Part shown: positions 1 to 64,000 of the stretch, in pieces
How the letters are laid out: each line of letters starts with the position of its first letter
Numbering within the stretch: position 1 is the first letter of the stretch
Assembly (NCBI RefSeq): GCF_008931805.1
Contig: NZ_CP044399.1
Coordinates: forward strand, 4,265,370 to 4,329,369
From: Moritella marina ATCC 15381
GTDB taxonomy: Bacteria; Pseudomonadota; Gammaproteobacteria; Enterobacterales; Moritellaceae
Direction of reading: 5' to 3'
DNA length: 64,000 nucleotides
Notes under the pieces: generated by a model
The model's database searches: none
Seen by the model: only the letters and a program-made list of their open reading frames with translations
What the model was told of the DNA's origin: nothing
Translations under genes and position numbers: made by a program

Positions 1-227
1 GAAGACGTTCAGGTTATGGGTTATTAATCGAAATTAATCACGGAAATGGTCTGTCGTCACGTTATGCCCATTCCAAAGAGTTGATCGCTAAAGAAGGTGA
101 TGTGGTAGGTAAAGGGCAAACTATTGCTATTATGGGAAGTTCAGGGCGCTCTACTGGACCTCATGTGCACTACGAAGTGCTAAAATCGGGACGACAAGTC
201 GATCCTAAACGCTATGTTTATCGCTAA
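1..227 (+). CDS. M23-family metallopeptidase, C-terminal fragment
   Basis: The reading frame is open from the window edge to a TAA at 225-227 and encodes the last 74 or so residues of a peptidase M23 (LytM-like) domain. The sequence shows the metal-ligand region SRYAHS and the late motif GPHVHYEV, both typical of M23 enzymes, which cut peptidoglycan cross-links or act as inactive activators of amidases. The start and any N-terminal membrane or LysM part lie outside the window. It lies directly upstream of secA with a 46-bp gap, the place occupied by secM in E. coli. Whether the enzyme is active cannot be judged from the fragment. Confidence 0.85.
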   Translation, partial: RRSGYGLLIEINHGNGLSSRYAHSKELIAKEGDVVGKGQTIAIMGSSGRSTGPHVHYEVLKSGRQVDPKRYVYR

Positions 228-273
228 AATGCTTTAAATTTCAAATAGATTCACAATAACTTTTGGTCATAAA

Positions 274-2991
274 ATGTTAACTAATATAATTACAAAAATA
301 GTCGGTAGCCGCAATGACCGCATTTTAAAAAAATTGCACAAAGTTGTAAAACAAGTTAATCAATTAGAAGCAGATTTTGAAGTATTATCAGATGAAGAAC
401 TAAAAGCGAAAACGGTTGATTTTCAACAACGTTTCGCTGCTGGTGAATCACTTGATAGCATGTTAGCGGAAGCATTTGCGGTTGTACGTGAAGGTTCTAA
501 GCGTGTCTTTGGCATGCGTCACTTCGATGTACAGTTATTAGGTGGCATGGTTTTAAATAATAACCAGATCGCTGAAATGCGTACGGGTGAAGGTAAAACA
601 TTAACAGCTACGCTACCGGCTTATTTAAATGCCATAACAGGTAAAGGCGTACATATTATTACGGTGAATGATTACCTTGCTGCACGTGATGCGGAATGGA
701 ATCGTGAACTATTTGAATTTTTAGGACTAACAGTTGGCTTGAACGTGTCTGGCATGGATAACATGGCTAAACGCGAAGCATATGCTGCAGATGTGACTTA
801 CGGCACCAATAATGAATTTGGTTTTGATTATCTGCGTGACAACATGGCGTTTGAACCACAACAGCGTGTTATGCGCCCGTTATACTATGCGGTAATCGAT
901 GAAGTGGATTCAATCCTAATCGATGAAGCACGTACTCCGCTTATTATCTCTGGCCCAGCTGACGATAGTTCTGAATTGTATACCAAGATTAATACTATTA
1001 TTCCTTTGTTAGAGCAGCAAGAGCAGGAAGATACTGAAGAATATACCGGTGAAGGTCACTACACGGTTGACGAAAAGAACAAGCAAGTATTGTTGACTGA
1101 AAATGGTCAAATCAAAGTTGAAGAAATGCTGAAAGAACGTGGCTTATTAAGCGAAGAAGATTCTTTATTCTCAGCGGCTAATATTTCATTACTACATCAC
1201 ATTAATGCAGCATTGCGTGCGCATACTTTGTTTGAAAAAGATGTTGATTATATTGTCAGTGATGATGGCGAGATCGTTATTGTTGATGAGCACACTGGCC
1301 GTACTATGCCTGGTCGTCGCTGGTCTGAAGGTTTACATCAAGCGGTAGAAGCCCGCGAAGGTGTTAACATTCAAAACGAAAACCAAACATTAGCATCAAT
1401 TACTTTCCAGAATTATTTCCGTATGTATGACAAATTGTCAGGCATGACGGGTACTGCTGATACTGAAGCTTTCGAGTTCCAATCGATCTATAGCCTAGAA
1501 ACGGTGGTATTACCGACTAACAAGCCAATGGCGCGTAAAGACTTTGGTGATCTGGTTTACCTGACTGCGGATGAAAAGCATGTCGCGATCATTGAAGACA
1601 TTAAAGATTGCGTGAAGAGACAACAACCTGTCTTGGTTGGTACTGTCTCGATCGAGAGTTCTGAGTTACTGTCGAATCTACTGAAAAAAGACAAAATAAA
1701 ACATAACGTATTGAATGCTAAATTCCATGAACGTGAAGCTGAAATTGTCGCTGATGCGGGTCGTTCTGGTGCGGTAACTATCGCAACTAATATGGCCGGT
1801 CGTGGTACGGATATCGTGTTAGGTGGTAATTGGCAGACTGAAGTTGATAAATTGAAGAAACCAACAGAAGCGCAAATTGCACATATCAAATCAGAATGGC
1901 AAGTGCGTCATGATGCAGTATTAACAGCAGGTGGTTTACACATCATTGGTACTGAACGTCACGAATCTCGTCGTATTGATAACCAATTACGTGGTCGTTC
2001 TGGTCGTCAGGGTGATGCTGGTTCAACGCGTTTTTATCTATCAATGGCCGATCCACTTATGCGTATTTTCACCTCTGACCGTATCACTGGGATGATGAAG
2101 AAATTAGGCATGGAAGAAGGCGAAGCGATTGAGCATAAATGGGTAACACGTGCGATTGAAAATGCACAACGTAAAGTGGAAGGCCGTAACTTTGATATCC
2201 GTAAATCATTACTTGAATTCGATGATGTTGCCAATGACCAACGTAAAGTGGTTTATGAGCAACGTAACGAATTAATGGAAGCGGAAGATATCAGTGATAC
2301 TATGGTCGCGATCCGTGAAGACGTGCTTAATGCAGTCATGGATGCTTACATTCCACCACAATCATTACATGAAATGTGGGATATCTCCGGTCTAGAACAA
2401 CGTTTACGTGCTGACTTCATGCTTGAGCTTCCGATCCAACAATGGTTAGATGATGATAGTAAACTGTACGAAGAGCAAATTCGCGAACGTATTATGACGC
2501 AAGCTAACGAAGCTTACACAGCGAAAGAAGATGCTGTTGGTGCACAAGTGATCCGCCAGTTTGAAAAAGCGGTGATGTTACAAACATTAGACGGTTTATG
2601 GAAAGAGCATTTAGCGGCGATGGACCACCTACGTCAAGGTATTCATTTACGTGGCTATGCGCAGAAAAACCCGAAGCAAGAATACAAGCGCGAGTCGTTT
2701 GAATTGTTTACTGAAATGTTAGAGAACTTGAAATCAGATGTGGTTGGTGTGATCTCTAAAGTGCAGGTGCAAGCACCTGAAGATGTTGAAGCCGTTGAAG
2801 CACATCGTCGTCGTGGCGAATCGTTACCACAGAACATGAGCCACGCAACAGCTGAAAATCAATTGGCTGACGCATCTGCAGCTGATGCAGCTGAAACGTT
2901 TGTGCGCCAAGGTCAGAAAGTAGGTCGTAACGATCCATGTCCTTGTGGTTCAGGGGCTAAATTCAAACAGTGTCATGGTAAATTAAGCTAA
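274..2991 (+). CDS. secA: Preprotein translocase ATPase SecA
   Basis: This is the motor ATPase that drives unfolded preproteins through SecYEG, shuttling between cytosol and inner membrane. At 905 residues it has full family length. The Walker A motif is MRTGEGKT at residues 102-109, with the DEAD-like motif in [16 protein letters not shown] near residue 210 and the second motor motif in [10 protein letters not shown]. The C-terminus carries the zinc-binding, SecB-contacting tail [17 protein letters not shown] (Cys-X-Cys-X8-Cys-His). The ATG has only a weak Shine-Dalgarno sequence. A strong hairpin terminator follows, so secA appears to end its transcription unit here. Confidence 0.98.
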
Positions 2992-3023
2992 TAACGCTCA
3001 CTAACCGATACTAGATTAAAATC

Positions 3024-3058
3024 AAAAGCGCTAAAGCAGCAATGTTTTAGCGCTTTTT
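3024..3058 (+). terminator. Rho-independent terminator after secA
   Basis: A hairpin with 12-bp arms (AAAAGCGCTAAA paired with TTTAGCGCTTTT) and a loop of about 10 nt is followed by a T run, 33 bp past the secA stop. Confidence 0.85.
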
Positions 3059-3101
3059 GTTAACTGTCATTTAATGATTTAAATTTATAAGAGAATACAC
3101 C

Positions 3102-3494
3102 ATGAAAATAGTCCATGTTGCAGCGGGTATCATCGTTCGTGATCAGCAAGTATTTATCAGTAAGCGTAACTCAGAGCAGCACCAAGGTAACAAATGGGAA
3201 TTTCCAGGTGGTAAGGTGGAATCTGGCGAATCTGTGCTTGAAGCGCTAACCAGAGAGCTTAAAGAAGAGGTAAATCTTGATGTACTTAATGCCGACGCAT
3301 TTCACCAGCTAGAATTTGATTATGGCGATAAAATCGTACAATTGGATTTTTATCTTGTCAATGATTTTACAGGTGTAGGAAAAGGCCTTGAAGGGCAGCA
3401 AACTGCGTGGGTTAATATTAGCGAATTAGCGGATTATAACTTCCCTGCAGCGAATCAAGTGATTGTTGAGATGTTAATGACTCAGTTTGCCTGA
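3102..3494 (+). CDS. mutT: 8-oxo-dGTP diphosphatase MutT (Nudix)
   Basis: MutT hydrolyses 8-oxo-dGTP to the monophosphate and so prevents A:T to C:G transversions. The protein is 130 residues, normal for the family. The Nudix box runs from GGKVESGE to RELKEEVNL, with the metal-binding REL-EE core intact; the Gly usually found after EEV is Asn here. The N-terminus (KIVHVAAGIIVRDQQVFISKR) matches the MutT start. It is monocistronic between the secA terminator and a perfect inverted repeat overlapping its own stop, and is convergent with yacG. The position after secA matches E. coli. Confidence 0.95.
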   Translation: MKIVHVAAGIIVRDQQVFISKRNSEQHQGNKWEFPGGKVESGESVLEALTRELKEEVNLDVLNADAFHQLEFDYGDKIVQLDFYLVNDFTGVGKGLEGQQTAWVNISELADYNFPAANQVIVEMLMTQFA

Positions 3495-3505
3495 GTCATT
3501 AACAT
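3471..3505. terminator. Perfect 15-bp inverted repeat overlapping the mutT stop codon
   Basis: ATGTTAATGACTCAG (3471-3485) and its exact reverse complement (3491-3505) are separated by TTTGC. The left arm and loop encode the last mutT codons and the TGA lies in the loop/right arm. There is no good T run on either side. It could be a bidirectional terminator between convergent mutT and yacG or an mRNA 3'-end stabiliser. Confidence 0.55.
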
Positions 3506-3540
3506 ATGATGTTTAACGTAGGATGCTTTGACGTTTAGTG

Positions 3541-3726
3541 CTAATCGAACTCGTAACCTTTAGGCTGGAGTTCTTGTGGTGAAACATCTTCACCGGGGAT
3601 AGCACGCTCTTCACTTGCCCATTCACCAAGATCAATCAGTTTGCAACGGTCACTGCAAAACGGGCGAAATTTATTAGTAGCGACCCATTCAACGGGTTTT
3701 TGACAGGTTGGGCAATTTACTTGCAT
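3541..3726 (-). CDS. yacG: DNA gyrase inhibitor / zinc-ribbon protein YacG
   Basis: The 61-residue protein has the YacG zinc ribbon: CPTC at the N-terminus and FCSDRC in the middle, four cysteines that bind zinc. In E. coli YacG binds GyrB and inhibits gyrase. The acidic C-terminal tail is also typical. The start has a good ribosome-binding site (AGGAT, 6 nt before ATG). It lies 33 bp downstream of coaE in the same orientation, the usual coaE-yacG arrangement, and is probably the last gene of the pilABCD-coaE-yacG run. Confidence 0.93.
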
Positions 3727-3759
3727 GGTATATCCTAAATAAATAGAGCTTGAAAGTAG

Positions 3760-4365
3760 CTAGTCTGCCATGGCAGCTGCTGCTAATTCAAGAAATTTCT
3801 GATGTAACACAGCAGCATCTTTGCTGACTTGTTGACGGTCGTTATTCACAATGACTGAATCAGCTGCAGCGAGACGTTGTTCACGTGTGGCTTGTGATTG
3901 CAATATGGCTGAGGCTTGTTGTACTGAGACATTATCGCGAGCAATTGTTCGCGCTATCTGAACTTGTTCTGCCACATCGACAACCAGCACGTGATCGCAT
4001 AATGTAGTCAGGTTATTTTCCACTAACAGTGGCACTACTAGCAGGGTGTAAAGTGAATCGCTAGCGGCCAATTGCGCTAATAATTCAGTCCTAATCATGG
4101 GGTGTAATAAATCATTTAACCACTGTTTGTTGGCATTATCAGAAAATATTTTATCACGTAATAATCCACGATTTAAACTGCCGTTATCGAGTAATATGCT
4201 CGAACCAAAGTGTGCACTGATTTGTGCTAAACCGTCACTACCAACGGCGACAACTTCTCTTGCAACTATATCAGCATCAACGACATTAATGCCTTGTGCG
4301 GCAATCATATCGGCGACAGTGGTTTTACCTGATGCGATCCCACCGGTTAATCCTACAACATACAT
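3760..4365 (-). CDS. coaE: Dephospho-CoA kinase CoaE
   Basis: CoaE phosphorylates the 3'-hydroxyl of dephospho-CoA, the last step of coenzyme A synthesis. The P-loop GLTGGIASGKTT stands at the N-terminus, and the family motif DADIVAREVV follows. The length of 201 residues is normal (E. coli 206). It sits between pilD and yacG on the minus strand, the conserved pilBCD-coaE-yacG order of gammaproteobacteria, with a 49-bp gap to pilD, so co-transcription with the pilus genes is likely. Confidence 0.96.
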   Translation of the reverse strand: MYVVGLTGGIASGKTTVADMIAAQGINVVDADIVAREVVAVGSDGLAQISAHFGSSILLDNGSLNRGLLRDKIFSDNANKQWLNDLLHPMIRTELLAQLAASDSLYTLLVVPLLVENNLTTLCDHVLVVDVAEQVQIARTIARDNVSVQQASAILQSQATREQRLAAADSVIVNNDRQQVSKDAAVLHQKFLELAAAAMAD

Positions 4366-4414
4366 AGCGACTGGCCTTAATAAGTGATTGAATAAATGTT
4401 TTGAATAAATAGAT

Positions 4415-5305
4415 TTAATAAATAAAATTAATTAAATAGAAATCAACAATCTGGTCGCCCCAGATAAGGTACAACCAACCAGCAATCGCTAAGTAAGGAC
4501 CAAATGGGATTGGGTTGCCTTGGGTATGTTTCTTCAATGCTATTTGGCTAATGCCTATGATTGCCCCAGCAAAAGAAGACAGTAGTACGATAGCTAGAAT
4601 TGATTGCCAACCGAACCACGCCCCAAACGCAGCGAGCAGTTTAAAATCACCGTAACCCATGCCTTCCTTACCGGTAAGTAGTTTAAAACCCCAATAAACC
4701 GACCACAATGACAGATAACCAACAATAGCACCGATAATGGCATCAGATGGTGTTACCCAAGCATAATTAACGTTTAGAAATAACCCGAGCCATACCAGTG
4801 GCAAGGTTATTTGATCAGGCAGTAACATCTTATCTATATCGATAAAAGTCAGTGCGACTAAGGTCCAGGTTAAGATCAATGCACCCGCTAATTGAATACC
4901 GTAGGGGATGTATAAAGCCACTACCAGCGATAACAATCCGGTCAATAGCTCAATACTTGGATAACGGGCTGAAATGGGATTAGCACAACTGCTGCATTTC
5001 CCTCTTAATATTAGCCAACTGATCACCGGAATATTTTCTAATGCGGTAATTTGATGCTCGCACTTAGGGCAAGCTGAGCGGGGTAATAATAAGTTAAATT
5101 TAGCTAATGATTTAGAGTTGGCTTCAGCTGTTTTACATTCATCACTAAAATAAACACTGCATTCTTCTTTCCACTCACTTTCCATCATCATTGGCAAACG
5201 GTAGATGACGACATTCAAGAAACTACCGACAAGCAGACCGAGAAGGGCAACCGTTAACCATAATAGCCAAGGAGTGAGTTGAAAGAGTAGCGCTAAGTCT
5301 TGCAT
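4415..5305 (-). CDS. pilD: Type IV prepilin peptidase / N-methyltransferase PilD
   Basis: PilD is an inner-membrane aspartyl protease that removes the leader of type IV prepilins and pseudopilins and N-methylates the new N-terminus. The protein has 296 residues with multiple membrane segments. The cytosolic zinc-binding cysteines are present as CPKC (79, 82) and CSSC (104, 107). The two catalytic aspartates are in DIDKMLLPD and the GYGDFK motif. It ends the pilA-B-C-D run and probably also processes type II secretion pseudopilins encoded elsewhere. Confidence 0.96.
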   Translation of the reverse strand: MQDLALLFQLTPWLLWLTVALLGLLVGSFLNVVIYRLPMMMESEWKEECSVYFSDECKTAEANSKSLAKFNLLLPRSACPKCEHQITALENIPVISWLILRGKCSSCANPISARYPSIELLTGLLSLVVALYIPYGIQLAGALILTWTLVALTFIDIDKMLLPDQITLPLVWLGLFLNVNYAWVTPSDAIIGAIVGYLSLWSVYWGFKLLTGKEGMGYGDFKLLAAFGAWFGWQSILAIVLLSSFAGAIIGISQIALKKHTQGNPIPFGPYLAIAGWLYLIWGDQIVDFYLINFIY

Positions 5306-5421
5306 TTTAATTACCTGTACCGATCGGATGAGAGATAAATGTTAATTGAAATAAGATGATAGCAAACTCGCCACTGAAAAGCTGTTAAAGCGACAAGCAA
5401 TGCCCATGTTGTGACAATCAA

Positions 5422-6675
5422 TTACATAATACTGCCCATTTCAAAGATAGGGAGATACATCGCAATCACTAGGCCGCCAATGACGACACCGAGTACGACC
5501 ATGATCATGGGTTCGATTAAGCTGGTTAGCCCATCAACGGCATCATCAACTTGCTGTTCATAAATGTGTGCGACTTTGGCTAACATATCATCGAGGGAAC
5601 CTGACTCTTCGCCTATCATCACCATTTGCGTCACCATATCTGGAAATAGGTTGGTTGAACGCATCGCGATGTGCATCTGTAATCCGGCGATCACTTCATT
5701 ACGCATATCCATGACTGCATTTTTATAGATAATATTACCCGATGCACCCGCAGCAGAAGTCAGTGAGTCAACGAGAGGGATACCTGCGGCAAACGTCGTT
5801 GATAGGGTTCTGGCAAAACGAGCCATAGCGCCTTTGTGCATTATCGGTCCGATCGCTGGTATCTTGAGGATAGTACGCTCAGTAATGTGTTTAACTTTTA
5901 TCGAACGCTTATTGGCTTTGAGATAGGTAAAAGGTAATCCGAATAATACCCCGATGACTAAATACCAAAACTGACTAACAAAATCAGAAATCGACAGTAC
6001 AAATAAGGTAAAAGGCGGCAGTTCGGCGCCAAAACTGGCGAAGATATCTTTGAATTGTGGGATGACATACAGTAATAAAATCAAGGTGACGACAACCGCA
6101 ACCGCGACGACCATGATCGGATAGAACATGGCTTTTTTAATTTTTGATTTGAGTGCTTCGGCTTTTTCTTTATAAGTGGCAATACGATCATAAATACTGT
6201 CCAATGAACCGGACTGTTCACCTGCGCTGATCAAGTCACAATATAAATCATCAAAATAGAGTGGATGTTTACGTAGGGTATCTGAAAGGGTTGTACCTGT
6301 TGCGACCTCGGCTGCCACCTCACCGATTAACGAACGCATGGTAGGATTGTCATGACTGCGGGCTATAATTTCTAGGCTCTGTACTAAAGGTACTCCGGCA
6401 TTAAGCATGGTGGAAATTTGTCTTGAGATAACGGCAATATCCATCGGTTTAATTTTCTTGGTCGCAACCGAGAATAACCCTGTTGATTTACGCTTGGCTT
6501 TTAAAACATTGATCCCCTGACGGCGGAGTTCAACCTTCAGGTTACTGATGCTTTCGGCTTGCATTTCACCACTGATTTTTTTGCCTTTACGGTTCACGCC
6601 TTGCCAGTTATATGGATAGCGTTTTTTTACTGCTGATTGGGGGCGACTATGGGTTTTTTTGGTTACAGCGACCAT
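5422..6675 (-). CDS. pilC: Type IV pilus inner-membrane platform protein PilC
   Basis: PilC is the polytopic platform that couples the PilB/PilT ATPases to pilin insertion and removal. The protein has 417 residues with two repeated T2SSF domains (roughly residues 75-200 and 280-405), each ending in hydrophobic membrane segments. Motifs such as SGSLDSIYDRIATYKE and SGSLDDMLAKVAHIYE show the internal duplication. It is separated from pilB by 131 bp holding a hexamer microsatellite, and from pilD by 116 bp, so these genes are not tightly packed. Confidence 0.96.
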   Translation of the reverse strand: MVAVTKKTHSRPQSAVKKRYPYNWQGVNRKGKKISGEMQAESISNLKVELRRQGINVLKAKRKSTGLFSVATKKIKPMDIAVISRQISTMLNAGVPLVQSLEIIARSHDNPTMRSLIGEVAAEVATGTTLSDTLRKHPLYFDDLYCDLISAGEQSGSLDSIYDRIATYKEKAEALKSKIKKAMFYPIMVVAVAVVVTLILLLYVIPQFKDIFASFGAELPPFTLFVLSISDFVSQFWYLVIGVLFGLPFTYLKANKRSIKVKHITERTILKIPAIGPIMHKGAMARFARTLSTTFAAGIPLVDSLTSAAGASGNIIYKNAVMDMRNEVIAGLQMHIAMRSTNLFPDMVTQMVMIGEESGSLDDMLAKVAHIYEQQVDDAVDGLTSLIEPMIMVVLGVVIGGLVIAMYLPIFEMGSIM

Positions 6676-6748
6676 GATGCTATCCTTAGCGAATGGTGGA
6701 CGATAAGATCCTTGTTAAACAAAGGATTCCTTGCCTATGTTATTTTAA

Positions 6749-6784
6749 TTTCTATTTCTATTTCTATTTCTATCTCTATCTCTG
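6749..6784. repeat. Hexanucleotide microsatellite (TTTCTA-type, 6 units)
   Basis: Four exact TTTCTA units (6749-6772) are followed by TCTCTA and TCTCTG. It lies in the 131-bp gap between pilB stop and pilC start, and so in the pilC leader on the minus strand. Copy number changes would alter leader length but not a reading frame. Confidence 0.85.
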
Positions 6785-6806
6785 TTTATTTTAGTGTCAG
6801 CGCACA

Positions 6807-8510
6807 TTAATGACTGGTAATACGTTCGACTTCGAGCAAGCTAGTGACGCCGTCGATGACTTTTTGCAGTGCTGATTGGCGTAAGGTATCCATGCCTTCT
6901 TGCTGAGCTTGCGACCCGAGTTCCAAGGAGTTGCTGCCGGTTAAGATCATGCGGGCGATCTTATCTGACATCGGCATTACTTCGTAGATGCCCACGCGCC
7001 CTTTATAACCTTTGGTACATTGCTTACAGCCGATCGCTTTAAACGGCGTAATACCTAGATCAATCTGCTGTTGGTTAAAACCAAGTTTAGCTAATTCGAA
7101 CGCTGGAATATCTTCAGGTTGTTTGCATTCATTACAGAGTCGACGACCTAGGCGCTGAGCGATGATCAAACTCACGGACGAACCAATGTTGTAAGCAGGT
7201 ACCCCCATATTTGATAAACGCGTTAGTGTCTCTGCAGCGGAGTTGGTATGTAATGTTGATAAGACTAAGTGACCGGTTTGCGCCGCTTTGATGGCAATCT
7301 CTGCTGTTTCAATATCGCGGATCTCACCGACCATCACCACATCTGGATCTTGACGTAAAAATGATCGCAATGCGGTGGGGAAGGTCAATCCAGCTTTTAG
7401 GTTGATTTGTACCTGGTTGATACCGGAGAGGTTGATTTCGATCGGATCCTCGGCAGTGGAGATGTTGCGCTCAACGGTGTTGAGAATATTCAGTCCACTG
7501 TAAAGTGAAACTGTTTTACCACTACCTGTGGGGCCTGTGATCAAGATCATGCCTTGTGGCTTTTGTAATGCTTTAAGGTAAAGATCTTTTTGCTTATTGT
7601 CATAACCAAGAATATCGATATTGAGGCTAGCTTGGTTAGAATCTAAGATCCGCATTACCACTTTTTCACCCCACATCGTTGGCAGGGTGCTAACGCGTAG
7701 ATCAACCGATTTGTTTTTCGATAATTTTAATTTGATACGGCCATCTTGCGGGATCCGCCGTTCGGCGATATCAAGTTGTGCCATGACTTTTAACCGCGCT
7801 GAAAAACGCATGGCTAAGTTTACCGGTGGCGATACCATTTCATGTAAGATCCCATCGATACGAAAACGTACACGGTATTTAAATTCATAGGGTTCAAAGT
7901 GAATGTCGGATGCGCCTTTTTTGATCGCATCCAAGAGGATCTTATTCACAAATTTAACAATCGGGGCATCGTCATTACTGTCTTTATTTTCTTGATCTAA
8001 GCGTGATTCGCTATTATCAACTTCCAAGTCATCGATATCGGTATCGTTAAGATCGCCTAGGGCATCAATGTCATTTTCTAATACGCTTTCTAAGGCTTTT
8101 TGTAATTGCAGTTCATCAACCAGTAATACTTCGGTATGTAAGCTAAAGCTAAAGGCAAATTCTTCTAATGCGCTGACATTAGTCGGATCGGACATGGCCA
8201 GATATAAGGTTTGTCCTTGCACATAGATAGGCAGTGCATGGTGTTTTTCGATGAGTTTTTCATTGAGCAGGTTGCTGGGGATTTCTTCGAGCTTAAAGGT
8301 ATCTAAATCAAGTAAGGGCACACCGTATTCACGCTCGAGTAATTTGGCTAATACCTGACTGTCGATGATATTACTGTCGACGAGTAGGGTTGTGAAGGCT
8401 TTACCTTCCAGTTTAGCGCTTTGCAGAAGCTGGGGGATCTCTTCTACAGCGAGGTATGCATGGGCGACCAGGCTGTGTGCCAGGCCGCTCGCGTTATGCT
8501 TGTGTTGCAT
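6807..8510 (-). CDS. pilB: Type IV pilus assembly (extension) ATPase PilB
   Basis: PilB is the cytoplasmic hexameric ATPase that powers pilus extension. The protein has 567 residues. A T2SSE N-terminal domain occupies about residues 20-150, followed by an acidic linker (about 148-180). The ATPase core has Walker A GPTGSGKT at 326-333, followed by the Asp box and Walker B (VVMVGEIRD) and the His box (STLHTNSA). A tetracysteine zinc motif (CNEC ... CKQC) lies near the C-terminus. The ATG is 6 bp after the pilA stop and lacks a clear ribosome-binding site, which suggests translational coupling to pilA. Confidence 0.96.
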
Positions 8511-8516
8511 GAGGGC

Positions 8517-8963
8517 TTAGCAGTAGCCAGCGTCACCACAAGTACCACCTTGTGACCAAGCTACTCGACCTGCAGTGTCTACTGTTGCTGTTAAGGTGTA
8601 GGTCACGGGAGTAGTTTCTGTATTTGAAGCTGTAATTGTAGCGCCACTTGTTGTTACTGCATATACAGTACTTTTTACTTTGCCATAACCCGTGGAGTCA
8701 TCAGCAGGAATACCTTTTTTGCCAGCTTTACCACATCCTGCAATGGTATCAGAAAATGATGATAACCCTTCTAGTTGGGCACAAAGTTCTACAGCTGTTT
8801 TGATTGGTCCGGTTGCAGCTATAACTTCAGCGAACTCTGCTCGTTTGGTATAATTCTGATAAGCAGGCATGCCTACACCCGCCAAAATAGCCACAATTGC
8901 TACTACGATCATCAATTCTATTAACGTAAAACCTTGTTGCTGTGCTTTTTGTTGTACTCTCAT
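8517..8963 (-). CDS. pilA: Type IV major pilin PilA (prepilin)
   Basis: This is the structural subunit of the type IV pilus. The protein has 148 residues. A short basic leader ending in Gly11 precedes [16 protein letters not shown], the canonical PilD cleavage/methylation site with Glu at +5 of the mature protein. The mature pilin has cysteines at 61, 77, 142 and 148; the last pair, in CGDAGYC, would make the small C-terminal disulfide loop (D-region). The ribosome-binding site AAGGAT stands 7 nt before ATG. It is the first gene of pilABCD. Confidence 0.95.
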
Positions 8964-9285
8964 TTTTTATATCCTTATAAAAATTACCAAATAGTCCTTT
9001 ACTCATCACAAGGTATCAAATGGTATGAGGCATCTGATGAGCTGGATTTATTTAAACCTTTATTTAACATTTTGTATACATAAGTTTAACGATCGAGATC
9101 GAGTTATACGACAATCTGTCTGGATAATCGCTTGATTTATTGACATATAATTGTCTTGTACTAAGGTTTTGGGAGTATATTTGAGATGATTAGAAGGTTA
9201 TTTCTAGATGAATGACTAAATAGGGAGTAGGAGATAGGTATTAATTTTATTTTAACGAATGGGCTCGTTATTTACATTAAGTGTT
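8964..9285. other. Intergenic region upstream of pilA, no gene seen
   Basis: This is AT-rich sequence between the pilA start and the nadC terminator. It should hold the pilA promoter on the minus strand. I looked for the sigma-54 TGGC-N8-TGC pattern common to pilA promoters and did not see a convincing match. No ORF with a ribosome-binding site was found. Confidence 0.5.
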
Positions 9286-9314
9286 AAAAGCACTGCCTCA
9301 TTAGTGGCAGTGCT
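9286..9314 (-). terminator. Rho-independent terminator after nadC
   Basis: Arms AGCACTGCC and GGCAGTGCT (9 bp) with an 8-nt loop are followed on the minus strand by TTTT. It lies about 70 bp beyond the nadC stop and insulates pilA from nadC. Confidence 0.75.
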
Positions 9315-9386
9315 CAATATTTTACTACTACTTTAGAACGGATAAGGTTATCTCGTTCTACTGTAATGCTGATTATTAAACTGAGA

Positions 9387-10253
<867 letters not shown>

Positions 10254-10760
10254 CTAATATTCACTTAGCGTGAGGGTTTTGCCTTGCTGGACTAATTTAA
10301 CTTGTTTCAATGCATTCATACCCAGCAGAATTGTATCACCATCCATATAAGGATTGATATTGGCACCGAGGTCGTAAAGCGTTAACTTACCAACCGATAA
10401 GCTATCTAAGCGAGTTGAAAATACTTCAATCACGCCATTAGCGGTATTGACTGATTGACTATAGCCAGCGGTTAGGCCGATCTGTTCGGCGACGTGTGCC
10501 GGTATTGAAACCTGCGTGGCGCCCGTATCGAGTAAAAATTTTACCTGATAACCATTTATATAACCATGAGTAACATAGTGTCCGGCACGATTTTGTTGCA
10601 GCATCACCACTGCATTGCCATTTTGGTGGTAACTTTCTGGGTTACTATTGGGGTTTTGCTGGTTCGATAAATAATTATCGAAGAATAGCGTCAGGACAAT
10701 TAACCCACTTATCCAGGCGATATAAGTCATGGCTTTGGCTATTTTTTGATTTCCATCCAT
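10254..10760 (-). CDS. Retropepsin-like aspartic protease, membrane anchored
   Basis: The 168-residue protein has one N-terminal membrane segment (about residues 12-28) and then a single aspartic-protease half-domain. The active-site motif is FLLDTGATQVSIP, the D-T/S-G triad of retropepsins, and GMNAL near the C-terminus fits the TIGR02281 'clan AA aspartic protease' family. Such proteins would have to dimerise to form an active site. The substrate is unknown. It is probably co-transcribed with nadC and diverges from ampD. I infer a periplasm-facing protease domain from the anchor topology. Confidence 0.8.
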   Translation of the reverse strand: MDGNQKIAKAMTYIAWISGLIVLTLFFDNYLSNQQNPNSNPESYHQNGNAVVMLQQNRAGHYVTHGYINGYQVKFLLDTGATQVSIPAHVAEQIGLTAGYSQSVNTANGVIEVFSTRLDSLSVGKLTLYDLGANINPYMDGDTILLGMNALKQVKLVQQGKTLTLSEY

Positions 10761-10936
10761 TAGCTTTCTCCATTCTAAACGAGGTATTTTACCGATGTAG
10801 TTCTGTATTTTACGGATAGAACTATGTTATTGCTAACGATATCATTGTAAAGTGAGGCTATTGTAGCTAGTCGTTATTGTAACGAGTAGCTTTGACTCGG
10901 ATTAAATTTGATTATAAGTCAGAAGGTATAAATACA

Positions 10937-11503
10937 GTGGTAAATAGACAAGCAAAATCAGGATTATTGGCAGATGCTGATTTTTTAGTGTCTCCACATT
11001 TTGATGACCGTCCCAGCGATGTTGATATCGATTTACTCGTGATCCATTGTATCAGTTTACCTCCTGAACAATATGGTGCTGATTATGTTGAAGACTTTTT
11101 TCTCGGTAAACTCGATTGTAGTCTGCATCCTTATTTTCAAAAATTAATCTCGGTAAGAGTTTCTGCACATTTATACATCCGCCGTAATGGACGCGTGATC
11201 CAATTTGTACCGTTCGCTAAACGTGCTTGGCATGCTGGACTCTCTGAATTTGAGGGTCAAGTCAGGTGTAATGATTTTTCTATTGGTATTGAGTTAGAAG
11301 GGGATGTTAACCACCCTTATACTGCGGCCCAGTATCAATGCCTGACAACGGTAACCCGAGAAATACAAATCCGCTATCCATTAATCACCCAAGCGCGTAT
11401 TACCGGCCACAGTGATATCGCCCCGTACCGTAAAGATGATCCCGGCCCGCATTTTGATTGGCAACACTATTTCGCATGTTTAAATTCAAAGGCTGATCAA
11501 TAA
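10937..11503 (+). CDS. ampD: 1,6-anhydro-N-acetylmuramyl-L-alanine amidase AmpD
   Basis: AmpD is a cytoplasmic zinc amidase that removes the peptide from anhydromuropeptides during wall recycling; its loss causes AmpR-dependent beta-lactamase induction. The zinc-ligand contexts VIHCISLP and GHSDIAPYRKDDPGP are present, with RVSAHLYIRRNG and KRAWHAG between. I chose the GTG at 10937 because AGAAGG lies 10 nt upstream and because it gives 188 residues, the usual length. A TTG at 10892 would add 15 residues. It is followed 11 bp later by ampE. Confidence 0.95.
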   Translation: MVNRQAKSGLLADADFLVSPHFDDRPSDVDIDLLVIHCISLPPEQYGADYVEDFFLGKLDCSLHPYFQKLISVRVSAHLYIRRNGRVIQFVPFAKRAWHAGLSEFEGQVRCNDFSIGIELEGDVNHPYTAAQYQCLTTVTREIQIRYPLITQARITGHSDIAPYRKDDPGPHFDWQHYFACLNSKADQ

Positions 11504-11514
11504 GGACAACTAAT

Positions 11515-12363
11515 ATGGCATTAATATCTCTGCTGCTGGCATTACTCATTGAGCGAGTAGTACATTTGAGCGTTAAACTGCAGTTCGATAATGTACTGCA
11601 GCGTTATCTGTTTCCGTTACTACCTTCGTTTATCAATGGTGGTTTGTTTGGTACGCTGGCGATTATCGCATTACCAGCCATTTTGATGTACAGCTTATTA
11701 GATGCACTGGCGGGTCTTTATTATGGTATTTTTACCATTTTTACTTGGTTACTATTATTGTTGATGAGTTTTGGTGGTAGTGACTATCGCCGTGATTATC
11801 GCCAGTATCTGAAAGCCTTGAGCCGTAATGACTTAAAAGCTAAAGGTATGTATGCCAATTGTTTAGACGTGAATAGTGAGCGTTGTTGCGCGACGTTACT
11901 GACCCAAACTGTTGCCCAGCAGTTAGTTTGGCTTAATTACCGTTTTTATTTTGCGGTGATTTTTTACTTTGCCGTCGCAGGACCGATTGGATTAACGTTA
12001 TATGTCGTGGCGCGTAGCTACCATAAATATATTATTCAACATCATAGCAAGCGCTTAAAGCACACTGGTATTCATCGGGTCATGCGGGTGGTTGATTGGT
12101 TACCGGCACGCTTAACAATGCTTGGTTTTGCGCTGGTGGCGGAAGAGCAGGCCGCCTTACCACAGAGTTTACGCAGTTGGCGCGATCTATCGACGCCAGA
12201 ATTTGATTTATTAGGCAAGGTTGTATATCTCGCGAGTAACTCTAATGTAGAAACAGATCTATGTTATGACTATACCTGCTATTTAGTGCAGCTAGCGAAA
12301 CGAAATATTACCTTCTTTGTGACTATCATCTCTCTCCTTACCATTAACGGTACTATTATTTAA
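11515..12363 (+). CDS. ampE: Inner-membrane protein AmpE
   Basis: The 282-residue protein (E. coli 284) has several hydrophobic segments and the conserved start MALISLLLALLIERV. AmpE is the partner of AmpD in the ampDE operon. It is a predicted membrane protein of the CobD/CbiB-like family with a nucleotide-binding-like region; its exact role in sensing wall recycling is not settled. It follows ampD by 11 bp with the ribosome-binding site AAGGA. No clear terminator is seen after it. Confidence 0.92.
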   Translation: MALISLLLALLIERVVHLSVKLQFDNVLQRYLFPLLPSFINGGLFGTLAIIALPAILMYSLLDALAGLYYGIFTIFTWLLLLLMSFGGSDYRRDYRQYLKALSRNDLKAKGMYANCLDVNSERCCATLLTQTVAQQLVWLNYRFYFAVIFYFAVAGPIGLTLYVVARSYHKYIIQHHSKRLKHTGIHRVMRVVDWLPARLTMLGFALVAEEQAALPQSLRSWRDLSTPEFDLLGKVVYLASNSNVETDLCYDYTCYLVQLAKRNITFFVTIISLLTINGTII

Positions 12364-12506
12364 TGCGCCACTCAATGCGTATTGATTGTTCATCTCAGCA
12401 CGGTTCACTGATTCGTTAAGCATAATCTAATGTAGTTAAATCGTCTGATTTTTGATAATCAATAGGCTGTTATGGTCTATGCTTTATTGTGCTTAAACAT
12501 CCTCTT

Positions 12507-12523
12507 AAGTGGTAAGACCAATA
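12507..12523. promoter_or_regulatory. Candidate distal PdhR operator
   Basis: The core TGGTAAGACCA (12510-12520) fits the PdhR consensus TGGT-N3-ACCA. Flanks are only partly symmetrical. It is about 240 bp upstream of the perfect box and has the same spacer trinucleotide read on the other strand. Confidence 0.5.
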
Positions 12524-12748
12524 TAACAGGGTTATCACTTTTGGGGTAGTTTGTTGCAGTTTAGTGCTTAGGGTTTAGTTATTTAAACTGGCCTGAAGAG
12601 TAATCACCCTATTAATATGCTTTGTTTATCCATTTATTTAGATTGATTAATACTGACTATTTTGATTTAAACAGCATTAATACGAACAAAAATGTCTATT
12701 TTTAATGACAATCGAACGTGGTTTTGGTAAATTGTCATGACTTAATAT

Positions 12749-12769
12749 TAAATTGGTCTTACCAATTTA
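12749..12769. promoter_or_regulatory. PdhR operator, perfect 9-bp palindrome
   Basis: TAAATTGGT and ACCAATTTA flank the spacer CTT. This matches the E. coli PdhR consensus AATTGGT-N3-ACCAATT exactly. It ends 23 bp before the pdhR start, so it would block transcription of pdhR-aceEF until pyruvate releases PdhR. Confidence 0.88.
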
Positions 12770-12792
12770 CCACTGGTCATTTTGAGGTTCAC

Positions 12793-13554
12793 ATGGTCTA
12801 TCGAAAAATTCAACCGCCGAAGTTGTCAGATGCAATCGCAGAACAACTAGAGCAGATGATTTTGGAAGGTAGTTTAGAATCCGGCCAGCGCTTACCTTCA
12901 GAGCGTGATTTAGCTCTGCAGTTAGAGGTTTCTCGCCCAACTGTACGTGATGCAATTCTACGTCTGGAAAGCAAAGGTTTATTGGAACGTCGTCAAGGGC
13001 GTGGTACATGGGTGAAGAAGGTCATGGACCAAACACTGATGGAACCGCTGTTTCAATTATTGACGACACACCCTGAAGCGCAATTAGATTTGCTTGAATT
13101 TCGTCATGCCTTAGAAGGTATCTCAGCCTATTACGCCGCGTTGCGTGGTACTGAAACCGATTTTCAACAATTGCGTGTTGCGCTTGATGCTGTGACGGCA
13201 TCGGAATTAGCGCAAGATCCGCAATTGCAGGCGCAAGCCGTCAGTGCGTTTAATATTGCGGTTACCGCGGCATCACATAATATTGTGTTGTTGCATCTTC
13301 TGCGTGGTTTGAATCCATTGTTAGAAGATAATATTTGTCAAAATTTTAGGTTGTTGGAAAAGCGTCAAGGTGTGGTTGAACAAATTAGCCAACACCGCGG
13401 TGATATGCTCACTGCAATTCTTAACCGACAACCAGAAACAGCCAGAGAAGCATGTCATGCCCATCTGGCTTATATCGAGCAAGCATTGCTAGATATTGGG
13501 CGTGAAGATAGCCGCATTAATCGTGCGTCACGCCGTATAAAACAAGCTAAATAG
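12793..13554 (+). CDS. pdhR: Pyruvate dehydrogenase complex repressor PdhR (GntR/FadR family)
   Basis: PdhR is a pyruvate-responsive repressor of pdhR-aceEF-lpd. The N-terminal winged helix (LSDAIAEQLEQMILEG through SRPTVRDAILRLESKGLLERRQGRGTWV) is followed by an FCD effector domain. I place the start at ATG 12793 (MVYRKIQPPKLSD), which has GAGG upstream and matches the family N-terminus; an in-frame extension back to 12718 would run through the operator. The protein has 253 residues. Autoregulation is indicated by the perfect operator just upstream. A hairpin separates it from aceE. Confidence 0.96.
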   Translation: MVYRKIQPPKLSDAIAEQLEQMILEGSLESGQRLPSERDLALQLEVSRPTVRDAILRLESKGLLERRQGRGTWVKKVMDQTLMEPLFQLLTTHPEAQLDLLEFRHALEGISAYYAALRGTETDFQQLRVALDAVTASELAQDPQLQAQAVSAFNIAVTAASHNIVLLHLLRGLNPLLEDNICQNFRLLEKRQGVVEQISQHRGDMLTAILNRQPETAREACHAHLAYIEQALLDIGREDSRINRASRRIKQAK

Positions 13555-13565
13555 TGTTACTAATG

Positions 13566-13604
13566 AATATTCTTAAACATACCTATGCTTAAGAATATTT
13601 CTTT
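13566..13604 (+). terminator. Hairpin between pdhR and aceE (partial terminator?)
   Basis: AATATTCTTAA (13566-13576) pairs with TTAAGAATATT (13589-13599) across 12 nt, followed by a T-rich stretch TCTTT. The all-A/T-rich stem suggests incomplete termination, lowering or raising aceEF relative to pdhR, or an RNA-processing signal. Confidence 0.55.
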
Positions 13605-13639
13605 AATATTGTAGAGATCTAATTAGTAAGGAATCTCAT

Positions 13640-16297
13640 ATGTCCGACATCTTAAAGCATGATGTAGACCCAATCGAAACTACCGAATGGCTAGAATCAA
13701 TCGAATCAGTAATTCGTGAAGAAGGTCTTGAACGTGCACAGTATTTGCTAGAAAAAGTAATTGCAAAAGCACATCAAGACGGCGTTGCACTAGGTAAAGG
13801 CGGCATCACTACGGATTACATTAATACCATCCGTACTGAAGACCAACCTGTATACCCAGGTGACGAGAAACTAGAACGTCGTATTCGTTCGATTATCCGC
13901 TGGAATGCTTTAATGATCGTACTACGTGCATCAAAGAAAGACTTAGATTTAGGTGGCCACATGGCATCTTTCCAGTCTTCTGCTGCACTTTACGATGTAT
14001 GTTTCAACCACTTCTTCCGTGCTCCAACGGAAAAAGACGGTGGCGATTTAGTTTATTACCAAGGTCATATTTCTCCTGGTATCTACGCGCGTTCATTTGT
14101 TGAAGGCCGTTTAACTGAAGAGCAACTAAACAACTTCCGTCAAGAAGTTGATGGTAAAGGTATCCCGTCATACCCACATCCTAAGTTGATGCCTGAATAC
14201 TGGCAGTTCCCTACAGTATCTATGGGTCTTGGTCCATTCTCTGCTATCTATCAAGCGCGTTTCTTGAAATACCTAGATGGCCGTGGTCTTAAACAGACTG
14301 AAGATCAAACTGTATACGCTTTCCTAGGTGATGGCGAAATGGATGAACCAGAATCACGTGGCGCATTATCATTTGCAGCTCGTGAAGGTTTAGACAATTT
14401 AGTATTTGTTGTTAACTGTAACTTACAACGTCTAGATGGCCCTGTAATGGGTAACGGTAAGATCATTCAAGAACTAGAAAGCTTATTTAAAGGCGCTGGT
14501 TGGAATGTGATTAAAGTTGTTTGGGGCGAAGAGTGGGATGAACTTCTTGCTAAAGATACGTCTGGTAAATTACTACAGTTAATGAATGAAACTGTAGATG
14601 GTGATTACCAAACGTTGAAAGCTAAAGGCGGCGCTTACGTACGCGAGCATTTCTTTAATCGTTACCCTGAAACTGCTGCATTAGTTGCAGACATGACTGA
14701 TGATGAAATCTACGCACTTAAGCGTGGCGGTCATTCATCAAGTAAACTTTACGCTGCTTATGCAAAAGCAAAAGCAACAGTAGGTTTACCAACAGTTATC
14801 CTAGCTAAAACTGTAAAAGGTTACGGTATGGGTGAAGCTGCTGAAGGTAAAAACATCGCGCACGGCGTGAAAAAAATGAAATCGGATACGCTTAAGCAGT
14901 TCCGTGATCGTTTCGATGTACCTGTATCTGATGATCAGTTGTTAGAACTACCGTATGTTAAAATCGAAGAAGGCACGCCTGAACACGAATACATGCATGC
15001 GCGTCGTAAAGAATTAAACGGTTACTTACCACAACGTAAACCTGAATTCTCTGGCAAGCTAGATATCCCAACTGTTGAAGATTTCGGCGTGCTACTTGGT
15101 GAGCAAAAACGTGAAATCTCGACAACGATGGCTTATGTCCGTGCTTTAAACGTGCTACTTAAGCACAAAGGTGTTGGCAAAAACATCGTACCAATTATCG
15201 CCGATGAAGCGCGTACATTTGGTATGGAAGGTTTATTCCGTCAAGTGGGTATTTATAACCCTAAAGGTCAAGCATACACACCTCAAGATCGCGAAATCGT
15301 TTCTTACTATAAAGAAGAAACTAGCGGCCAAGTACTTCAAGAAGGTATTAATGAGCTAGGTGCTATGTCTTCATGGGTTGCAGCGGCAACATCATACAGT
15401 ACTAATGACGTACCTATGATCCCACTGTATATTTATTATTCAATGTTTGGTTTCCAACGTATTGGTGACTCTGCATGGATGGCTGGCGATCAAATGGCGC
15501 GTGGCTTCCTATTAGGTGCTACAGCTGGTCGTACAACGCTAAACGGTGAAGGTCTTCAACATGAAGATGGTCACAGCTTAGTACAAGCAGGCCTTATTCC
15601 GAACTGTGTGTCTTATGACCCAACATTCGCGTATGAAGTTGCTGTTGTATTACAAGATGGTTTACGTCGTATGTACGGCGAGCAAGAAAATGTTTTCTAT
15701 TACATCACATTGATGAATGAAAACTATGCTCACCATGCAATGCCTGAAGGTGCTGAAGCAGGTATCCGTAAAGGTATGTATAAGTTAGAAACTTATACTG
15801 GCGAAAAAGCAAAAGTACAATTATTAAGTTCAGGTACTATCATGATGCAAGTACGCGAAGCGGCTCGTATCTTAAGTGAAGACTATGGTATTGGTTCTGA
15901 CGTATTCTCGGTAACTTCATTCAATGAAATTGCACGTGAAGGTCAAGACGTTGAACGTTACAACATGCTACACCCTGAAGCTGAGCAAAAAGTACCGTAC
16001 ATCACTACACTAATGAGTGATGCGCCTGCTATTGCCGCGACAGATTATATCAAAAACTATGCAGAACAAGCGCGTGCATACGTGCCGACTTCATACAAAG
16101 TTCTTGGTACAGACGGTTTTGGTCGTTCAGACAGCCGTGCAAACTTACGTCGTCACTTCGAAGTTAACGCGCAATACGTAGTTGTTGCTGCATTATCTGA
16201 ATTAGTTAAGAAAGGCGATCTAGAAAATCAAGTTGTTGTTGATGCAATTGCAAAATATAACATCGACGCTGATAAATTAAACCCTCTATACGCATAA
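13640..16297 (+). CDS. aceE: Pyruvate dehydrogenase E1 component AceE
   Basis: AceE is the homodimeric thiamin-diphosphate enzyme that decarboxylates pyruvate and transfers the acetyl group to the lipoyl domains of AceF. The length of 885 residues matches E. coli (887). The ThDP-binding motif runs GDGEMDEPES ... NCNLQ. The N-terminus (about 40 residues, DPIETTEWLESIESVIREEG) is the E2-interaction region. The start has a strong AAGGAA ribosome-binding site. aceF begins 10 bp after the stop, so the two are clearly one operon. Confidence 0.98.
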   Translation: MSDILKHDVDPIETTEWLESIESVIREEGLERAQYLLEKVIAKAHQDGVALGKGGITTDYINTIRTEDQPVYPGDEKLERRIRSIIRWNALMIVLRASKKDLDLGGHMASFQSSAALYDVCFNHFFRAPTEKDGGDLVYYQGHISPGIYARSFVEGRLTEEQLNNFRQEVDGKGIPSYPHPKLMPEYWQFPTVSMGLGPFSAIYQARFLKYLDGRGLKQTEDQTVYAFLGDGEMDEPESRGALSFAAREGLDNLVFVVNCNLQRLDGPVMGNGKIIQELESLFKGAGWNVIKVVWGEEWDELLAKDTSGKLLQLMNETVDGDYQTLKAKGGAYVREHFFNRYPETAALVADMTDDEIYALKRGGHSSSKLYAAYAKAKATVGLPTVILAKTVKGYGMGEAAEGKNIAHGVKKMKSDTLKQFRDRFDVPVSDDQLLELPYVKIEEGTPEHEYMHARRKELNGYLPQRKPEFSGKLDIPTVEDFGVLLGEQKREISTTMAYVRALNVLLKHKGVGKNIVPIIADEARTFGMEGLFRQVGIYNPKGQAYTPQDREIVSYYKEETSGQVLQEGINELGAMSSWVAAATSYSTNDVPMIPLYIYYSMFGFQRIGDSAWMAGDQMARGFLLGATAGRTTLNGEGLQHEDGHSLVQAGLIPNCVSYDPTFAYEVAVVLQDGLRRMYGEQENVFYYITLMNENYAHHAMPEGAEAGIRKGMYKLETYTGEKAKVQLLSSGTIMMQVREAARILSEDYGIGSDVFSVTSFNEIAREGQDVERYNMLHPEAEQKVPYITTLMSDAPAIAATDYIKNYAEQARAYVPTSYKVLGTDGFGRSDSRANLRRHFEVNAQYVVVAALSELVKKGDLENQVVVDAIAKYNIDADKLNPLYA

Positions 16298-16307
16298 GGT
16301 ATAAAAA

Positions 16308-17918
16308 ATGAGTATTGAAATTTTCGTTCCAGACATTGGTGATGATGAAGTAGAAGTAACTGAGATTTCCGTTCAAATCGGCGATACAGTTGCAGAAGAA
16401 GATACTTTGCTTGCTGTTGAGGGTGACAAAGCGTCTATGGAAGTACCTGCGCCACAAGCTGGTGTAGTACAAGAAATCCGTGTAAATGTTGGTGATACAG
16501 TGAAAACTGGTTCATTAATCTTTATCTTCGCTGCTGAAGCCGGTGCTGCTGCACCAGTTGCTGAAGTTGTAGCTGAGGCACCTGCTGTTGAAGCTGCTCC
16601 TGTTGCTGCCGCTGCTGCGCAAGTGTTAGAAGTTAACATTCCTGACATCGGCGACGATGAAGTGGAAGTAACTGAGATTTCAGTTAAAGTTGGCGATACT
16701 GTTGCTGAAGAAGACACTTTAATGGCTGTTGAAGGCGATAAAGCTTCAATGGAAGTTCCTGCACCATTCGCTGGTGTTGTGAAAGAAATTAAAGCAGCTG
16801 TTGGCGATAAAGTAACAACTGGTTCTTTCATCATGACGTTTGAAGTTGCTGGCGCTGCACCTGTTGCTGCACCTGTTGCTGCTCCTGTAGCACAAGCTGC
16901 TGCCGCTGCACCTGCTGCAAAAGTTGAAGCTCCGAAAGCTGCTGCTCCTGTTGCATCAAAAACGGCACCTGAAGCAACTGGTTTCGTTGAAAACGACGCT
17001 TACCACCATGCATCACCAGTAGTTCGTCGTCTAGCACGCGAATTCGGTGTTAACTTAGATAAAGTTGGCGCAACTGGTCGTAAAGGTCGCATCGCAAAAG
17101 AAGACGTACAAACTTACGTTAAAAATGCAGTTAAACGTTTAGAATCTGGCGCTACTGGCGGCAACGGTTCTGGTATGGACGTACTAGCATGGCCGAAAGT
17201 TGATTTCGCTAAATTTGGTGAAATCGAAGTAGTTAAGATGACTCGCATCCAGAAAATTTCTGGTCCGAACCTGCACCGTAACTGGGTTAAAATCCCACAC
17301 GTTACACAGTTCGACGAAGCAGACATCACTGAACTAGAAGCGTTCCGTAAAGTTGAGAACAACAAACTTGTTAAGCAAGATAAAGGCTTCAAGATTTCTC
17401 CACTTATCTTCATCGTTAAAGCAGTAGCTAAAGCGTTAGCTGATTATCCGAAGTTCAATACTTCAATCGGCGAAGATGGCGAAAGCATCATTCAGAAGAA
17501 ATACATCAACGTTGGTGTTGCTGTTGATACACCAAACGGTCTAGTTGTTCCGGTTATCCGTAACGTTGACCAGAAAGGTATTTACGAGCTTTGCCAAGAT
17601 CTTGCTGTTATCTCTAAGAAAGCACGTGCTGGTAAACTGACTTCTTCTGACATGCAAGGCGGTTGTTTCACAATTTCTAGCCTTGGCGGTATCGGTGGTA
17701 CTCAATTTACACCTATCGTTAATGCTCCTGAAGTGGCAATCTTAGGCGTATCACGTTCTGAAATTAAACCTAAGTGGGATGGCAAAGACTTTGCTCCTCG
17801 TCTTATGTTACCAATGGCGCTTTCATATGATCACCGTGTGATCGATGGCGCTGATGGTGCTCGTTTTGTTACAGCATTAAACGGATATCTTTCAGATCTT
17901 CGTCAGCTAGTACTTTAA
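16308..17918 (+). CDS. aceF: Pyruvate dehydrogenase E2, dihydrolipoamide acetyltransferase AceF
   Basis: AceF is the core of the complex and moves acetyl groups to CoA. The protein has 536 residues. Two lipoyl domains carry [10 protein letters not shown] at lysines 41 and 145, joined by Ala/Pro-rich swinging linkers (about 77-105 and 178-225). The E3/E1-binding domain follows ([18 protein letters not shown]). The catalytic domain ends with [12 protein letters not shown], containing the HxxxDG active site. E. coli AceF has three lipoyl domains, so this version is shorter by one, as in several related genera. Two hairpins lie in the 244-bp gap before lpd. Confidence 0.97.
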
Positions 17919-17924
17919 TTTTAG

Positions 17925-17944
17925 TTAAGCAAAAGCTTAATTTT
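17925..17944 (+). terminator. Short hairpin after aceF
   Basis: TTAAGC-AAAA-GCTTAA followed by TTTT, beginning 7 bp past the aceF stop. The six-base stem is weak, so it may only be a 3'-end stabiliser. Confidence 0.4.
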
Positions 17945-17998
17945 AATCGAGTAATAGTTTTAGTATTTAATTAAAGAGAAGTTTTGGTATTTAATCAG

Positions 17999-18036
17999 AA
18001 GAGTTATCGCATTTTTGCAATGTTTTAACTCTTTTT
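17999..18036 (+). terminator. Terminator between aceF and lpd
   Basis: AAGAGTTA (17999-18006) pairs with TAACTCTT (18027-18034); an inner CATT/AATG stem extends it, and TTT follows. This would make lpd at least partly independent of the pdhR promoter. Confidence 0.6.
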
Positions 18037-18064
18037 ACTTCTCATTTATTTAACATATATGTAA

Positions 18065-18143
18065 AATTATCTGGATTCGAACATCATTACTCAGAAGCTT
18101 TAAATTGTGCCTCTGAGTGAGGTAACCGCCATTCCAGATAATT
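18065..18143 (+). promoter_or_regulatory. Nested inverted repeats in the lpd leader
   Basis: An outer perfect 11-bp repeat (AATTATCTGGA at 18065-18075, TCCAGATAATT at 18133-18143) encloses an inner 7-bp repeat (ACTCAGA at 18089-18095, TCTGAGT at 18112-18118). It ends 19 nt before the lpd ATG and just before its GAGG ribosome-binding site. As RNA it would form a long two-part hairpin. I know no named riboswitch with this layout, so function is inference. Confidence 0.5.
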
Positions 18144-18162
18144 AAATGACAACGAGGTCATA

Positions 18163-19593
18163 ATGAGTAATGAAGTTAAAGCTCAAGTCGTAGTACTTGG
18201 CGCTGGTCCTGCGGGCTACTCTGCTGCATTCCGTGCTGCAGATTTAGGTTTAGAAACTGTAATCATCGAACGTTATAACACCTTAGGTGGTGTTTGTCTT
18301 AACGTTGGTTGTATCCCTTCAAAAGCTTTACTACACGTAGCTAAAGTAATCGAAGAAGCAAAATCATTAGCGGACCACGGTATCGTGTTCGGCGCACCAC
18401 AAACTGACATCACTAAAATCCGTTCATGGAAAGAAAAAGTTGTTGGTCAATTAACTGGTGGTCTTGGCGGTATGGCTAAGATGCGTAAAGTTAAAGTGGT
18501 TGAAGGTTTAGCACAATTTACTGGCGCTAACACTATCGAAGCAACAGACCGTGACGGTAACGTTACAACAGTTACTTTTGATAATGCAATCATTGCAGCG
18601 GGTTCACGCCCAGTTAAACTACCATTCATCCCGCATGAAGATCCACGCGTTTGGGATTCAACTGATGCACTAGAACTGAAAGAAGTTCCTGGTAAATTAC
18701 TTGTTCTTGGTGGTGGTATTATCGGTCTAGAAATGGGTACTGTGTACTCGGCACTAGGTTCTGATATTGACGTTGTTGAGTTTGCAGATCAATTAGTACC
18801 TGCAGCGGATAAAGACATCGTTAAGGTTTATGCTAAAGCAGTTAAAAACAAATTTAACGTTATGCTAAGCACTAAAGTAACAGGCGTTGAAGCAAAAGAA
18901 GACGGTCTATACGTTACGTTTGAAGGCAAAAAAGCGCCTGCTGAAGCAGTACGCTATGACGCAGTGCTTGTTGCTGTTGGTCGTGTACCAAACGGTCTTG
19001 GCTTAAATGCTGAGAAAGCGGGTATTAATGTAACTGAACGTGGCTTTATCGAAACAGATAAAACCATGAGCACGAACGTTCCACACATCTATGCAATCGG
19101 CGATATCGTTGGTCAACCTATGTTGGCGCATAAAGGTGTGCATGAAGGTCACGTTGCTGCAGAAAACATTGCTGGCAAGAAACACTTCTTCGATCCTAAA
19201 GTTATTCCATCAATTGCTTACACTGAGCCAGAAATGGCGTGGGCAGGTCTAACTGAGAAAGAAGCGAAAGAGCAAGGCGTAAACTACGAAGCTGCTGTAT
19301 TCCCTTGGGCTGCATCAGGTCGTGCGATCGCTTCTGACGCATCTAACGGTATGACTAAGTTATTATTCAACAAAGACACTAACCGTATCATCGGTGGTGC
19401 TATGGTTGGTACTAACGCGGGTGAATTACTAGGTGAAGTTTGTCTAGCAATTGAAATGGGTTGTGATGCAGAAGATATCGCATTAACAATTCATGCACAC
19501 CCAACGTTACACGAATCAGTTGGTATGGCTGCAGAAATTTATGAAGGTTCTATTACTGACCTTCCTAATGCAAAAGCGGTGAAGAAAAAATAA
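18163..19593 (+). CDS. lpd: Dihydrolipoamide dehydrogenase (E3)
   Basis: Lpd reoxidises dihydrolipoamide in the pyruvate and 2-oxoglutarate dehydrogenase complexes and the glycine cleavage system, passing electrons via FAD to NAD+. The protein has 476 residues. It shows the FAD site GAGPAGYSAA, the redox disulfide in GGVCLNVGCIPSK (Cys45/Cys50), the NAD-binding GGGIIGLEMG, and the C-terminal HAHPTLHES with the catalytic His-Glu. A GAGG ribosome-binding site precedes ATG. Its own leader and upstream terminator suggest expression independent of aceEF, as suits a subunit shared with other complexes. Confidence 0.97.
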   Translation: MSNEVKAQVVVLGAGPAGYSAAFRAADLGLETVIIERYNTLGGVCLNVGCIPSKALLHVAKVIEEAKSLADHGIVFGAPQTDITKIRSWKEKVVGQLTGGLGGMAKMRKVKVVEGLAQFTGANTIEATDRDGNVTTVTFDNAIIAAGSRPVKLPFIPHEDPRVWDSTDALELKEVPGKLLVLGGGIIGLEMGTVYSALGSDIDVVEFADQLVPAADKDIVKVYAKAVKNKFNVMLSTKVTGVEAKEDGLYVTFEGKKAPAEAVRYDAVLVAVGRVPNGLGLNAEKAGINVTERGFIETDKTMSTNVPHIYAIGDIVGQPMLAHKGVHEGHVAAENIAGKKHFFDPKVIPSIAYTEPEMAWAGLTEKEAKEQGVNYEAAVFPWAASGRAIASDASNGMTKLLFNKDTNRIIGGAMVGTNAGELLGEVCLAIEMGCDAEDIALTIHAHPTLHESVGMAAEIYEGSITDLPNAKAVKKK

Positions 19594-19641
19594 TTTAGCG
19601 GTTTAATCGTTACACGTTAGCGAATTAATTGTTAATAATAG

Positions 19642-19667
19642 AAGCGACCTTAGGGTCGCTTTTTTTA
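19642..19667 (+). terminator. Rho-independent terminator after lpd
   Basis: AAGCGACC-TTAG-GGTCGCTT followed by a run of T, about 48 bp past the stop. Confidence 0.88.
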
Positions 19668-19844
19668 TACCTGTTTTTCTATCCTAGCCCATAAAATGCT
19701 GGTTCGGTTATTTTATGTCATTGGTATTAGGCATTTTAAAACAGAAGTTGCTAATATGGTTGGGTATAACTATACATTGCATTGAATATAACGTGTTGTT
19801 CCCAGTGGATGGGATGGATTAATTTTTAGGATCATCATTAAACT

Positions 19845-22151
19845 ATGTCTCAGATTAAACGGATTTTTGGTTCTTCATTTACCATGATGAACGGGTTACT
19901 TCTCGCTTTTATTAGCCTTAATATAAGCACCGCTAGCGCCGCAGATGCTATTTCTACTCCAGCTACTATGAGTGAAAAAACACGCCCTAAAATTGGTCTA
20001 GCGTTAAGTGGTGGTGGTGCCAAAGGTGCTGCGCATTTAGGGGTGATTAAGTATTTAGAAAAACACAATATTCCCGTCGATTATATCTCTGGCACCAGCA
20101 TGGGTTCCTTTATCGCTGGTATGTATGCCATGGGACGTTCAACAGCCGAAATAGAGCTGATATTAGCAGAGTATGACTGGAGCCAAGGTTATAACGATGA
20201 CGTGCCACGTGAGGCGTTGTCGATAAGAGAAAAACAGCGTCAGGATTCATTTCAAATCCACACCAATATCGGCTTTGACGGCACCAGTGTGGAATATCCA
20301 TCGGGCTTTGTACAAGGCCAAGGCATGGGGAAACTGTTACGTCTTTCAACTAATAGCTTACCTTATGTAAATCATTTTGACTTGCTGCCGATACCGTATC
20401 GCGCTATTGCTACCAATATTGAAACCATGCGCGAAGTAGTATTAGAGCGTGGTGATTTATCCAAAGTGATGCAAGCGAGTATGTCTATCCCTGGCGCGCT
20501 AACGCCTGTATTTATTGACGGCCAGCACCTTGTTGACGGTGGTATGGTGAATAACTTACCGATTGGTGTATTACAGGAGATGGGCGCTGATATCGTGATT
20601 GCGGTGGATATTGGTTCACAGCTTTACAGCCAAGAAGAGATCACTAGTGCGTTCCTTATTTTTGATCAGCTATCGAGTTCGATGACACGTGCGAGTGCTA
20701 ATGAACAGATCTTAAAGTTATCTGAGCAAGATGTGTTATTGAGCCCTGATATTGATGGCATAGGTACGGCTGATTTTGATTTGATGCCAGAGGCAGTTGT
20801 ACGCGGTGAAAAGGCCGCTGAATACGCCAGTGCTAAATTGAATGCATTATCACTATCAGATGCAAATTATGCGGTATACCAACAGCAAAAAGCAGCGCGA
20901 AAGCAGCAATTAGCACAAATTGAAACCATTGAAATAAATGATATTAAAATTAATACCGATACGCGATTAAGCCCACGTGTTATCGAAAATAAATTAAGCT
21001 TAAAGCGTGGTGACAAAATTACTGTCGCGGAGTTAGAGCAGGAACTTGATGGGCTTTATGCATTAAACCTATTTCAAAAAGTGGATTACAGTATTACTGA
21101 AAAAGACGGTCTTCATGATTTGAATATCAATGTGGTTGAGAAAAGTTGGGGGCCGGGTTATGTGGACTTTAAATTTAACATTCAGCAATCAACGACCAGT
21201 GATGATAGCCAGCAAATCGGTTTACAATATATTTTGAGTGATTTAAATCGACTGGGCGGAGAGTGGCGTACTGAGTTAGTGTATGGTTCGGACTCTAACA
21301 TCAGTACTGAATTTTACTCGCCAATTGATTATAACCAATATTTTTTCTTTAAAACTGGTGTGCGTTTAGAAAACTATGAAAGTAAGCTCTATTTAGGTTC
21401 TGTTAATGATCCGGCGCTTACACCAATTAATTCTACGTTCGAATATTTTCCGGTTAAAACAGAACAAATAGGCGTTTTTGCTGAATTAGGTGCAATCCCG
21501 CTTGAGTGGATGCAGATTGCGGTAGGTAGTTATTATCAATCAGGCACAGCGGAAATAATTGGTACTACCATCGATAAAGATTTCGATAGTCAAGGCTGGT
21601 ATGTAAAAACTCGTTTAGATTCGTTTGATAATATTTCGTTCCCAACAAAAGGTTTCAAATTAGATGCGGATGTTTACATTGATACTGGTGATTATTTAAA
21701 TAGTAACGAGAATAATATCTTCTTCAGTTTAGATTGGCGTAATGCGGTGTCATTAGATCGTTCTACGTTGGAGTTCAAGGCATCAGTGGCCAGTTATGAT
21801 GGGCCAGCTATCTCCCCTACGTTCGAAGTCGGTATTGGTGGTTTCCAGAATCTGTCGGGTTATGGCATTAACGAGTTGACCGGGAATCACAAAGGACTGG
21901 TGGCATTAATCTATCGCCATCGTTTATTGGATAACAATTTTGGCGCATTCTCATTACCACTTTATTTAGGGGCTTCAATCGAGCAGGGTAATGTCTGGAA
22001 CGATACTGATGACATCAGTTTTGATTCAACGATTACAGCGGGTAGTATGTTTGTCGCGCTAGATACCGGTATTGGTCCGGTGATGCTGTCTTATGGTTAT
22101 GCCGAAGGGGGTCATGCTTCTGGCTATTTGTTTATTGGTAATAATTTCTAG
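19845..22151 (+). CDS. Patatin-like phospholipase with POTRA and outer-membrane beta-barrel (type Vd-like)
   Basis: The 768-residue protein has a signal peptide (about residues 1-33, ending TASA). The patatin domain has the oxyanion motif GGGAKG (56-61), the nucleophile motif GTSMG (Ser85) and the catalytic DGG in LVDGGMVNN. A POTRA-like segment (about 360-435, IETIEINDIKINTDTRLSPRV onward) and a C-terminal Bac_surface_Ag-type barrel ending in Phe (YLFIGNNF) follow. This is the domain order of PlpD-type autotransporters, in which the lipase is secreted through its own barrel; RssA-like cytoplasmic patatins lack the barrel. Monocistronic. The substrate is unknown. Confidence 0.85.
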   Translation: MSQIKRIFGSSFTMMNGLLLAFISLNISTASAADAISTPATMSEKTRPKIGLALSGGGAKGAAHLGVIKYLEKHNIPVDYISGTSMGSFIAGMYAMGRSTAEIELILAEYDWSQGYNDDVPREALSIREKQRQDSFQIHTNIGFDGTSVEYPSGFVQGQGMGKLLRLSTNSLPYVNHFDLLPIPYRAIATNIETMREVVLERGDLSKVMQASMSIPGALTPVFIDGQHLVDGGMVNNLPIGVLQEMGADIVIAVDIGSQLYSQEEITSAFLIFDQLSSSMTRASANEQILKLSEQDVLLSPDIDGIGTADFDLMPEAVVRGEKAAEYASAKLNALSLSDANYAVYQQQKAARKQQLAQIETIEINDIKINTDTRLSPRVIENKLSLKRGDKITVAELEQELDGLYALNLFQKVDYSITEKDGLHDLNINVVEKSWGPGYVDFKFNIQQSTTSDDSQQIGLQYILSDLNRLGGEWRTELVYGSDSNISTEFYSPIDYNQYFFFKTGVRLENYESKLYLGSVNDPALTPINSTFEYFPVKTEQIGVFAELGAIPLEWMQIAVGSYYQSGTAEIIGTTIDKDFDSQGWYVKTRLDSFDNISFPTKGFKLDADVYIDTGDYLNSNENNIFFSLDWRNAVSLDRSTLEFKASVASYDGPAISPTFEVGIGGFQNLSGYGINELTGNHKGLVALIYRHRLLDNNFGAFSLPLYLGASIEQGNVWNDTDDISFDSTITAGSMFVALDTGIGPVMLSYGYAEGGHASGYLFIGNNF

Positions 22152-22285
22152 ATATGGCGTTATAAACATTCACGTAAATTAGTTATCATTTTTTCATCAT
22201 AAGTTTGATGAATGTTGAGTATTTATGTAAAAGTCCTGATGCACATGCTGCTTTAATTTTAATTTTAAGTTAAAAATGTTATATT

Positions 22286-22422
22286 TGTGAACACTCTGCA
22301 AGAGGCTCTAACTTTATTATTGCTGAGTTCACATAAATAACCGTTGAACTTGCATCAAAAATTACTGATTTAGGGTTATATATAACAAGGATGTCCACCA
22401 TGGGTGGCATAAAATAAGAGGA
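22286..22422 (+). promoter_or_regulatory. acnB leader with several inverted repeats
   Basis: TGTGAAC (22286-22292) and GTTCACA (22327-22333) form one repeat; GTTATATATAAC (22375-22386) is a perfect palindrome; CCACC-ATG-GGTGG (22395-22407) is a hairpin 10 nt before the ribosome-binding site. A tiny ORF (ATG at 22400, stop 22415-22417) runs into that site. Roles are not known. Confidence 0.35.
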
Positions 22423-22429
22423 ATGTGTT

Positions 22430-25009
22430 GTGCTAAAAGCTTATCGTAAACATGTCGAAGAACGTGCCGCTGATGGGGTTGTACCGAAACCTCTTGATGC
22501 TGAACAAGTTGCTGCTCTAGTTGAATTGGTGAAAGCACCAATCGCTGGCGAAGAAGAAGTTATTTTAGATCTTTTAACGAATCGTGTACCACCAGGTGTG
22601 GATGAAGCTGCTTATGTAAAAGCTGGCTTCTTAACAGCGATTGTTAAAGGTGAAGCGACATCACCTATCTTATCTGCAGAACGTGCAACGGAACTACTTG
22701 GCACGATGCAAGGTGGTTACAACATCGAAACATTGGTTGAATTACTGGATGTTGATGCGCTTGCTCCTATCGCTGCAAAAGGCTTATCACACACACTATT
22801 AATGTTTGATGCTTTCTATACTGTTGAAGAAAAAGCAAAAGCAGGTAATAAATTTGCACAACAAGTTATGCAATCTTGGGCTGACGCTGAATGGTTCTTA
22901 ACGAAACCTGAAGTGGCTGAAAAAATCACAGTCACCGTATTTAAAGTACCTGGCGAAACCAATACTGATGATCTATCACCTGCTCCAGATGCATGGTCTC
23001 GTCCAGATATCCCGCTGCATGCACTTGCAATGCTTAAAAATGAGCGTGAAGGTGTTTCAGCTACGCCACTACAAGCAATTGAAGAATTAAAACAAAAAGG
23101 TCACCCAGTGGCTTACGTTGGTGATGTTGTTGGTACGGGTTCTTCACGTAAATCAGCAACTAACTCAGTGTTATGGTGTATGGGTGATGATATCCCATTC
23201 GTGCCTAACAAGCGCGGCGGTGGTGTTTGTATCGGTTCTAAAATCGCGCCAATCTTCTTCAACACAATGGAAGATTCAGGTGCTTTACCATTAGAATTTG
23301 ATGTAAGTAGCCTAAGCACTGGCGACGTTATTGATATCTATCCATATGCAGGTGTCGTTAAAGCGAACGATACTGGCGCGGCAATTACAGAATTCAAAAT
23401 CAAAACTGATGTCATTCTTGATGAAGTGCGTGCCGGTGGTCGTATTCCACTGATCATTGGTCGTGGTTTAACAACGCGTGCACGTGCTGCATTAGGTCTA
23501 GAAGATTCAACAGTATTCCGTCTACCTCAAGATGTAGCGGCTTCGACTAAAGGTTATTCTTTAGCGCAAAAAATGGTTGGTAAAGCATGTGGTGTAACGG
23601 GCGTGCGTCCTAACCAGTATTGCGAACCTAAAATGACGACAGTAGGCTCTCAAGATACTACGGGTCCAATGACGCGTGATGAACTGAAAGATCTTGCTTG
23701 TCTTGGTTTCTCTGCTGACTTAGTCATGCAGTCTTTCTGTCATACTGCGGCATATCCGAAACCAGTTGATGTACAAACTCACCATACGTTACCAGACTTT
23801 ATTCGTAACCGTGCGGGTGTTTCGTTACGTCCGGGTGATGGTGTAATTCACTCATGGTTAAACCGTATGTTATTGCCAGATACTGTTGGTACTGGTGGTG
23901 ATTCACATACGCGTTTCCCATTAGGTATCTCTTTCCCTGCGGGTTCTGGTCTCGTTGCATTTGCTGCAGCGACAGGTGTTATGCCACTTGATATGCCTGA
24001 ATCTATCTTGGTACGTTTTAAAGGTGAACTACAACCGGGTATCACATTACGTGATTTGGTTAATGCTATCCCGTATTACGCTATTCAGAAAGGTCTACTG
24101 ACGGTTGCTAAAGAAGGCAAAATCAATGCATTCTCTGGCCGTGTCCTAGAAATTGAAGGTTTACCTGAGCTGAAAGTAGAGCAAGCATTTGAATTATCAG
24201 ATGCATCTGCAGAGCGTTCTGCTGCAGGTTGTTCAATCAAACTTGATGAAGCACCAATCATTGAATACCTAGAGTCTAACATCGTGATGTTAAACTGGAT
24301 GATTGCTGAAGGTTATGGCGATCCGAAAACGATTGCGCGTCGTGTTGCTGAAATGAAAGCTTGGATCGCTGATCCACAGTTACTTGAAGCTGATGCTGAT
24401 GCTGAATACGCTGAAATCATTGAAATTGATTTAGCTGACGTGAAAGAACCTATCCTAGCTTGTCCAAATGATCCAGATGATGTGAAACTATTATCTGATG
24501 TTGCTGGCGTGGCGATTGATGAAGTCTTTGTTGGTTCATGCATGACTAACATCGGACACTTCCGTGCAGCGGGTAAACTATTGGAGAAATTCAACGGTTC
24601 ATTGCCAACACGTATGTGGGTAACTCCGCCAACGCGTATGGATGCCGCACAATTAAGTGACGAAGGTTATTATTCTATCTTCGGTAAAGCGGGCGCACGT
24701 ACCGAAATGCCAGGTTGTTCACTATGTATGGGTAACCAAGCCCGTGTAGGTGATAATACTACGGTTGTTTCTACGTCAACACGTAACTTCCCGAACCGTC
24801 TTGGTACAGGTGCTAACGTTTATTTGAGTTCTGCTGAAGTTGCTGCTGTAGCGGCAATTAAAGGTCGTATCCCAACGGTTACAGAATACATGGAACTGGC
24901 GTCTGAACTTGATGCAACGGCAGCGGATACTTACCGCTACTTAAACTTCGATAAAATTGCTTCTTATATCGAGAAAGCGAACGAAGTAATTGTTCAAGAA
25001 GCTGTTTAA
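22430..25009 (+). CDS. acnB: Bifunctional aconitate hydratase 2 / 2-methylisocitrate dehydratase AcnB
   Basis: AcnB interconverts citrate and isocitrate in the TCA cycle with a [4Fe-4S] cluster; in E. coli the apo-protein also binds mRNA. The length of 859 residues is near E. coli's 865. The order HEAT-like N-terminal domain, swivel domain, then catalytic domains is as in AcnB. Cluster ligands are in VGSCMTN and MPGCSLC. The GTG start at 22430 has GAGGA 7 nt upstream. An ATG at 22423 is out of frame and too close to that site. Followed by a strong terminator. Confidence 0.97.
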
Positions 25010-25076
25010 TTAACAGATGGTGCAGTGACGACTATATCGTTAATGAGCTAACTGAATAGAACAAAATACGTGTATG

Positions 25077-25106
25077 AAACGGCTCCCTCGATAGGGAGCC
25101 GTTTTT
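25077..25106 (+). terminator. Rho-independent terminator after acnB
   Basis: A 12-bp perfect stem (AAACGGCTCCCT / AGGGAGCCGTTT) with loop CGAT and a T tail. Confidence 0.92.
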
Positions 25107-25228
25107 GTTTCCGCTATTTTTTGCTACAATCCTCTCCCTTGAAAACCGATCAAATTATTACCCTATTACTAAGCTAGTAATAAAGCATTAATAAACTATG
25201 ACCCCCTAACTTAACAGCAGGCGTAACC

Positions 25229-25600
25229 GTGGATTTTGAATTTAGAAAAGATACCCTAACAGATACTTACCGCGTAATAATCTCAATGGAACAGACGGCT
25301 CTGGGTAGTTGGATCCAAGGCACTTTAGGCACGGATAAAGCCACAATTGCGTTGATTCAAGCTGAAATAGATTTATTAAAAGCACGTAAAAAACAAGAGT
25401 ATCGTTTAGTCGGTGATGAGATGACATTAACCATGACGCAAGAAGATGTCTGTGCTTGTATGAATTCGGAGTTAATTGATTCTGGTGAAGAGCTAGATGA
25501 CGATATGAATTTTTATGATGCAGAAACTGTGGCAGTCTGTGGCTTGGAAGATTTTGAAATCATACTCCAAGCCTGGTTAGCATTTTTTAGTCAGCGCTAA
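25229..25600 (+). CDS. yacL: UPF0231 family protein YacL
   Basis: The 123-residue protein matches E. coli YacL in its ends: MDFEFRKD at the start and DEELDDDMNFYDAE ... CGLEDFE toward the C-terminus. It is a small acidic cytoplasmic protein of unknown function. The GTG start has the weak site CAGGCG upstream. The position just after acnB is conserved with E. coli. Its stop overlaps the stop of the convergent TRIC-family gene by 4 bp. Confidence 0.88.
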   Translation: MDFEFRKDTLTDTYRVIISMEQTALGSWIQGTLGTDKATIALIQAEIDLLKARKKQEYRLVGDEMTLTMTQEDVCACMNSELIDSGEELDDDMNFYDAETVAVCGLEDFEIILQAWLAFFSQR

Positions 25601-26214
25601 TCCCACTCTTCTGATGTATAACTAAATGTTGGCAGTGACCATTTCCAATAAATAGCGCATAAACGCAAAGTAACACCAACACTGAAGGCCACAATAAGGG
25701 TGATGTCGTGGTCAATGCCTAATGTTTCTAAACCCAGATAAAGTACCGCCACTAATAACGAAATACCCGCATAAATTTCTTTGCTAAAGACCACTGGCGT
25801 TCGATTACAGAGTAAATCTCGTAATACGCCGCCACATATCCCCGTGATCATACCAGCCATAATGATCACTGTTGGGTGATAGCCGAGTTTCATCGCTACA
25901 TTACAGCCAATAATAGTAAAGGCAATCAGGCCTAGTGCGTCGAGTACTAAGAACAAACGACGTAAATGATTCATGTGTTTGGCAATCAGAATGGTAAACA
26001 AACCTGCACATATCGTGATATACACATAGTGAGGATGCTGGGTCCAAGAGATTGGAAAGTTACCTAATAACACATCACGTACCGTACCGCCACCAAGTGC
26101 AGTGACAAAGGCAATAACGGCCACACCAAAGATGTCCATATTACGACGACCCGCCATTAATGCGCCTGACATAGCTTCGGCAGTGATGGCAATTAAATAG
26201 ATATAAGTGAGCAT
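25597..26214 (-). CDS. TRIC (trimeric intracellular cation channel) family membrane protein, UPF0126
   Basis: The protein consists of two repeated UPF0126 domains (GGGTVRDVLLG and GGVLRDLLCN) with about seven membrane segments. E. coli YadS/YicG are relatives; bacterial TRIC homologues conduct monovalent cations. I place the start at ATG 26214 (MLTYIYLIAITAEAMSGAL, 205 residues) with GAAAGG upstream, rather than the in-frame codon at 26319, since the family starts at the first membrane segment. A 14-bp palindrome (26274-26287) lies about 60 bp upstream. Confidence 0.88.
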   Translation of the reverse strand: MLTYIYLIAITAEAMSGALMAGRRNMDIFGVAVIAFVTALGGGTVRDVLLGNFPISWTQHPHYVYITICAGLFTILIAKHMNHLRRLFLVLDALGLIAFTIIGCNVAMKLGYHPTVIIMAGMITGICGGVLRDLLCNRTPVVFSKEIYAGISLLVAVLYLGLETLGIDHDITLIVAFSVGVTLRLCAIYWKWSLPTFSYTSEEWD

Positions 26215-26447
26215 TTTTACAAACCTTTCGTTTGAAAATAGGTGAGTGATAAATCCATGGGAAATAGGCCGCGCTCCTTGCAAGGAGGCGATCCTATATA
26301 TAAACATGATTATGGTCAACCGAATAACAAGCGACGGGCTGCATAAACTGAACCAGTGGTCAGTATTTTAGGCGTTTCAAAGGGTAAAGCCAGGTAATGG
26401 ACTATTTTAATCAGCAACAAGACTTACAAAGGGTGGATAATTAGGGT

Positions 26448-26463
26448 AGACTTCTGGATGGCT
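26448..26463. promoter_or_regulatory. Candidate MetJ boxes before metA
   Basis: Two adjacent 8-mers, AGACTTCT and GGATGGCT, match 11 of 16 positions of the tandem MetJ consensus AGACGTCT. They lie 26 bp before the metA start, where a repressor site is expected. Match quality is modest. Confidence 0.35.
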
Positions 26464-26488
26464 AATGTATTACTTAAGGATGGGAATA

Positions 26489-27400
26489 ATGCCAATTAGA
26501 ATTAAAGACGGACTACCAGCGGCTGAAATATTAGGTAACGAGAATATTTTTGTGATGCTAGAGTCACGTGCAACCAAGCAAGAAATTAGACCGCTGCAGG
26601 TTGTTGTTCTTAACCTTATGCCGAAGAAAATTGAGACTGAAAACCAAATTTTACGGTTATTATCGAATACGCCACTGCAAGTAAATGTAGAGCTATTACG
26701 TATTGATTACCGTGCCTCTAAGAATACCCCACAAGAACACATTGATGAGTTTTATCACGATTTCGAACGTATTCGCCATAACAATTACGATGGTTTAATT
26801 ATTACTGGTGCCCCGTTAGGCTTAGTCGGCCATGAAGATGTGGCGTATTGGCCACAAATTGAAGAGATCATTCATTGGTCTAAAACCCACGTTGTATCAA
26901 CCTTATTCTTATGTTGGGCAGCACAAGCGGCATTAAAAGTACTGCACGGTATCGATAAAAAAGTGCATGAACAGAAATTTTCTGGTGTCTATCCACAACA
27001 AACATTCCACCGTCATAATCCGTTAGTACGTGGTTTTGATGACGTATTCCCTGTGCCTATGTCGCGCTATGCTAATTTTTCGAAAGACATGTTTGCAGGC
27101 ACCGATCTTAATATTTTAGCGGCCAATGATGAAACCGGCGTGTATTTAGCGGCTTCAGCAGATTTTCGTCAGGTATTTGTAACAGGTCACCCTGAATACA
27201 GTGCTGATACCTTACATCAGGAATATATGCGTGATGTTGCTGATGGTGTTGAAGCCGAAGTACCCGCGAATTATTACAAAGATGATAATGCTGAAAATGA
27301 CCCTCTTGTTACTTGGCGCAGTCATGGTAATCTGCTTTATAGCAATTGGTTAAACTATTATGTTTATCAACAAACGCCATATGACTTAAACGATCTATAA
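26489..27400 (+). CDS. metA: Homoserine O-succinyltransferase MetA
   Basis: MetA acylates homoserine with succinyl-CoA (some homologues use acetyl-CoA), the first committed step to methionine. With the start at ATG 26489 (AAGGA 8 nt upstream) the protein has 303 residues. The nucleophile is Cys142 in LFLCWAAQA, and the catalytic His/Glu are in VTGHPEYS. An in-frame start at 26465 would add eight residues unlike the family. metH follows after 114 bp with no clear terminator, so the two methionine genes may be co-transcribed. Confidence 0.96.
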
Positions 27401-27473
27401 ATGCCGTTCGCGCAGCTATTTGAGTAGGTAGTCGAATAGGAAGTCGAGTAAATAGATTAGTATCAAATAATAT

Positions 27474-27489
27474 GACTCAGGACTGAGTC
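27474..27489. repeat. 16-bp palindrome between metA and metH
   Basis: GACTCAG-GA-CTGAGTC, 25 bp before the metH start. It may be a regulator site or an RNA hairpin; no T run follows. Its arms recur in the mutT 3' inverted repeat. Confidence 0.4.
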
Positions 27490-27514
27490 TGCAGTAAATT
27501 AAACGAGGGATCTT

Positions 27515-30500
27515 GTGGCTACTATAAAAAACCAACAGCAACTAGAACAGCAATTAAAAAAACGTATCATGCTTATCGATGGCGGCATGGGTACGATGAT
27601 CCAGGACTATAAATTAGAAGAAGCTGATTACCGTGGCGAACGCTTTGCTAACTGGCATAGTGACGTTAAAGGTAACAATGATTTATTGGTATTAAGTAAG
27701 CCGCAGCTCATTGCCGATATTCATAAAGAATACCTCGACGCCGGCGCCGATATTCTAGAAACCAATACCTTCAACGCGACGACGATTGCGATGGCCGATT
27801 ATGATATGGAATCATTATCGGCAGAGATCAACCGCGAAGCGGCACGTATTGCCCGTGAAGCGGCCGATGCAAAAACCGCTGAAAACCCTGACCGTCCACG
27901 CTTTGTTGCCGGTGTATTAGGGCCAACAAACCGTACTTGTTCTATTTCTCCTGATGTCAATGATCCTGCATTCCGTAATACCTCATTCGATCTGATGGTT
28001 GAAGCGTATATCGAATCAACTAAAGCGTTAATTGAAGGTGGCTCTGACTTTATTCTGATCGAAACGATCTTTGATACCTTGAACGCGAAAGCGGCCGTAT
28101 TTGCGGTGAAAACGGTATACGAAGAACTCGGTTACGAATTACCTATCATGATCTCAGGCACGATCACCGATGCATCGGGTCGTACATTAACAGGTCAAAC
28201 GACAGAAGCATTCTACAATTCATTACGCCATGCAGAACCGATCACCTTTGGTCTTAACTGCGCATTAGGACCGGATGAATTACGTCAATATGTCGGCGAG
28301 CTATCGCGCATCTCTGAAACCTATGTGACAGCGCATCCTAATGCTGGTTTACCAAATGCCTTTGGTGAATATGATCTTAGCCCTGAAGACATGGCAGAGC
28401 ATATTAAGGAGTGGGCTGAATCTGGTTACTTAAATATGGTTGGTGGCTGTTGTGGTACGACGCCAGAGCACATTAAAGCCATGGCGGATGCTGTTGAAGG
28501 TATCGCGCCGCGGGTATTACCTGAAATTGACATTGCGTGTCGCTTAAGTGGTCTTGAGCCATTAACAATTTCTAAAGAAAGCCTGTTCGTTAACGTCGGT
28601 GAACGTACTAACGTTACTGGTTCTGCACGTTTTAAACGTCTTATCAAAGAAGAAAACTACGACGAAGCCCTGCATGTTGCGCAGCAGCAAGTCGAGTCTG
28701 GCGCACAAATCATCGATATCAATATGGATGAGGGCATGTTGGATTCATTGCATTGTATGCAGCGTTTCTTAAACTTAGTCGCTTCTGAACCTGAAATATC
28801 GAAAGTGCCGATCATGATCGATTCTTCAAAATGGGAAATTCTAGAAGCGGGCCTGAAATGCGTTCAGGGTAAAGCCATTGTTAACTCAATTTCGTTGAAA
28901 GAAGGTGAAGAAAACTTCCGCCGCCAAGCGACGTTAATTCGTCGTTACGGTGCTGCCATGATCGTGATGGCGTTTGATGAAAAAGGCCAGGCAGATACCC
29001 AAGAACGTAAATTCCAAATTTGTAAGCGTTCTTACGATATCTTGGTGCACGAATTAAATTACCCGCCAGAAGACATTATCTTCGATCCAAATATTTTTGC
29101 TGTGGCAACCGGTATTGAAGAACATAATAACTATGCGGTTGATTTCATCGAAGCGGTGAAAGACATTAAACGTGAACTGCCGCATGCGATGATCTCGGGG
29201 GGGGTATCTAACGTTTCGTTCTCGTTCCGTGGTAACAATCCATTACGTGAAGCGATCCATGCGGTGTTCTTGTATTACTGTATCCGTGAGGGCATGGATA
29301 TGGGTATTGTTAATGCTGGGCAGCTGGCGATTTACGATGACCTACCAAAAGAATTATTAGATGCAGTAGAAGACGTTATTCTAAATCGTACGGCTGAAGG
29401 CACGGAAGCGTTGTTAGACATTGCAGATAAATACCGTGATTCTGGTGTGGAAGTGGAAGCCGAAACACAAGAATGGCGTACTTTTGAAGTTAACAAGCGT
29501 TTAGAGCATGCGTTAGTTAAGGGGATTACAGAATTTATTGAAGAAGATACAGAAGAAGCTCGTCAACAAGCAACACTGCCGTTAGAAGTGATAGAAGGGC
29601 CGTTAATGGACGGCATGAACACGGTTGGTGACTTATTCGGCGCGGGTAAAATGTTCTTACCGCAAGTCGTTAAATCTGCTCGGGTAATGAAGCGTGCCGT
29701 TGCTTATCTAAACCCGTATATTGAAGCGTCAAAACAAAAGGGCTCTTCCAACGGTAAGGTATTATTAGCCACGGTAAAAGGCGATGTACACGATATTGGT
29801 AAGAATATTGTTGGCGTGGTTTTACAGTGTAATAACTATGAAATCGTTGATATGGGCGTCATGGTGTCTTGTGATGATATTCTCAAGAAAGCAGTAGAAG
29901 AAAACTGTGACATTATTGGTTTGTCGGGGCTTATCACGCCATCGCTAGATGAAATGGTTCACGTTGCAAAAGAATGTAAACGTAAAGGTTTTAAACTGCC
30001 TATTCTGATTGGTGGTGCGACAACATCGAAAGCCCATACCGCGGTTAAGATTGAGCAAAACTACGATGAGCCGGTGATTTATGTATCTAATGCATCACGT
30101 GCGGTAGGTGTCGTATCGGCATTATTGTCGGAAACTAAAAAGCCTGAACTCGTTGCGCGTATGGCTAAAGAATATGAAGTAGCGCGTGAACAGCATGCCC
30201 GTAAACGTCCGCGTAGTGCGCCAGTAACATTAGATGTTGCTCGTGCTAACAAAGCGCCGATTGATTGGGTTAACTACACGCCACCAGTACCGAAAACACT
30301 GGGTGTGCAAAAATACATTAACTACTCAATTGCTGAATTGCGAAAATACATTGATTGGACGCCCTTCTTCATGACCTGGACGCTGGCGGGTAAATACCCT
30401 CGTATCCTGACTGATGAAGTAGTGGGTGAGCAAGCACAAAGTTTGTTTAATGACGCTAATGCAATGCTTGATCGTCTACAAGAATCCAATGAAGTGGGGG

Positions 30501-31204
30501 TTAACGGTGTGATTGGTTTATTCCCTGCCAATACAGTGAATAGCGATACCATTGAAGTGTATACCGATGAAACCCGTACTCAGGTATTCAAGCGTCTTGA
30601 ACACCTGCGTCAGCAAACCAAGAAGAAACCTGGGCAGTATAATAATTGCTTAGCGGATTTCGTGGCACCGAAAGAATCGGGTAAATTCGATTACGTTGGT
30701 GCATTTGCGGTAACCGGTGGTATCGGTGAAGATGATATGGCGAATTACTTCAAGGGTATTGAAGATGATTACAACGCTATTCTGGTGCAATCTGTGTGTG
30801 ACCGTTTAGCGGAAGCCATGGCTGAACGTCTGCATGAATTAGTGCGTAAGGAAGAGTGGGGCTTCACGCCAACAGAAGAGTGGAATAACGATGACCTGAT
30901 CCGAGAGAAATACCAAGGTATTCGTCCGGCACCGGGTTATGCTGCTTGTCCAGAGCATACCGAGAAAGGTACTATTTGGGAATTATTAAACCCAGAAAGT
31001 ATTGGCATGAAGTTAACCTCTTCTTATGCGATGTGGCCAGGTGCGGCGGTTTCGGGGTGGATATTCTCACACCCTGAATCACGTTACTTTGCGGTAGCAT
31101 CGATTCAAGAAGACCAAGTGAAAGACTATGCCGAACGTAAAAACATGACGCTTGAAGAAGCCGAACGTTGGTTAGGGCCTAACTTAGGTTATGCGCCTGA
31201 TTAA
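27515..31204 (+). CDS. metH: Cobalamin-dependent methionine synthase MetH
   Basis: MetH moves a methyl group from 5-methyl-tetrahydrofolate to homocysteine through methylcobalamin. The protein has 1229 residues, full length. Domain order: homocysteine-binding domain with zinc Cys in GLNCALGP and GGCCGTTP (to about 330), pterin-binding domain (about 355-615), cobalamin cap and B12-binding domain with DVHDIGKN (the DxHxxG box, lower-ligand His), and the AdoMet-activation domain (about 900 to the end; [15 protein letters not shown]). GTG start with GAGGGA 5 nt upstream. I saw no cobalamin riboswitch in the leader. Confidence 0.98.
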
Positions 31205-31252
31205 TATTTTCTAACTCCGTATTGATTAAACACGCTCTGCTCGCCGTGAACC

Positions 31253-31288
31253 CATCCATGGGGGCTTGGGGCTAGCATCCATGCTAGC
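31253..31288. repeat. Paired palindromes sharing a CATCCATG core
   Basis: CATCCATG occurs at 31253-31260 inside CCCATCCATGGGGG and again at 31276-31283 inside the perfect palindrome GCTAGCATCCATGCTAGC (31271-31288). The G+C-rich block stands out from the AT-rich spacer after metH and looks like a dispersed intergenic palindromic element. No second copy was seen in this window. Confidence 0.4.
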
Positions 31289-31346
31289 AACAGCTGGCTT
31301 ACTTTAATTAATACGGTAGAGTTGAATCTAGTTTTATGTATTTACT

Positions 31347-31384
31347 AAAATGCCCGTGTAGCAAATTGTTACACGGGCATTTTT
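31347..31384. terminator. Bidirectional terminator between metH and the EamA gene
   Basis: A perfect 14-bp stem (AAAATGCCCGTGTA / TACACGGGCATTTT) with T runs on both strands. Confidence 0.9.
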
Positions 31385-31427
31385 ATATTTAGCGGATGCC
31401 AGCAGAGAAGTCTGTAAATCAACCTGA

Positions 31428-32336
31428 TTAACTCGCTTGTAATAACGATTTTTTAGTACGGGTAAACAATGCTTTTTTACGTTGGGTTAATACATTACCA
31501 AGTATCACTAATACCAGCCCGAGCGTTGAATAAATCGTCCAATGATAATCTTCAAATACAGCAGAGACACTTAAGGCCACAATCGGGGTGATCACTAAAA
31601 TGTAGGCTGCATTGCTGGCGCCAAGTCGATCAACTAAAATCAAATAACAAGTAAAACCAAGTACCGATGCTGGAATGGCGAGATACAATAAGCTGCCTAT
31701 ATATTGCGTGCTCAGGGTAAATTTAAACGAGATGCCACGTACTAGAATAATCACTAACAGCGCAATGCAACCATATACCATGGCATAGCTGGTGGCGGTA
31801 AAAGGCTGCACATTATTTTTGGTATTACGGATACTCAGCATATTACCCATCGAGAAACACCAGGTACCGATTAAAGCAAACATTAAACCGTATAAGGTAT
31901 CTTGCGACCAATTGGTTTGTAATAAATCACCAGCAAATAATAAGCTAATACCAGCAAGGCCGAGTATGGCCCCTAGCCAAAAATTAGCATTGGTTTCGGT
32001 CTGGTAAAACAGCTTGCTGTGAAAGGCATTAAATACTGGTGCTGTTGCCATGAATACCGCGACTAAGCCACTGGGGATGTACAAGGTCGCGCTGTAAAAG
32101 GCGAGGAAGTTACAACAAAATAAACACACACCTTGGAGTGCTAAATAAGCGTGGTCTTGGCGTCTTACCGTTTGTAGTTTCCCCCATATTTTACCAACCC
32201 CAAACATGACGATTGCGGCAATGGCAAAGCGGTAAAAGATAGAAACTTCCATTGGCACATCACCGTGTTGCCATTTGATTGATATCCACGAAAAACCCCA
32301 AATAAATATCATTGAAACGTAGAGTATGGCTGACAT
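31428..32336 (-). CDS. DMT-superfamily transporter, EamA domain
   Basis: The 302-residue inner-membrane protein has about ten hydrophobic segments arranged as two EamA repeats (roughly 1-135 and 145-285), the RhaT/YdcZ-type drug/metabolite exporter fold. The first segment holds FIWGFSWISIKW, typical of this group. Such proteins usually export amino acids or metabolites; the substrate cannot be told. It diverges from an AraC-family regulator gene across 191 bp, so that regulator may control it. Ends at the metH bidirectional terminator. Confidence 0.88.
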   Translation of the reverse strand: MSAILYVSMIFIWGFSWISIKWQHGDVPMEVSIFYRFAIAAIVMFGVGKIWGKLQTVRRQDHAYLALQGVCLFCCNFLAFYSATLYIPSGLVAVFMATAPVFNAFHSKLFYQTETNANFWLGAILGLAGISLLFAGDLLQTNWSQDTLYGLMFALIGTWCFSMGNMLSIRNTKNNVQPFTATSYAMVYGCIALLVIILVRGISFKFTLSTQYIGSLLYLAIPASVLGFTCYLILVDRLGASNAAYILVITPIVALSVSAVFEDYHWTIYSTLGLVLVILGNVLTQRKKALFTRTKKSLLQAS

Positions 32337-32527
32337 AGCAGATCCTTTATTATTACTATATAGAGGATGTCATGTGTCACGACAACCATTCATTAATCTG
32401 CATTATGGTACTGCTGCAAGGGTATAAATATCACGATATTGGCAAAACTAACACAATATTGCGGTTTAATGCTTACCTTGATCACGGCAACAGTTGAGCA
32501 ATCTGCCATTAATGGTAATATTTTGTT

Positions 32528-33445
32528 ATGCCGTTAATAAAACCACTCATTGATGTCGGGCTCGATAGCAGTTCGTCGTTACTTGAGCCGAATGAAATAA
32601 GCTTTGAGCAATCAACTAGTAAGATCTGTTTACGACAAACGTCATTAACGGAGGCGTTGTCGTGGGCACATTACCAAAATGAAAATGACCGGTTATATTA
32701 TGTCAATGATAAGCAGCATACACTGAGTTTGTACATGTCCGGGGGTTATGAAACTCACCGTACCGATGTCGATTCGGGTTTTGGCGCGCCTGGTAAATTT
32801 TGTCTGATGCCGAAAGACTCAGAGAGCCATTGGCAGCTTGGACAAACTCAGCAGTTCATGCATTTATATTTTAGTGATGACTACCTTAAACAATTGGCGC
32901 TAAAGGTATTTGATATTGATCCACGGATGTTACAACTACCGGAGCTAACTTTTACCAACGACACCGCTACTGAAGCGTTATTTCGGCATTGCATGGCAAC
33001 CAGTGATTGGCACAGTGGGCATGATCACCTGGCTATGGAGCAAGTGACCAATACCATCTTAGTGTCTATGCTGCAGAATATGGGCATCACTAAACTGATG
33101 TCGCCAATTAAAGGGGGCTTATCCCCTAAAGTCGCTGCGCAGGTTTGTGATTACATGCAAGCTAATTTTCACCGTCAGGTTTATCTTAGTGAGTTGGCTG
33201 AATTAGCACAATTGAGTGAGTATCATTTTTGTCGTATGTTCAAACAGAGTATGGCGCAAACACCACAAGCCTATTTATTGGCTATTCGAATTGAGCAAGT
33301 GAAACTACGTGTTGCTAAGAGTCAGGCAAGTATGGCCGATATTGCCTTACAGTGTGGCTTTGCGAACCAAAGCCACATGGGACGTTATTTTAAAAGGCTG
33401 GTGGGTATTTCCCCGCGCCAATATCGCAATTTAAGCGCGAGTTAA
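32528..33445 (+). CDS. AraC-family transcriptional regulator
   Basis: The 305-residue protein has an N-terminal cupin-like sensing region (about 30-160) and a C-terminal AraC double helix-turn-helix (about 200-300), with LSELAELAQLSEYHFCRMFKQSM for the first helix pair and MADIALQCGFANQSHMGRYFKRLVGISPRQYR for the second. No N-terminal similarity I recognise identifies the ligand. It lies between two exporter genes (EamA, divergent; LysE, convergent), so a role in controlling metabolite or amino-acid efflux is a reasonable inference. Confidence 0.88.
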   Translation: MPLIKPLIDVGLDSSSSLLEPNEISFEQSTSKICLRQTSLTEALSWAHYQNENDRLYYVNDKQHTLSLYMSGGYETHRTDVDSGFGAPGKFCLMPKDSESHWQLGQTQQFMHLYFSDDYLKQLALKVFDIDPRMLQLPELTFTNDTATEALFRHCMATSDWHSGHDHLAMEQVTNTILVSMLQNMGITKLMSPIKGGLSPKVAAQVCDYMQANFHRQVYLSELAELAQLSEYHFCRMFKQSMAQTPQAYLLAIRIEQVKLRVAKSQASMADIALQCGFANQSHMGRYFKRLVGISPRQYRNLSAS

Positions 33446-33468
33446 TATTTCCTCACATGAGGTAATCG

Positions 33469-34092
33469 CTATTTTATTAATGCGGCCGAGGCACCTGCCG
33501 CGACAAATATACCACCAACGGTTTTATCAAAACGGATCTTGTTACGGGCACTGGTTAATACCGGTTTAATCGCATGCGAAGTGCTGCCGTAAAGTAGCTT
33601 ACAAATCAAATCGACCACGATCCAAGTACTGACAATTACCACCAATTGCTGAAATAAATCCGCTTGTGGATTCAAAAATTGTGGTAAAAATGCGATGAAA
33701 AACAAAATGTCTTTGGGGTTTGATGCGCCGAGTAAAAACGCTTTGCTAAACATAGCTTTGTTATTGGGCTTTTGCGCTTCTTCGGTGAGCGTAATGCTAC
33801 CGCCACGACTGGCATTACGCCATGTCGTGAACCCTAAATACACGAGGTAAAGGGCGCCGAGAGTTTTGAGCACCGAGAATAAACTTTCTGAGGCGATAAT
33901 CAGTGCGCCTAGTCCTGTTGCTGAGGCTATCAAGTATAATGATGACGCCAGTACACCACCGGCAAAGGCGGGGGCTGTTTGCTTGATACCATAAGCAATC
34001 GAGTTGGTGATCATATAAATTGAGAGTGGACCGGGAATTAAGATCACCACAAAAATAGTCGAAACAAAAAGTAACCAAGTATCTAACGTCAT
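33469..34092 (-). CDS. LysE/RhtB-family amino-acid exporter
   Basis: The 207-residue inner-membrane protein has about six hydrophobic segments and the family pattern IPGPLSIYMITNSIAYG near the N-terminus, with GASNPKDILFFIAFLPQF later. Members export lysine, threonine, homoserine lactones and similar small molecules; the substrate here is unknown. I place the start at ATG 34092 (MTLDTWLLFVS), with GGAG about 10 nt upstream, rather than the in-frame codon at 34140. Downstream of rsmD in the same orientation and convergent with the AraC gene. Confidence 0.9.
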   Translation of the reverse strand: MTLDTWLLFVSTIFVVILIPGPLSIYMITNSIAYGIKQTAPAFAGGVLASSLYLIASATGLGALIIASESLFSVLKTLGALYLVYLGFTTWRNASRGGSITLTEEAQKPNNKAMFSKAFLLGASNPKDILFFIAFLPQFLNPQADLFQQLVVIVSTWIVVDLICKLLYGSTSHAIKPVLTSARNKIRFDKTVGGIFVAAGASAALIK

Positions 34093-34204
34093 TGTTATTA
34101 TTCTCCAAAGTAGGGTAACCGTCGCACTCACTATAGGCATAATAACGAATGCTCAACTGGTTTGAGCACTCGCTGTTTATTGATTTTCTGTTATGACACA
34201 GCGT

Positions 34205-34819
34205 TTATTCAGCAGTCGTGTTTATGACTGCTTGACGCTGATACAATTCAAAACAAACCTGTCCTGCTTGTTTTTCTTTTAAGATCGTCCAATTCGCGGG
34301 TAATTTAACTTGGTTAAGTTCTTTTTCACGTTCAATATAAATCACTGCATCCGCACTTAGCCAATTGTATTCTTCGAGCTTAGCACAGCAGTCTTCCAGC
34401 AGATCTTGACGGAAAGGCGGGTCGATAAACACCATATCATAAGTTTGTGTCGGTACTTTCGTTAATAATTTTAAGGTATCACCACGTACTAACTGCGCGT
34501 TATCGGCTTTTAACAAATCAATGTTTTGTTGTAACTGTGCTGCTGCCCCGGCGTCTTTTTCAAATAGTAGGCCGCTTTCTGCATAGCGTGACAATGCTTC
34601 AAAGATTAAGCCGCCACTACCAGCAAATAAATCGAGGCAATGACTGTCGCGTACATAAGGTGATAACCAATTGAATACGGTTTCTTTTATTCGGTCGGTT
34701 GTCGGGCGTAGACCAATAACATCTTTAACCGGTAGTTTTCGACCGCGCCATTGACCACTGATGATCCGAATATGCCCAGAAGGACGTTGATTTTGTTGTT
34801 TTGTGCTAGATTTTGCCAT
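34205..34819 (-). CDS. rsmD: 16S rRNA (guanine-966-N2)-methyltransferase RsmD
   Basis: RsmD methylates G966 of 16S rRNA in the assembled small subunit. The SAM-binding motif DLFAGSGGLIFEALSR and the catalytic DPPF (VFIDPPFRQD) are present, and the N-terminal GHIRIISGQWRGRKL is typical. I place the start at ATG 34819 (MAKSSTKQ, 204 residues); the frame is open back to 34879, but that extension does not look like family sequence. It diverges from ftsY across 100 bp, the conserved rsmD/ftsYEX arrangement. Confidence 0.95.
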   Translation of the reverse strand: MAKSSTKQQNQRPSGHIRIISGQWRGRKLPVKDVIGLRPTTDRIKETVFNWLSPYVRDSHCLDLFAGSGGLIFEALSRYAESGLLFEKDAGAAAQLQQNIDLLKADNAQLVRGDTLKLLTKVPTQTYDMVFIDPPFRQDLLEDCCAKLEEYNWLSADAVIYIEREKELNQVKLPANWTILKEKQAGQVCFELYQRQAVINTTAE

Positions 34820-34919
34820 AGTAATTCTTTGTCTGGACAGAAAGGTGATAATATAATCACCATATTGATATTGGGTCATTGTAGCAGTTCAAGACTGGCG
34901 AAAGTAAGGTTTTCTAAAA

Positions 34920-36188
34920 ATGGCAAAAAAAAGCATGAAGAATTGGTTTGGTTTAGGTAAAAAAGAAGCAAGTAACACGGATGAAGCTAAAGTTGATCCG
35001 GCATTATTAGTATCGAGCGATGATGAAACGGCAGAAGAAAAAGCCATTCGTCGCGCTGCAGATTTACAACTTATCGCTGATTTCGAAAAAAACAGCGCTG
35101 TTAGCGAAATAGACATTATCACGCCAGAGCCTGTTGTCATTGCGCCTGAGGTTGTGAACGCTGACGTTGCCGCAGATAGTGTGGACGAAGCTGATAAATC
35201 AGTTGTTACAGACTCTGCACCGGTTAACGATGAGCCCGCAGCGGAAGAACCCGTTGACAAAGATAAATTCTTTACCCGTTTGAAACGTGGCTTATCACGT
35301 ACCAAAGGTAATATCGGTAGTGGCTTTAAAAACTTTTTCCGTGGTAAGCATATCGATGACGAGTTATTTGAAGAACTCGAAGAACAGTTATTAATTGCCG
35401 ATCTAGGTGTTGCGACAACCACGCGTATTATTGACAATTTAACTCAGCAAGCATCACGTAAAGAATTAAAAGATGCGGAAGCCTTGTATGACATTCTGAA
35501 AAAAGACATGGCAGAGTTACTGCACAAGGTGGATGAACCACTGGTTATTGATAGTAATAACAAGCCGCACGTTATTTTAATGGTAGGTGTGAACGGTGTG
35601 GGTAAGACGACCACGATCGGTAAGATGGCGAAGAAATTCCAAGGTGAAGGTAAATCAGTGATGTTAGCGGCGGGTGATACGTTCCGTGCTGCAGCCGTCG
35701 AGCAATTACAGGTATGGGGCGAGCGTAACGATATCCCAGTGGTTGCACAGCACACTGGTGCTGACAGTGCCTCGGTATTGTTTGATGCAATGCAATCAGC
35801 AACAGCCAAAGATGTAGACGTGCTTATCGCTGATACCGCCGGTCGTTTACAAAATAAAGCCCACTTAATGGAAGAGCTGAAGAAAGTTGTTAGGGTGATG
35901 CGTAAACATGATGCGACAGCGCCGCATGAAATTATGTTAACGATTGATGCGGGTACCGGTCAAAATGCCTTAAGCCAAGCGGAACTATTTAAAGAAGCAG
36001 TAGGTCTGACTGGGATCACCATTACTAAATTAGACGGTACCGCTAAGGGTGGTGTTATTTTTGCTGTTGCCGATAAATTCGAGATCCCAATCCGCTTTAT
36101 TGGTATTGGTGAAGGTATCGATGATTTACGTACCTTTAATTCAGAAGAGTTTATTGAAGCGCTGTTTAGTAACGAAGATAAAAAATAG
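34920..36188 (+). CDS. ftsY: Signal recognition particle receptor FtsY
   Basis: FtsY is the SRP receptor that brings ribosome-nascent chain complexes to the membrane. The protein has 422 residues. An acidic A domain (about 1-115, rich in Asp, Glu and Ala) is followed by the N domain and the GTPase G domain, with GVNGVGKTTTIGKMA, DTAGR and TKLDGTAKGG. The shorter A domain explains the difference from E. coli FtsY (497). The start codon follows TAAGG by 9 nt. First gene of ftsY-ftsE-ftsX. Confidence 0.97.
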   Translation: MAKKSMKNWFGLGKKEASNTDEAKVDPALLVSSDDETAEEKAIRRAADLQLIADFEKNSAVSEIDIITPEPVVIAPEVVNADVAADSVDEADKSVVTDSAPVNDEPAAEEPVDKDKFFTRLKRGLSRTKGNIGSGFKNFFRGKHIDDELFEELEEQLLIADLGVATTTRIIDNLTQQASRKELKDAEALYDILKKDMAELLHKVDEPLVIDSNNKPHVILMVGVNGVGKTTTIGKMAKKFQGEGKSVMLAAGDTFRAAAVEQLQVWGERNDIPVVAQHTGADSASVLFDAMQSATAKDVDVLIADTAGRLQNKAHLMEELKKVVRVMRKHDATAPHEIMLTIDAGTGQNALSQAELFKEAVGLTGITITKLDGTAKGGVIFAVADKFEIPIRFIGIGEGIDDLRTFNSEEFIEALFSNEDKK

Positions 36189-36306
36189 CAGCATTCGCAG
36201 TCTGTGTTACGCAATAACTTATCGTTAACTCGGTGAGCTATTGTGTTCACGATTTTTATACCAGCACACAGCCCTTATAGCAACACATAGCAAGGACGCG
36301 GTCATC

Positions 36307-36978
36307 ATGATTCGGTTTGATAATGTATCTAAAGTTTATCCTGGCAGTCTTAGCGCATTACAGAAAGTTAATTTTCACCTTGAAAAAGGCGAGATGGCTT
36401 TTTTAACTGGGCCCTCTGGCGCAGGTAAAAGTACCTTATTAAAATTAATTAGCATGCTTGAACGACCAACGGCAGGCGATGTTTTTCTTAATGATCGTAA
36501 CGTCAGTAAAATCAGTAAATCGGACATTCCATTTTTACGTCGTGATATCGGTATTATCTTTCAAGATCATCGTTTGTTAGTCGACCGCACTATTTTTGAT
36601 AATGTTGCGCTGCCGTTGATCATTAAAGGCTATACCGCCAAACAAGTTAACAATAGGGTATTGGCTGCATTAGATAAAGTCGGTTTGTACAATAAAGCCA
36701 AGTGTTACCCGCCGATGCTGTCTGGTGGTGAACAACAGCGCGTGGGCATTGCTCGTGCCATTATTTCCCGCCCGAAATTATTACTGGCAGATGAACCAAC
36801 AGGTAATTTAGATCCACAGTTATCCATGGAGATCATTAAATTATTTGAAGAGTTCAATCGCAGCGGTACCACGGTATTGATTGCGACCCATGATTTGGGT
36901 TTGATTGCTAAACTGCGCTATCGTACTTTGCGTATTAAGCAAGGCGAGATGTGTAATGACGAGTTACAAGGGATTTAA
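36307..36978 (+). CDS. ftsE: Cell division ATP-binding protein FtsE
   Basis: FtsE is the ABC ATPase that, with FtsX, activates septal peptidoglycan hydrolases at the divisome. Walker A is GPSGAGKST, the signature is LSGGEQQRVGIARA and Walker B is LLADEPTG. The start is ATG 36307 (MIRFDNVSKVYPG, AAGGA upstream), giving 223 residues; an open frame runs back to 36241 without family sequence. Stop and ftsX start are 1 bp apart. The 118-bp gap after ftsY holds no clear terminator. Confidence 0.97.
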   Translation: MIRFDNVSKVYPGSLSALQKVNFHLEKGEMAFLTGPSGAGKSTLLKLISMLERPTAGDVFLNDRNVSKISKSDIPFLRRDIGIIFQDHRLLVDRTIFDNVALPLIIKGYTAKQVNNRVLAALDKVGLYNKAKCYPPMLSGGEQQRVGIARAIISRPKLLLADEPTGNLDPQLSMEIIKLFEEFNRSGTTVLIATHDLGLIAKLRYRTLRIKQGEMCNDELQGI

Positions 36979-36979
36979 C

Positions 36980-37939
36980 ATGAACAAGCAAACCAACCGC
37001 GTTGACGCTCCTATCATTAAACGTATTCAAATCCGCTGCCAACAACATATCCATCACGCGATATCGAGTCTAACGGATGTATGGCGCACGCCTATAGCCT
37101 CTTTGATGACGATGTTAGTGCTGGGCGTGAGTTTAGCCTTGCCAAGCACCTTGTATGTGGTACTGAAAAATAGCCAAGCGGTAAGCCAAGAGTGGACTAG
37201 CCCGACCGATATTAATTTATTCCTGAAGAAAGATTTAGCGGAATCGCGTTACCAAAATTTATTACACCGTTTGAAGAGCTATAAAGAAGTTGATAGCTTT
37301 GAATATATTTCTAAAGAACAGGGCATGGAAGAGTTTAAGCGTTCTTCAGGGCTAGTATCGGCATTAACCTTACTCGATCATAACCCTTTACCAGCGGTGG
37401 TTGTGGTCACGCCTAAACCTTATTATCGCACTTCGATTGCAGCGCAAGAGCTATTAGCGAAGTTAGAGCGTGAACCTGAAGTTCAGCAAGGTAAGTTGGA
37501 TATTATGTGGTTAGCACGCCTTGAAGGGATTATCTCGATCTTTAGTGATGCCGTATTAGTGGTCTCAGTATTATTATTAAGTTCGGTATTGTTAATTACC
37601 GGTAATACCATAAGGCTTAACATTTTATCTAATCGCGATGAAATTGAAGTATTGAAATTGGTGGGAGCGACGAATGCGTTTGTACAACGACCATTTTTAT
37701 ATACCGGCTTTTGGTATGGCGCGATCGGCGGGATTTTAGCTTGGCTGGTAACGCTATTTATGGTGTATTGGATGGAAGATACGGTGCTCAATCTTGCACA
37801 ATTATATAACACCGAATTCACTATTGAGGGGTTGGTATTTAGCGAGATTATGCTGCTGTTTATCACTGCCATTGGCATGGGGTTAATCTCAGCAGCCATT
37901 TCCGTTAATTACTATATCGCTAAAATCGAACCGAGTTAA
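36980..37939 (+). CDS. ftsX: Cell division protein FtsX
   Basis: FtsX is the membrane partner of FtsE and signals to the periplasmic EnvC/amidase system. The protein has 319 residues. A cytosolic N-terminus is followed by a membrane segment (LMTMLVLGVSLALPSTLYVV), a periplasmic domain (about 75-195) with YISKEQGMEEFKRSSG and NPLPAVVVV, and three more membrane segments. The start at ATG 36980 has AAGGGA upstream; the frame is open further upstream inside ftsE, but that overlap is not needed. Confidence 0.96.
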   Translation: MNKQTNRVDAPIIKRIQIRCQQHIHHAISSLTDVWRTPIASLMTMLVLGVSLALPSTLYVVLKNSQAVSQEWTSPTDINLFLKKDLAESRYQNLLHRLKSYKEVDSFEYISKEQGMEEFKRSSGLVSALTLLDHNPLPAVVVVTPKPYYRTSIAAQELLAKLEREPEVQQGKLDIMWLARLEGIISIFSDAVLVVSVLLLSSVLLITGNTIRLNILSNRDEIEVLKLVGATNAFVQRPFLYTGFWYGAIGGILAWLVTLFMVYWMEDTVLNLAQLYNTEFTIEGLVFSEIMLLFITAIGMGLISAAISVNYYIAKIEPS

Positions 37940-37972
37940 TCATTACGTCATATCGCGGTACTGACATAACTG

Positions 37973-38572
37973 TTAGCGATAGATATAGCTGCCATCTTCA
38001 CGTAATGCAAATAACGTCGGTGCACTATCTGCATCCGTAATACGAAGTTGTATTAATTTGCCTGCCGTCGAGATGTAAAATGACATCACTTGTCCAGGTT
38101 GCACTTGGGTTATATACCGCTGTGGCGTTGGGACTGCGATTAAAGCATGCAGTACCGCTGAAGGTATATCGTATTGGCGGAAAATGCGATAAACAGAATC
38201 GCCTTTACGAATAACGTGTGCTCGCCATTCACCATCAATATTTTCTGGATCCAGTACTTTAATTGCTACCGGCTGTGGTGTATTGCTCGTTGGTCCCTGT
38301 TCTAGACCTGCTTTATTTGCTACATTTTGAGTTGGTGCGATGGTCAGTGTGATTGACTTACGCTCATTCGTACTCGCGTTACTCGGATTCATTGTATCTG
38401 TGCTCGGTATAAGCAGCAGTACTATGACAATCAGTGATAGTATAGGTAATAATTTACGGTGCAGGCGCGGCAGTGATTTGAATGCGTTACGCAACATACT
38501 GACGCGTTTTGTTAATGATGGAAATAATAATTTAGTTTTTTCTATAAGAGAATATAATGCATTGCTCCCCAT
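37973..38572 (-). CDS. OapA-family (opacity-associated) LysM-like membrane protein
   Basis: The 199-residue protein begins with a cytosolic basic part containing LPRLHRKLLP, the motif that precedes the single membrane segment in OapA/YtfB proteins (LSLIVIVLLLIP), then a variable linker, then a C-terminal OapA/LysM-like domain (about 110-195; EWRAHVIRKGDSVYRIFRQYDIP). E. coli YtfB binds glycans and affects division, so a wall- or glycan-linked role is plausible. Converges with ftsX and diverges from parC. Confidence 0.82.
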   Translation of the reverse strand: MGSNALYSLIEKTKLLFPSLTKRVSMLRNAFKSLPRLHRKLLPILSLIVIVLLLIPSTDTMNPSNASTNERKSITLTIAPTQNVANKAGLEQGPTSNTPQPVAIKVLDPENIDGEWRAHVIRKGDSVYRIFRQYDIPSAVLHALIAVPTPQRYITQVQPGQVMSFYISTAGKLIQLRITDADSAPTLFALREDGSYIYR

Positions 38573-38627
38573 GATTAATTTCCTGTCATTTTTGTTTTTA
38601 ATCGGATTACGAGCTAAGTAAAGTCGC

Positions 38628-38711
38628 CTTAGATAATAACAATCGTGCCGAGTTATAGTTGAAATAGCTATCTATAACAGGTCTAAATATGGCTAAGTGT
38701 TATTATCTAAG
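38628..38711. repeat. Nested inverted repeats between oapA-like gene and parC
   Basis: A perfect 14-bp repeat (CTTAGATAATAACA at 38628-38641; its complement at 38698-38711) encloses GTTATAG (38652-38658) / CTATAAC (38672-38678). It sits in the 247-bp divergent spacer. It could be an operator, a leader structure or a small relict element. Confidence 0.5.
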
Positions 38712-38819
38712 ATAATTTTATAACGCGTTTCATCATAATATAAATGCTTATAAATAGCATATGTTGTTTTCGCCTTTAATTATTAAATTTTTATTTTATT
38801 CTAAATAACAGGACTCTTG

Positions 38820-41075
38820 ATGACTGACGTTATTGATATGAGCTTAGACGGTGTCGAAGAACAACCGCTAAGGGAATTTACCGAGCAAGCATATTTGAAT
38901 TACTCCATGTATGTGATCATGGATCGTGCCTTGCCTCATATTGGTGATGGCTTAAAGCCAGTACAGCGCCGTATTACCTATGCTATGTCTGAACTTGGCT
39001 TACATGCTGGTGCAAAATATAAGAAATCAGCACGTACGGTCGGTGACGTATTAGGTAAGTATCATCCTCACGGTGATAGTGCCTGTTATGAAGCGATGGT
39101 ATTGATGGCGCAACCCTTTTCTTATCGTTATCCGCTGGTTGATGGTCAAGGTAACTGGGGTGCGCCGGATGATCCGAAATCATTTGCAGCAATGCGTTAC
39201 ACCGAAGCTAAATTGTCAAAATTCGCAGAAGTATTATTAGGAGAAGTGGGCTTAGGCACGGTTGACTGGTTACCTAACTTTGATGGCACCATGAAAGAGC
39301 CGCAATTGTTACCTGCACGTTTACCCCATATTTTATTAAATGGTGTCACCGGTATTGCGGTAGGTATGGCAACGGATATTCCACCACATAATGTGCGTGA
39401 GATTACCAATGCTTGTTTGCATCTAATTGATAAACCTAAAGCTGAATTGTCAGAATTAATGGCGTATGTAAAAGGCCCAGATTATCCGACTGAAGCAGAG
39501 ATCATTACACCAGAAAAAGATATCGCCAAGATCTATGAAAGCGGTAAAGGCAGCATTAAAATGCGCGCTGTGTTCACGCTAGAAAGTGGTGATATTGTCA
39601 TTAGCGCACTCCCGCATCAAGTCTCGGGTGGTAAAATTTTAGAGCAGATTGCAGCGCAAATGCAGGCTAAAAAATTACCTATGGTCGCGGATTTACGCGA
39701 TGAATCCGATCATGAAAATCCAACCCGTTTAGTGATCGTGCCACGTTCGAATCGTATTGATATCGAGCAGTTAATGGCGCATTTATTTGCCAGTACGGAT
39801 CTGGAAAAAAATTACCGTGTTAACTTGAACATGATTGGCTTGAATGAGAAACCACAAGTTAAAGGGTTAAAGACCATATTATCAGAATGGCTAGAGTTCC
39901 GTAATGCGACAGTCCGTCGTCGTTTACAGTTCCGTTTAGATAAAGTTCTGGCGCGTTTACATACCCTTGATGGTTTATTGATCGCCTTTTTGAATATTGA
40001 TGAAGTGATTGAAATCATTCGCCAGTATGACGATCCGAAAGCCGAGCTCATCAGCCGTTTTGATTTATCGGTTAAACAAGCAGAAGCTGTACTTGAGCTT
40101 AAATTACGCCATTTAGCTAAGTTAGAAGAAATGCGTATTCGTGGCGAGCAAGGTGAATTAAACACTGAGCGCCATAAATTAGAACAGCTATTAAGTTCAG
40201 ATCGCCGTTTAGCTACCTTAGTGAAAAAAGAACTTATTATGGACGCCGAGAAATTTGGTGATGAACGCCGTTCACCGATTATCGAGCGTACAGAAGCAAA
40301 AGCGTTAACAGAAAAAGAATTGATGCCAAATGAAGCGGTGACCGTGGTGTTGTCACAACAAGGCTGGGCACGCTGTGCTAAAGGGCATGATGTGGATGCC
40401 AAAGGACTCAGCTACAAAGCCAGTGATGAATATAAAGATGCCGCAGAAGGCCGCAGTAATTGCCCTGCAGTCTTTATTGATTCAAGTGGTCGTTCGTTTG
40501 CATTGGATGCACACACGTTGCCATCGGCACGTAGTCAGGGTGAGCCATTGACTACGCGTTTCACGCTTGCAGCCGGGCAGACCTTTACTCATGCCTTGAT
40601 GGCGGAGGATAGTCAACAATTCTTACTCAGCTCTGATGCGGGTTACGGTTTTATTGGCAAATTCAGTGACATGGTGAGCCGTAATAAAAATGGTAAAGCG
40701 TTATTAACCTTACCTGCTGGTGGCTTAGTCATTGAACCACAAGCGGTGAGCGATATCAGCACTGATCAGGGCTTAATTATTTCTAACGAAGGTAGAATGC
40801 TTATCTTCCCACTGTCATCATTGCCATTACTGTCTAAAGGTAAGGGTAATAAATTAATGAACATTCCATCTGCACGCGTTAAAAGCCGTGAAGAGTATGT
40901 GCAAATGCTGACAATTGTGCCAGAAGGGCAGTCAGTAACATTATATGCTGGTAAACGTAAGTTAACATTAAAACCTGCTGATTTAGAGCACTACAAAGGT
41001 GAGCGAGGGCGTCGCGGTTTCAAATTACCACGTGGATTACAGCGTGTTGATAGCCTAGATGTAGCGCAAGAATAA
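38820..41075 (+). CDS. parC: DNA topoisomerase IV subunit A ParC
   Basis: ParC is the DNA-cleaving subunit of topoisomerase IV, which separates linked daughter chromosomes. With ATG 38820 (CAGGA 6 nt upstream) the protein has 751 residues. The winged-helix/tower core holds the catalytic tyrosine at Tyr127 (AAMRYTE). The quinolone-resistance region [11 protein letters not shown] has Ser87 and Glu91, the equivalents of E. coli Ser80 and Glu84, both in the susceptible state. The C-terminal beta-pinwheel follows from about residue 500. parE is not adjacent; plsC follows after 67 bp as in E. coli. Confidence 0.97.
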
Positions 41076-41142
41076 TTCAGCTAACGCTTGTACACCGAGT
41101 TTTTGCTCGGTATACTGCGGTGATGTTAAAAGAGGGTTACAA

Positions 41143-41862
41143 ATGTTATTTATTGGTCGTTTAGTCTTAGTCATGTTGTTCATGATCTACTTATTACTCA
41201 TGAGTATTGTACGCTTTAGTTTACAGCCTCGTAATCCAAAGCACGTTGCATGCGTGGCGAGAAACTTCTCCCGATTGGCGCGTATTTTGGGGGTTAAATT
41301 AACAGTTCGTAAACCAACCGGTTTGAATGATGCTGGTCCGTATGTTTTTGTCGGTAATCATCAAAACAATTTTGATTTGATTACTATGACTGCAGCAGTA
41401 CAGCCTGGCACTGTATCTGTTGGTAAGAAAAGCTTAATTTGGGTGCCTATTTTTGGTTTTGTATATTGGCTGTCAGGTAATATCCTGATCGACCGTAATA
41501 ACAAAAGCAAAGCCGTTGGTACTATTTCAGCTGTGGCAGATCGCATTAAAAAAGGTCATTTGAGTATTTGGATGTTTGCTGAAGGGACACGTAGTCGTGG
41601 TCGTGGTTTATTGCCATTTAAGACGGGTGCCTTCCATACAGCTATCCAAGCTGAAGTGCCGATTGTGCCGGTATGCTGTTCAAATACCCACAACAAAATT
41701 AAATTAAACCGTTGGGATAATGGCGAAGTGATTATTGAAATCATGGATCCGATTGCCACAGCAGGTTTAGAGCGTAAAGCGGTACGTCAATTATCAACAG
41801 ACGTGCATGCGATCATGAAAAAACGTATTGATGAGTTATCTGCAGAAGCAAGAGACGCTTAG
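41143..41862 (+). CDS. plsC: 1-acyl-sn-glycerol-3-phosphate acyltransferase PlsC
   Basis: PlsC acylates lysophosphatidic acid to phosphatidic acid at the inner membrane. The protein has 239 residues, with an N-terminal membrane segment, the catalytic HX4D motif as NHQNNFD, and the acceptor-binding EGTRSRG with PFKTGAF. A strong AGAGGG ribosome-binding site precedes ATG. It follows parC in the same direction (67 bp), so the two may share a transcript, as in E. coli. Confidence 0.95.
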   Translation: MLFIGRLVLVMLFMIYLLLMSIVRFSLQPRNPKHVACVARNFSRLARILGVKLTVRKPTGLNDAGPYVFVGNHQNNFDLITMTAAVQPGTVSVGKKSLIWVPIFGFVYWLSGNILIDRNNKSKAVGTISAVADRIKKGHLSIWMFAEGTRSRGRGLLPFKTGAFHTAIQAEVPIVPVCCSNTHNKIKLNRWDNGEVIIEIMDPIATAGLERKAVRQLSTDVHAIMKKRIDELSAEARDA

Positions 41863-41880
41863 TTAAACGTAAGCTTTAGC

Positions 41881-41912
41881 CTTAACTTTATTCTTAACTT
41901 TATTCTTAACTT
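41881..41912. repeat. 12-bp tandem repeat after plsC
   Basis: CTTAACTTTATT is repeated 2.7 times, beginning 18 bp past the plsC stop. Confidence 0.8.
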
Positions 41913-41945
41913 AAGGTAAATGATTGAAGGTTTAAAGTTGATAGT

Positions 41946-41983
41946 AAAACGCCCATCACAATTGCATTGTGATGGGCGTTTTT
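41946..41983. terminator. Bidirectional terminator between plsC and rsmC
   Basis: A strong stem (ACGCCCATCACAA / TTGTGATGGGCGT) with a short loop has T runs on both sides. Confidence 0.92.
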
Positions 41984-42053
41984 GTTTATACTAAATGGCC
42001 GATGATTGCATTTATCATCGAGCCATTTTTAGCATCTTATTATTTGCGTTACT

Positions 42054-42104
42054 ATTTATTATCGGTTATTTATTATCGGTTATTTATTATCGGTTATTTA
42101 TTAG
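42054..42104. repeat. 14-bp tandem repeat spanning the rsmC stop codon
   Basis: ATTTATTATCGGTT is repeated three times (42054-42095) with a partial fourth copy that runs into the last codons of rsmC. The TAA of rsmC (42094-42096) lies at a unit junction. Confidence 0.9.
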
Positions 42105-43128
42105 CATAATAGACGGCAAATTTAGATGATTTAATTTGCAGTAAGCAATGGCCGAAAGCGGCTTCAATAATCTCAGGGTATTTCAAGAAACTGTTGGCAA
42201 CTAAGACTAAATGGCCGCGTGGGTTGATGTAGCTATTCGCTTCTTTTAAGAAGGTTTCAGTGCTTGCATAATGGGTTTTTAAACCAGCGTGGAACGGTGG
42301 GTTCGAAATAATATAATCGAATGTACCTTCCACATCTGAATAAACATCAGACAGGTAAGCTTGGCCAGCTAATTCATTTGCTGCTAATGTGAGTTGACTT
42401 GATTTAACCGCTAGCGCACTTACATCAGTCATTTCAACTTTGCTTTCTGGGAAGCGTTTAGCGATATAACTACCGATAATACCTGCACCACAACCGAGAT
42501 CAAGTACACGACCTGATGGTTTTTTGTGTAGGTTATTAAGCAGAATATTACTGCCTGTATCTAATTTACCGTGGCTAAAGACACCTGGTAATGTACACAC
42601 AGTTAGGTCAACACCATTCGCTGAGATTGGGAATGTCGTGATCCAATCGTCTTGCACAAATTTAGCGACAGGTTTATTTAATTCAGTGACATATAACGAG
42701 CTACGACGTGCAGCGTCGAGTTTGTTACAAATATCACCATACGGGGCAAAGAATTTATTTGCGCTACGGATACCGGCGTTGTTCTCACCTACCATGAAGA
42801 TCATTGCACCATCTTCAAGATGTTCGGTAATGTTAGCTAACAAGTATTCTACTTCAGCTTTTGATTTTGACATATAAACCAAAGCAACTTGGTGTTTTTT
42901 CACCGCTTGGTATTCAGTCGAGCAATGGTTATCAATGCTGCTGATATCATCATAATGCAGTTTAGCGGAATAGTCGTAGCTGAATAAGGTTGTTTTTTTA
43001 GCTACCTTAGCTAATTCAACCGGATATGTATCTTCGATGTAACCCGCAATCAACAGGTCTTTATCTTCAAAATGTGCAGTGTTACGTGCGAGTAATTGAC
43101 TTGCTAGGGTGTAGCTATTGCTGATCAT
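42094..43128 (-). CDS. rsmC: 16S rRNA (guanine-1207-N2)-methyltransferase RsmC
   Basis: RsmC methylates G1207 of 16S rRNA in the 30S subunit. The 344-residue protein has the RsmC two-domain form: a degenerate N-terminal methyltransferase-like domain (to about 165) and the active C-terminal domain with LDLGCGAGIIGSYIAK for SAM and the catalytic SNPPFHAG. The C-terminus overlaps a 14-bp tandem repeat. It is monocistronic, converges with plsC and diverges from dapA. Confidence 0.95.
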   Translation of the reverse strand: MISNSYTLASQLLARNTAHFEDKDLLIAGYIEDTYPVELAKVAKKTTLFSYDYSAKLHYDDISSIDNHCSTEYQAVKKHQVALVYMSKSKAEVEYLLANITEHLEDGAMIFMVGENNAGIRSANKFFAPYGDICNKLDAARRSSLYVTELNKPVAKFVQDDWITTFPISANGVDLTVCTLPGVFSHGKLDTGSNILLNNLHKKPSGRVLDLGCGAGIIGSYIAKRFPESKVEMTDVSALAVKSSQLTLAANELAGQAYLSDVYSDVEGTFDYIISNPPFHAGLKTHYASTETFLKEANSYINPRGHLVLVANSFLKYPEIIEAAFGHCLLQIKSSKFAVYYANK

Positions 43129-43175
43129 GGGTTTGGACTCTTTTACTTAATTTGCTCGAAGATTTAGTCGGTGAG

Positions 43176-43247
43176 TATATACCCAAACAACTTCAATATC
43201 TTCTCCTTTCGGCTGACTGATTAGGTATCGTGCGAGTTGCTTAGGAC
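43176..43247. repeat. Candidate dispersed intergenic repeat (imperfect inverted repeat)
   Basis: TACCCAAACAACTTCAA (43180-43196) faces an imperfect complement, TGCGAGTTGCTTAGGACG (43230-43247). Similar TATACCCAAACAACTTCAA blocks are, to my recollection, common in Vibrio/Photobacterium spacers. No other copy was noticed here. Confidence 0.35.
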
Positions 43248-43298
43248 GCTATTTTAATGTTGGATTAGCTGTTTGAATTTACTTATGTATTATCCTGC

Positions 43299-43327
43299 TT
43301 GACATTTTGCGGTGAATGACGAATTAT
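43299..43327 (+). promoter_or_regulatory. Candidate sigma-70 promoter for the dapA leader
   Basis: A perfect -35 TTGACA (43299-43304) is 17 bp from AATTAT (43322-43327), a 4/6 match to the -10 box. Transcription would start near 43334 and make a leader of about 225 nt. Confidence 0.5.
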
Positions 43328-43416
43328 TAAATGTAAAAAAGTAACAATAAAGATTAAAAGTAAACGATAAATAATAATCGCTTACATATTTTTTTTCATC
43401 AAAATGAGAACGTCAC

Positions 43417-43470
43417 ATGCTTACTTTAAAACGAAAACAAGATAAACAAGGCAAATTAAAGCTTGTGTAG
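43417..43470 (+). CDS. Putative lysine-rich leader peptide of dapA
   Basis: A 17-codon ORF encodes MLTLKRKQDKQGKLKLV and then TAG. Five of 17 codons are lysine (four AAA, one AAG), within an 11-codon stretch. GAGAA ends 6 nt before the ATG and can serve as ribosome-binding site. Eight bases around the start (43413-43420, TCACATGC) are exactly complementary to eight at and after the stop (43470-43477). The next segment can pair with the 5' arm of the terminator hairpin ahead of dapA. Size, lysine content and stop position match the his/thr/trp leader peptides. Not a family I know; coding is inferred, and an alternative 13-codon ORF starts at 43404 without a ribosome-binding site. Confidence 0.55.
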   Translation: MLTLKRKQDKQGKLKLV

Positions 43471-43477
43471 CATGTGA

Positions 43478-43539
43478 TTCGAGAACATATAAATCCCTAT
43501 AGGAACCTCGACCGCAATTTATGTATTCGAGGTTTTTTT
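43478..43539 (+). promoter_or_regulatory. Candidate transcription attenuator of dapA
   Basis: The terminator is AACCTCGA (43504-43511) paired with TCGAGGTT (43527-43534) followed by TTTTT, ending 20 nt before dapA. The competing antiterminator is TCGAG (43479-43483) paired with CTCGA (43507-43511), with inner TATA/TATA pairs (43488-43491, 43498-43501). The two cannot form together. A ribosome at the leader stop (43468-43470) would cover about 12 nt downstream and mask 43479-43483, favouring termination; one stalled on lysine codons would not. Confidence 0.6.
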
Positions 43540-43559
43540 ATAACCGAAATGGAGCTTCT

Positions 43560-44477
43560 ATGAGTGTTAACTCAACGGTCACCGATAAATCAGCAATGAA
43601 AGCATTACTTAAAGGCTCAATTGTTGCTTTGGTTACCCCGTTTAAAAATAATGAAATTGATGAACCGGCATTACGTAATTTGGTGGACTGGCATGTAGCG
43701 CAAGGTACGCATGGTATTGTTGCTGTGGGAACAACTGGCGAGTGTCCAACACTGTCATTAGAAGAGCATTGTCAGATCCTTGATATTGTGGTTAGCCAAG
43801 CCGCGGGACGCTTACCGGTGATTGCTGGTGCAGGCTCGAACAATCCGACGGATGCGATCTTATTATCTAATCATGCGCAAGCTGCTGGTGCGATTGCGAC
43901 GTTACATGTCGCTGGTTATTATAACCGTCCATGCCAGGAAGGTTTGTTTCAACATTTTAAAGCGATAAATGATAACAACGACCTGCCAATCATTGTTTAC
44001 AATATCCCTGGTCGTGCGATTGTGGATATCCAACCTGAAACATTAGCGCGTATGGCTGAGCTTGAAAATGTAGTCGGCATTAAAGATGCAACAGGTGATC
44101 TGTCACGCCCTTGGTTAGAGCGCCAACTAATTAAAGGTGATTTCTCTTTCCTCTCTGGTGATGACTGTACGACGGTTGCTTATAACGTATCTGGCGGTAA
44201 TGGCCTTATTTCGGTATCTGCTAACGTTGCGCCAAAACTGTATGCACAAGTGCAGGAATTAACGTTTGCGGGTAAATATGTTGAAGCGAGAGAATTACAA
44301 GATCGTTTGATCACGCTACATAATTTAATGTTTAAAGAAACAAGCCCTGCTGGTGTGAAGTACGCAGTATCGTTACTCGGCCTGTGTGAGCCTGAGTGTC
44401 GCTTACCTGTTATTGAACTAACCCAAGGTACAAAAGACGAAATTCGAGCCGCTATGGTTGAATTAGAGTTGATTTAA
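43560..44477 (+). CDS. dapA: 4-hydroxy-tetrahydrodipicolinate synthase DapA
   Basis: DapA condenses pyruvate with aspartate semialdehyde, the first step of the diaminopimelate/lysine branch. Family motifs: GTTGECPTL for pyruvate binding, GYYNRPCQEGL with the catalytic Tyr, and VGIKDATGD with the Schiff-base lysine. I chose ATG 43560 (GGAG 6 nt upstream, 305 residues); ATG 43596 would give a more usual 293 but lacks as good a site. The leader appears to hold a lysine attenuator. It is monocistronic here, without the bamC partner seen in E. coli, and ends at a terminator. Confidence 0.96.
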   Translation: MSVNSTVTDKSAMKALLKGSIVALVTPFKNNEIDEPALRNLVDWHVAQGTHGIVAVGTTGECPTLSLEEHCQILDIVVSQAAGRLPVIAGAGSNNPTDAILLSNHAQAAGAIATLHVAGYYNRPCQEGLFQHFKAINDNNDLPIIVYNIPGRAIVDIQPETLARMAELENVVGIKDATGDLSRPWLERQLIKGDFSFLSGDDCTTVAYNVSGGNGLISVSANVAPKLYAQVQELTFAGKYVEARELQDRLITLHNLMFKETSPAGVKYAVSLLGLCEPECRLPVIELTQGTKDEIRAAMVELELI

Positions 44478-44507
44478 ACTTGATGCTGTAAGGCTTTATA
44501 AATAATG

Positions 44508-44534
44508 AAACGGCGAGCTTAGCTCGCCGTTTTT
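44508..44534 (+). terminator. Rho-independent terminator after dapA
   Basis: AAACGGCGAG paired with CTCGCCGTTT, a short loop and a T run. Confidence 0.9.
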
Positions 44535-44558
44535 GATCTTAGCCGATTTGTTTATCAG

Positions 44559-44585
44559 TTATAGTTTATCGCTTATAGTTTATCG
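44559..44585. repeat. 14-bp tandem duplication at the end of the small DUF1566 gene
   Basis: TTATAGTTTATCG occurs at 44559-44571 and 44573-44585, one C between. The second copy contains the stop of the minus-strand DUF1566 gene (44580-44582). Confidence 0.85.
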
Positions 44586-45158
44586 ATAACCACCTTTTAC
44601 AGCGCGAACCGCATAAGTCGTTAACGAACTATCATGTTGTCCAAGCGGCATTTCAGTGCCTTTAGCAAAGTCGATAACACGTGATATCAGATGGCTGTAT
44701 TCAGCACCTGTTGCACCAGCATTAAATGGCGTACTTGAATAATACACACTCGATATTGTATTTGGAAATAGCGTTAAATTGATTGCAGGTTCAGCGCAGC
44801 TGCGATCGACGAGTGAGCCGAGTTCTTTAATGTTAGGTAAACGCCAACCGGTAATGCCATTGATGCTATAACTTTCTGCAGCGGCAAGTGCGTCACTCCA
44901 AGTGGCATAACTGATCGCGCCACTGCCTGAGCATGAATTGGATGACAAGGTATAAGTTTGCCCGATACTGCATTTTGCCCACGTTAAACTGGTACGCAGA
45001 TCGGTAACGCTGCCATCCTTATTATCAATAAAGTCAGACGGCGTGTAATCTTGATAGAGAGCAGGGTCGCAATTAATATTAACTGCTTCGATAGCTGCAA
45101 TAGCTGCGAGACTAAACAGGCTTGAACTAAGCAGTAGTATGGTTGTTGATTTTATCAT
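44580..45158 (-). CDS. Secreted DUF1566 (Lcl-like) domain protein
   Basis: The 192-residue protein has a signal peptide (about 1-22, ending AIA) and one DUF1566 domain. The sequence shows FIDNKDGSVTDLRTSLTWAKCSIGQ, then GWRLPNIKELGSLVD with the typical WRLP(N/T) motif, and YYSSTP. Four cysteines could form disulfides. DUF1566 proteins are exported and some Lcl proteins bind glycosaminoglycans or matrix; the function here is unknown. It starts 14 bp after the larger DUF1566 gene, so they form an operon. Confidence 0.75.
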   Translation of the reverse strand: MIKSTTILLLSSSLFSLAAIAAIEAVNINCDPALYQDYTPSDFIDNKDGSVTDLRTSLTWAKCSIGQTYTLSSNSCSGSGAISYATWSDALAAAESYSINGITGWRLPNIKELGSLVDRSCAEPAINLTLFPNTISSVYYSSTPFNAGATGAEYSHLISRVIDFAKGTEMPLGQHDSSLTTYAVRAVKGGYR

Positions 45159-45172
45159 GATAATGGCTCTTA

Positions 45173-46666
45173 TTATTCTGATTCAGCTGAATCATCAGCA
45201 GCTTGAGTGAAAAATTCAGCTGGGATATTACTGCTTACCAGCATTACTTTACGCCCTTCATCTTTATTACAGGTGTTCACGCTACCTGTTTGTAGGTTGA
45301 TACACCAAGCTAATGATTCAGCGCCCTTCACCTGTGATGAAGTCCAGTAAACGGGGTTACCATCATTACTCACGACACAGTCATTACCCGTACAATCAAA
45401 GAAGTCGCTATCCAGCGCGTGATCAGTCGCTAATGATAAGGTCGAGTAATCAGTTACTTTACTGTAATCAATGATACTTCTTAATTGCTCAACACTAGGG
45501 ACCAGCCAGTTAGCTTGACCGCATACCCCCAAAAAGTTCACTTCGTCTGCATAGGCGCCTGAACTGCAATAGAGCTCGTTTTCCCTTCCTGATAGATCTT
45601 TTAGATAACCACAGGTAGCATTGGCATAATCAGAATCGTCAGTGGCGGTATCAAGTGTGCTGTCATTGAGAGTATATCTCCAGCCTCGGCCTGTAGTACC
45701 TAGCTTTGATGACCACCAAGCATAGACAAAGTTAGCGGCACTGTAGTTAGTTTTGTCATCCATTGTGTAGCGATCTGGTAGGGTGTTATCGGTTTCTTGA
45801 TTGGTTAAAAGGTTTGTTGGGCCTTTCACCTGCCAGGTTAATCCGGTTATTTCATCCTTAACACAGCTGTAATCAGTGCTGTTAGCTGTTCTCGGCATAC
45901 CGTCATTGCCTATCTTCACAAAGCGAAATCCTGCTCTGCCTTTATATTCGGTATCGGCACTGTCGATATCGCGGCTGTTTTTATAAAACTGGCTACTGGG
46001 ATCTTGAATATCTCCGCCTGCATTAGCCAGTGCATTGGAGTTAATAATGACATCTAGTCCATATGCCGCATCTTGCAGAGCAAGATCGTCGCCCGGTTGT
46101 GCGCCGAGAGTAAAGTCACTACCGTCAGAATAATTGCTTACTCCAGAATCATTAAGGTAAACGTTGCCAGAGATAAGCAGCGGCTGAGTAAACTGATCAC
46201 CGTCTGAATCAGTGAAAATAAGATTCAGCGTTCGTGCGTCGTATACGTCTTGTTTTTGATATGTCGTAATAGTGAGGCTGGCAGTATTTGAAGCTGCAGT
46301 AAAGGTGAGCACTGCAGCATTACTAATCGTGTAATCTGCGTTTTCCCCCATAACAGCAGTGCCGCTAATGTTTAAGCTGTAATTAAGCTCAGAGGGGGTC
46401 GTTTTATCTAAAGGGTAATTTAGGGTAAGCGTCTGTCCACGCTGAATAACTCTAGGTATTGTGTCGAAAGTCGCGGTATATACATTCGTATCACCAGAGC
46501 CATCATCGGTAGTATCGCCTGGACTATCGTCAGAACTATCGTCAGAACTGTCATTAGAGCTGTCACCAGTATTCCCATTTATCGCGTCTAAATTATCACT
46601 GCCGCAGCCTGTTAAGCCGAGTGACAGCAAAAAAATAGTTAAGAAACTTAACTTTTTTAAGTGCAT
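45173..46666 (-). CDS. DUF1566-domain lipoprotein with Ser/Asp-rich linker
   Basis: The 497-residue protein has a lipobox signal (LGLTGC, lipid on Cys21). A Ser/Asp-rich low-complexity stretch (about 30-60) encoded partly by a 12-bp tandem repeat follows, then a Calx-beta-like immunoglobulin-type segment (about 62-170) and a large DUF1566 domain (about 255-490) with ITGLTWQVKG, NWLVPSVEQLRSIIDY and YWTSS motifs. Many cysteines lie in the last domain. I infer a surface- or periplasm-facing, tethered binding module; the ligand is unknown. It is the first gene of a two-gene operon with the smaller DUF1566 protein. Confidence 0.72.
   Translation of the reverse strand: MHLKKLSFLTIFLLSLGLTGCGSDNLDAINGNTGDSSNDSSDDSSDDSPGDTTDDGSGDTNVYTATFDTIPRVIQRGQTLTLNYPLDKTTPSELNYSLNISGTAVMGENADYTISNAAVLTFTAASNTASLTITTYQKQDVYDARTLNLIFTDSDGDQFTQPLLISGNVYLNDSGVSNYSDGSDFTLGAQPGDDLALQDAAYGLDVIINSNALANAGGDIQDPSSQFYKNSRDIDSADTEYKGRAGFRFVKIGNDGMPRTANSTDYSCVKDEITGLTWQVKGPTNLLTNQETDNTLPDRYTMDDKTNYSAANFVYAWWSSKLGTTGRGWRYTLNDSTLDTATDDSDYANATCGYLKDLSGRENELYCSSGAYADEVNFLGVCGQANWLVPSVEQLRSIIDYSKVTDYSTLSLATDHALDSDFFDCTGNDCVVSNDGNPVYWTSSQVKGAESLAWCINLQTGSVNTCNKDEGRKVMLVSSNIPAEFFTQAADDSAESE
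46523..46558. repeat. 12-bp coding tandem repeat in the DUF1566 lipoprotein
   Basis: ACTATCGTCAGA occurs twice exactly (46523-46546), then ACTGTCATTAGA. It encodes the Ser-Ser-Asp-Asp repeats in frame, so copy changes would alter linker length only. Confidence 0.8.
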
Positions 46667-46966
46667 ATAAAATCCTTATTATTGCTACACCAGTAATCCG
46701 TTACTGAATAATCATTATTTATTACTCTATAAAGAACCTATTGATAGCTTATGTTATCAATATGTTAATTTAAGCGTGGCACGATAGTACCTAGAATTTA
46801 AACGCCTGAGAAGTGCAAATTCCCATTTATGACTATAAAAATGTTATTTATGCGCGATTAATTCGCCATTTTTATTATTAATAGTGTGGTTAATGTCAGT
46901 TTATTGATAGAATATACAAATCAGTAATAGGTATTTAATTGTTTTTACCATTCAAGTTGGGTTGAT
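46667..46966. other. Divergent spacer between the DUF1566 operon and oxyR
   Basis: 300 bp, very AT-rich. One clear inverted repeat, TATTGATA-N8-TATCAATA (46739-46762), lies about 75 bp upstream of the lipoprotein gene and could be an operator. I did not find a full OxyR motif of four spaced ATAG/CTAT half-sites. No small ORF with a ribosome-binding site. Confidence 0.45.
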
Positions 46967-47863
46967 ATGAACTTAAGAGATTTAGAATATCTTGTCGCGT
47001 TACAAGAACTGAAGCATTTTAGAAAAGCGGCGGAAAAATGCTTTGTCAGCCAACCGACACTCAGTGGTCAGATCCGTAAGTTAGAAGATGAACTGGATGT
47101 GATCTTGATTGAGAGGACATCGAGAAAAGTATTGTTTACGCCAGCTGGCGATCAAATTGCTGATCAAGCACGTACCGTATTGTTAGAATCTAAAGCCATT
47201 AAAGAAATTGCCAAGAGTTATGCTAGCCCGACAGCAGGTGCGATTCATATTGGTTTGATCCCAACAGTCGCGCCTTACCTGTTGCCTTTGATCGTGCCAT
47301 CAATGAAACAACAATTCCCTGATTTAGATATGTATTTACATGAAAATCAAACGAATGAGTTATTAAAGCAATTGGATGAAGGTGAGTTGGATTGTCTCTT
47401 ATTAGCTTACTTACCAGGCATGGAAAAATACGGTCACATTGAGTTATATAAAGAACCATTAGAGCTGATTATTCCGAGTGGACACCGCTTTAAAGGTCGA
47501 GATCGCGTTGACTTATCGGAATTACGCGGCGAGAAAGTACTGATGTTAGAAGATGGACACTGTCTGCGTGATCAAGCGATGGATTATTGTTTTACAGCTG
47601 GCGCTGAGGAAGATCAAAGCTTTAAAGCAACAAGCTTAGAAACACTGCGTCATATGATCGCAGCGGACGCGGGCGTGACATTATTACCGCATCTGGCGAT
47701 CCCACGAACTCGGTTTACTGAAGGGGTGGAGTACATTAAATTTGTGGAACCTGAACCAACTCGAAAAATTGTTTTATTGTATCGTAAAGGTTCAGTAAGG
47801 CGTCCTTGTTTTAACGATATAGCGCAAGTCATCGGCAAGAAAGTGATGGCTACAATAGTTTAA
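46967..47863 (+). CDS. oxyR: Hydrogen peroxide sensor/regulator OxyR (LysR family)
   Basis: OxyR senses H2O2 through a disulfide and activates catalase, peroxiredoxin and iron-control genes. The start MNLRDLEYLVALQELKHFRKAAEKC is the OxyR winged helix, and SQPTLSGQIRKLEDELDV is the recognition helix. The redox pair is Cys199 and Cys208 in EDGHCLRDQAMDYC, numbered exactly as in E. coli. The length of 298 residues is slightly short at the C-terminus. It is monocistronic with a bidirectional terminator after it. Confidence 0.95.
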   Translation: MNLRDLEYLVALQELKHFRKAAEKCFVSQPTLSGQIRKLEDELDVILIERTSRKVLFTPAGDQIADQARTVLLESKAIKEIAKSYASPTAGAIHIGLIPTVAPYLLPLIVPSMKQQFPDLDMYLHENQTNELLKQLDEGELDCLLLAYLPGMEKYGHIELYKEPLELIIPSGHRFKGRDRVDLSELRGEKVLMLEDGHCLRDQAMDYCFTAGAEEDQSFKATSLETLRHMIAADAGVTLLPHLAIPRTRFTEGVEYIKFVEPEPTRKIVLLYRKGSVRRPCFNDIAQVIGKKVMATIV

Positions 47864-47895
47864 AATAGACCAGTGCAGTACAAAGGTGGGATATA

Positions 47896-47930
47896 AAAAT
47901 GGCGCTGCTTTTAAAAAGTAGCGCCATTTT
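47896..47930. terminator. Bidirectional terminator between oxyR and mrcA
   Basis: AAAATGGCGCT pairs with AGCGCCATTTT around an inner CTT/AAG pairing; T-rich on both strands, serving the convergent genes. Confidence 0.85.
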
Positions 47931-47963
47931 ATTTACGTCATGTTAAAAACTAAAGCTTAAAGC

Positions 47964-50564
47964 TTAAAACAAGTCATCGAGAGATTCTGCTGCAGCTTCA
48001 CTGCTTTCATTGATGTTATCGATTTCATCGAATGATGAGCCAGCATCTTGATTATTTACGTACTCGGTTGGTTCTGTACCTTTAACAAAGTACTCGAAAC
48101 GTGCCGTGAAGTCGGATTTGTGGGTGAGTAATCCCGATTCACGGTCGATACGCACTTGCACGATATTATCCGGTAATACACTTGGACGTTCGGGAACCCC
48201 TTTTAGTGCTTGCTGCATAAATTCAATCCAAGCAGGTTGCGCTGTTTTAGCTCCGGCTTCACCACCACTAATCTGGTATTTATCTAGATTAATGTTACGA
48301 GAAACACGGCCTAACTCACGGCTATGATCATCAAAACCAATCCAGCTTGTTGCTGATAGATCTGGGTTAAAGCCCGAGAACCAAGCATCTTTGGCCTCGT
48401 TTGTTGTACCAGTTTTACCACCAATATCATGGCGTTTTAGTGCCGCAGCTGCACGCCAGCCTGTACCATTCCAACCGGTTTTATGGCGCCAACTGCCACC
48501 ACCCCAAATTACGCTAGCCATGACTTCACGCATCAAGAAAGCATTTTGTTCGGTAATAATACGTGGTGCTAATTGCAGTGAACCATAAGCGGCAATATCA
48601 CATTTTGCCAGTGCATCCCCTTCGAGGTCTAACCAGTACTCTGGATTATCGGTGCCAAGTGCAATTTGTTTTTCACATTCTAAACAAGCTTGTTTTGGTG
48701 TTGATTGATAGATGATTTCACCATCAACATTCTCAATACGGTCAATAAAGTAAGAGTCAACTTTAAAGCCACCATTGGCAAATGTCGCGAATGCAACGGC
48801 CACTTCAAGTGGCGTTAGCGAGGCTGAACCCAATGATAGTGACTCATCACGAGGTAGCTTGGCTTTTTCAAAACCAAAGCGTGTCATGTAGTTAATGGCG
48901 TTATTTAAACCCACTTGACGGAATACTCGCACAGACATGACATTTTTTGACTGAGCTAAACCTAAGCGAAAGCGCGTTGGACCATTATAGGTCGGCGGTG
49001 AATTCTTTGGTCGCCATGCTGTTCCTGCTCGTTTATCAAGTTGGTTAATTGGCGCGTCATTAATTAGCGTTGCGAGTGTCGCCCCTTGCGCTAAACCTGC
49101 TGAATAGACAAATGGTTTGATATTAGAACCAATTTGACGCTCGGCTTGGGTGACACGGTTAAACTTACTTTGCTGATAGTTAAAACCACCGACTAAAGCT
49201 TCAATGGCGCCGTCATTATTATCGATAGCGATAAAAGCGGAACTTGCATCAGGGATCTGACCTAGCATCCATTGGGCTGTTTGTGTTGTTGTTGCTGGCT
49301 GTTTAGTTGCAGTGTAAGGACGTAATAATACGATATCACCAGCATTTACTATTTCAACGGCTGTTTGTGGTGCGGGACCTTGTTTCTTGTCAGAAATAAA
49401 TGGACGTGCCCATTTTAAACCATCCCAACTCACAGTCACTTGTTCGCCATTTGCCATTAATGCTTCGGCAGTTTGGCCTGCTACAGCGGTTATAACAGCT
49501 GGTTCAAGTGGCTTGTAACTTGGTTTATCTTTTAATAATAGCAAAATATCTTCATTACTCAGTACGTCATCATTAGTCCAAGCTTGGCCTAATGGACCAC
49601 GATAGCCGTGGCGTAAATCATAATTCAATAAATTATTAATTAGTGCATTCGTCGCTGCCGTTTGGCGTTCACTCTGTACTGTGGTGTAGACATTTAAGCC
49701 TTGAGAGTAAGCTTTATCTTCACCGTAGCGTTGAATTATTTCACTGCGAACCATCTCTGCTAAATAAGGTGCAGATAACTCGATTTCTGCACCGTGATAT
49801 TTTGCCGTAATAGGCGCGTTATTCGCCTCGTCAAATTGTGCTTTGGTGATATATTGTTCGTCTAACATACGCAGCAATACCACATGACGACGGGCTTTAG
49901 CGCGTTGTGGTGAACGAATTGGGTTTAACGCGGATGGCGCTTTTGGTAAACCTGCAATGATCGCCATTTGCGCGAGTGTTAATTCGTTTAATGCTTTACC
50001 GTAATAAACTTGTGCTGCAGCACCAATACCAAATGAACGGTAGCCCAGTGGGATTTTATTTAGATATAAAGTTAAGATCTCATCTTTGGACAGGTTTTGT
50101 TCGATATGCCAAGCTAAAAATATTTCTTTAATCTTACGAATAAAGGTTTTTTCTCGGGTTAAAAAGAAATTTCGTGCAACCTGTTGGGTGATTGTACTTG
50201 CACCCTGTTTTCGTTCGCCAGTCATAATCATGACAGTTGCTGCACGGATAATACCAATTGGATCTATACCCGGGTGGCTATAAAAACGATTATCTTCTGT
50301 GGCTAGAAATGCTTTGATCATTAAAGGTGGAACATTATCAACCTCAATGGGAATACGACGCTTTTCACCAAATTGAGAGATCAGTTTACCATCTTGACTA
50401 AACACCTTCATTGGCGTTTGTAATTGCACTGTTCTTAATGTGGTGACATCAGGCAAATCAGGCTTGATATAAAAATATAGTGCAATGATGCTTCCTACAC
50501 CGAGCAGTCCGCTAACTAATAAAAATACGGATAATCGTTTAATCCATTTCACAATAATGCTCAC
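47964..50564 (-). CDS. mrcA: Penicillin-binding protein 1A (bifunctional transglycosylase/transpeptidase)
   Basis: PBP1A is a class A PBP that polymerises and cross-links peptidoglycan. The 866-residue protein has an N-terminal membrane anchor, a glycosyltransferase domain (about 50-225) with EDNRFYSHPGIDP and QGASTITQQ, an OB-like insert, and the transpeptidase domain with SNIKPF (SxxK nucleophile) and KTGTTNEAKDAW. The acidic C-terminal tail is typical. It diverges from pilM, the conserved mrcA-pilMNOPQ junction. Confidence 0.97.
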   Translation of the reverse strand: MSIIVKWIKRLSVFLLVSGLLGVGSIIALYFYIKPDLPDVTTLRTVQLQTPMKVFSQDGKLISQFGEKRRIPIEVDNVPPLMIKAFLATEDNRFYSHPGIDPIGIIRAATVMIMTGERKQGASTITQQVARNFFLTREKTFIRKIKEIFLAWHIEQNLSKDEILTLYLNKIPLGYRSFGIGAAAQVYYGKALNELTLAQMAIIAGLPKAPSALNPIRSPQRAKARRHVVLLRMLDEQYITKAQFDEANNAPITAKYHGAEIELSAPYLAEMVRSEIIQRYGEDKAYSQGLNVYTTVQSERQTAATNALINNLLNYDLRHGYRGPLGQAWTNDDVLSNEDILLLLKDKPSYKPLEPAVITAVAGQTAEALMANGEQVTVSWDGLKWARPFISDKKQGPAPQTAVEIVNAGDIVLLRPYTATKQPATTTQTAQWMLGQIPDASSAFIAIDNNDGAIEALVGGFNYQQSKFNRVTQAERQIGSNIKPFVYSAGLAQGATLATLINDAPINQLDKRAGTAWRPKNSPPTYNGPTRFRLGLAQSKNVMSVRVFRQVGLNNAINYMTRFGFEKAKLPRDESLSLGSASLTPLEVAVAFATFANGGFKVDSYFIDRIENVDGEIIYQSTPKQACLECEKQIALGTDNPEYWLDLEGDALAKCDIAAYGSLQLAPRIITEQNAFLMREVMASVIWGGGSWRHKTGWNGTGWRAAAALKRHDIGGKTGTTNEAKDAWFSGFNPDLSATSWIGFDDHSRELGRVSRNINLDKYQISGGEAGAKTAQPAWIEFMQQALKGVPERPSVLPDNIVQVRIDRESGLLTHKSDFTARFEYFVKGTEPTEYVNNQDAGSSFDEIDNINESSEAAAESLDDLF

Positions 50565-50729
50565 TATAATTTCTTAATAATCGATCATTATATCTCTGTT
50601 TTGTGAAATAGTACGAGTTCTTTATGATAGACCTCAGAGATTTAAATCTGTATGCTTTGTTTTTAACAAAAAATTAACAATGACGCGGCAGGATGTGGTC
50701 GTCATTATTACATAGAGTTGAAGATCATT

Positions 50730-51797
50730 ATGCTAAAGCTGTTTAAAAGGAATCAGACAGTGGCAATGATCGGAGTTGATTTTGGATCATCTTCCGTAAA
50801 AGCCCTCGCGCTGTCTAAGCGATCAGAGCATTATGTGGTAGATATGGTTTCAGAGGTAGCAACGCCAAAAGGATGTGTCGTTGATCACCAATTACAAGAT
50901 ATAGAAGCATTAACCAATGTCTTGCAACAGGTGCGTCAAGATTTTCCTTTCCGCTATAAACAAGCTGCAACTGCCGTATCTGGCACAAATGTCATTACAA
51001 AAATTATTTATGTTGATACCGATCTTTCTGGTTCAGAGCTGGAAATGCACATTGAATTGGAAGCGGAAAGTTTAATTCCTTTTCCGCTTGATGAAATTAG
51101 CCTCGATTTTGAAATATTAGGTATTAACGATAATAATCCAGGTAAAAATAATGTGTTGTTGAGTGCGACTCGCACGGAAAGCGTGACGTCATTAGCTGGT
51201 TGCCTAGAAGAGAATGATTTTGTCCCGAAAATTGTTGATGTGGCGGCGCATGCATTAGCGCGATCTCATGATCTGTATTTACGCTTGGCTGATTTACAAG
51301 ATGATAGCAAAGTGGTTGCTGCGATTGATATTGGCACTAACATGACCATTTTTTCAATGCTGCATCAGGGAGAATCAATTTATTCTCGCGTACAAAATTT
51401 TGGTGGTGAAAACTATACCCGCACTATTAGTGAACATTATACGTTGAAACGCGATGAAGCTGAAAAGTTTAAGCTCGCTCAGCAATTACCACTCGATTAC
51501 GATATTGATGTATTAGCGCCTTATATTACTGCGTGTATACAACAGATCCGCCGTAATGTGCAGCTGTTTACCAACTCAGGTACCTTACAAAAAATTGATA
51601 TGATCACCATCAGTGGTGGGTCGGCATTAATCGTGGAACTTGCTCAGCAAGTTGAGAGTGAGCTGGGTATAACGACCCGTGTTGCAAATCCCTTTGCACA
51701 GTTTGATTACGCTGAAGAGGTTGAAGATAAAGAACGGTTAATCGCCAACGGACCGCGTTATATGGTTGCGCTTGGTTTAGCGATGAGGGCGTTATAA
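50730..51797 (+). CDS. pilM: Type IV pilus alignment protein PilM (actin-like ATPase)
   Basis: PilM is a cytoplasmic actin-fold protein that binds the N-terminus of PilN and links the alignment complex to the motor. The phosphate-binding strands GVDFGSSSVKALAL and AAIDIGTNMTIFSM are visible, and VISGGSALIVELAQQ resembles the adenosine motif. I place the start at ATG 50730 (355 residues); a TTG at 50718 is also in frame. Its TAA overlaps the pilN ATG by 1 bp, indicating coupling. Confidence 0.95.
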   Translation: MLKLFKRNQTVAMIGVDFGSSSVKALALSKRSEHYVVDMVSEVATPKGCVVDHQLQDIEALTNVLQQVRQDFPFRYKQAATAVSGTNVITKIIYVDTDLSGSELEMHIELEAESLIPFPLDEISLDFEILGINDNNPGKNNVLLSATRTESVTSLAGCLEENDFVPKIVDVAAHALARSHDLYLRLADLQDDSKVVAAIDIGTNMTIFSMLHQGESIYSRVQNFGGENYTRTISEHYTLKRDEAEKFKLAQQLPLDYDIDVLAPYITACIQQIRRNVQLFTNSGTLQKIDMITISGGSALIVELAQQVESELGITTRVANPFAQFDYAEEVEDKERLIANGPRYMVALGLAMRAL

Positions 51798-52351
51798 TGT
51801 CAAATATTAATTTATTGCCCTGGCGTGAAGCACAGAAAAAACAGAGGCAACAGCGTTTCTATAGCTTAACTGGGATCAGCCTTGGTACAACCTTGTTGGT
51901 CATGATCATATTAAATATGGTGATTGGTGGGTTTATTGATAATCAAAAACAACGTAATGCTTTACTGATGCAAGAGATGCAAGTTATTGATGTCAAATTA
52001 GGTAAAATTAAAGAGCTACGTGGGCGCAAAGATAAACTGCAAGAGCGTATTGATTTAATTCAAAGCTTACAGCGCAGCCGCAATACCCCCACGCAACTGA
52101 TGAATACCTTGCCACAGCTCGTTCCTGCAGGTGTAAACCTCGCCAAATTAACGTTTAAAAATGACATTATTAAGATTAATGGCAGCAGTGATTCAAATAC
52201 GCGCTTGGCGGTTTTGTTGCGTAATATTGAGGAATCAAGTTGGCTTAGAGACGGTAATTTAGATTCTATTGTTGCTTTGTCGGAAGGCGAGGGTAATCGC
52301 TTTGAAATGCGATTCTCGGTAACACCTATGTTGAAAGACGAGGGCCACTAA
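51797..52351 (+). CDS. pilN: Type IV pilus assembly protein PilN
   Basis: The 184-residue bitopic inner-membrane protein starts with the PilM-binding motif NINLLPWREAQKKQR (INLLPWR is diagnostic), then a membrane segment (about 25-45), a coiled coil (about 50-95) and a ferredoxin-like periplasmic domain. It pairs with PilO. Its ATG shares a base with the pilM stop, and pilO starts 1 bp after its stop. Confidence 0.95.
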   Translation: MSNINLLPWREAQKKQRQQRFYSLTGISLGTTLLVMIILNMVIGGFIDNQKQRNALLMQEMQVIDVKLGKIKELRGRKDKLQERIDLIQSLQRSRNTPTQLMNTLPQLVPAGVNLAKLTFKNDIIKINGSSDSNTRLAVLLRNIEESSWLRDGNLDSIVALSEGEGNRFEMRFSVTPMLKDEGH

Positions 52352-52352
52352 G

Positions 52353-52931
52353 ATGAACCTACAAGAAATTAATGAACTGGATCTTGAAGATCTGGGGAAT
52401 TGGCCAAAACCAGCAAAGATAGCCATTAATATTATTTTGTCCGTATTGATTGCGGGATTATTTTATTGGTTATTTATCGCGTCGTCGTTACAAGCACTAG
52501 AAAATGTTGAAAAGAAGGAAACAAGTTTAAGATTACAGTTTGAAGCCAAAGCCAGTCTTGCTGGCAATTTAGGCTTATATACAGAGCAAATGTCAGAGAT
52601 GGAAAATTTATTTAACCACATGCTCAGGCAGCTACCGTCAAAAAGTGAGACGGCAGGGCTACTCGATGATCTGAGCTATATTGGCCAGCATAATGGCCTG
52701 CAGTTACGTAAATTTAAATGGTTGCAGGAAGTTAAGCGCGATTTCTCTTATGAAGTGCCGGTCAGTTTAGAAGTCATCGGTACCTTTCATCAGCTTGGGC
52801 AATTTACCAGTGACATTGCCGCATTACCGCGGATTGTGACGTTAGAAGATTTCACGATCACTAAGTTGCAAGGGGAATTACTCAAAGTGAATATGATTGC
52901 CCGTACGTATCGCTATAAGGGGGAAAAATGA
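52353..52931 (+). CDS. pilO: Type IV pilus assembly protein PilO
   Basis: The 192-residue bitopic protein has a short cytosolic start (EINELDLEDLGNWPKPAKI), a membrane segment (about 27-45), a coiled coil and a periplasmic ferredoxin-like domain. It forms a heterodimer with PilN that binds PilP. It overlaps pilP by 4 bp (ATGA), a sign of translational coupling. Confidence 0.94.
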   Translation: MNLQEINELDLEDLGNWPKPAKIAINIILSVLIAGLFYWLFIASSLQALENVEKKETSLRLQFEAKASLAGNLGLYTEQMSEMENLFNHMLRQLPSKSETAGLLDDLSYIGQHNGLQLRKFKWLQEVKRDFSYEVPVSLEVIGTFHQLGQFTSDIAALPRIVTLEDFTITKLQGELLKVNMIARTYRYKGEK

Positions 52932-53452
52932 AACGAATGACGAGTTTAGTTTTTTTATCTCTGACGGTAACGGGTTGTACTGCGGACAATCAAGATTTGG
53001 TGAACTACATCAATGATGTCAAAGCACGTAAAACAGCTTTAATTGAAAGTGTCCCCGATATGGAAAGCTTTGTGGCATTGCATTATTCGGAGACTGGGGC
53101 ACGTAATCCATTTTCGAATCCTCGCCCTGAATCGGTAAAAGCAGAAACACCATTTCCACAGAATTGCCCGCAACCCAATTTTGCGCGGATTAAAGGACCG
53201 TTGGAAACCTATTCATTAGATAATTTAAATATGCACGGCACGCTTGGTAGTGAGGAGCACCTCTGGGGGTTAATAAGAGCGAGTTCGGGAGAAATATTTC
53301 GAGTATCACCGGGTGATTATATTGGACTTAATCACGGTGAGATACTCGACATAACCAAAAATTATATTGAATTATCGGAGTTGATATTAACAGGTAAAGG
53401 TTGTTGGCAAGTTCGCACAACGCAAATACCGCTTAGTAGTCAAGGCTCTTAG
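52928..53452 (+). CDS. pilP: Type IV pilus assembly lipoprotein PilP
   Basis: The 174-residue lipoprotein has a signal ending LTVTGC (lipid on Cys17), a flexible section with the conserved ARNPFSNPRPE, and a C-terminal beta-sandwich (about 95-170) that joins PilNO to the PilQ secretin. It overlaps pilO by 4 bp. A 121-bp repeat-bearing gap separates it from pilQ. Confidence 0.94.
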   Translation: MKRMTSLVFLSLTVTGCTADNQDLVNYINDVKARKTALIESVPDMESFVALHYSETGARNPFSNPRPESVKAETPFPQNCPQPNFARIKGPLETYSLDNLNMHGTLGSEEHLWGLIRASSGEIFRVSPGDYIGLNHGEILDITKNYIELSELILTGKGCWQVRTTQIPLSSQGS

Positions 53453-53482
53453 CAGCCAAAGCACTTAGCAGAGTAGATACGA

Positions 53483-53540
53483 GTTAATCGTAGCTAAGTA
53501 ATCGTTAATATTAACCAGGATAAGGTTAATAGTAGCTAAG
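53483..53540. repeat. Direct repeats around a palindrome in the pilP-pilQ gap
   Basis: GTTAATCGTAGCTAAG (53483-53498) recurs with one change at 53525-53540. Between them is the perfect palindrome GTTAATATTAAC (53504-53515). Confidence 0.7.
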
Positions 53541-53573
53541 ACAAACAGTTAAGCCATTTTCAGGGATGATGAA

Positions 53574-55754
53574 ATGACTAAATCATATATAAGATGTACT
53601 AATATCGTGAAGGTATTAGTTTTATGTACCACACTTTTATGTTCTGCTTTCAGTTTTGCGGAACCACAATTAAAACAAATACACTTAAATGCGCTCGCTG
53701 AAGGGCAAGTTGAACTTGAGTTAGAGTTTAGTGACAATGTGGTCGAATTTGCAGATAAATTACAATATTCACCACATCAACTGGTGATCCTCGTACCAGA
53801 TGCTAGCTCGACCTTGTTACTTAACCCTGTGGTTATCGAACAAGGTGGCGTATTAAATGTGGCTGCTGAACGTGTCGATTTAGGCCTTAAAATCACCATC
53901 GCTTTAGATGAACTCGTGCCGTATCAAATTGTGCAAAGTGGCAATAGCTTAATCGCTACGTTTGGATTATTAAGTAGTGATGTTGTTGTCCCTGAAGTTG
54001 CTGATCGTAATACCAGTAGCGATAGCTTAGTGCTTGCCGCAACCGTCAGCCCCTTTTTACTGGCGACGAAAGGTGGTCGTCAAGTGACGGTGCAATCCCC
54101 TAGAATAGAAGATATCGTGCCAATTGAGGGCGATGAAGAAGACTTTAGTGGTTTTGTAAACCAGGTGCGTGGGATCGATTTCCGTACCGGTAACGAAGGT
54201 AGTGGTAAATTAATTCTGACCATGAAAAATAGTTCAATGGCTGTTGATATTCAGCGTAAAGGCAACAAATTAATCGCTGAGTTTCATAGTACGGCTATTT
54301 TAAAAAAATTACTCTATATTTTAGATGTGGCTGATTTTGGTACCCCAGTAACAGCAGTTGAAACATTCCACGATGAAGGCGTGACAGCATTTGAGTTAGA
54401 GATCAGTGATGATTTTAATTATCGCTATGATCAAGCTGATAATATTTTTGTGATTGAAGTTACTAAAAAAGACCCGGATGAAAAAACCAGTAAATATCAG
54501 GGCCAAGCAATTTCACTGAACTTCCAAGATATTCCTGTGCGTACAGTATTGCAGTTAATCGCTGATTTTAATGAGTTTAACTTAGTGACCACGGATTCGG
54601 TGAATGGTAATATAACCTTGCGTTTAGACAGTGTGCCATGGGAGCAAGCGCTTGATATTGTGATGAAAGTTAAGGGCTTGAGTAAACAGCTTGATGGCAA
54701 TGTATTGATGGTAGCGCCAGCTGATGAGTTGGCGGCATTAGAGCGTCGTGACCTTGTCAGCAAGAAAGAAGTAGAAGACTTAGCTGAATTACAGTCGGAG
54801 TTTATGCAAATTAGCTTTGCAAAAGCAGCTGATATAACAAAGCTTTTGTCACAAAAAGAGTCTAGTCTGTTATCATCACGCGGTACGGTCAGTTTTGACG
54901 AGCGTACTAACACAGTATTAATTAAAGATACGGCTACCGTTATTGCCAATGTGCAGCGTATTATTGAGGTGCTTGACGTACCAGTACGCCAAGTCATCAT
55001 TGAAGCCAGAATGGTTTCAGTGGTTGATAATCTCGATGATGAGCTCGGTATTCGCTGGGGTTTAAGCGGCAGTACTGATATCGGTAGTGGCTTTGGGTCC
55101 ACATCGGGTTCTATTGAGGGCAATGATTCTTTGGCTGGGGGCAGTATCCCTTCTATTGGTGACCGTCTCAATGTGAACCTACCTGTTGCATCACCAGCGG
55201 GTTCTATTGCGTTTCAAATTGCAGAATTAGCCAGTGGTCAAATACTTGATTTAGAGCTATCTGCATTAGAAGCAGAACAAAAAGCAGAAGTGATCGCAAG
55301 TCCAAGGATTACCACCACAGACCAAAAGTCAGCGTATATTGAGCAAGGTACGGAAATTCCGTACGTTGAATCAAGTTCAAGTGGTGCTACTTCTATCGCC
55401 TTTAAAAAAGCGGTATTGGGTTTGCAAGTGACACCGCATATTACTCCGGACAATAAAATCATCTTAGATTTGAAAATAAATCAAGATACCCGTGGTGAGG
55501 ATGTGAAAACAGTGGGTGGTGAAGCAGTATCCATCGATACTCAAGTTATTAGCACTCAAGTCTTGGTTGAAAATGGCGAAACTGTGGTGTTAGGTGGTAT
55601 CTTTAAGCATGAAATTAAAAAGATTGTAACGAAAGTTCCAGTTCTCGGTGATATCCCTTGGTTAGGTGTATTGTTCCGTAGTACTAAGAATATTAATCAA
55701 AAACGAGAGCTGTTAATCTTCGTTACACCAAAAGTGGTAGTGGATACGTTGTAA
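53574..55754 (+). CDS. pilQ: Type IV pilus outer-membrane secretin PilQ
   Basis: PilQ is the secretin pore through which the pilus passes. The 726-residue protein has a signal peptide (to about 28, FSFA), two AMIN domains that bind peptidoglycan (about 33-115 and 190-290), a secretin N0/TonB-short domain starting ISLNFQDIPVRTVLQLIADF, an N1 domain (about 405-475), and the secretin core to the C-terminus, with VPVLGDIPWLGVLFR near the end. Followed by a hairpin terminator and then aroK. Confidence 0.96.
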   Translation: MTKSYIRCTNIVKVLVLCTTLLCSAFSFAEPQLKQIHLNALAEGQVELELEFSDNVVEFADKLQYSPHQLVILVPDASSTLLLNPVVIEQGGVLNVAAERVDLGLKITIALDELVPYQIVQSGNSLIATFGLLSSDVVVPEVADRNTSSDSLVLAATVSPFLLATKGGRQVTVQSPRIEDIVPIEGDEEDFSGFVNQVRGIDFRTGNEGSGKLILTMKNSSMAVDIQRKGNKLIAEFHSTAILKKLLYILDVADFGTPVTAVETFHDEGVTAFELEISDDFNYRYDQADNIFVIEVTKKDPDEKTSKYQGQAISLNFQDIPVRTVLQLIADFNEFNLVTTDSVNGNITLRLDSVPWEQALDIVMKVKGLSKQLDGNVLMVAPADELAALERRDLVSKKEVEDLAELQSEFMQISFAKAADITKLLSQKESSLLSSRGTVSFDERTNTVLIKDTATVIANVQRIIEVLDVPVRQVIIEARMVSVVDNLDDELGIRWGLSGSTDIGSGFGSTSGSIEGNDSLAGGSIPSIGDRLNVNLPVASPAGSIAFQIAELASGQILDLELSALEAEQKAEVIASPRITTTDQKSAYIEQGTEIPYVESSSSGATSIAFKKAVLGLQVTPHITPDNKIILDLKINQDTRGEDVKTVGGEAVSIDTQVISTQVLVENGETVVLGGIFKHEIKKIVTKVPVLGDIPWLGVLFRSTKNINQKRELLIFVTPKVVVDTL

Positions 55755-55770
55755 CCTACCTTTGACAAAA

Positions 55771-55805
55771 GGCCGCAAAAACTATATAAATAGCGGTCTT
55801 TTTCT
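55771..55805 (+). terminator. Probable terminator after pilQ
   Basis: GGCCGC pairs with GCGGTC (one G-T) with an inner CTAT/ATAG pairing, followed by TTTTT, 16 bp past the stop. Confidence 0.65.
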
Positions 55806-55818
55806 GCCTGAAATGTCA

Positions 55819-55867
55819 TCACCTGGTTTTTTCACCGGGTGTTGCTGATTTTGGCTATTGCCAAAAT
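55819..55867 (+). promoter_or_regulatory. Tandem hairpins in the aroK leader
   Basis: CACCTGG-N9-CCGGGTG (from about 55820) is followed by the perfect ATTTTGGC-TATT-GCCAAAAT (55848-55867). They sit 100-150 bp before aroK. Role unknown. Confidence 0.4.
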
Positions 55868-55968
55868 GTCTCATCAATGGTTATTACAACCAAGAGGACG
55901 TTTTATAGGTAGGTCTGGTGCCCCTAAGAAAAAGGGTGTTATTACTTTAGATTTATTGAAGAGTTAAA

Positions 55969-56484
55969 ATGGCTGAAAAACGTAATATATTCCTAATAGG
56001 CCCAATGGGCGCAGGTAAAAGCACAATTGGTCGTCAACTAGCGAGCCAACTGCATTTAGACTTTATCGATTCGGATCATGAAATCGAACGCCGCACTGGT
56101 GCTGACATTTCATGGGTTTTCGATGTTGAAGGTGAAGCTGGTTTCCGAGTACGTGAAGCGGAAGTTATTGACGATCTAACGCAAGAGCAAGGCATTGTGT
56201 TAGCAACGGGTGGTGGCTCAATTTTAAGTAAAGAAAGTCGTAACTACCTTTCTGCTCGTGGCGTAGTTGTTTATTTAGAAACAACTATTGATAAGCAGTT
56301 GGTAAGAACGTCACGCGATAAGCGTCGTCCTTTACTGCAAACTGAAGAACCACGTGATGTTCTGGAAACATTAGCTGATTCTCGTAATCCTTTGTATGAA
56401 GAGATTGCTGATTTTACAGTTAAAACAGATGAGCAAAGCGCTAAAATTGTTGCGAATCAAATTATAAAGTTACTAGATTTTTAA
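55969..56484 (+). CDS. aroK: Shikimate kinase AroK
   Basis: AroK phosphorylates shikimate in aromatic amino-acid synthesis. The 171-residue protein has the P-loop [12 protein letters not shown], shikimate-binding [13 protein letters not shown] and [11 protein letters not shown], the ATGGGS loop and the lid RDKRRPLL. It is followed 10 bp later by aroB. The pilQ-aroK-aroB order is conserved in gammaproteobacteria. Confidence 0.97.
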
Positions 56485-56494
56485 TTGAGGTCAC

Positions 56495-57604
56495 ATGGAA
56501 AGGTTAACTGTTGAACTGGGTGAGCGGAGCTACCCTATTTATATTGGTGATGGCGTATTAACGCAAGTAGAGCAATTTAAGTCTGCAATAACAACCAATA
56601 AAGTCGTCGTGATCTCAAACGATACGGTTGCACCCTTGTATTTACAACGCGTTCAAGCATTGTTACATGACTATGAATTTGACAGTATTATTCTTTCTGA
56701 CGGTGAGCAATTTAAAACCTTAGATACTTTAAATGAAATATTTACCGCGCTACTGCGTGAGAATTGTGGACGTGATACCACGTTAATTGCTCTCGGTGGT
56801 GGTGTTATTGGTGACATGGTTGGCTTCGCAGCCGCCTGTTACCAACGCGGTATCCCCTTTATCCAAATCCCGACGACGGTGTTGAGTCAAGTTGATTCCT
56901 CTGTTGGCGGTAAAACGGCAGTTAACCACCCGTTGGGTAAAAACATGATTGGCGCTTTTTATCAGCCCAATGCTGTTTTTATTGATACGGACTGTTTAGC
57001 TACCTTGCCTCGACGCGAACTGGCGGCTGGTATGGCTGAAGTCATTAAGTACGGTATTATTTATGATGCTGACTTCTTTACTTGGCTAGAAGACAACATG
57101 ACTGCACTGATGACGCTTGATACTGCGGCATTAGAATATGCAATTTATCGTTGTTGTGAAATTAAAGCTGAAATTGTTGCTATTGATGAAAAAGAACAAG
57201 GCTTACGTGCGCTATTAAACCTTGGCCACACCTATGGTCATGCTATCGAAGCTGAAATGGGTTATGGCGTCTGGTTGCACGGTGAAGCGGTAGCTGCGGG
57301 GATGATCATGGCTGCACAGACATCGGCAGCAATGGGGTTGTTGACTGCAGCGCAAGTGGCGCGTATCGCAAGGCTCATTACAGCGGCGGAATTACCGTTA
57401 CTGGCACCTGCAGAAATGGACTTTGATGCATTCATGCAACACATGAAACGTGACAAAAAAGTCCTTAACGGTCAACTGCGTTTCATCCTGCCAACTTCAA
57501 TTGGGAGTGCTGAAGTGTTATCGACAGTAACAGAAAACACATTACGTGATGTGGTTAACTTCCATAATCAGGCGGACTCTAGTGCACTATTCAGTTCAAA
57601 CTGA
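56495..57604 (+). CDS. aroB: 3-dehydroquinate synthase AroB
   Basis: AroB cyclises DAHP to 3-dehydroquinate with NAD+ and a divalent metal, the second shikimate-pathway step. The 369-residue protein shows the NAD-binding region [24 protein letters not shown], and metal ligands in [19 protein letters not shown] and [13 protein letters not shown] lies before the ATG. Its 3' end overlaps the likely GTG start of damX by 23 bp. Confidence 0.97.
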
Positions 57605-59078
57605 AATTTATTCTCAAACGCAGTTGAGTGAACGGCTGCGTCATCTCACACAATTCTCTTCACATTTATTATTCGTCAGCGGTGCTATCGGTTCTGGTAA
57701 ATCAACAGTATTACGGCATCATGTAGAATCAGATTTAAATCAGAAAACAATTACGCTTGATGCACAGCAGTGTCATGATGATGTGGCCTTACGAACGTTT
57801 TTATTACAACAGATTAGTTATGATGGTCGTTTTAATAGTCGTATTCCACTCGTTGATAGCTTAACGTTGTTTGCGCAGGAACTCGAATATGAGCTGACAC
57901 TCTGTATTGATAATGCCATGGCATTGTCGGCTACTAGTGTTGCTGAATTTGCCCAATTAGTCGAACTAAGTCTTAATAATAGAATTAGCATTAAAGTAAA
58001 TATCATTTTATTTGCAGAGAGTCAGTGGGTTGATATAACCCTGCTGCAGTTTGCAAAATCAGCAACCAATGTATTGGAGTTGGAAATGACGGAACTTGAT
58101 CCGCAAGCCGCAGTAAAATTTGTAGAGCAACAGTTTAATAACGCAGGTTATAAGCCTACATTCGTCAATCAGGACGCGATTAATCGTCAAATTGAAGCCT
58201 GTCAGGGTAACCCTGGCAAGTTAACTAAATGTGCGCAAGCGATTATGCAGGGGCAGGTATATAGTCCTGATTCAGCAGTGGTTGACGTAGCAGGACAATC
58301 AACAAAAAAAGTAAATAAATCCTTCTATTTAGCCGGTATTATTGCTGGACTACTATTGCTGGGTAGTGCTGGCTCATTTTTATATGATGCTTATCAGACG
58401 GAGCAACAGGAAGTGGCTGATAGTATGCTCGGCGGTGCGTTGCAGGATGATTTCGCCGATGTGCTGATGACGGATGCTGAAATCGATGCCAATGCCAATA
58501 GCAATGCCAATAGCAATGCGGCGGATATGAGTGCTCCGCAAATGTTTGCCAGTGATTGGGATGAAGAAATGCCGACTGAAATAGGTCAAACCATAACGCT
58601 TACTAATCCTGCCGTCGCCAAACCCTCTGTGGCAAGTCAAAAGCAACGCGTGGTGATTGATGATGCTGCGGTTAATAAGATGTTAGCGAAGCAAAATGCC
58701 GCCAACCCAAGTGTGCTCGTGGATAGTAAAGCAGACATCGATAACGTTGCAGACAACGCCGTTAAAGCAACGATAAGTTCGCCTACATTAATTGCGGGCA
58801 AAGCGTGGGTGATGGCACAACCGGCGAAAAATTATACATTTCAAATTGCTGGTTTAAGCCGTGAAACACAGTTAAAACAATATTTAAACGAGCATGAATT
58901 GCCTGAAGGTATCTGGACTTATCAAACTGTGCGAAATAGCAAACCTTGGTATGTGGTTCTTTACGGTAGTTTTAGCAGTGCTGAACAAGCGAACGCAGCA
59001 AAGCTCAAATTACCAGCGGCAGTACAAAAAGATAAACCGTGGTTAAAGCTATTCACCCAGATACAAAGAGATTTATAA
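57582..59078 (+). CDS. damX: DamX: ATPase-TM-SPOR cell-division protein
   Basis: I place the start at GTG 57582, with AGGCGGA 5 nt upstream inside aroB; this gives 498 residues, and the frame runs further upstream only through aroB. An AAA-type ATPase domain (P-loop GAIGSGKST at 34-42, DNAMALS as Walker B-like) is followed by a membrane segment (about 247-265), a low-complexity linker with Asn-Ala-Asn-Ser repeats, and a C-terminal SPOR domain (about 420-495). SPOR binds denuded septal glycan. E. coli DamX lacks the ATPase domain; the Vibrio-type form has it. Confidence 0.88.
58491..58514. repeat. 12-bp coding tandem repeat in damX
   Basis: AATGCCAATAGC occurs twice exactly, encoding the Asn-Ala-Asn-Ser linker repeats in frame. 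Confidence 0.85.
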
Positions 59079-59148
59079 AAAAACAGCGCAATTTAGCTGT
59101 AATCCATGTACAATCGGCCCCCTTTTATTTAGCGGTATAAGTCACAAA

Positions 59149-59961
59149 ATGCAGAAAACGCGAGCCTTCTTAAAATGGGCCGGAGGTAAGTATTCTCTGG
59201 TTGATCATCTACGTGAAAAATTACCGCAAGGTAAGCGTTTAGTTGAACCGTTTGTGGGTGCTGCGTCAGTATTTTTAAATACTGACTATGACGAATACCT
59301 GTTAAATGATATTAATCCTGATTTGATTAATATGTACAAGATCCTGCAAGAAAAACCAGAGCAATTTATTGCCGATGCGCAGCGTTTCTTTACCCCTGAA
59401 TTTAATGATAAAGAACGTTATTATAAAATTCGTGAAAAATTTAACAAAACCACCAATCCTTATCAACGCTCGTTGATGTTCTTGTATATGAATCGTCATG
59501 GTTTTAATGGTTTATGCCGTTATAACAAATCAGGTGGTTTTAATGTGCCTTTTGGTTCTTACAAAAAACCGTACTTCCCCTTAAAAGAGCTACGTTTCTT
59601 TGCCGAGAAAGCCAAAAAAGCCACGTTTATTTGTGAATCATACTCAGATGTGTATAAGCGTTTAGAAAGCGATGATGTGGTTTATTGCGATCCTCCGTAT
59701 GCACCATTAAGCACGACGGCAAGTTTTACTTCGTATGCGGCGAACGGTTTTAGTCTTGATGATCAAGCTTTACTGGCTAAAGTGTCACGCGAAACGGCAC
59801 AAGATAGAAATATTCCGGTATTGATTTCGAATCATGATATCCCGTTAACCCGTGAGCTTTATCATGGCTCAACATTTGAAGTGGTGCAGGTAAAACGTAC
59901 TATCAGCCGTAATGCCGGTAAACGTAACAAAGTTGACGAGCTACTCGCGCTGTATAGATAA
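59149..59961 (+). CDS. dam: DNA adenine methylase Dam (GATC)
   Basis: Dam methylates adenine in GATC and marks the parental strand for mismatch repair, SeqA control and replication timing. The 270-residue protein begins with the SAM-binding LKWAGGKYSLVDHL and has the catalytic DPPY at 181-184 (VYCDPPYAPL) of class D12 enzymes. Located after damX as in E. coli; this context separates it from orphan phage Dam enzymes. Confidence 0.96.
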   Translation: MQKTRAFLKWAGGKYSLVDHLREKLPQGKRLVEPFVGAASVFLNTDYDEYLLNDINPDLINMYKILQEKPEQFIADAQRFFTPEFNDKERYYKIREKFNKTTNPYQRSLMFLYMNRHGFNGLCRYNKSGGFNVPFGSYKKPYFPLKELRFFAEKAKKATFICESYSDVYKRLESDDVVYCDPPYAPLSTTASFTSYAANGFSLDDQALLAKVSRETAQDRNIPVLISNHDIPLTRELYHGSTFEVVQVKRTISRNAGKRNKVDELLALYR

Positions 59962-60053
59962 ATTTAAATCGTTAAATTCACGCTTATTGGCGAGAATCGC
60001 CCTACATACCTCGCTCAATCCTCAGTTGTCAGTATTAATCTGGTTTTATTATT

Positions 60054-60079
60054 TTACCCTAGGGGCTAACTTAGGGTAA
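60054..60079 (+). promoter_or_regulatory. Hairpin between dam and rpe
   Basis: TTACCCTA pairs with TAGGGTAA across a 10-nt loop, about 45 bp before the rpe start. No T run follows, so it is not a convincing terminator. Confidence 0.4.
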
Positions 60080-60124
60080 GATTTACGCAGAGTAATGGAA
60101 TAACAACAACTGAGAGCATGCCAA

Positions 60125-60799
60125 ATGAAAAACTTTCTGATTGCCCCTTCTATTTTATCGGCTAATTTTGCTAGCTTAGGTCAAGAAGTCGATGCTGTTC
60201 TGGCCGCAGGTGCCGACGTCATCCACTTTGATGTGATGGATAATCACTATGTACCTAATCTAACGATAGGTCCTATGATCTGTAAAGCGTTACGTGACCA
60301 CGGTGTTACTGCACCCATTGATGTGCATTTAATGGTGCGTCCTGTTGATCACATGATTAATGAATTTGCTAAAGCGGGCGCAACCATGATCACTTTTCAT
60401 GCGGAAGCGTCAGATCATGTTGACCGATCTTTGCAACTAATTAAAGAACACGGCTTAAAAGCGGGCTTGGTATTTAATCCAGCAACACCGCTGCATCACT
60501 TAGATTATGTGATGGATAAATTAGATATGATCTTGCTGATGTCAGTAAACCCTGGTTTTGGTGGTCAAAGTTTTATTCCTGCGACATTACAAAAATTACG
60601 CGATGTACGAAAATTAATTGATGCCAGCGGTCGCGATATTATTCTAGAGATTGATGGTGGCGTTAAAGTAGATAATATTCGTGAAATTGCAGAAGCGGGT
60701 GCCGACATGTTTGTTGCGGGCTCTGCGATTTACGGCCAAGCAGACTATAAAAAAGTCATTGATGAAATGCGTTCGGAGTTAGAAAAAGCCAATGTTTAA
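60125..60799 (+). CDS. rpe: Ribulose-phosphate 3-epimerase Rpe
   Basis: Rpe interconverts ribulose-5-phosphate and xylulose-5-phosphate in the pentose phosphate pathway. The 224-residue TIM-barrel has the family start [16 protein letters not shown], the metal/catalytic [22 protein letters not shown], and [12 protein letters not shown] near the phosphate site. Its 3' end overlaps gph by 8 bp. Confidence 0.97.
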
Positions 60800-61463
60800 G
60801 CTTATTTGTTTTGATTTAGACGGTACCCTTGTTGATAGCGTACCTGATTTAGCCGCAGCAGTTAATTGCATGCTGAGTGATTTTGACCGTGCTCATTTTT
60901 CGGAAAATGAAGTACGTGGTTGGGTTGGCAATGGCGCACAAGTATTAGTACAACGTGCATTATCTGGCAGTGTGAATATTGCCGATGATATTGACCCGGC
61001 ATTATTTAATGATGCACTGGCGTCATTCTTAAAGCACTATTCTGCCAATGTTTACACACACAGCGTGTTGTACCCAAATGTGAAAGAGACATTAACTGCA
61101 TTGCGCGATGCCGGCTTTAAGTTGGCGATTGTTACCAATAAACCTATGATACAAGCTATACCAGTACTTGAATTAGCCGGTATTAGCGAGTTTTTTGAAG
61201 TGGTATTGGGTGGCGATTCTCTTGCTGAGAAAAAACCGAATCCATTACCGCTATTACATTGTTTAAATCATTACCAACTTAAGGCTGAAGATGCCTTGAT
61301 GGTGGGTGATTCTAAAAATGATATTATTGCAGCACAAGCGGCGAGCTTTACTAGCTTTGGTTTAACCTATGGTTACAACTACGGTATTCCAATTAGCGAC
61401 AGTAATCCTGATTTTGTGGCCGATGATTTCAGTGAGCTATTAGCTGCAGTGAAATTGAAATAG
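60792..61463 (+). CDS. gph: Phosphoglycolate phosphatase Gph
   Basis: Gph is a HAD-family phosphatase that removes 2-phosphoglycolate, formed during DNA repair. The 223-residue protein has motif [11 protein letters not shown], motif II VTNKP, the Lys of motif III (EKKPNP) and motif [10 protein letters not shown]. It overlaps rpe by 8 bp, so translation is coupled. The last codons and stop are repeated once in a 20-bp tandem duplication just past the gene. Confidence 0.95.
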
Positions 61464-61480
61464 CAGCAGTGAAATTGAAG
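61441..61480. repeat. 20-bp tandem duplication across the gph stop
   Basis: TAGCTGCAGTGAAATTGAAA (61441-61460) is followed by a copy with two changes (61461-61480). The gph stop TAG (61461-61463) begins the second copy. Confidence 0.92.
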
Positions 61481-61573
61481 TAGTCGATTGACTTACGTAA
61501 CGACATTAACATGATTGGGTAAGCAGATGCGCTTGCCCACAATTGAAAAATTAAGATATTGGGAAATATATTT

Positions 61574-62575
61574 ATGACAAAACCTGTGGTATTAAGTGGT
61601 ATTCAGCCTTCTGGTAGTATGACGATTGGTAACTATATTGGTGCCATCAACCAATGGCTGGACATGCAGGAACACAGCGACTGTCATTTCATGCTTGCGG
61701 ACTTACATACCATCACGGTACGTCAAGATCCGAAAGAATTTAAATCTCAGGTGCTTGAAGGCCTAGCAATGTATATTGCCTGTGGTTTAGACCCTGAAAA
61801 GTCGACTATCTTTTTACAATCTCAAGTGCCTGAACACGCACAATTGAGTTGGTTGCTGAACTGCTATACGCAGATGGGTGAACTAAACCGTATGACGCAG
61901 TTTAAAGATAAATCGAACAATTCGAGCAGCAGTAACTCAGGTTTATATACTTACCCGGTATTGATGGCTGCAGACATTTTACTTTATCAAGCTGATGAAG
62001 TGCCAGTTGGCGATGATCAAAAACAGCACCTAGAATTAGCGCGTACTATTGCGACCCGTTTTAATAATATCTACGGTGATGTTTTCAAAGTGCCAGAGCC
62101 GATGATCCCAACGTTTGGCGCTCGTATTATGAGCCTGCAAGATCCGTTGAAGAAAATGTCTAAGTCAGATGATAATCCAAAAGCCTTCATCAAATTATTA
62201 GATGAGCCGAAAAAGATTGCCAAGAAACTGAAAAGTGCAGTAACAGACAGTGATGAACAAGCGCGTATTTACTTTGATAACAAAGAAAAGCCGGGTGTAT
62301 CTAACTTACTGACATTGCTTTCTGTTGCGACTAAACGTCCAGTTGCTGATCTTGTGCCTGAATACGAAGATAAAATGTATGGTCACTTGAAAGGTGATAC
62401 TGCAGACGCAGTAGTTGCGATGATCGAGCCTATTCAAGCGCGTTACCACGAGTTACGTGCTGATGAGACAGAACTGAACCGCATTATGCGTATCGGTGCT
62501 GAGAAAGCCTCTGAGCGCGCTGCACCGACATTAGCCAAAGCCTATGAAGCGGTTGGTTTTATCTCGAATAAATAG
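61574..62575 (+). CDS. trpS: Tryptophanyl-tRNA synthetase TrpS
   Basis: TrpS charges tRNA-Trp. The class I signature is TIGN (residues 17-20, in the [12 protein letters not shown] context, the HIGH equivalent), and KMSKS is present as KKMSKSDD. I chose ATG 61574 ([14 protein letters not shown], 333 residues, family length 334); a TTG at 61559 is in frame. It ends the damX-dam-rpe-gph-trpS series and is followed by a terminator. Confidence 0.97.
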
Positions 62576-62613
62576 TTTATTACTGCAGTGACAGACTATT
62601 AATCGCATCGTGA

Positions 62614-62645
62614 GCGCCCTATATCTAACGGTATAGGGCTTTTTT
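62614..62645 (+). terminator. Rho-independent terminator after trpS
   Basis: GCCCTATA pairs with TATAGGGC across an 8-nt loop, followed by six T. Confidence 0.88.
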
Positions 62646-62655
62646 GTGCCTAAAA

Positions 62656-63264
62656 TTAAAGTAAAAAATACACCTTAATACCTGACAATACGCTGTTTGT
62701 TGCCACGCTCGCTAAGATCATCCCCATTACTTTACTGATAATACTCGCGCCGCTGTTGCCGATGAAGCGATGGATCCAACTCGCTGCTAGCATCAAGATA
62801 AACGCGATAAACAACACGGACAACATAACGCCAGCAGTTTGCATTTGCTGGAACAGGCTAAAACTCGAATTTTCAGTGAGTAGTACAGCCGCGAGCATTG
62901 CTCCTGGGCTAGCAAGAGAGGGCACTGCTAATGGGAAAATAGCCGTTTCGGTGCTGTCTTTTACCATCTGCATTTCGGTATCGGGTTTGCTATCACCAAA
63001 TATCATAGTTAACGCAAATAAAAACAATATTATTCCGCCAGCAATTTCAAATGCCGGTAGTGGAATATCAATAGCCGTTAAAATCAGCTCTCCAGCAATG
63101 ATAAAAAACAATAAAATGAGTGCTGCTGCACACGCTGCTTGTAACGCGATTTTACGCTTTTCTTTTTCATTAAACTGGCTGGTTGCGGCGATAAATACGG
63201 GGACTGTGCCCACTGGATCTATGACTGCAAAGAAAAATATAAATACCGATATGTAATCAATCAT
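62656..63264 (-). CDS. MarC-family (UPF0056) integral membrane protein
   Basis: The 202-residue protein has about six membrane segments and the family features FFFAVIDPVGTVPVFIA at the N-terminus and FPLAVPSLASPGAM in the middle. Relatives include E. coli MarC and YhgN. The earlier link of MarC to multiple antibiotic resistance was not supported, and function is unknown. Convergent with trpS; a palindrome lies about 75 bp upstream. Confidence 0.88.
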   Translation of the reverse strand: MIDYISVFIFFFAVIDPVGTVPVFIAATSQFNEKEKRKIALQAACAAALILLFFIIAGELILTAIDIPLPAFEIAGGIILFLFALTMIFGDSKPDTEMQMVKDSTETAIFPLAVPSLASPGAMLAAVLLTENSSFSLFQQMQTAGVMLSVLFIAFILMLAASWIHRFIGNSGASIISKVMGMILASVATNSVLSGIKVYFLL

Positions 63265-63333
63265 CGTAGTTTCCTATTCGCTGGTATTGATTGTGAGGGA
63301 ATAGGGTGTGTAATGCTGGCGTGGTGGTTTTTA

Positions 63334-63353
63334 TAATGAGTGTTAACACATTA
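63334..63353. promoter_or_regulatory. Candidate operator upstream of the MarC-family gene
   Basis: The perfect palindrome GTGTTAACAC (63340-63349) is flanked by TAAT and ATTA. It lies about 75 bp before the minus-strand gene. No regulator is assigned. Confidence 0.35.
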
Positions 63354-63528
63354 TTCATTGGTAAGGGGCTCCTGTCATACTACTGAGGTTTAATTATAGG
63401 CGTTAAATAACGGTAAGTTTATAGAACCATATTGTACCTTGTATAAATTAAGCTTTTATTTAATAAACGGTAATATGTAGGTGTTTTACGTATGTTTACA
63501 TACAGAGGCTGGTTTATGCTTAGAATTG

Positions 63529-64000
63529 CTAACTAAACAACGAAATAGACAGCGCAAACAGCAGTAATAACGAGATCACTTGCCAGAAGCGTTCTGGATT
63601 CTTTTCAATCAAGGCCTGTTTACGGTTGTTTTTGTATTTAGGGTTGGGGTGTTGTAACTCATGTAAAAGTTCGGATACGTCGGCGTGGCGTTTGTTCGGA
63701 TTAAAGCGTAAACCTTTTTTGATGGCGCCGTCTAACCAAAATGGTACTAACGGGTTGAGCTCATAAGCCGGAATATACTTGGTATTAAGATAAGCCTTCT
63801 GGGTACGGCAGGTTTCTAATTTACCATTAAAAGGCTGTTTTCCTGTGAGCATTTCAAAGATGATCACCGACATCGCGAAGATATCTGATTGCGCGGTACT
63901 GTCACCATTGATAACTGTCTCAGGTGCAGAATAAGCTGCGGTGCCCAAAATCTTATCGCGTTGTAATGGGGTGGCAATTTCTGCAATGCCTTTGACAAAA
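63529..64000 (-). CDS. Ser/Thr protein kinase C-terminus (kinase/phosphatase type), cut by window edge
   Basis: The frame is open to the window end. The visible 156 residues contain the end of a Hanks-type kinase domain: the activation segment ending LGTAAYSAPE (APE motif), the SDIFAMSVIIFEMLTGKQPF helix (Asp of subdomain IX) and the conserved Arg in NPNKRHADVSELL. A short linker and a C-terminal membrane segment (FWQVISLLLLFALSISLF) follow. This end resembles the bifunctional PP2C phosphatase-kinase proteins of marine gammaproteobacteria, but the phosphatase and the catalytic loop lie outside the window. The apparent TTG start at 63948 is not the real start. Confidence 0.8.
   Translation of the reverse strand, partial: FVKGIAEIATPLQRDKILGTAAYSAPETVINGDSTAQSDIFAMSVIIFEMLTGKQPFNGKLETCRTQKAYLNTKYIPAYELNPLVPFWLDGAIKKGLRFNPNKRHADVSELLHELQHPNPKYKNNRKQALIEKNPERFWQVISLLLLFALSISLFS

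Follow-up and report, generated by a model that had tools for sequence, protein, structure and literature searches.

Transcription attenuation governed by a leader peptide is the textbook mechanism of control for several amino acids, and the corresponding gap for lysine is filled by a riboswitch. The his, thr, trp, leu, ilv and phe attenuators of Proteobacteria combine a short ORF rich in codons for the pathway product with mutually exclusive antiterminator and terminator structures, and their stop codon lies where a finishing ribosome masks arm 2 of the antiterminator. The leader of dapA, the gene for the first enzyme of the lysine branch, shares all of these traits and differs from the six in its amino acid, lysine, and in the gene it precedes; the proposed mechanism is classical and the novelty lies in these two respects. 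The L-box riboswitch (RF00168) likewise provides lysine-responsive control of lysine genes, as the dapA leader presumably does, but the latter has no aptamer and its sensing would go through translation. The speF leader, an arrest peptide acting through Rho, resembles the proposed dapA switch in that a basic leader peptide would control the downstream gene, whereas the dapA leader has an intrinsic terminator and no motif common across families. In the relevant portions of a 2005 analysis (PMC1262725, which cites Vitreschak 2004), lysine is listed under the L-box and his, thr and phe under attenuators; Shewanella lysC is listed under the riboswitch in the corresponding part of PMC2659441. A Sinorhizobium meliloti sORF, SEP5, is similar in being a suspected Lys-codon leader peptide before an aspartate-family gene, but it carries six Thr and three Lys codons and precedes the gene for aspartate dehydrogenase, and the consulted portions of its description (PMC10117765) contain no attenuator structure. 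No lysine leader-peptide attenuator was found in the literature searched, from which the 2004 survey and most subscription journals were absent, in agreement with an earlier note on this DNA that knew of no described example and suggested that this one may be new.

The window analysed here is a stretch of 64,000 nucleotides of the Moritella marina ATCC 15381 genome. Its dapA, encoding 4-hydroxy-tetrahydrodipicolinate synthase, occupies positions 43560..44477 of the forward strand (308.8 bits with TIGR00674, whose cut-off is 206.15), and the nearest gene upstream, on the opposite strand, passes the RsmC cut-off. On the same strand as dapA, a consensus scan places a promoter-like site, TTGACA-17-AATTAT, at 43299..43327, and a weak Shine-Dalgarno-like TGAGA at 43405..43409, which may serve the leader ORF, has its GAG invariant in the alignment of all 11 Moritella genomes of our comparison set (the window's genome is G000, and the family is sampled by this one genus). 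The leader ORF (43417..43470, forward strand) starts with ATG, spans 17 codons, five of them for Lys, and encodes MLTLKRKQDKQGKLKLV before a TAG stop, base for base as the earlier note had described it. Its length and frame are kept in 11/11 Moritella genomes, in all of which the TAG lies 89 nt 5′ of dapA. Eight of these leaders contain five Lys residues and the others six, four and three (genome G010, the minimum), one each. Lys 5, 7 and 15 are invariant, Lys 10 is found in 10 and Lys 13 in 9 of the 11, and positions 3, 4, 9, 16 and 17 drift, with a single change at position 11.

Four segments of the leader RNA are predicted to pair in alternative ways. Region 1, around the start codon (43413..43421), pairs with 43469-43477 of region 2; the perfect 8-bp pairing of 43413-43420 with 43470-43477 reported previously was recovered and gains a ninth pair, 43421 with 43469, and 8 or 9 of the 9 pairs are kept in each Moritella genome and belong to the minimum free energy (MFE) fold of the free leader. 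Region 2 (43468..43483) holds the leader stop codon and the 5′ arm of the antiterminator, TGTG (43473-43476) and TCGAG (43479-43483), and region 3 (43507..43516) holds its 3′ arm, CTCGA (43507-43511) and CGCA (43513-43516), overlapping the 5′ arm and loop of the terminator; both are delimited by conserved pairs and folds, for region 3 duplex and partial folds. The intrinsic terminator, AACCTCGA...TCGAGGTT followed by a U-tract (43504..43540), has an 8-bp stem joining 43504-43511 to 43527-43534, with all 8 pairs present in 11/11 genomes. All four features lie on the forward strand. The TCGAG and CTCGA elements and the terminator using 43527-43534 and the following T's thus stand as first proposed; the antiterminator was likewise recovered but had been drawn too short, since the TGTG/CGCA pairing was missed, and its core comprises nine pairs in Moritella (TGTG/CGCA 4/4 and TCGAG/CTCGA 5/5 in 11/11 genomes), flanked by 1-3 of 4 outer pairs. 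An alternative pairing proposed by eye, 43484-43497 with 43516-43527, was dropped, since both duplex and partial folds point instead to TGTG/TCGAG with CTCGA/CGCA.

The predicted folds of the window follow the attenuator model. The leader folds better than its dinucleotide shuffles (z = -2.96; 1/200 as good). When the RNA extends to 43526 and a ribosome is placed at Lys 10 or Lys 13, the MFE structure is the antiterminator (-10.9 and -8.7, respectively); a ribosome at the leader stop leaves the terminator alone (-14.8), and no ribosome yields the start-stop pairing together with the terminator (-30.5). With all of the downstream RNA present, stability favours the terminator even when the ribosome sits at Lys 10 or 13, and antitermination must therefore be kinetic; in these models, this is as expected for a kinetic switch.

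Taken together, the architecture makes it very probable that the dapA leader is a lysine-specific, ribosome-mediated transcription attenuator sensing lysyl-tRNA. The genomes compared contain the ORF and both putative exclusive structures, with their conservation and geometry; that the ORF is translated, that transcription terminates in vivo and that lysyl-tRNA is the signal is what we infer. With ample lysyl-tRNA, the leading ribosome would read the Lys codons, reach the leader stop and cover region 2, so that the terminator (3:4) would form and transcription would end before dapA. With scarce lysyl-tRNA, the ribosome would wait at Lys codons upstream of region 2, leaving region 2 to pair with region 3; the terminator would then come too late and dapA would be transcribed. 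In an untranslated leader, regions 1 and 2 would pair and the terminator would form. If this is correct, a lysine attenuator operates in Moritella, Aeromonas and relatives, both solutions exist for this amino acid, the leader would constitute a direct reporter of lysyl-tRNA charging, and the dapA response in these bacteria could be predicted.

The window sequence by itself is only suggestive, because an ORF with at least five Lys codons arises at the leader site in 3.7% of 400 shuffles of the AT-rich G000 upstream region, and the case therefore rests on comparison between genomes. Within the window, a single detector found a terminator of this kind upstream of 3 of the 49 genes tested, and dapA alone among them combines it with a leader of at least five Lys. 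Relatives in Moritella keep the Lys codons, the stop position and both stems, which the earlier note had named as support, but the compensatory changes it also asked for are absent within the genus: the stems are nearly invariant across the 11 genomes, so that the genus alone yields no covariation. We surveyed 96 orthologous dapA upstream regions, picked by kinship and excluding family f2; many are closely related and at least two records occur twice (L082/G655 and L083/G651), so these are not 96 independent cases. Eighteen of 80 named loci entered this set; L073 and L088, as well as L074, L076-L079 and L084 from Aeromonas, were excluded because their genera were already sampled, and L080, L081 and L085 because they are f2-like, and L091, L093 and L096 belong to neither set. 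The 70 controls are mostly alphaproteobacterial dapA, plus standard gammaproteobacterial dapA, excluding loci shorter than 3700 bases (L111, L141, L169, L172, L181).

A single detector, applied to both sets, reported an intrinsic terminator in 90/96 orthologous upstreams compared with 7/70 controls, and such a terminator together with a leader carrying at least three Lys in 87/96 compared with 1/70. The promoter-like box TTGACAT occurs 120-300 nt before dapA in 72 of the 86 upstreams that have a leader and in none of the 70 controls. Under criteria that preceded the final ones, a single locus among 27 with standard dapA, L182, had both a Lys-bearing ORF and a terminator, which overlap each other. 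The order of promoter-like box, Lys-rich ORF, GC-rich terminator and dapA recurs in Aeromonas, Oceanisphaera-type genera, Tolumonas and the Celerinatantimonas family (12 genomes), with DapA protein identities of 61-68%, and the same layout is found at 53-59% identity in a few cases: Granulosicoccaceae, Thiofilum, and one MAG each from Acidiferrobacterales, Pseudomonadales and Gammaproteobacteria. The detector picks the shortest ORF, and for this reason 31/86 leaders were reported with a TTG or GTG start; an in-frame ATG is present in 23 of these and absent from eight.

In most lineages, the stretch around the leader stop pairs with the 5′ arm and loop of the terminator, with up to 14 consecutive pairs outside Moritella; examples from other lineages are GCGTGACCG with CGGTTACGC, GCGTAACC with GGTTACGC, CGTTAACC with GGTTAGCG and GGCTGGGT with ACCCGGCC. 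When arms were permuted between 24 sequences less than 80% alike (drawn from 86 rows after removal of G098 by hand), the native pairings summed to -409.2 kcal/mol against a permuted mean of -357.0 (sd 12.8), and 1 of 20,000 permutations was as low, although kinship among the 24 may inflate this result. Individual sequences differ: for Moritella, the native pairing (-10.2) falls slightly short of the means after swapping (-10.4 and -11.2). Over 51 distinct Aeromonadaceae rows, the paired share of antiterminator cells is 75.9%, compared with 26.7-45.2% when the structure is slid, and none of 500 shuffles reached the paired share or covariation score of the antiterminator. The number of pairs with both sides changed (4, shuffled mean 5.0) shows no excess, and the 17 further pair types fall below the shuffled mean of 18.7; sliding by +3 gives a covariation of 0.168 against the true 0.173 and 40 both-sides-changed cells against 28. 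The Aeromonadaceae terminator has 97.6% of cells paired and a single pair with both sides changed, in eight sequences. The swap test and paired share thus support an alternating antiterminator that appears to have been maintained between lineages, and the counts of both-side changes do not exceed controls; compensatory change, as called for previously, is indicated between genera and families by the swap test and receives partial support from the counts inside Aeromonadaceae. The geometry is also kept: 240 of 309 paired arm-2 bases in the 24 sequences are no more than 14 nt away from the leader stop (53% expected if even), which upholds the view that the stop codon is placed for masking of this arm, although fewer than half of the arm-2 bases are near the stop in 5 of the 24. 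In every one of the 24 leaders, between 2 and 6 Lys codons precede arm 2 by 14 nt or more. The interpretation of the leader as an attenuator is therefore supported beyond the window, with Lys codons, stop and predicted alternating stems conserved in the genus and in other families. Lysine would then probably have a classical leader-peptide attenuator of its own. It would belong to a single dapA lineage found in several gammaproteobacterial families, and would have persisted there despite a near-complete change of the leader and hairpin sequences.

At 20% of positions, Lys is the most frequent residue in the 24 dissimilar leaders, which were selected for at least three Lys; Arg makes up 9%. In 17 of the 24, the observed Lys count was matched by fewer than 5% of shuffles, and because these include upstreams of 52-56% GC, the caveat that AAA codons are common in AT-rich DNA is answered; in the other seven leaders, 5-15% of shuffles match. 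Beyond the Lys codons, a KRK core is kept in Moritella and most Aeromonadaceae, that is, in some lineages only. It is encoded by AAA-CGA-AAA in 11/11 Moritella (43429-43437); the Arg codon is likewise CGA in 22/22 Aeromonas leaders, those of Oceanisphaera-type genera use CGC or CGT, and this variation of the Arg codon by genus indicates a constraint on the peptide. Such a constraint, together with the share of Arg beside Lys, could be taken to mean that the nascent peptide arrests the ribosome on binding an effector such as lysine or a polyamine, as in the speF leader, the position of arrest setting the hairpins. We consider this unlikely: distant leaders have Lys clusters with no common motif (KKIQAKVMIKK, KKPVAKK, VKVKVKK), and the final two residues before the stop vary in Moritella. 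Slightly less probable again is a leader that responds to basic amino acids as a class (Lys plus Arg) or to the speed of translation, with no particular tie to lysine. The Arg of KRK is conserved, as CGA, in all KRK-bearing Moritella and Aeromonas leaders, and the basic leader of Neptuniibacter has just two Lys; against this, Lys is about twice as frequent as Arg in the 24 leaders, the G185 leader has five Lys and no Arg, and the gene belongs to the lysine branch.

Much more doubtful is an ordinary terminator preceded by a chance or spacer ORF, with dapA expressed from another promoter or by constant read-through. The 3.7% of shuffles of this AT-rich upstream that yield a five-Lys ORF at the leader site agree with it, and it is at odds with the contrast between orthologues and controls (87/96 and 1/70), the swap test and the stop-codon geometry. 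Least probable is a lysine riboswitch, or a member of another described RNA family. The L-box is the usual lysine control and one is present elsewhere in each of the 11 Moritella genomes, but no Rfam match exceeds the threshold in the window, which refutes this explanation as far as Rfam goes. At gathering score, the scan of the window returned no match, L-box included, consistent with the earlier note, which had found no L-box core here, and at relaxed threshold the surroundings of the leader gave just two weak snoRNA matches (E 0.61 and 1.3).

Several lineages depart from the layout of the lysyl-tRNA-sensing attenuator proposed here. The Succinivibrionaceae-like family f2 (10 of 39 orthologue upstreams in one collection, kept out of the 96, with 7 further matches left out) has the leader in 0/10 upstreams and a terminator in 2/10. 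In these genomes, dapA tends to follow lysS, encoding lysine-tRNA ligase: the LysS cut-off is passed in L080 (lysS and dapA at 77-1390 and 1477-2385), and in 8 of 10 examined (G011, G036, G076, G093, G108, G134, G158, G191) the 600 nt preceding dapA contain a LysS-like motif. All three Marinomonas upstreams contain a Lys-rich ORF, with no terminator found by the detector; their leaders (L097, L098, L107) encode KRNGDKRK and further Lys, followed by predicted hairpins lacking a U-tract, which may reflect another control, for example of translation or through Rho. Neptuniibacter and an Oceanospirillaceae MAG each have a terminator and a basic ORF with two Lys, and a Woeseiaceae MAG has a terminator and a leader with one Lys. 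In G098 the hairpin is weak and the ORF unconvincing, and no terminator was detected upstream of dapA in L089, L104 and L106.

R1, a covariance model built on the Aeromonadaceae element, retrieved the 17 Aeromonadaceae dapA leaders of the order sample of 247 genomes at E 4.3e-6 or better, all of them among its training sequences. It matched neither the window dapA nor any site in G000 and therefore lends no support for Moritella. The matches of R1 ahead of dapA in L105, L101, L095, L086 and L094 rest largely on the terminator, and two weaker ones that were inspected (L257, L260) resemble ordinary gene-end terminators.

Read from 43560, the window DapA has about 15 extra N-terminal residues (43560-43605) relative to Aeromonas orthologues, and an in-frame ATG further downstream is a possible start. 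A second dapA, 41% identical to the first, is located elsewhere in the same genome, flanked by genes matching the GcvR and BamC models, both below cut-off, which we take to be the E. coli arrangement. A scan of eight further loci matched only the L-box of L031 itself. This sole L-box of the window's genome (L031 1501-1685; G000:C2:1074696-1074880) is followed on its 3′ side by a gene resembling a Na+/H+ antiporter-family transporter (model below cut-off), not one of lysine biosynthesis.
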